From a virus: 22,091 nucleotides of DNA. A model generated the notes under the pieces. It saw only the letters and a list, made by a program, of their open reading frames with translations. It searched no databases and had not been told where the DNA came from. The stretch spans positions 1-22,091 of the IMG/VR virus record IMGVR_UViG_3300035660_000814; one strand, 5' to 3'. The position numbers were made by a program, and so were the translations under genes. Shown here one piece after another: positions 1-22,091 of the stretch. Position 1 is the first letter of the stretch. The number at the start of each line of letters is the position of its first letter.

Positions 1-3000
1 CAAATGCCTTGTATATTTCCTTGAATTCTCTGCTGAGATGATGCTTACCTATTAGTATCTTCAACTCTTTAACCCTTGCAGAATCTATCTCTCTCAAGAA
101 CTTCAAGCCTTTTTCATCAAAATGCTTGTCGAGCACAGAAACAAAACCATCGAAGCGTTTCATAAAGCCAGCAATTGTCACGATGTTGGTGTATGGAAGT
201 TCAGGCACCATCGAAATCTGATCCGGCACCGTCAACACTTCTTTCCAGTTAGTTATAATGTAGCGCACAACGTCTACCTCTTCAACTGCCACCAAGCTTG
301 TAGCAGGATTCTGAATCATATAGGGCTTCAACTTCTCTATAGGACCCTCACCTGCAATCACAACATAGAGCCAATACTCATTGCCAAGCCTATGAGCCAT
401 CAGCCACTCATTAGGCGTAAGCGCTATCTTACCCTCTCTTGCTCTAGCCTTAACCTCAATATACCTCACGCTTCCATCGGTCACTTTTGAGCGTATATCA
501 AAACCAAGATTCTGAGTCGCGACATTCTCTGGACTCCGGCCTTGATTAACCTCATACTCCATCACGACACACATGCCGATTTCCTCGATCTCCTTGTCCG
601 CCTTCAGAGTGTCATCTGCTGGAAGACTTGGAACAACAGATACTACACCTAAGACTTTGGGAGGCGACAGGAGAAGATGGACTTCCGATTCTATTTGCTT
701 TTCAAGTTGCCCTTTCTTTCTCTCCAACTCCTCACGGTTTCTTCTCTCATTCTGAATCGTAGCCTCGGGAATGTTCTCCCCTTTTCCCTTTCTTGTTTCA
801 TAATCAAGTAGCTTCCCTTCTGATTGCAGAATTAGTTCTTGAAGGGATCTTACTCCATACTTGCTCTTGATTCCTGCATCATGCACTCTTTGCTCCTTCA
901 ACTCGTCAAGGTATTCTGGCAACACCGTCTCGACAGCAAAAGCAAGGATTGGACTTTCCGCAGGTGCTGATTTGAGAAATTCTGGTGCCATGGATTTGTC
1001 GTGAGGCTTCAAATCCCAAAGAACCGACGGAGAGATCTGCGCAATGTCATCTTGGCTATCTTGATACAATGCAAAAATTCTTTTGCCAGCAATTGACGCG
1101 GTCCCATCATTTATCCTGCCCTCTAGGAACCAGATGAAACCATTCATTCTGCCGGACGGGTCTAGGAAAACCGCTCCTTTGTCCGATTCATCGCCATATT
1201 TTTCGAGGACTTTCTCAACAACGGCCTCAAGAAGCGGATGTCCTGGAGCTACAAAATCTGCTTGTTCCTTGAATGCTTTTTCCTTCTCAAAAGAAAACTT
1301 GCTATACTCTCTAAAAATCTCACCAAACCTCAGCTTGAACTCAAAGGGGAGCTTTCTGAGCTCGTAAGGAACGTTGGCTATTCTGTAGAAACCATCTTTC
1401 CTCTTTTCCGTATTTACTGCGAGTTTCTGAGAAGCTCTCAGAAAGAATCTCTCAATATATTCTGGGACCAGTCTGTTTTCTCTTGCAGTTCTCGCCTCGC
1501 CCAAGATCCGAGTCAAATCAATATGCTTTGTTGCAAGTCCTTCAAGGCTGGCCTCCTTCGCGCGTTTGAGTGCTTCCTCATCAGGGATTCTCTCAATGTC
1601 TTTAAGGATGTCATCCAACGAACGCTTGTTAGTCACTGCATCTATGATCAGGTCCTGAAGGCTTGTTCCAGGCAAAACGTCCCCGATGACATCAAAGACC
1701 CTATCACTGCCTAAATGCCCTCTTATAATGTCAAGTTTGCTGAACAACGTGTCGAGGATTCTACCTTCCATCGTGTCGATAGCTACCATGTTGTAAATGT
1801 GTGCTTCATACTGCTGCCCGTATCTGTGTATTCGCCCCATTCTCTGCTCAAGCCTGTTCGGGTTCCAAGGAATGTCATAGTTGACCATTAACCAACAAAA
1901 CTGAAGGTTGATACCTTCGCCGCCAGCTTCTGTCGAGACCATTATCTGAGCTTTCTCTTTGAACTCGTGCTCCGCGTCTATTCTCTTGTTAAGGTTCATG
2001 GCGCCGTGAATGCAAGTTACCTGATAGCCCCACCCTCGTAGTTTCTCAACAAGGTATTCAAGCGTGTCTTTGGATTCGCTGAATATCAGGAGTTTTTCTC
2101 CTTTCTTTCTAATGTGCTGCTCTTCCATCACTTTTCTCAATTCGTTGAGTTTTGTTTCAACTTCCTTCTTCTCAGCATCCTTAGCCAGTGCTATCAATTC
2201 GGTAAGCCTTGCTATCTCGTCTTTAAGCTCCTCAAGCGTCTCAGCAGATGTTAGCTTCTCGAGCAGCTCGTCTTCTTTTCTCCACCTTTCGAGTTCTGGA
2301 GAATCCTCCAGTGCTTCCTCATCTATGTCACCGGTTTCTTGGATTATTTCGCCCTTTTCAAGCAGCTCTTGGAGGCGGTCTCTCCTCCTTTCCAGTGACT
2401 TCCTTATTGCCCTCACGCTTGATGCCAAACGCCTCTGAAGAATCAACAGTGCGAAAGCAACGTTTCGCTTTTCTTTCTGCATCGCTTTGTTGTAATGCTT
2501 TTCAATGTATTCTGTTACGGCATTGTAGAGACGCTTTTCGTCGTCGCTCAACCTATACTTGACGGTAATCACTTTTCTCGGAGGAAATAATGGGGTATTG
2601 TCAAAGCTCCGCATGTCTTCCTTGAGCCGCCTCAAAAAAAGCGGGTTGTCTTTGTTCCTAATTGACTCTGTAAGCATCTTATCTGTTGCAAAGAACCCGG
2701 GTTCCAGTAGATCAAGGAAGAGTCTGAAATTGCTTGGGTCTCCCCTATGGGGCGTCGCAGTCAAAAACAGCAGGAAGTTGCTGTTTCGCGACAGTAATTC
2801 GCCGAGCTTATATCTCTCGGTCTTCTCCGTCTTTTCCCCATACTTGTAGGCTGCCATTTTATGTGCTTCATCGACAATGACCAAGTCCCATCTTGCTTCA
2901 GCCAAGCTTACCATGATGTCTTCTTGTTTTGCAAGGTCCATTGATGTGATAGCCTGGTTTTCTTCTTGCCAGACGTTACGTCCCCAGGAAGCGTTTATGA

Positions 3001-3574
3001 CTGCCCTGTCAACGGTCCTAAAAGTCTCACTGAATTTTTCTTTTAGCTCTCTGACCCATTGATCTCTGAGGTGCCCTGGGATGACAATGAGCACCCTCTC
3101 AACGAGTCCTCTCTGCTTCAACTCCTTGAGCATTAATCCGGCCATTATCGTCTTGCCAGCCCCTGGATCATCAGCAAGGAGAAAGCGGATCCTGGGTTGT
3201 TTCAGGATGTAATGATATACGGCGTCGATTTGATGAGGAAGCGGATCAATCTGAGAAACGTTAACCGCAAACAAAGGGTCAAATTGGAAGGCGAATCGAA
3301 TCCTCCTGCCTTCCATCGACAAAAAGAACGCTTCAGCATCTCCTGAGAAGTCTCTTCCTTCCAGATCGATGGTTCTTACTTTTTCCAAGTCACCCTTTTT
3401 CAATATCCTCGAGAAAAACCTCTCTGACTTCAGACCTATTCCCTGGATCTCGATACCAGTTCCGATTCGCCTGCAAGTAATGACCTTAATACGCTCAGGC
3501 CAGAAAGGCCCTTCCAAAACACTTTCAGGCCTGAAGAGAAATTCGTTTGGAAGCTCCCGCTTGCCCTCAGACAT
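1..3574 (-). CDS. SNF2-family DEAH helicase with DUF3883 nuclease-like domain (C-terminus off the left edge)
   Basis: This is a superfamily 2 ATP-dependent DNA translocase/helicase; 1,191 residues are visible and the reading frame is still open at base 1. Helicase motifs seen are Walker A DDPGAGKT (residues 135-142), DEAH (235-238), TATPHRGD shortly after, and motif VI RMGRIHRYGQ (578-587). A charged coiled-coil-like insert lies between the two RecA lobes (about residues 390-480). Near residue 1026 a GFDIRS segment followed by YIEVKA (E1040, K1042) fits the D...ExK pattern of the DUF3883 domain. About 75 more residues then follow that I cannot assign; they could be the start of a PLD-like or other domain. 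The ATG at 3574 is preferred; GTG at 3583 is an in-frame alternative. Proteins of this architecture occur alone in archaea and bacteria and in defence loci. Whether this one is host, defence or viral cannot be decided here. It diverges from the virus late operon. Confidence 0.88.
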   Translation of the reverse strand, partial: MSEGKRELPNEFLFRPESVLEGPFWPERIKVITCRRIGTGIEIQGIGLKSERFFSRILKKGDLEKVRTIDLEGRDFSGDAEAFFLSMEGRRIRFAFQFDPLFAVNVSQIDPLPHQIDAVYHYILKQPRIRFLLADDPGAGKTIMAGLMLKELKQRGLVERVLIVIPGHLRDQWVRELKEKFSETFRTVDRAVINASWGRNVWQEENQAITSMDLAKQEDIMVSLAEARWDLVIVDEAHKMAAYKYGEKTEKTERYKLGELLSRNSNFLLFLTATPHRGDPSNFRLFLDLLEPGFFATDKMLTESIRNKDNPLFLRRLKEDMRSFDNTPLFPPRKVITVKYRLSDDEKRLYNAVTEYIEKHYNKAMQKEKRNVAFALLILQRRLASSVRAIRKSLERRRDRLQELLEKGEIIQETGDIDEEALEDSPELERWRKEDELLEKLTSAETLEELKDEIARLTELIALAKDAEKKEVETKLNELRKVMEEQHIRKKGEKLLIFSESKDTLEYLVEKLRGWGYQVTCIHGAMNLNKRIDAEHEFKEKAQIMVSTEAGGEGINLQFCWLMVNYDIPWNPNRLEQRMGRIHRYGQQYEAHIYNMVAIDTMEGRILDTLFSKLDIIRGHLGSDRVFDVIGDVLPGTSLQDLIIDAVTNKRSLDDILKDIERIPDEEALKRAKEASLEGLATKHIDLTRILGEARTARENRLVPEYIERFFLRASQKLAVNTEKRKDGFYRIANVPYELRKLPFEFKLRFGEIFREYSKFSFEKEKAFKEQADFVAPGHPLLEAVVEKVLEKYGDESDKGAVFLDPSGRMNGFIWFLEGRINDGTASIAGKRIFALYQDSQDDIAQISPSVLWDLKPHDKSMAPEFLKSAPAESPILAFAVETVLPEYLDELKEQRVHDAGIKSKYGVRSLQELILQSEGKLLDYETRKGKGENIPEATIQNERRNREELERKKGQLEKQIESEVHLLLSPPKVLGVVSVVPSLPADDTLKADKEIEEIGMCVVMEYEVNQGRSPENVATQNLGFDIRSKVTDGSVRYIEVKARAREGKIALTPNEWLMAHRLGNEYWLYVVIAGEGPIEKLKPYMIQNPATSLVAVEEVDVVRYIITNWKEVLTVPDQISMVPELPYTNIVTIAGFMKRFDGFVSVLDKHFDEKGLKFLREIDSARVKELKILIGKHHLSREFKEIYKAF

Positions 3575-3582
3575 CAAGATCA

Positions 3583-3599
3583 CTATTGATTATCAATAG
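3583..3599. promoter_or_regulatory. 17-bp palindrome upstream of the helicase gene (operator-like)
   Basis: CTATTGAT and ATCAATAG form a perfect 8-bp inverted repeat around one central T. It sits 8 bp upstream of the helicase ATG, just downstream of TATA-like sequence on the minus strand (about 3618-3636). This position would suit a repressor operator for the helicase. The binding role is inferred; the symmetry is seen directly. Confidence 0.45.
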
Positions 3600-3666
3600 A
3601 GCTAGTATGTTAGAGTTTACAGTTAAAAGATTATAGCGCGCATGGTTGTTCCTAAATTGGTTAAAA

Positions 3667-3825
3667 ATGGTTTTTATTCTCTTTTTGGGATTTGGGGCAG
3701 CATTTGGCTTTGTATCTGTTCTTGATTTCCTTGCAGGAACCATCCATCTAGAACTAGCAGAAGAATCCAAGAACGGAATTAAAACCGTTTTTGACCATTT
3801 TCGGAACAGACATGCGCGCTATTGA
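3667..3825 (+). CDS. possible 52-residue single-pass membrane protein
   Basis: An ATG at 3667 opens a 52-codon frame ending at TGA 3823-3825. The first 25 or so residues are hydrophobic and rich in Phe, Gly and Ala (starting MVFILFLGFG), as in a membrane segment or signal anchor. A charged tail follows, with EESK and a basic end, FRNRHARY. An in-frame TTG at 3646 would add seven residues (MFLNWLK). A TATA-like stretch (AAAAGATTATAG) lies about 30-40 bases upstream. There is no strong ribosome binding site. I do not recognise the family. It is not certain that it is expressed, but its composition looks protein-like compared with the other short frames in this intergenic region. Confidence 0.4.
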   Translation: MVFILFLGFGAAFGFVSVLDFLAGTIHLELAEESKNGIKTVFDHFRNRHARY

Positions 3826-4067
3826 TGGTATGTCAACGCTTATGACGGTTTGCTTCTGCAATCCTCCAGGGCATGTGAACATGTTTTCTTGCACCACTTC
3901 TTTGTTAGCATTTCCTTGTATGCGCCCGCTTTTATGTGGCAAAGGCCTCGCAAGGTACTGCGTAAGGTACCGCATAAGGTGCCGCGTACGGTACCGTGTC
4001 TTATTTCAATTCGTATGTGTATTCTCTGCGTGTAGAATTCGAAGCCCGCCGCCCTTGAGTGGCGTGA
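3826..4067. other. intergenic region upstream of the late operon
   Basis: About 240 bases without a convincing gene. The overlapping open frames here translate the GC-rich tandem repeat into low-complexity peptides and resemble no protein. A weak TATA-like stretch, CTTTTATG, near 3929-3936 lies just before the 12-bp repeats. This is the most likely place for the promoter and control elements of the late genes, which all point away from here. No RNA gene or hairpin terminator was recognised. Confidence 0.5.
3952..3999. repeat. four tandem 12-bp repeats with GGTACC cores
   Basis: Four direct, uninterrupted 12-base units lie at 3952, 3964, 3976 and 3988. They follow the consensus AAGGTACCGCGT with one to three changes each. 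Three of the four contain GGTAC, and the last contains the perfect palindrome ACGGTACCGT (3988-3997). The block is more GC-rich than its surroundings. It sits between the divergent helicase and the late operon, downstream of a weak TATA-like stretch. It could be a multi-site operator or an iteron-like binding array. Confidence 0.7.
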
Positions 4068-4076
4068 GTGAGAACC

Positions 4077-4319
4077 ATGACACACAGAAGAAGCAAAGAA
4101 AAAGAACAACTGAGACAAGCTCGTAGAATCATACTTAACAGCAGTTTCCATGACAGAATTCGATACGAAACAGTCTGCAGAATGACTCGCACAGACGTTC
4201 TTGCACTGCTGAAGGAGCCTGTTCAGCTTGGTCTTGTGCCGGAACTTGAAAAGGGCGAAGTCTTGGTTGACTCGCGTGGAAACGGCAGCTTCCAGACAGC
4301 ACTTTTTAGAGAGGAATGA
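4077..4319 (+). CDS. small protein preceding the terminase, function unknown
   Basis: An 80-residue basic, mostly helical protein. ATG 4077 is chosen because a GTGAG motif lies just upstream; GTG 4068 would add three residues (MRT). The N-terminus is rich in Arg, Lys and Gln (RRSKEKEQLRQARR). The middle segment, RYETVCRMTRTDVLALLK, reads like a helix-turn-helix, and the end is a beta-rich tail. Its place as first gene of the late operon, directly before the small terminase (3-base gap), suggests a DNA-binding role in packaging or late control. That is inference; I do not recognise the family. Confidence 0.6.
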   Translation: MTHRRSKEKEQLRQARRIILNSSFHDRIRYETVCRMTRTDVLALLKEPVQLGLVPELEKGEVLVDSRGNGSFQTALFREE

Positions 4320-4322
4320 AAT

Positions 4323-4814
4323 TTGGGCGGGGGAAAGAATTGGACAGAGGCTGAAGAAAGGCTTCTGTTTGAACTGGTTCAGAGAGGAATGAACGCGCAG
4401 CAGATTTACGATTCAGGCATGTTTCCGAACCGCACTTTTCGCGCCATACTGAACGTGGTTGACAGAACCCGCATTGATTCAGGCGCTGAAAAGGAAGTCC
4501 CTCTGAACGCTCAGATTGGAGAGGCTGAAATAATCGGATTGGACTCCGTTGTCAAACGGTATGTTGATGCTTTCAACAAGGTTTGCGATTTGAAAGCATG
4601 CAGTAAAGAGGATTTGGAGCGTTTTCGCATCATCTTTTCTTCGGCTCGCGCTTACTTTGAAGTTTATTACAAGTTTCAGAAGTACGAAGAGGTAGAAAGA
4701 CGTGTCGAGAGAGTTGAAAAGTTGGTGGCACAGTTGGCAGCAAAGAAGAACGCAGAGGATTCTCACACAAAGCTTGGACAAAACGGAAACCCAAGTCCGC
4801 AACCTCCTGTATGA
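4323..4814 (+). CDS. terS: putative terminase small subunit
   Basis: A 163-residue protein starting at TTG 4323 behind a GAGAGG ribosome binding site that overlaps the end of the upstream gene. The N-terminal 50 residues (NWTEAEERLLFELVQRG, then a second helix pair) resemble a SANT/Myb-like or helix-turn-helix DNA-binding domain. A central helical part follows. The C-terminal coiled coil (about residues 118-145) is rich in Glu, Arg, Val and Lys. This DNA-binding head plus oligomerising helices is typical of small terminases, which recognise viral DNA for packaging. The assignment also rests on its place directly before TerL, whose frame it overlaps. No catalytic motif is expected or seen. Confidence 0.65.
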   Translation: MGGGKNWTEAEERLLFELVQRGMNAQQIYDSGMFPNRTFRAILNVVDRTRIDSGAEKEVPLNAQIGEAEIIGLDSVVKRYVDAFNKVCDLKACSKEDLERFRIIFSSARAYFEVYYKFQKYEEVERRVERVEKLVAQLAAKKNAEDSHTKLGQNGNPSPQPPV

Positions 4815-6099
4815 GACAACTGATGAGCCAATAGACTCGCCAGTTGTATACGCCGAAAGCGTTTTTGGCATCAAACCATTCCCATATCAGGCAGAACTGC
4901 TTGAAGATGAGAATAAGCGCATAGTTGCCTGCATGGGACGTCAAACGGGCAAAACAACGGCAATAGCCATGAAAGCCGTATTCTTTGCAGATACGCATCC
5001 AAACGTCACCATTCTAATCACCAGCCCCTCGCTTCGGCAGAGCATGATCATGTTCGACCGCGTAGCATCCCTTGTCTTTTCCACAGCACGCCTGCTTAAC
5101 AGAGTCACCAGAGCCACAAGAACAATGGTTCAACTAGTCAACGGCAGCCGCATAATCGCTTTGCCTTGCAGCGAGAACCTGCTGAGAGGGTACACCGTTG
5201 ACATGCTAATTTGTGACGAAGCCAGCTGGGTTCCTGAAGAAGTCATCACACAGGTTCTTTTTCCAATGTTGAGCACAACGGACGGCTACGCCATTTTCTT
5301 GAGCACGCCGTGGGACAAGAACCACTTCTTTCGCAGAGCCTTCGTAAACCCGAACTACAGCGTACACAAGGTGAAATCAAAAGAATGCCCACTCATCAAA
5401 CCCGAGTTTCTGAAGGAAATGCGCGAAAACATGACGCACGAAGCCTACCTCATGGAATATGAAGCCGAGTTTGTCGAAGCAGTGAACAGCTATTTCACGC
5501 AGGACTTGATACGCAACTGCGTTGAGCTAGCCCAAACACTAGGCGCTGATATCTACACAAGCCTCGAAGGCCAATTTCCTAATGGAGATTACTATGCAGG
5601 TGTCGATTTCGGCAAACTACAAGACTACAGTGTGATAGCAGTCGTGAAACGTGAAAAAGAAAATCTCAGCCTCATCTATCTTCACCAGTTCCCCTTGGAA
5701 ACACTCTACACTCACGTCATAGGCCACCTATTCCGAGCGCATGAAAAATTCAGGTTCAGCAACGTGTTGGTAGACCAGACTGGCGTAGGCGAACCGGTGC
5801 TTGAGGAAATGCATAACCAAGGCATGAACCTCGCAGAAGGATTGATGTTCACCACAGAGACCAAGGAATCGCTGCTCACAAGACTGAAGATTACGATGGA
5901 GCAAAACCGTTTGGCCATACCTTACGATAAACAATTGTGCCAACAAATGAACGAACAGCAATGCGATTACGGCAAGAGCGGCCATCTGCTTTTCACTCAC
6001 CCTCCAAGAGGCCATGATGACATGCTTTGGTCATTGGCACTTGCGGTTTATGCTACTGCTCAGACACCTCCACCTGGAAAAGGTGCCATTATGCTCTAA
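4702..6099 (+). CDS. terL: terminase large subunit (packaging ATPase/nuclease)
   Basis: This is the DNA packaging motor that pumps and cuts viral DNA at the portal. Seen in order are a Walker A-type loop GRQTGKT (about residues 79-85), a Walker B segment LICDEAS (about 168-174) and a STPW coupling motif (about 209). RNase H-like nuclease acidic residues occur in GVDFGK (about 300), VLVDQTG (about 358) and GHDDM (about 438). The 465-residue length is typical. GTG 4702 has a GAGGT site 8 bases upstream, but it overlaps TerS by 113 bases in a region where the TerS coiled coil looks real. TTG 4774 (LDKTETQVRN) is therefore an equally good start. All key motifs are present, so the enzyme should be active. 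Confidence 0.95.
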   Translation: MSRELKSWWHSWQQRRTQRILTQSLDKTETQVRNLLYETTDEPIDSPVVYAESVFGIKPFPYQAELLEDENKRIVACMGRQTGKTTAIAMKAVFFADTHPNVTILITSPSLRQSMIMFDRVASLVFSTARLLNRVTRATRTMVQLVNGSRIIALPCSENLLRGYTVDMLICDEASWVPEEVITQVLFPMLSTTDGYAIFLSTPWDKNHFFRRAFVNPNYSVHKVKSKECPLIKPEFLKEMRENMTHEAYLMEYEAEFVEAVNSYFTQDLIRNCVELAQTLGADIYTSLEGQFPNGDYYAGVDFGKLQDYSVIAVVKREKENLSLIYLHQFPLETLYTHVIGHLFRAHEKFRFSNVLVDQTGVGEPVLEEMHNQGMNLAEGLMFTTETKESLLTRLKITMEQNRLAIPYDKQLCQQMNEQQCDYGKSGHLLFTHPPRGHDDMLWSLALAVYATAQTPPPGKGAIML

Positions 6100-6115
6100 G
6101 AAAAAGTTGACCTCT

Positions 6116-6481
6116 ATGTTGTCTGCAGTTCGTTCAATACTATGCGCCATACTGTACGGAGTAATGGAGAACAGACTGTTTTTTGAGGGACATGAAGACG
6201 AGTGGCTTCTAGGTCACTTCAAAACGTATCATCTTTTCATGTTCTTGCTCTTCGGGGTTATCGCATTCGATCCGTACTGGCCCGTCTTTCTTTGGGGTTT
6301 CTTGGCGATGCCACTGGTCGAAGATGCAACGTGGCAGCTGATTGAGCATAGACAGTTGAAGCAGGAAGATTGGAGCAACATCGGCGGCTTCAAACTCCTG
6401 CTAGGCGTTTATGTGTGGTACTGGGTTGATGCTTTCTTCTTGATTGTTCTTGGCTTGTTCATACTGTTAAGAGGCTGTTGA
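6116..6481 (+). CDS. integral membrane protein between terminase and portal, unknown function
   Basis: A 121-residue protein starting at ATG 6116 (TTG 6107 is an alternative), 16 bases after TerL. It has two clear hydrophobic stretches: about residues 35-65, rich in Trp, Phe and Pro (FLLFGVIAF...FLWGFLAMPL), and the C-terminal 25 residues (YWVDAFFLIVLGLFILL). A weaker hydrophobic N-terminal helix precedes them, and a charged segment (EDATWQLIEHRQLKQEDW) lies between. Three membrane passes are likely. A membrane protein inside the packaging cluster is unusual. It could act in lysis, in docking assembly to the membrane, or be a cargo gene. The family is not recognised. Confidence 0.75.
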   Translation: MLSAVRSILCAILYGVMENRLFFEGHEDEWLLGHFKTYHLFMFLLFGVIAFDPYWPVFLWGFLAMPLVEDATWQLIEHRQLKQEDWSNIGGFKLLLGVYVWYWVDAFFLIVLGLFILLRGC

Positions 6482-6485
6482 GAAC

Positions 6486-7874
6486 TTGAGTTTGGCCGCT
6501 GAAAGGGTCCGTAAGGGTTTGCAGGCTGTCAAGCAGTTTGTAGGTAGATTTGTTGCTCAGCGACAAGTTCCCGAAGGCGTAAGCAAGAAACAGATTGAAG
6601 AGGAGGTACCCGTCAGCTGGAAAGCTGACAACATGCTCTGGGGCTACGTCACCAAGTACATGCTTAAGGGCTCGGGAGCCGGCTTTGTTACTCCTCCATA
6701 CATGGCGTATTGGGAACGTCTTTGGGGCGCGACGCCCGTCGAGGACCTTCCGGCCTACAAGGATTTATACACTTTTACGCCGTACATCAAGGCAAGCATT
6801 GACGTTACTGTGAACATGTCCATTGCCCAGGGTTTCGAACTTGAAGGTAGCGACGAGCAAATTCGCGAGTGGCTTACGGATTGGCTTGACGAGCATAATA
6901 TTCTGCACACTTTGAGAATCATCGGCACGGACATGCTTGTTTTTGGCAATGGTTATTTTGAGATTTGCCGCGATGAGGAGACACCAGTTGAGGAATGGTG
7001 GCTTAAGACATTAGATCCCGTGCACATGCGAGTGCGGAGGGATGCGTACGGCAATGTTTTCGGGTACGTTCAACTTTTGACATTTCCTCCGGTCGCTTTT
7101 GTTGCGAACGACATTGTGCATTTCCGTTATGGCGCCAAGAGCTGGTGGTACGAGTGGAGTTACGGCACTTCCCTTCTTAGGTCATTGTTGAAGCTGCAAG
7201 CACTGATTGACCAGCTTCAGGATGACATGGCGCTTATAATGCACATTTACACTAAACCCATGCTTGTCGTGAAAGCTGGGACGCCTGAAAGGCCCTTCAG
7301 TGATCCGCAGCTGCAGAGTTTAATGGAGGCTTTTCGTGATAGGAAACCTGCTACAGACATTTTCGTTCGTGGTGACGTTGAGGTTACTGTTGTTCAGAGC
7401 ATGACGAAGGAAGTTAACATTGAATGGTGGATCAATTACCTTCTGGTTCAGCGATCCGCTGTACTTGGCGTTCCGAAGATTTTCCTGGGCGAGAGCGAGC
7501 GGACGAACCGTGCGACCGCAGAGATTGTAATGCAGGAGTACGTTACTCGGCTGCGGATGCTGCAGGAACTCATCGGGGACACGTTGGAGACGGTTCTCTT
7601 CAAGCAGTTGATACGGGAAAAGTGGGGAGAAGGCAAAGAAGTTCCCCATATTAAATGGCGGCCTGTCTGGGAGCCCACGCTTGACGTGAAAGCCAACTTC
7701 ATCACGAACTTGGTTAAGGAGAAGATTATCGCGCCCAGTGAAGCTAGGCCCCAGCTTGGCTATCCAGAGGAACTGCCTGAGGGATTATCGGAGAAGGGCC
7801 CTAGTGACGCGTCTGCTGGGTCCTCCGTTGCGATGGTCGAGGAGAGTGAGCCTGAGGATGCAGAGAACGCTTAG
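6486..7874 (+). CDS. portal protein
   Basis: A 462-residue portal, the dodecameric ring at one head vertex through which DNA enters and leaves and to which the neck attaches. The sequence has the expected mixed alpha/beta wing and long helices. Notable segments are YTFTPYIKASIDVTVNMS (about residue 95 onward), a central DIVHFRYG motif, a helical stem around LLKLQALIDQLQDD, and a crown with GVPKIFLGESERTNRATAE. The last 40 residues are acidic and low in complexity. TTG 6486 is chosen as start, 5 bases after the membrane protein stops. Position between terminase and prohead protease is canonical. I am confident of portal identity but not of the subfamily. Confidence 0.9.
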   Translation: MSLAAERVRKGLQAVKQFVGRFVAQRQVPEGVSKKQIEEEVPVSWKADNMLWGYVTKYMLKGSGAGFVTPPYMAYWERLWGATPVEDLPAYKDLYTFTPYIKASIDVTVNMSIAQGFELEGSDEQIREWLTDWLDEHNILHTLRIIGTDMLVFGNGYFEICRDEETPVEEWWLKTLDPVHMRVRRDAYGNVFGYVQLLTFPPVAFVANDIVHFRYGAKSWWYEWSYGTSLLRSLLKLQALIDQLQDDMALIMHIYTKPMLVVKAGTPERPFSDPQLQSLMEAFRDRKPATDIFVRGDVEVTVVQSMTKEVNIEWWINYLLVQRSAVLGVPKIFLGESERTNRATAEIVMQEYVTRLRMLQELIGDTLETVLFKQLIREKWGEGKEVPHIKWRPVWEPTLDVKANFITNLVKEKIIAPSEARPQLGYPEELPEGLSEKGPSDASAGSSVAMVEESEPEDAENA

Positions 7875-8148
7875 CAAGTGGTGGCCACGGATGGCGTGTA
7901 GTCCTCTCTGTGGTTACACTAATGAGATGCGGAGGCCTCACCTTACTTGTCTCTTCTGTCGAGTTAGAAAGTTCTTCTATGGGAAATATAAGGGGAAAGT
8001 TTTCCATTACAACAAGCTTATGCGAGTTGTCATGCCTGGGGACTGCTCGAATTATGTGCTCTTTATTGATAACAAGCGGCATCTGGCCGCTTTGAAGGCT
8101 GCTCTTCTGAAGCGGCTGCTTACGATTTGCGAGTGGCTAGCGAACTGA
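7858..8148 (+). CDS. small Cys-rich, possible zinc-binding protein
   Basis: A 96-residue basic protein starting at ATG 7858 within the end of the portal gene (17-base overlap), with GGAGAG upstream. ATG 7891 is an alternative start. Four Cys at about residues 14-34 (CSPLC, then CLFC after an intervening HL) suggest a zinc ribbon or finger. The remainder is beta-rich and then helical (HLAALKAALLKRLLTI). Neighbours are portal and head genes, so a structural or DNA-binding role in head assembly is possible. The family is not recognised. Confidence 0.65.
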   Translation: MQRTLSKWWPRMACSPLCGYTNEMRRPHLTCLFCRVRKFFYGKYKGKVFHYNKLMRVVMPGDCSNYVLFIDNKRHLAALKAALLKRLLTICEWLAN

Positions 8149-8162
8149 TGGTGATTTGAATT

Positions 8163-8474
8163 ATGCCTGGACTTGAAGAAGCTAAGACTGTTTGGCGTTA
8201 CCGGGTTCAGGACCCGGGCAAGTTTGAGAAGTTTCGCGTGAAGGAGCTTGGGAAAGGCGTCAAAATCACCGTTGGCAAGGTGAAGGGTAGCGACCGCTGG
8301 GAAATCCAGAACTACATGTTTGAAAAGCAGCGGTTCAAAACCCGTGAACAGGTTCGCAAGTGGCTTGACACGCATTTGAAGGGACAGATTCAGACTCTCT
8401 TAGACTTCAAGGCTTGGAATGAGTATCGCCGAAGAGTCATGAACGCTTACGTTCAAATCTCAGACGTACGGTGA
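8163..8474 (+). CDS. conserved phage-type structural-region protein (WRYRVQDP...GK motif)
   Basis: A 103-residue protein with a clear GGTGAT site 9 bases upstream of ATG 8163. The pattern WRYRVQDPGKF...FR, then GVKITVGKVKGS, then EIQNYMF, ending with a WLDTHLK helix, resembles short proteins or N-terminal domains found just before the prohead protease in many tailed-phage genomes. No catalytic residue is evident. I infer a head-assembly role from position and the recurring motif. The exact function in that family is not known to me. Confidence 0.6.
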   Translation: MPGLEEAKTVWRYRVQDPGKFEKFRVKELGKGVKITVGKVKGSDRWEIQNYMFEKQRFKTREQVRKWLDTHLKGQIQTLLDFKAWNEYRRRVMNAYVQISDVR

Positions 8475-8481
8475 CGTGAAA

Positions 8482-9600
8482 ATGCAGCTCAAGTATTATG
8501 TTCCGTTCAAGGCACAAGAAGGCGTCGATGCCCAGTTCGTCTTAAAAGAGAAGCTTATCAACATTGAAGGGCTCGCGGTTGATACGAGTGTTAATAAGAA
8601 CAAGTGGCAGGTTCCAGAGGAGGACCTTGACTTTTTCACTGAAACGCTTAGAGGAGCTCAGTTGCGTGCGGATCATGCTGAAAGCGTTTTCATGATTGTT
8701 GGCAAAGTGCCGGAAGCGAAGCGCCAGGGGCAAGAAGTTTTCTTCAGGGCTGAGGTCGGCGGAGAAGAGAAACTCATTGACAAGATTCTACGTGGGTACG
8801 TGAAGTATGTTAGTGTCCAGGTTGACAGTGACGATGTTGAGTGCAGCAAGTGTCACCAGCCAACTAGGAAGGAAGGCCTGCTTATTCACTTGTGCCCAGA
8901 TGCTTGGGAAATCGTGCACAAGCCCAGCGTCCGAGAACTGAGTATTGTTGCTTCTCCCGCTTACGGAAAAACCGAGTTCAAGCCTGTCGGCTTCGCGGCT
9001 GCAATGAATCAGAACCAGTCTGAGCAGCTCGCAAACTTTTCACAGTCACTTCAAAGTGATGATGTGGGTTCTAGGCGTGAGCCGCAAGAACCTGAAAAAC
9101 AACAATCAAACACAAAAGAGGTGAAGCACTTGCCTGAACAAAATGCTCAGCAAGCAGCTTCTCCGCATCAAGCGCAAGGAGTAGTTAACGTCGCACCAGG
9201 AGAAGGTGCGCCGAAAGAGCATACGTATCAGCAGTACATCGACCAGTTGACGCAGCTTAAGCAGCAGATAATGCAGAGGCCTGGAGCTTCCGACGCTGAA
9301 CTCGACGACTTGAACAAGAAAATCGCGGATCTCGAGAGTGAACTCGCGAAGAGAGCGAAAAAGGCGGAGCTGGGAAGGAAAATCAGCGAACTGTCGAAGA
9401 AGGTTGGCGAGGAAGCGCAGGAAGGCCAGGAAGAGGGCGAAGAGGCGAACGGTTCAAGTGCAGCGGAAGCGAAACATGCCAGTGGCAAGGGCATCGTTGG
9501 GGCCATTGAAGTATCGAACCCTGATACTCTCGGCAATTTTGACTGGTTCAAAGACCTGATCAAGGCTTCACGCAAGCTTAGCGCTGGATTCAAGGGTTAA
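8482..9600 (+). CDS. prohead protease fused to scaffold
   Basis: A capsid maturation protease of the HK97 type joined to an internal scaffold. ATG 8482 has GGTGA at ideal spacing; GTG 8476 is too close. The protease domain covers about residues 1-170. It holds candidate catalytic His65 in LRADHAES and Ser154 in VRELSIVASPAYG. A short metal-site-like insert with CSKC and HLC (about residues 118-135) lies between them. The rest is Gln-, Glu-, Ala- and Lys-rich: a linker, then a long coiled coil (about 250-320), and a C-terminal hydrophobic segment DWFKDLIKASRKLSAGF. That end would be the likely capsid-contact end of the scaffold. The major capsid protein downstream has no long propeptide, consistent with a separate scaffold. 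The Cys cluster is unusual. Confidence 0.85.
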   Translation: MQLKYYVPFKAQEGVDAQFVLKEKLINIEGLAVDTSVNKNKWQVPEEDLDFFTETLRGAQLRADHAESVFMIVGKVPEAKRQGQEVFFRAEVGGEEKLIDKILRGYVKYVSVQVDSDDVECSKCHQPTRKEGLLIHLCPDAWEIVHKPSVRELSIVASPAYGKTEFKPVGFAAAMNQNQSEQLANFSQSLQSDDVGSRREPQEPEKQQSNTKEVKHLPEQNAQQAASPHQAQGVVNVAPGEGAPKEHTYQQYIDQLTQLKQQIMQRPGASDAELDDLNKKIADLESELAKRAKKAELGRKISELSKKVGEEAQEGQEEGEEANGSSAAEAKHASGKGIVGAIEVSNPDTLGNFDWFKDLIKASRKLSAGFKG

Positions 9601-9610
9601 GGGATGACAA

Positions 9611-10003
9611 ATGAGTGTACCAGTTTTTGAAGGAACAACACCGCTAGTCTCTGATCGTTATACTCTCACGTTCATCGCGGGCGAAGACCTCTTGCCCGGA
9701 TATCTTGTCGAGATCAGCGCTGACTGGACAGTGAAGAAATGCACGAGCGTGAACAGTCTCAAAGTTGTCGGCATAACGTTGAGCGCGGCTCTAAATGGGA
9801 AGGCAGTTACCGTTGTGAACAGGGGACTTTGCAGAGCAAAAGCATATGGCACGATCACCGCAGGCGACCAGATAATTTCTACAAGCGGAGGCACCGGAAT
9901 CGGACTTATCCAGAGCGACCAAGGAAAGAAGGACTCTAGCGTCATGGGCATAGCAGTAGCTGGAGCTGCAAGCGGCGGCACTGCTTACATCATACTTTGG
10001 TGA
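9611..10003 (+). CDS. head decoration / capsid stabilising protein
   Basis: A 130-residue, almost wholly beta-strand protein rich in Gly, Ala, Ser, Thr and Val. It has the flow of the DUF2190-like or lambda gpD-like decoration families: LTFIAGEDLLPGYLVEISAD, then VVGITLSAALNGKAVTVVNRG, then GTITAGDQI and a closing ASGGTAYIIL. It sits between the protease/scaffold and the major capsid protein, the usual place for trimeric proteins that cap and reinforce the capsid. GGGATGAC precedes ATG 9611. Confidence 0.8.
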   Translation: MSVPVFEGTTPLVSDRYTLTFIAGEDLLPGYLVEISADWTVKKCTSVNSLKVVGITLSAALNGKAVTVVNRGLCRAKAYGTITAGDQIISTSGGTGIGLIQSDQGKKDSSVMGIAVAGAASGGTAYIILW

Positions 10004-10014
10004 GGCGGTTTTGA

Positions 10015-10908
10015 ATGAGTTTTCAAAGAGACGCTTTAACATGGGTTGACACCGGGGCGGTAGCGTATCCGGCGTTGCACCAGCACATCATCGAATTGAC
10101 CATGCCCGCACTTATCGTGAAGCGTTTGCTGCCTGAATTTCCGCTGGTCGCAGGACGAACGGCAACGTTCGTCAAAGAAAAAGGTTCCCGCAGCATCGGC
10201 ATCAGCGAGATCACCGAGGGCGCCGAGATTCCGATGGATTTCACGCCCCTTGACTATGTGAGCATAACGCCCTATAAGAAGGGCGAACGGATCCGTGTAC
10301 CTCGCGAGCAGATTGAAGACCTCTACATCCCAGTAATAGAACAGCAGCTCAGACGTCTAGCAAGACGTGTCGCATACCAAATTGACAAGGACTGCCTCAC
10401 ATGTATTGACGCTGCGGCTGCCAATTCAAGCGCCGGCACAGGCACCAGCATGGGAGCCACAGGAGTAGAGTTCACGGTCTCAGGCGGCATCGGCACAAAA
10501 GACATTCTGTGGGCTGACGCGAAGATTGCAAGTTACAACTTCCTCGCTGACAGCATCCTCTGCAATCCGATTAACGCTCGCGATCTAAAGTACCTCCCAC
10601 ATTTCAGCCTAGCTATGCAGTACGGTGAACCAGTGATCCAGTCAGGAGCAATCGGCAAAGCGTACGGTTTAGACTTGTACGTGAGTACCGTTGTGTCTGC
10701 AGGCACAGCGTACGTGTTGAGCACGGGTCAAAACCTAAGTGGTTCTTATGCTCCCCTCGGATTCTTCGTTATCAAAAGGCCTTTGCTGTCTGATTTGGAC
10801 GTAAAGAAAGAGTTCGACGCAGTCGACGTTAGCTTGACTACGAGGTATGCGCCAGTTGTCACGGTCGGAGAAGCAATCGTCAAAATAACTGGGTTGAATA
10901 CAACTTAG
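10015..10908 (+). CDS. major capsid protein, HK97 fold
   Basis: The 297-residue main shell protein. An early amphipathic helix is followed by an E-loop region (FVKEKGSRSIGISEITEGAEIPMD, about residues 55-80). The P-domain long helix is IPVIEQQLRRLARRVAYQIDKDC (about 103-130), and the A-domain includes DILWADAKIASYNFLADSILCNP. The C-terminal beta strands end in APVVTVGEAIVKI. This layout matches HK97-fold capsid proteins without an N-terminal delta domain. It follows the decoration gene by 11 bases and is followed by a T-rich tract, consistent with a highly expressed transcript ending there. Confidence 0.92.
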   Translation: MSFQRDALTWVDTGAVAYPALHQHIIELTMPALIVKRLLPEFPLVAGRTATFVKEKGSRSIGISEITEGAEIPMDFTPLDYVSITPYKKGERIRVPREQIEDLYIPVIEQQLRRLARRVAYQIDKDCLTCIDAAAANSSAGTGTSMGATGVEFTVSGGIGTKDILWADAKIASYNFLADSILCNPINARDLKYLPHFSLAMQYGEPVIQSGAIGKAYGLDLYVSTVVSAGTAYVLSTGQNLSGSYAPLGFFVIKRPLLSDLDVKKEFDAVDVSLTTRYAPVVTVGEAIVKITGLNTT

Positions 10909-10919
10909 AAAAGCCCTAG

Positions 10920-10951
10920 ATTTTCCCTTTTTCTTTTTCCTCTTTTCGTTT
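10920..10951 (+). terminator. T-rich transcription terminator after the capsid gene
   Basis: Runs of T broken by short C stretches (TTTTCCCTTTTTCTTTTTCC and more) begin 12 bases after the capsid stop codon, with no preceding hairpin. T-tract termination without a stem is the usual archaeal intrinsic terminator. It separates the head genes from the next cistron. Confidence 0.65.
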
Positions 10952-10983
10952 CAGAGTTCCAATCTTACAGGAGTGTTTGAGAT

Positions 10984-13308
10984 ATGAGTTCGGACAACAA
11001 TAAGGGGTTAGCCCAGAGTATTCAGGTTAATGGTTTGACGTGGGCTAAGACGTTGATGATTTGTGCAATCCTAGTGTGTGCTGGGGTTGCCGCGTATTTT
11101 GGTGCGAACGTTTCCGTGAACATGAGTCTTGACGCAAGAGTCTCGGCTATGGAGAATCGAATGGACATTCCTGTGAATAGTACTCTTAGCGCGTTCATTA
11201 AATCTAACAGTTTTATAGTCTCTCAGCTTGATCAAGGCTTCTGTCTGCAGAATGGTACGAATGCTGCGTACCTTCCCCCGTTCACAATAAACTCTTCGCT
11301 AATCATCGAGAATGGCCTAGCAAACGCAAGTAACAACGGCGGCGGCAGCGTCTACGTTGCGGCAGGCGCAAACCTTTACAATGCTAGCGTAGTTGTCCTG
11401 AATAATACTCGGCTTGTCCTCGAGTCCGGAGCAAAGAATATAACGTATTCTTGCGCAGCGAATGCCTACGCGATTGTAGATGACTTTCAAAACTGGATTT
11501 TCATCTATTACAGCAATGGCCTTCCGTACAGCGTCTTCAATTACGCAACTGGAAATCTACTTACGCAATCTGCAAATATGACAAGCCTCTACTGCACTAC
11601 AATAGACCAACTAACCGCTGGGCAGGGCATTAGAGTTCTCAATCTAATTGTTCAGAGCGGCATAAGCTTTCCACCTTCCTCACTTGATAAGCAGGTATTC
11701 TTCAGAAGCGATCAGGGATACTTGTACATAAACAATAGCGGACCATGGATTCCAATCGGCGCTATCCCAAGTACCTATCCCTACGCAAACCTGACGGGCG
11801 TACCCAACACATTCCCCTATGCGAATCTCACCGGTGTACCGAATACACTTCCATATGCGAACGTGACTGGAACACCGGATTTAGCCGTGTACTTATTTGC
11901 GAACGGCACAAGGGCTTTGACTGGAGACTTGAACTTTACCGGAAGCTATGGCGTTTATGGTGCATATTGGCTAAACAGCACAAACATTAGCTTTAATGGG
12001 CAACTCTTGTTGAACGGGCAGAACAAGACTGATACGATTGCGTATCCCATTGAGCCTGTCGCCTACATCGTTGACTTTTCTGATGGAATCACGGCACGAG
12101 TGAAAAACTGCACAACCGGCCAAGTAGACTATCAGAATTCCAATCAAACATTGGCGATCCAATACGCCTTCAATCATACAGACTGGACGGGTGCTCATGG
12201 AACACAAAAGGTCGTTCTAAGAGGTAACTTCAGCCTTAACTATTATCCAAACGTGCCCGCGTATTCAGACATCGAGATTCAAGGCTACTTGAACGTTTCA
12301 AATAAAGCTGCTTTTATGCTTGGCTTCGATGATAGTCTGGCAATTCAATACAGTACTTACTTCAAGAATATGACGACGATCTGGGGCTACAGAGGAGATC
12401 AAGGAGTTGTGGTCGACTGGGTTAGTCATGCAGGAGCAACAAACACAACCTATGAGACTCTTGCGAACTTGAAAGAAATGCGCGATGCAGGATGGAGTTT
12501 CTACAGCCACGGCTGGTACAGCATTGATCTGAGCGCTGCTTCTATAACTCTTCTTCAGCAAGATCAAGAAATCAGGGGGAGCAAAGACTGGATTGAACGA
12601 AATCTGGGCATACGAGTTGACGCAATTGGTTGGCCTAGTGCCAAGCAAGGTGATTTGGAAATGGCGAGGCAATACTACAATTACCTTGCCTACGGAAACT
12701 GGAAATCATGGCCTAACCAAACGTGGAATTACATCTCAGATGTCATGAGCTGCTATTTTCCAGATGAAAATAACTGGAATGGATCAAAAACTGCTGGCGG
12801 GGTCATCGCATCTGCTGCTTGGTACGCAGTCAATAGCACGGGCTCAGGGTCAAATGGCGAGCTTGCAATTCTAACGTTCCATGGGACAATGACTAATACT
12901 GTGTTCAATCAGTGCATGGGAAATCTGAGTAGTTTTGGTCTGCCAGTTCTGACTTGGCGAGATATTGACTACTACCTTAGCAAACAACCGAAGCCGACTA
13001 TTGCAGGTGCAGATATTGCTCTTAGAAATGAAGGAAACCAAACAGCTTGCGTTAACGGAACATGGATAAAGCATAATCTTGGCGTAATACCTAACTCGAC
13101 ATCCTTGCTGCTGCTCGGTCCAGCTTATGTAAATTCAACATGCTGGGTTATTCAACCAAATATCATAGCTTCGAATAGCACTTTCTTTCAGATAGAGTTC
13201 CTGATTAACAATGCCGGGACAGTCACGCCCGTTGCCGCAACAGACAATCGAACGATTTACTGGACTTGCTACTACGAGAAAATCATTATCTATCCTGCAC
13301 AAACGTAA
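10984..13308 (+). CDS. membrane-anchored, sequon-rich polysaccharide deacetylase-like / fibre protein
   Basis: A 774-residue exported-looking protein; AGGAGT precedes ATG 10984. Residues 20-43 form a transmembrane anchor or signal. Residues 60-260 are beta-rich. Residues 265-300 hold three 12-residue repeats (PYANLTGVPNT type), followed by ALTGDLNFTG, all typical of tail-fibre proteins. About residues 440-660 resemble a NodB polysaccharide deacetylase: GFDDS (447-451), SHGWY (His509), GWPS, LTFHG (630-634). The second metal His expected four residues after His509 is Ser513, so activity is doubtful or altered. The last 90 residues form a beta domain also found in the next gene. I count about 36 N-X-S/T sequons, far more than in neighbouring virion proteins. 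T-rich tracts on both sides suggest its own transcription unit. It is either a surface-exposed cargo protein or an exported virion fibre. Confidence 0.7.
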   Translation: MSSDNNKGLAQSIQVNGLTWAKTLMICAILVCAGVAAYFGANVSVNMSLDARVSAMENRMDIPVNSTLSAFIKSNSFIVSQLDQGFCLQNGTNAAYLPPFTINSSLIIENGLANASNNGGGSVYVAAGANLYNASVVVLNNTRLVLESGAKNITYSCAANAYAIVDDFQNWIFIYYSNGLPYSVFNYATGNLLTQSANMTSLYCTTIDQLTAGQGIRVLNLIVQSGISFPPSSLDKQVFFRSDQGYLYINNSGPWIPIGAIPSTYPYANLTGVPNTFPYANLTGVPNTLPYANVTGTPDLAVYLFANGTRALTGDLNFTGSYGVYGAYWLNSTNISFNGQLLLNGQNKTDTIAYPIEPVAYIVDFSDGITARVKNCTTGQVDYQNSNQTLAIQYAFNHTDWTGAHGTQKVVLRGNFSLNYYPNVPAYSDIEIQGYLNVSNKAAFMLGFDDSLAIQYSTYFKNMTTIWGYRGDQGVVVDWVSHAGATNTTYETLANLKEMRDAGWSFYSHGWYSIDLSAASITLLQQDQEIRGSKDWIERNLGIRVDAIGWPSAKQGDLEMARQYYNYLAYGNWKSWPNQTWNYISDVMSCYFPDENNWNGSKTAGGVIASAAWYAVNSTGSGSNGELAILTFHGTMTNTVFNQCMGNLSSFGLPVLTWRDIDYYLSKQPKPTIAGADIALRNEGNQTACVNGTWIKHNLGVIPNSTSLLLLGPAYVNSTCWVIQPNIIASNSTFFQIEFLINNAGTVTPVAATDNRTIYWTCYYEKIIIYPAQT
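11776..11883 (+). repeat. three in-frame 36-bp repeats in the fibre-like protein
   Basis: Three consecutive units encode YPYANLTGVPNT, FPYANLTGVPNT and LPYANVTGTPDL. The protein copies are nearly identical but the codons differ, so the repeat is maintained at protein level. Such PYANLTGVP repeats are common linkers in tail fibres and trimeric adhesins. Confidence 0.85.
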
Positions 13309-13310
13309 TA

Positions 13311-13330
13311 CCCCTTTTTTCTTCTCTTTC
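13311..13330 (+). terminator. T-rich terminator after the deacetylase-like gene
   Basis: CCCC followed by six T and a pyrimidine-rich run lies immediately after the stop codon at 13306-13308. No hairpin is visible. This again fits archaeal T-tract termination and, with the tract after the capsid gene, brackets the 774-residue protein gene. Confidence 0.55.
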
Positions 13331-13355
13331 AAATTCATTTAAGAGATGTTGAAGA

Positions 13356-14084
13356 GTGGGTTCAGCAACTATCCTTGCCGGAAACACTTACGTTGATGTA
13401 CCGCACGGTCTCTCCTTCACGCCGACAATCGACCAGATCGTGCTAACGCCTCAAGATGCTCTGGGCGGCAGAAGCTTTTGGCCTACTAATCCAACCTCAA
13501 CAACTTTTCGCATAAACATAGACATGGCCGATCCTGACACAAACCACACTTTCAGCTGGCAGCCAATTACGCAAGTGGCCCCGCCATCTCCACCTCAGCC
13601 GCCTAGCCCGACTCTCACGGGCCCGGGCGTGTATACTACAACTGACGAGGTTCAAGCGCACCTGAACGCGAGTTACGACGCAACAAGCCAGGTATACACC
13701 GTGTTTGGTCTTCCAGTGTATCTAACAAGTTTTCAGGCTCACGTTGACCATGCCAACTTGTACGTGAACTCGATTGTGGGCTCTGTTCTTTCTGTTTCAG
13801 ATCAGCGCTATGACTGGGCTAAGATGGCTGCTCTTGAGTTGGCTTGTCTTCGTGTCCTTGTGGCGGCAAGTGGGGGCATGCTCCTAGGCGCCTTTGATTA
13901 CCGTCTAGGAGACCTTTACATCACGAAGGCCAGTGTTAGCCGGCTTGCCTTCCAAAATGCAGTTCAAGGCTTCCATGATGACTTGTTAAGGGTTCTCATG
14001 AACTTTTCGACGTCTGTTGTCGCGGCAGAAGCAAGCGCCAAGGATGATGTGCCAACCTACAAGGGAGGGCTCATGAATCCGTGA
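13356..14084 (+). CDS. head-tail adaptor with N-terminal lectin-like beta domain
   Basis: A 242-residue two-domain protein starting at GTG 13356. Residues 1-70 are a beta-sandwich-like module (ILAGNTYVDVPHGLSFTP, later STTFRINI, HTFSW). It recalls H-type-lectin or C-terminal fibre domains and resembles the end of the preceding protein. A Pro-rich linker (PPSPPQPPSPT) follows. The remaining 150 residues (TTTDEVQAHLNASYD, then many helices with DWAKMAALELACLRVLVAASGG) fit the helical head-tail adaptor families (HK97 gp6/SPP1 gp15-like) that dock on the portal. Position after the capsid gene and before the stopper supports this. A lectin-like head on an adaptor is unusual. Confidence 0.65.
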   Translation: MGSATILAGNTYVDVPHGLSFTPTIDQIVLTPQDALGGRSFWPTNPTSTTFRINIDMADPDTNHTFSWQPITQVAPPSPPQPPSPTLTGPGVYTTTDEVQAHLNASYDATSQVYTVFGLPVYLTSFQAHVDHANLYVNSIVGSVLSVSDQRYDWAKMAALELACLRVLVAASGGMLLGAFDYRLGDLYITKASVSRLAFQNAVQGFHDDLLRVLMNFSTSVVAAEASAKDDVPTYKGGLMNP

Positions 14085-14212
14085 GCAAAGTTCTGGGGAA
14101 GGGCAATTACATCCTTGCTAAGGTCAACGGTATAAAAATGGTGCTGACAAGCACTGAGATGCAGCAACTAATAAACAATGGCTATGACGTGGAAGTCTTA
14201 ACGCCAACCTAG
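14081..14212 (+). CDS. 43-residue mini-protein in the neck cluster
   Basis: GTG 14081 overlaps the stop codon of the adaptor gene (GTGA), with GGGAGGG twelve bases upstream. The 43 codons end at TAG 14210. The protein has a compact beta pattern: KVLGKGNYILAKVNGIKMVL, then a helix TEMQQLINNGYDVEVL. This reads like a genuine small domain of a kind often seen beside phage neck genes. Translational coupling with the adaptor is likely. Function unknown. Confidence 0.6.
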   Translation: MSKVLGKGNYILAKVNGIKMVLTSTEMQQLINNGYDVEVLTPT

Positions 14213-14300
14213 GTTCCTGACGTCTCTCAGAGGAGCCTTCTCCTTTCTCCCTTCTGGAGTTATTCGTAGCTTGTGTCGTTTCTGAGGGCGGGAAAAACCT

Positions 14301-14420
14301 TTGTGCGATGAGAAGCTGAAGCGTCTTAGCAAAATCGTCTGCAGCCGCTGTCCGGCAGTGGATTATGAGGTTTGCCAAGATTGCGAGATTCACCGCTTGA
14401 TAAATGAATTGTTGAAGTGA
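14301..14420 (+). CDS. 39-residue zinc-ribbon mini-protein
   Basis: TTG 14301, preceded by GAGGGCGGG, opens 39 codons ending at TGA 14418-14420. Two CxxC pairs (CSRC and CQDC, seven residues apart) plus a His just after form an obvious zinc knuckle. The ends are charged helices (DEKLKRLSKI and HRLINELLK). It lies 4 bases before the stopper gene. It could be a neck or assembly factor, or a nucleic-acid-binding regulator. The cysteine spacing makes it very unlikely to be a chance frame. Confidence 0.6.
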   Translation: MCDEKLKRLSKIVCSRCPAVDYEVCQDCEIHRLINELLK

Positions 14421-14424
14421 AAAG

Positions 14425-16047
14425 ATGGGCACTGTTCCCCAGAGCTATTACGATTTCATTATGCATTACGCGCCGTACTTTTACGTGATTCCAACCTTGC
14501 TGACGGCAGACGCGGCATCAGGACAGAAGAACGTAACGGTTGCGGATGGTACAAAGTTTCAAAGTGGATACCCAGTCCAGATTAGCGATGATGTCCACAG
14601 CGAGTGGAACATCGTCTCTTCTGTGAACGGTAACGTTGTGACGATGCAGAATAACCTTGCAAATACGTACCATGTCGCCAAGAGCGGTAAGGTTGAAGGC
14701 CCAGATCCCAGTTATGGACGGGGCGTTTTTCCAGCGGCCTTCGCAATCGACTTTCTCTCCCAAGCTTATTCAAGCACCCAGTTCGCGGCCAATCAAGCGG
14801 ACATCTTGTCGAAGATTGAGAGTCTTGCTAACTTTATTCTCACGCAGCAGTGCACTAATGTGGCAAAGAATGCGTATGGCGGATTCCAGAATAGCGAGAG
14901 TAGCCAACAGTACTGGAGCATCGACGCGGGAAGATGTATCCCTGCGTTGCTGAAGGCCTATAGCTTAGCCGGCACAAGTAGCTATCTTGCAGCTGCGGTC
15001 CTTGCGGCGCTCACTTTCCTCGGTAACATGCGGACTTTGCCGGTCTTTTTTGGCGTACACGACAGGTATTACGGTGGATTCGCAAGGTACGTCACCATCG
15101 ATGGTGACTGGAGCGAACAGATCGACGTTGAAAACCTGTACTGCCTAATCGGCTTGCAGATGCTAGCACAAACTCACGATTCAGGGAATGTTAGCAGGTA
15201 CAACGCAATGATGAGCGATCTGGTCAATTTCTTGCGCAGCGGATATGAGCAACTGTACTTGTGGTTTGATCCGAAGCCCACGGGCGACGGGAACTGGCAC
15301 CGTGTCGGCCTTGGCGAAACTCAAATTTATGATGATCCGATGAGCTTCGCCCTGCTTGGCCTCTACACATATGAAGATTGGAGTTCAACATGTCAGCAGG
15401 TTTACAGTTTCCTGCAGAGCATTAGGGCTTCAGCGCAGTATCCAGGGTATAACCCTAGCATCTGCTGGCCTGGCTACATTGACGTTATAGGAAGATTTCC
15501 GGCATGCGCCTATTACGACGCGGTGACAAGTGGGATCCTCTCCAAAATCAGGGCTACGCATGATAAGCCGAGCCTTGCACTGAGCATGCAAATGATCAGC
15601 AAGTATCAGGACGAGTTTCTGTTTTGGGGTCCAGTATTCACGGATTACAGTCCGATCACACAGCAAAAGGCTATGGCAAACGTCACGTGGCTTGCGGAGT
15701 TCTTCCTCAACTATCAGGATCCCGTCACAGATATGACTCGCGCCATAGATTTGAGCGGTGAGAACCTTATTCTCTATTCTGTTGAAGAGGCTGCTGATCA
15801 AGTTGCTTGGGACGAAGGCTTAAGCATTAAGGGCCTTGTCACCATGGGGGCTGCTGGCGAAATAGTTATTGAGCCAGGCTATATCACGGAAGACCATATT
15901 ACGGTTTATAGCTTCTTGCCGGTGCGCGTTCATGACAAAATCCGCCGCCGAGGCGTGGACTACGAGGTCTTGACAGTTCAGGTTTTCGACTTGAATGGGG
16001 ATCCGCAGTATTTCAAGAGTGTCTGCAGGAAGTTGATAAGTCAATGA
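14425..16047 (+). CDS. head-closure (stopper) protein carrying an alpha/alpha-toroid enzyme-like domain
   Basis: 540 residues, where head stoppers are usually near 100-130. The last 100 residues (SGENLILYSVEEAADQVAWD, EPGYITEDHITVYSFLP, VHDKIRRRGVDYEVLTV, ending CRKLIS) look like a complete small beta-barrel stopper that closes the portal and joins the tail. Before it, about residues 28-85 form a beta module (SGQKNVTVADGTKF...VQISDD). About 95-430 form a helical repeat domain with glycine-aromatic turns (YGGFQNS, SIDAGR, YYGGFAR, YDDPMSF), typical of six-hairpin glycosidases, lyases or epimerases. Acidic residues in DGDWSEQIDVEN and YDDP are candidates for catalysis. The substrate is unknown. 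The stop overlaps the next start (ATGA). Confidence 0.7.
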   Translation: MGTVPQSYYDFIMHYAPYFYVIPTLLTADAASGQKNVTVADGTKFQSGYPVQISDDVHSEWNIVSSVNGNVVTMQNNLANTYHVAKSGKVEGPDPSYGRGVFPAAFAIDFLSQAYSSTQFAANQADILSKIESLANFILTQQCTNVAKNAYGGFQNSESSQQYWSIDAGRCIPALLKAYSLAGTSSYLAAAVLAALTFLGNMRTLPVFFGVHDRYYGGFARYVTIDGDWSEQIDVENLYCLIGLQMLAQTHDSGNVSRYNAMMSDLVNFLRSGYEQLYLWFDPKPTGDGNWHRVGLGETQIYDDPMSFALLGLYTYEDWSSTCQQVYSFLQSIRASAQYPGYNPSICWPGYIDVIGRFPACAYYDAVTSGILSKIRATHDKPSLALSMQMISKYQDEFLFWGPVFTDYSPITQQKAMANVTWLAEFFLNYQDPVTDMTRAIDLSGENLILYSVEEAADQVAWDEGLSIKGLVTMGAAGEIVIEPGYITEDHITVYSFLPVRVHDKIRRRGVDYEVLTVQVFDLNGDPQYFKSVCRKLISQ

Positions 16048-17030
16048 GCAACCTTGAGGATCCAGTGACGACGACGATTCGTCTTCTTAACCAGAACATG
16101 CGCGTTGTCAAGAATGATGATTCGATTGCTAGCGTGTACGTAAGCCAGCAGTGGTATGACCGCGAACTCTTCAAGAATTATGATGGCCAAGTAACCGTGG
16201 GCCTGAGTCAGAGCGAGGATCACAAAATCGACTTAAGCGGCAAGATACGTCAGCGACAAGGCAGGCTTGCCGTGAATGTGTGGGCTACAGACAAGGTTGG
16301 GAGTTCAGACACGGGCAGAAGCATGCGGCAGAAGATTGTGGAAGAGATAAACCGTGTTGTGCGGCAGAACATGAAAGTTCCCAATCAGACCCTTTATGAT
16401 TTTGTAGGACTCGGATATCCCTCTGGGGATCCGCACAAGGCTTTTCAAGCTGCAGGTGTAAGCGAGTTTGCTCCGGGCAACGCGGCCTGGATTGAGCTTT
16501 CAAGTACGAATTACCAGAAAATTTGGACTGCAGATTCCATAGATTATAGCAAGAGCACATCAGTCAACCTTCAATACGGTATGATGCTTTTCCGCTTCAA
16601 AGTAGCCAGCAAGGCGCAGACGGTCCTGAAAATTGTCTTAAGTTTTGTGGGTTACGGAACCGCTCCCGGAGGGAACGGTGGCACGATTGAGGTGTGGAAT
16701 CAGGTGGCCTCTGCCTGGCAAAACGCTGCCACCGGATCCGGAGGCGCAAATGAAGCTATCATTATCACATTGACTTCAAACTTGACGAATTACATTGACG
16801 CGAACGGATACGTTTGGTTGTTGGCGAGAACGACAAACTCGAGCAATGGGTCCTCTGCGGCCGTGCTCTACTGTGATTATGTTGGCTGCACAGTTACCGT
16901 TAACGGTATCACGTACTTGGACGTCGTGGCCTTTCGTGATAGGGACAAGGTTGACGTGAAACCGTTCATTTTCAGGACAGAGTTTGTTCTGAAGTCATGG
17001 TCCTTCGAGGACATTGGAGGCATATTCTAA
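16044..17030 (+). CDS. tail terminator protein with inserted beta-sandwich
   Basis: A 328-residue protein that begins like a tail completion/terminator subunit, the ring that ends the tail tube and binds the head: DPVTTTIRLLNQNM, VYVSQQWYD, QVTVGLSQSEDHKIDLSGKIRQRQGRLAVNVWA, MRQKIVEEINRVVRQN. The family is normally 120-160 residues. At about residue 115 it is interrupted by some 165 residues rich in Ser, Thr, Gly and Trp, predicted beta (FRFKVASKAQTVLKIVLSF, TIEVWNQVASAWQNA, ANGYVWLLARTT). The terminator then resumes from about 290 with DVVAFRDRDKVDV and the C-terminal FVLKSWSF strand. The insert resembles carbohydrate-binding jelly rolls. It overlaps the stopper stop codon by 4 bases. Confidence 0.7.
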   Translation: MSNLEDPVTTTIRLLNQNMRVVKNDDSIASVYVSQQWYDRELFKNYDGQVTVGLSQSEDHKIDLSGKIRQRQGRLAVNVWATDKVGSSDTGRSMRQKIVEEINRVVRQNMKVPNQTLYDFVGLGYPSGDPHKAFQAAGVSEFAPGNAAWIELSSTNYQKIWTADSIDYSKSTSVNLQYGMMLFRFKVASKAQTVLKIVLSFVGYGTAPGGNGGTIEVWNQVASAWQNAATGSGGANEAIIITLTSNLTNYIDANGYVWLLARTTNSSNGSSAAVLYCDYVGCTVTVNGITYLDVVAFRDRDKVDVKPFIFRTEFVLKSWSFEDIGGIF

Positions 17031-17043
17031 AAGGTGATCAAGT

Positions 17044-17919
17044 ATGAGTGTTGAAACGTACGGTGCGCATGAATCGCGAATCTATTTTGTGGCAGAAACT
17101 GTGTATAGCGAGACGCCTGCTAATCCTGCATTCCTTGGAATAAACACGGAAGGCATGGAGCCGAAAGTAGATCCTGGATTGATAAAAACGATGGGTATTG
17201 GTAGCAGAGACCTTCAAAGTCTAAATGCTGGACTGGAGAAAGTAACGTTGAAAGTTCCCAGTGCCCTATCGAGTGTTTCGCCTATTAGTTTCATACAGCA
17301 TGTTCAAACGCTCAGCAGCTTAAGCGTTCAAATCCTCTATTACAAAGGCTTGTGGTCAAATCCATCGGACATTCTTAGCTTTCTTTTGACTGGTTGCAAG
17401 ATTGACAAGCTGAGCGTTGAATGTCACCTGGAAGATGTGATAAAAGCAAATGTTGAATTGATAGGACGAAATATTGGATATGGAACTTCTTTGATCACAG
17501 GTGCAACATACGGTGACTTTTCTGGCGCAGTTCCGTTCAACAACTCTTATGTGCAGAAGGGTGTTCCCTCAGGCGGAAGCGGTGTGACCTTAACTGATGT
17601 GACTGATTGGAAATTCGATGTTGAGAATAACCTGAAACCTGTTGGAGTGATTCAAAGCGGTGGCACTGCATTATGGCTAAAATATTTGCGTGAAAGAAAT
17701 CGTAAGCTTGAGGGCGAGTTGACTATGGAGTTTGAGAGCAACTCCGAGCTTGTGGATATCTTGAATGATACTGAGTTCAGTCTGCTTTTCGGCCTTGGAA
17801 GCACAAACACGGCCTTGTTCAAGCATTGCAAGTGGGAAGATTGGGACTTGCCGAACAAGAAAGAGGACCTTGTGAGCGTGAAGGCGAAGTTTGTTGCTCG
17901 AGATCTCTGGATAAGCTAG
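17044..17919 (+). CDS. major tail tube protein
   Basis: The 291-residue subunit that polymerises into the tail tube. A textbook GGTGATC site lies 5 bases upstream of ATG 17044. Beta-rich segments such as ESRIYFVAETVYSETPA, LEKVTLKVPSAL, VECHLEDVIKANVELIGRN, RKLEGELTMEFESNSEL and the final KEDLVSVKAKFVARDLWI match the tail-tube fold with its hairpin. Position between the tail terminator and the tail assembly chaperones is standard for siphoviruses. The host and the tube size cannot be told from this. Confidence 0.85.
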   Translation: MSVETYGAHESRIYFVAETVYSETPANPAFLGINTEGMEPKVDPGLIKTMGIGSRDLQSLNAGLEKVTLKVPSALSSVSPISFIQHVQTLSSLSVQILYYKGLWSNPSDILSFLLTGCKIDKLSVECHLEDVIKANVELIGRNIGYGTSLITGATYGDFSGAVPFNNSYVQKGVPSGGSGVTLTDVTDWKFDVENNLKPVGVIQSGGTALWLKYLRERNRKLEGELTMEFESNSELVDILNDTEFSLLFGLGSTNTALFKHCKWEDWDLPNKKEDLVSVKAKFVARDLWIS

Positions 17920-17930
17920 GAGGCCGGGGA

Positions 17931-18137
17931 ATGGCTGAAGTTAAGATTTTGGAGAATTGGGGCCGGGAGGCAGAGCTGCGCAAGAAGTGGATGAAAATAT
18001 GGGATAGACTTGGGGCTCGGATCCTGAAGTTTCCAAAGTGGATGCAAGTAATCATTCTTGAAGACGTGAACACGGCAATCGAAAACCGCGTAGCAACTAT
18101 GGAGATGATCAATCATGCGAAAGGAAGAAGAGTTTGA
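17931..18137 (+). CDS. 68-residue helical protein between tail tube and chaperones
   Basis: ATG 17931 has a strong AGGAGG site that also covers the tail tube stop. The protein is basic, helical and Trp-rich (RKKWMKIWDRLGARILKFPKWMQVIILEDVNTAIENRV). Its end overlaps the next gene by 23 bases. By position it may help tail tube assembly or be part of the chaperone set. I do not recognise the family. Confidence 0.7.
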   Translation: MAEVKILENWGREAELRKKWMKIWDRLGARILKFPKWMQVIILEDVNTAIENRVATMEMINHAKGRRV

Positions 18138-18471
18138 TGTCGACGAGAGCTATGGCCAAGAATACAGAGGCCACTACGTTGCAAGGCAACTTCCCTGGGC
18201 GGTGCGTAAAGAGATTATCGAGAAGTACACGCAGTACAATCATCAAACAGGACAAGTTCTGAATATAAACCATACTGCAATCCAGGCAGAGTTTGTTTTG
18301 GCAAGCCTGAAGCAGCCAGGTAAAGGATTAGGCACCGCTAACCCTATTACTCTTGAGAAGCTTCTGAGTCGGGACATTGACACTTGCGTTCCGCCTGAAC
18401 TTGCCGAGCTCCTTGAGAAAAAAGTCAACAGTGTTATCAACCTGTCGGTTGAGGAAAGAAAAAACTCCTGA
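18115..18471 (+). CDS. tail assembly chaperone, gpG-like
   Basis: A 118-residue protein whose middle (PWAVRKEIIEKYTQYN, INHTAIQAEFVLASLK) and acidic helical end (CVPPELAELLEKKVNSVINL) fit tail assembly chaperones, which hold the tape measure protein during tail growth. Its last codons contain the slippery heptamer A AAA AAC at 18459-18465. A -1 shift there leads into the next frame and would make a longer gpGT-type protein of about 188 residues. The zero-frame product ends two codons later, at TGA 18469. Lies between tail tube and tape measure genes, as expected. Confidence 0.8.
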   Translation: MRKEEEFDVDESYGQEYRGHYVARQLPWAVRKEIIEKYTQYNHQTGQVLNINHTAIQAEFVLASLKQPGKGLGTANPITLEKLLSRDIDTCVPPELAELLEKKVNSVINLSVEERKNS

Positions 18472-18505
18472 GGGCGATGAGACGCGGAAGACCGCATCCA
18501 GCCCT
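18459..18505 (+). promoter_or_regulatory. programmed -1 ribosomal frameshift signal
   Basis: The heptamer A AAA AAC (18459-18465) is in the correct phase for -1 slippage (AGA AAA AAC in the zero frame). Five bases downstream, AGGGC (18471-18475) can pair with GCCCT (18501-18505). Inside that loop GCGG (18484-18487) and CCGC (18492-18495) form a tight hairpin. After slipping, reading continues CTC CTG AGG GCG ATG into the frame of the next gene without a stop. Phase, spacing and the location in the chaperone gene all match the known gpG/gpGT arrangement. The pairing has not been computed thermodynamically. Confidence 0.72.
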
Positions 18506-18680
18506 GACAGATTATCGCTTGTGCAAAGAGTTCGGATGGACAGTCGAAGAGTTAGAGCAGCAACCTAGTAAGAAGATACAGGAATTTCTGATAATTCTTG
18601 CAGAGATTGACCGGCAGACTCAACAGGAAATTGACAAGGCCAAGAGAGAATCTGGTTCTCAAAGGGGCTTCCGTGGATGA
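18477..18680 (+). CDS. tail assembly chaperone extension (gpT-like), reached by -1 frameshift
   Basis: 67 codons in the -1 frame of the gpG-like gene. Written from ATG 18477, but probably made mainly as the C-terminal part of a frameshift fusion entering at 18465. Content is helical: PALTDYRLCKEFGWTVEELEQQPSKKIQEFLIILAEIDRQTQQEIDKAK. The core FGWTVEELEQQPSKKIQEF is typical of T-domain proteins that contact the tape measure. The GAGGG before the ATG is only 3-4 bases away and lies in the predicted stem, so independent initiation looks poor. Overlaps the next gene by 4 bases (ATGA). Confidence 0.75.
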   Translation: MRRGRPHPALTDYRLCKEFGWTVEELEQQPSKKIQEFLIILAEIDRQTQQEIDKAKRESGSQRGFRG

Positions 18681-19051
18681 CCGTACAGTTTCGGGTTGAA
18701 GTTGGCGGCATTGAAGATTTTGCTGAGAGAATGCGTCGACTGGATGATGCGACGCAGAAGTATGTGCAGGACGCGTTGAATCAGACTGGCCGGCTTGTTA
18801 TACGAAGGGCTCAGGAGCTTGCACCAATTCGTACCGGACGGTTGATTTCAAGCATATACTCACAGATAATTTACAAGTGGGTCGTCAAGGTCGCGTGCAT
18901 GGTACCATACGCAATCTTTCAAGAGCTTGGAACGCGGTACATTCAGGCACGGTATTTCTTGACGCGAGCTCTGAGCGAGAATGCCATGAATTTTCTTTCG
19001 ATTGTTGCTGCCGCGTTGCAGTACGCAACTGAGGAAGCTTCCTCGGAATAG
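18677..19051 (+). CDS. HK97 gp10-like tail/neck protein
   Basis: A 124-residue protein with the signature of the HK97 gp10-like family: an N-terminal helix pair (IEDFAERMRRLDDATQKYVQDALNQTGRLVIRRAQ), then LAPIRTGRLISSI, then VPYAIFQELGTRYIQARYFLTRALSEN. In most siphoviruses this gene lies among the neck genes, before the tail terminator. Here it follows the tail chaperones, immediately before the tape measure. Role is head-tail joining or tail completion; its place here is atypical. Start and previous stop overlap. Confidence 0.8.
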   Translation: MTVQFRVEVGGIEDFAERMRRLDDATQKYVQDALNQTGRLVIRRAQELAPIRTGRLISSIYSQIIYKWVVKVACMVPYAIFQELGTRYIQARYFLTRALSENAMNFLSIVAAALQYATEEASSE

Positions 19052-19097
19052 GCCGAAGTAGTACCAAAGTAGTGTCAAGGTAGGAGTCTCGGTTTTC

Positions 19098-19865
19098 ATG
19101 AGCAATATGGGTGAATTGGGTGTAACTATCAAGGCGGTTAATGAGGCTACGCCTGAGTTTGAAGCGATCAGTGGTGACGCTGCAAGGATGGGTGACAATA
19201 TCGCTTCTGTGGGTGCCAGTGCTGTTGGCTCCTTCAGCCAGGTTGGGGTTGCCGCGACAGAGATGTGCGCAGACGTCCGCGTTGCAGGTGAGAGCTTCAC
19301 GGATATGGGCACGCATGTTGAGGCTTGTGAAGTGAGCTTACGCACGGTTGCAGGCGGCATCAGGAATTTTGCTATGATGGGTTCAGAGATCACAATGCTG
19401 GCTAATGATTTCGGGCTCGTGGATAAAGAAACAAACAAGTACCTGCGCACGGTCATGACCATGATAATGGTTGTATCCACAGCCGCTCGAATGTACAGCT
19501 TCCTATCAGTCATGACAACAGGGCACACGGCCGCGATTGCGATTGAAGGCACGGCAACAACGGCTACTACCGGAGCGATTAGCCTTTCAGCAGTTGCCCA
19601 CAATATTTATGCTGCCGCCTGCAACTTTGCTACGGCCTGCCAGAACGCTTTAAACATTAGCCATGCAACCTTTCTGGCCTTGACAGGTGTGGGAATCGGG
19701 GTTATCATTGCCGCTGCTGCTGCGGTCTCTATTTTTGCAAGTCAAATGAACGCTGCGACTGCAAGCGTCAATAATTACAATGATGCAGCGAGCAAAATTC
19801 CAAAAGTGACCAAGGGTATTCAACGTGCTCAGGAACAGAATATGCTCCGGCGTGGTGTTGAATGA
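19098..19865 (+). CDS. short tail tape measure protein
   Basis: A 255-residue protein with a typical tape measure opening (LGVTIKAVNEATPEFEAISGDAARMGDNI). Ala/Gly/Met-rich helices follow, with two hydrophobic segments (about residues 115-145 and 197-222, the latter GVGIGVIIAAAAAVSIFA). Tape measure proteins set tail length and may form the channel for DNA entry through the membrane. This one is very short; many siphoviral ones exceed 600 residues. The frame is intact and ends in an ATGA overlap with the hub gene, so truncation by frameshift is not evident. GGAG lies 12 bases upstream of ATG 19098. Confidence 0.75.
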   Translation: MSNMGELGVTIKAVNEATPEFEAISGDAARMGDNIASVGASAVGSFSQVGVAATEMCADVRVAGESFTDMGTHVEACEVSLRTVAGGIRNFAMMGSEITMLANDFGLVDKETNKYLRTVMTMIMVVSTAARMYSFLSVMTTGHTAAIAIEGTATTATTGAISLSAVAHNIYAAACNFATACQNALNISHATFLALTGVGIGVIIAAAAAVSIFASQMNAATASVNNYNDAASKIPKVTKGIQRAQEQNMLRRGVE

Positions 19866-22091
19866 GTATCGGGAGCGTCGGGATCCCGCAGGTTGCTGTT
19901 GTCTTAGGCACGGTTACGCCCCCTCAAGGCGATGTTATCGACCTTAGGATACATCTTGGCTGCACAAAGGAAGTCAGCAGCTTCGAACTGACCTTGCAAA
20001 ACTGGAACAAGAAGTACAGTCCTGGCGGACAAACTCCGATCATTGTACCATCTAATGGTAGCATCTACATCGGCAGAGGAACGAATGTACCGCAAATCAT
20101 TACTTGCAAGGTTGAAAACATCGAGTACGAGGAACCCTCGGTTGACGAGCACTATCTCAAGGTCACGGGCAGATGTTGCGGCGAACGCCTTTTTGGCCGG
20201 GTTGTAAGCAAGACGTACACGAACCAGAAGGGTGAAGCAGTAGTCAAAGACTTGATGGACAGTTATGCAGGTCTCAGCCATAGTAGAAACGGCGTTGAAC
20301 TTATCGAAGATACAAGCACCACCTACACGGAGCTTGACTATGACAACACTACACTTTGGGATATTCTCAAGTACATTGCTGAAACCGCTGATCTCAACGG
20401 TGCTATCGGCTTCGACTTTCGCGTGGTGCCTGATGGCAAGTTCGAGTTTTTCCCCTTAAACAGTAAAGCTGGGAGCGTATCTCTCGTAAACATTCCAGAG
20501 GTTACGGGCTATAAGAAAGACATCACCCGGGTGCGCAATAAGATATACGTTTTCGGCGCCGCAGAGAAAGTCTATCCTGCAAGCATGGATTTATGGACTG
20601 AAGATACAACGGGTTGGAGCTGCGATTCAGGTGAGGCCCTCAGCGCAGATGGCACAAACAAGGTTTACGGCAACTACAGCGTGTATGTTCAAGGCGTGAG
20701 CACTTGGCCATATCCCACGGCCCGTATGAGACTTGCCCTGCAAAGTGGTGTTGAGTGTGGTGGCCATAATGGTTTTCAGCAGCTGAACTATGCGCTACGC
20801 AAAACTGGTCAGTGCATAGGCGGAAACTATTGGTTCACAGATTTTTATGTCCGCTTAATGACGGATCCTAATAACTATTTTGAAAAGCACTATGCAATCG
20901 CTGATGCTGACCAGCAGGACACGCGTTGGGCCTATTTTACAGATCGCCTTGGCACAGCCTATGAAACGCAGAACAGTAATGAGCCTTACTGGATTCCGCA
21001 GGGTAATCCGGACTGGAGAAACATAAACTACATAGAATTTGCGGGACAGGGCGTTTGCGGTCCATATCAGACGAACGGCTGGATCGCTATGAATGTTGAC
21101 AAGCTTTTCTTTGACAAGGGCCGTTTTTCGGCTGTTGAACAAGTAGCTGGCGATGAACTGCGCGAACTCTCAGAAACTGATGAAGAGCTTGTAACTGATG
21201 GCGAATGTGACCTACGCGCGAAAAGTCTGCTAGCGTACTATAAGGATGCCGCGGAGTCTCTAACTGTCAAAAGCACAATCCTTGATTATGGTAGCACGCC
21301 GATTCTTCCAGGCGACACTGTGCACATTACTTTTCCGAACGAGAATGTTGACGGCGACTACCGCGTTGACACTGTAGAGTATTACGTTGACGGCAAAGAA
21401 CAGACGCTTGAAGTGACTTTTGAACTTGGAAAAGTCTCCCCGCAACTCGCTGATTATCTCTACGGCATGAGATCTAAAACAATCAACGTTGAAAAGCTTG
21501 CTAGGACAAAGGCTGGAGTGGGCCAGTTCACAACAGGATCACTAAGCGGCGGTGGCCTTGGCAATCACCATGTTGGCCATGAAGTGGGCGACGTTAACGG
21601 CGTTCAATACAGCAGTCCAGCAGTAGGAGGCTGGGATCCGCTCACAGGCTGGATCGCGCCAAATTTTATAGGACCTCTTAATGATGTGGCAGCAGTCACG
21701 ACGTTCCGAACTAAGAACAAGAGCGGCTCGCAACTTGTTGATCATCAGCTACAACCTTCTGACAATGAGCATGGTATTTTCGGTTGTGAATCTTACCACT
21801 GGAATGAAATCCACGGCAAACTATTAACTTTGTATCATGGCCTGGGTTCGCCATATGGTCAGTTGCACATAAAGAATCAAGGTGATGCTAACCCGCTGGC
21901 ATCTTTACTTGAAGACCGTCTTCAGTTCGGTTCAGGTGGGACTGCTGCTCTTGACACTTGGCTGCGCAGACTAGCATCTGGAGAGTTTGAAGTCAAGAAT
22001 GATCTTGTACCTACAGGAGACAATGCAGGAAAGATTGGCCACGGTGGCGACTCGCCACGACGTTGGAGCGAGATCCACGCAATAGACCTTT
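19862..22091 (+). CDS. tail hub / fibre protein with inserted jelly-roll (3' end off the right edge)
   Basis: At least 743 residues, with no stop before the window ends. Residues 1-240 (VIDLRIHLGCTKEVSSFELTLQNWN, DILKYIAETADLNGAIGFDF, VRNKIYVFG) and 421-560 (LAYYKDAAESLTVKSTI, ILPGDTVHITFP, QTLEVTFELGK) look like the gp27-like baseplate/tail hub. Between them, about 240-421 form a Trp/Tyr-rich beta-sandwich (WTEDTTGWSC, YGNYSVYVQG, YWFTDFYVRL, WIAMNVDKLFF), like a carbohydrate-binding module. From 560 onward lie Gly-rich fibre repeats, including two GxxxxxxWxEIH motifs (about 21764 and 22020), as in phage fibres. Translationally coupled to the tape measure gene. Probable receptor-binding tip. 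Confidence 0.75.
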   Translation, partial: MSIGSVGIPQVAVVLGTVTPPQGDVIDLRIHLGCTKEVSSFELTLQNWNKKYSPGGQTPIIVPSNGSIYIGRGTNVPQIITCKVENIEYEEPSVDEHYLKVTGRCCGERLFGRVVSKTYTNQKGEAVVKDLMDSYAGLSHSRNGVELIEDTSTTYTELDYDNTTLWDILKYIAETADLNGAIGFDFRVVPDGKFEFFPLNSKAGSVSLVNIPEVTGYKKDITRVRNKIYVFGAAEKVYPASMDLWTEDTTGWSCDSGEALSADGTNKVYGNYSVYVQGVSTWPYPTARMRLALQSGVECGGHNGFQQLNYALRKTGQCIGGNYWFTDFYVRLMTDPNNYFEKHYAIADADQQDTRWAYFTDRLGTAYETQNSNEPYWIPQGNPDWRNINYIEFAGQGVCGPYQTNGWIAMNVDKLFFDKGRFSAVEQVAGDELRELSETDEELVTDGECDLRAKSLLAYYKDAAESLTVKSTILDYGSTPILPGDTVHITFPNENVDGDYRVDTVEYYVDGKEQTLEVTFELGKVSPQLADYLYGMRSKTINVEKLARTKAGVGQFTTGSLSGGGLGNHHVGHEVGDVNGVQYSSPAVGGWDPLTGWIAPNFIGPLNDVAAVTTFRTKNKSGSQLVDHQLQPSDNEHGIFGCESYHWNEIHGKLLTLYHGLGSPYGQLHIKNQGDANPLASLLEDRLQFGSGGTAALDTWLRRLASGEFEVKNDLVPTGDNAGKIGHGGDSPRRWSEIHAIDL

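Follow-up and report, generated by a model that had tools for sequence, protein, structure and literature searches.

Gene Neighborhood and Likely Host

The window, that is, the whole stretch of DNA analyzed, is a 22,091-base IMG/VR virus record in which Pfam and PHROG profiles recognized tailed-virus genes. The major capsid protein is encoded on the plus strand at 10015..10908 (Pfam Phage_capsid_4, 4.5e-9; PHROG_1650, 2.2e-13). Farther along the same strand lie an adaptor-like protein extended by a beta segment at its N terminus (13356..14084), assigned by its position before the stopper; a 540-residue protein with an ATG start (14425..16047); a tail terminator-like protein that contains a large beta insert (16044..17030), named from position and conservation only; and the tail tube protein (17044..17919; Pfam Phage_tube_2, 3e-14). 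Pfam and PHROG searches also pointed to an HK97-gp10-like gene at 18677 and gave weak matches for a tape-measure-like gene at 19098 and a hub-like gene at 19862. A terminase-like gene at 4702 and a portal-like gene at 6486 were named by position and sequence.

The 540-residue product is one protein of three parts: an (alpha/alpha)6 toroid, an inserted Rider-like beta module, and a C-terminal stopper barrel. An earlier note on this DNA had read ORF 14425..16047 as a single fused protein, and it was found exactly so. Scans of viral contigs yielded >200 relatives. Because full-length homologues with 43–89% identity are present in >100 contigs, omega for the whole protein is low (∼0.08–0.14 against close relatives), and toroid and stopper are complete in one frame in 188 distinct ORFs from IMG/VR contigs and Bathyarchaeia genomes, the ORF is a real gene. 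As a direct query, the window protein gave no significant match in Pfam, the PHROGs, a phmmer search of the PDB, or 50,697 phage records; relatives and profiles were needed to identify its domains.

The gene slot, with the adaptor on one side and the tail terminator and tube on the other, is where a stopper is expected. The order adaptor, toroid-stopper fusion, terminator-like protein, and tube was found in >100 loci, wherever the neighbors were recognized, and the annotation of Arthrobacter phage Tuck has the identical order of adaptor, stopper, terminator, and tube. Confirmed hits in cellular genomes numbered 11, and every one is in a genome titled Candidatus Bathyarchaeota. Some part of the fusion profile was matched in 52 of 257 genomes of the Bathyarchaeia class, a count in which some genomes have no more than short fragments or the Rider module. 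In a phylum-wide draw of 398 genomes, the strong matches were all in genomes already within this class. Since the confirmed and the strong matches all lie in Bathyarchaeia genomes, the host is very probably a Bathyarchaeia archaeon.

Fold of the N-terminal Domain

The 540-residue protein was modeled with AlphaFold2 from an alignment of 121 sequences (43–89% identity), which gave a pLDDT of 94.5 and a pTM of 0.93; with only 13 sequences the model was poor (pLDDT 57.6). The model has twelve helices that form six hairpins in a closed ring. The toroid spans residues 93–432 (14701..15720, plus strand), as delimited by the model, the fold search, and conservation. Its first three hairpins are 101–115/118–140, 165–182/185–208, and 235–251/253–275, followed by 303–317/321–331, 367–379/381–393, and 417–429/6–15. 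The last of these involves the N-terminal helix of residues 6–15 (14440..14469, plus strand; DSSP of the model), which we read as pairing with helix 417–429 and closing the ring, because of the helix order and an aligned range that starts at residue 1.

A fold search with VIA-align 2 superposed 302–338 model residues (range 1–439) on (alpha/alpha)6 enzymes at Z 27–28.6. The best solved match was 3ren_B (Z 28.6, 302 residues, rmsd 3.0), with AGE-type epimerases tied at the top, among them the cellobiose 2-epimerase 5zig (Z 28.4, 330 residues, rmsd 3.4). AGE, GH88, and GH76 enzymes were found at Z 24–28, the GH76 structures themselves at 23.7–24.7. The matches listed for the full model were filled by toroids, and stoppers therefore do not appear among them. 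The proposal that the ∼400 residues preceding the stopper form a complete six-hairpin domain is thus borne out by model and fold search. Its description as glycosidase/lyase-like held for the glycosidase-type fold and not for a specifically lyase-like one, the nearest structures being AGE epimerases, GH76, GH88, and GH8-type enzymes. The complete ring is shared with AGE epimerases, GH76, GH88, the GH8-like 3ren, and the C5-epimerase C terminus (Z 24–28.6), as is an acidic and aromatic conserved set with the (alpha/alpha)6 sugar enzymes. However, identity to these enzymes is only 6–16%, and the toroid is joined to a capsid-closing protein.

Inserted Rider-like Module

Residues ∼24–92 (14494..14700, plus strand), between helix 6–15 and helix 101–115, form a Rider-like beta module, recognized from a below-cut-off match to K1-lyase_Rider and from relatives. 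The match to this profile (Pfam PF24149) had an E value of 0.015 and 16 bits against a cut-off of 27 and covered 30 residues only. The ∼400-residue domain is therefore a toroid as proposed, though not an undivided one, since this segment is a separate beta insert. The insert is optional: more than half of the relatives lack it, for example homologues of the L044, L048, and L120 type. Because the same module is present in tail hub proteins and in a beta-helix protein of relatives, it is, as judged from these sequences, a mobile part. In comparisons of close relatives, its dS departed strongly from that of the adjoining segments (1.18 in L020, 0.14 in L021), which suggests that it has been exchanged by recombination.

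Conservation and Possible Function of the Toroid

The toroid is under purifying selection, with an omega of 0.11–0.13 where dS was measurable. Asp-303, Asp-304, Asp-365, Trp-291, Tyr-342, Tyr-363, Tyr-364, Arg-376, Trp-401, and Trp-422 are kept in all 121 sequences and Asp-167 and Arg-170 in 120; Arg-293 also belongs to the invariant or near-invariant positions in this set. The expectation of conserved acidic residues was thereby confirmed, with Asp-167, Asp-303, Asp-304, and Asp-365 present in at least 99% of the 121 sequences and located at inner-helix starts. In the (alpha/alpha)6 fold, the active site is held by the face formed by the inner-helix starts and long loops, and in the model most of the invariant residues lie there. 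This face comprises 58% of the domain and contains 31 of the 51 near-invariant positions and 17 of the 24 invariant polar or aromatic ones, which is a slight enrichment. Because the excess of 17/24 over the share of the face is modest, the argument rests on residue identity: an adjacent Asp pair, a third Asp, and several Trp, Tyr, and Arg residues are the stronger point.

Two enzyme families were compared in terms of chemistry. GH76 alpha-1,6-mannanases have an adjacent catalytic Asp-Asp, and the adjacent and invariant Asp-303–Asp-304 may correspond to it; GH76-like chemistry is possible. The second comparison concerns AGE. If the toroid were an AGE-type sugar epimerase or isomerase serving as an auxiliary metabolic enzyme, the presence of AGE enzymes among the top fold matches (Z 27–28) would be explained. 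However, AGE chemistry depends on conserved histidines, and no histidine of the family is invariant or reaches 93% in the 121 sequences (the best, His-292, is present in 87% and replaced by Tyr in 11%), so AGE chemistry is unlikely. Nor is there a reason why a metabolic enzyme should be tied to the stopper almost throughout this group of viruses, and we consider this explanation very improbable.

The Pfam family C5-epim_C, the C terminus of D-glucuronyl C5-epimerase, was matched by 9 of 10 diverse family members and exceeded the cut-off in two homologues, L104 and L120, with roughly half of the profile covered. The window protein did not reach C5-epim_C in the Pfam search and met no CAZyme family cut-off, and residue-level equivalence to the catalytic pair of a named GH or CAZy family was not established. 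We rank processing of glycans ahead of a role in which the toroid binds them without any chemistry.

C-terminal Stopper Domain

The C-terminal ∼105 residues (436–540; 15730..16044, plus strand) were assigned as a head stopper, or head-closure, domain from fold, profiles, and position. In the model the strands of the barrel span residues 446–536. A Foldseek search against viral models returned “Closure knob,” “Gp16_SPP1, putative phage head-tail adaptor,” and “Head-to-tail stopper,” with targets of 105–130 residues and ∼110 aligned columns. PHROG_939 (“head protein”) matched 10 of 17 stopper-domain members, at best with 3.5e-9. The stopper domain of the window gave no PHROG match on its own, so that the profile link runs through relatives only. 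Two further comparisons contributed little. A profile search of the PDB with the stopper returned head-closure and head-tail joining chains at E 0.57–1.6, which we did not count as evidence. In hhalign comparisons of the stopper and terminator profiles with single sequences (HFTV1 gp29 and Arthrobacter phage Tuck), the stopper aligned over 21 columns only and was uninformative. The identification of the C-terminal domain as an SPP1 gp16-like head stopper is supported by the modeled fold. The earlier assignment of the last ∼100 residues to a stopper thus holds, from the Foldseek matches and the PHROG links of relatives, with a start at ∼436 rather than 440.

Residues 477–486 (15853..15882, plus strand) form a flexible loop (pLDDT <50) with conserved Glu-479, Glu-483, Gly-485, and Tyr-486. 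It is a candidate for a channel-facing plug loop, and its flexibility and conservation are compatible with a ring that closes the channel.

The stopper profile also matched the C-terminal ∼100 residues of a 696-residue protein (L162:7821-9908, G060:C1) with E 1e-16 to 7e-22. This protein is topoisomerase VI subunit B, followed by a topoisomerase VI-A-like gene, and it was dropped as a viral fusion. The stopper fold has apparently been reused in a cellular topoisomerase VI subunit B, or the match is a provirus scar.

Free-standing Stoppers in Sister Viruses

The earlier note had suggested a search for shorter stoppers in sister viruses, and stand-alone stoppers of 112–125 residues were found in the same slot. 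The provirus L161 (G071) encodes one that begins at the fusion border and matches the profile with E 1e-38; L161 was part of the alignment behind this profile, and a profile built without it still found the L161 stopper with E 1.3e-19. It is flanked by a 121-residue adaptor and a 157-residue terminator-like protein. Four IMG/VR contigs (L260–L263) have a free stopper at the same place. The stopper of the more distant L252 was matched by the stopper HMM (3.5e-8) and by PHROG_501, “head closure Hc1” (7.3e-10), and its sole phage match, a weak one (E 0.09), is an annotated head-to-tail stopper; even there, NCBIfam gp16_SPP1 did not reach its cut-off. The free stoppers do not include the short frames with stopper or toroid similarity in L017, L019, L107, and L126, which lie at contig ends or frameshifts. 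Terminator-like ORFs of the sister viruses have 140–202 residues and no beta insert. The terminator-like protein of the window (16044-17030) has a beta insert of ∼170 residues that is absent from the sister viruses with free stoppers.

In a midpoint-rooted tree of the tail tube, L161 lies inside the toroid-bearing group, and the outgroups have no toroid, which suggests that the toroid was gained once and later lost or exchanged. L161 further shows that a tail of this family can do without the toroid, a point against the glycan role proposed below.

Free stoppers of the same size are also a point in favor of a fusion that is cleaved after synthesis, the C terminus alone joining the virion and the toroid acting in the cell, in lysis, envelope remodeling, or sugar metabolism. 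Some proviral copies are split as well, such as that of G130:C10 (399- and 159-residue frames), although gene decay seems to account for these. Against cleavage stand the 188 intact fused ORFs and the model, in which the toroid runs straight into stopper helix 436–444 with no long cleavable linker. We regard this explanation as improbable.

Other Additions at the Neck

A right-handed beta-helix gene immediately precedes a free stopper-like gene in three sister viruses (L253:8685-10211, L167:2575-4101, and L256:4239-5762), and L254 encodes a 357-residue beta-helix protein in the same placement (L254:10153-11223). The stoppers of these four were named by position and appearance, that of L254 without a profile match. 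The L253 protein matched Pfam Beta_helix (9.8e-27) and the tail-spike family PHROG_7458 (3e-13), and the beta-helix proteins of L253, L167, and L256 carry the Rider-like module as well. By eye, L255:7747-8418 (G034:C1) has an Fn3-like domain inserted between the stopper strands, and the 461-residue L249:8156-9538 (G099:C21) has a TIM-barrel-like part of ∼300 residues on the terminator. Profile searches found no family match for the TIM-barrel-like part, and no stopper gene was recognized between adaptor and tube in L249. Because sisters hold a beta-helix gene, a TIM-barrel-like part, or an Fn3-like insert there, the neck slot repeatedly acquires such domains in these viruses. Being unrelated folds of a surface-glycan type, these additions also speak for the role proposed below.

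Proposed Role and Comparison with Known Systems

With moderate confidence, we propose that the protein serves as head stopper in a Bathyarchaeia virus with a non-contractile tail and bears an outer (alpha/alpha)6 toroid that binds and processes host glycans. The C-terminal beta-barrel would form a ring between adaptor and tail terminator and close the head after packaging. Each subunit would place its N-terminal 435 residues outside this ring as a single (alpha/alpha)6 domain, and a hexameric stopper, as in other siphoviruses, would surround the neck with six toroids. The cleft would most likely bind and process glycans of the host surface, either an N-glycosylated S-layer or exopolysaccharide, and so may help the particle to pass through or remain in the glycan layer during attachment. 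That an enzyme-type domain at the neck is an unusual arrangement, as first noted, stands with respect to a toroid fold encoded in a neck gene slot; an active enzyme displayed on the virion is what we infer from it.

A non-catalytic toroid, that is, a lectin-like or structural neck collar whose old cleft binds host or sediment glycans or thickens the neck, is less likely but deserves attention. A binding site would show the same fold and conservation, a structural part would leave the same picture in the sequences, the Rider-like insert, the beta insert of the terminator, and the Fn3-like insert of L255 look like adhesion modules, and the window protein meets no CAZy family cut-off. However, the Asp-303–Asp-304 pair, Asp-365, and Asp-167 are invariant in 120–121 of 121 sequences, and among viruses that infect different hosts a binding site is usually more variable.

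Few small components of tailed virions are as conserved as the stopper, and the expected places for glycan enzymes are the tail tip and head fibers. The stopper described here resembles the SPP1 gp16/Hc1 family (PHROG_501, PHROG_161, and PHROG_939) in fold, slot, and a profile link via free-standing relatives. However, known members have ∼100–150 residues, whereas the stopper of the Bathyarchaeia viruses has a 435-residue N-terminal domain fused to it. Phage phi29 is a podovirus with an appendage at the neck made of a separate protein of another fold, gp12. This appendage protein degrades wall teichoic acid, as cited in PMC6116005. A polysaccharide-degrading virion appendage at the neck is the common element; in contrast to the separate gp12, the toroid is covalently part of a siphovirus-type stopper. 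In siphophage R4C, the stopper is a hexamer and uses its N-terminal helix to contact the adaptor (PMC10276861).

We found no stopper with a fused enzyme fold described in the open-licence literature. Tailed viruses of Bathyarchaeia have been described (PMC10848311, PMC11705971), and the parts of these two descriptions covered here do not mention a stopper-toroid fusion. Within that literature, a neck surrounded by domains that bind or cut sugars would be new for this tail type. The covalent and lineage-wide fusion implies that the neck itself contacts host glycans, which, if true, would alter the entry model for archaeal tailed viruses. For Bathyarchaeia, a sediment group that is abundant but has hardly been cultivated, the toroid would also offer a practical way to approach surface glycans that have yet to be described.

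More tentatively, throughout a group of siphovirus-like viruses of Bathyarchaeia the stopper may double as a glycan-processing collar of six covalent (alpha/alpha)6 enzymes, and the neck may be a general docking site for surface-glycan enzymes, which the sisters would occupy with other folds: a beta-helix next to the stopper, a TIM-barrel-like part on the terminator, and a deacetylase-like protein linked to the adaptor. The archaeal comparison is HFTV1, whose turret head gp31 has a deacetylase fold on capsid hexamers and is proposed to weaken the S-layer; in the description of the HFTV1 tail, connector gp26 and tail completion protein gp29 have no stopper listed between them (PMC12494034). In both archaeal tailed viruses a putative glycan-active domain lies elsewhere than at the tail tip, a deacetylase fold on the capsid in HFTV1 and a toroid on the stopper here.

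The window itself encodes a 774-residue glycoprotein-like protein at 10984-13308, with a polysaccharide-deacetylase match of 0.00078, below cut-off. It has an N-terminal hydrophobic anchor and 36 N-X-S/T sequons, 4.7 per 100 residues, whereas none of the other genes counted exceeds 1.2. A second glycan enzyme docked at the neck is one possible reading of this protein, which would then compare with the HFTV1 turret head. Homology between its deacetylase-like C terminus and the adaptor extension was considered and rejected, as BLASTP gave no alignment. The deacetylase-like protein occurs only together with an adaptor extended N-terminally by ∼85 residues, in the subgroup of the window: adaptors have 238–243 residues where the gene is present (four lineages), compared with 153–160 residues where it is absent (54 loci).
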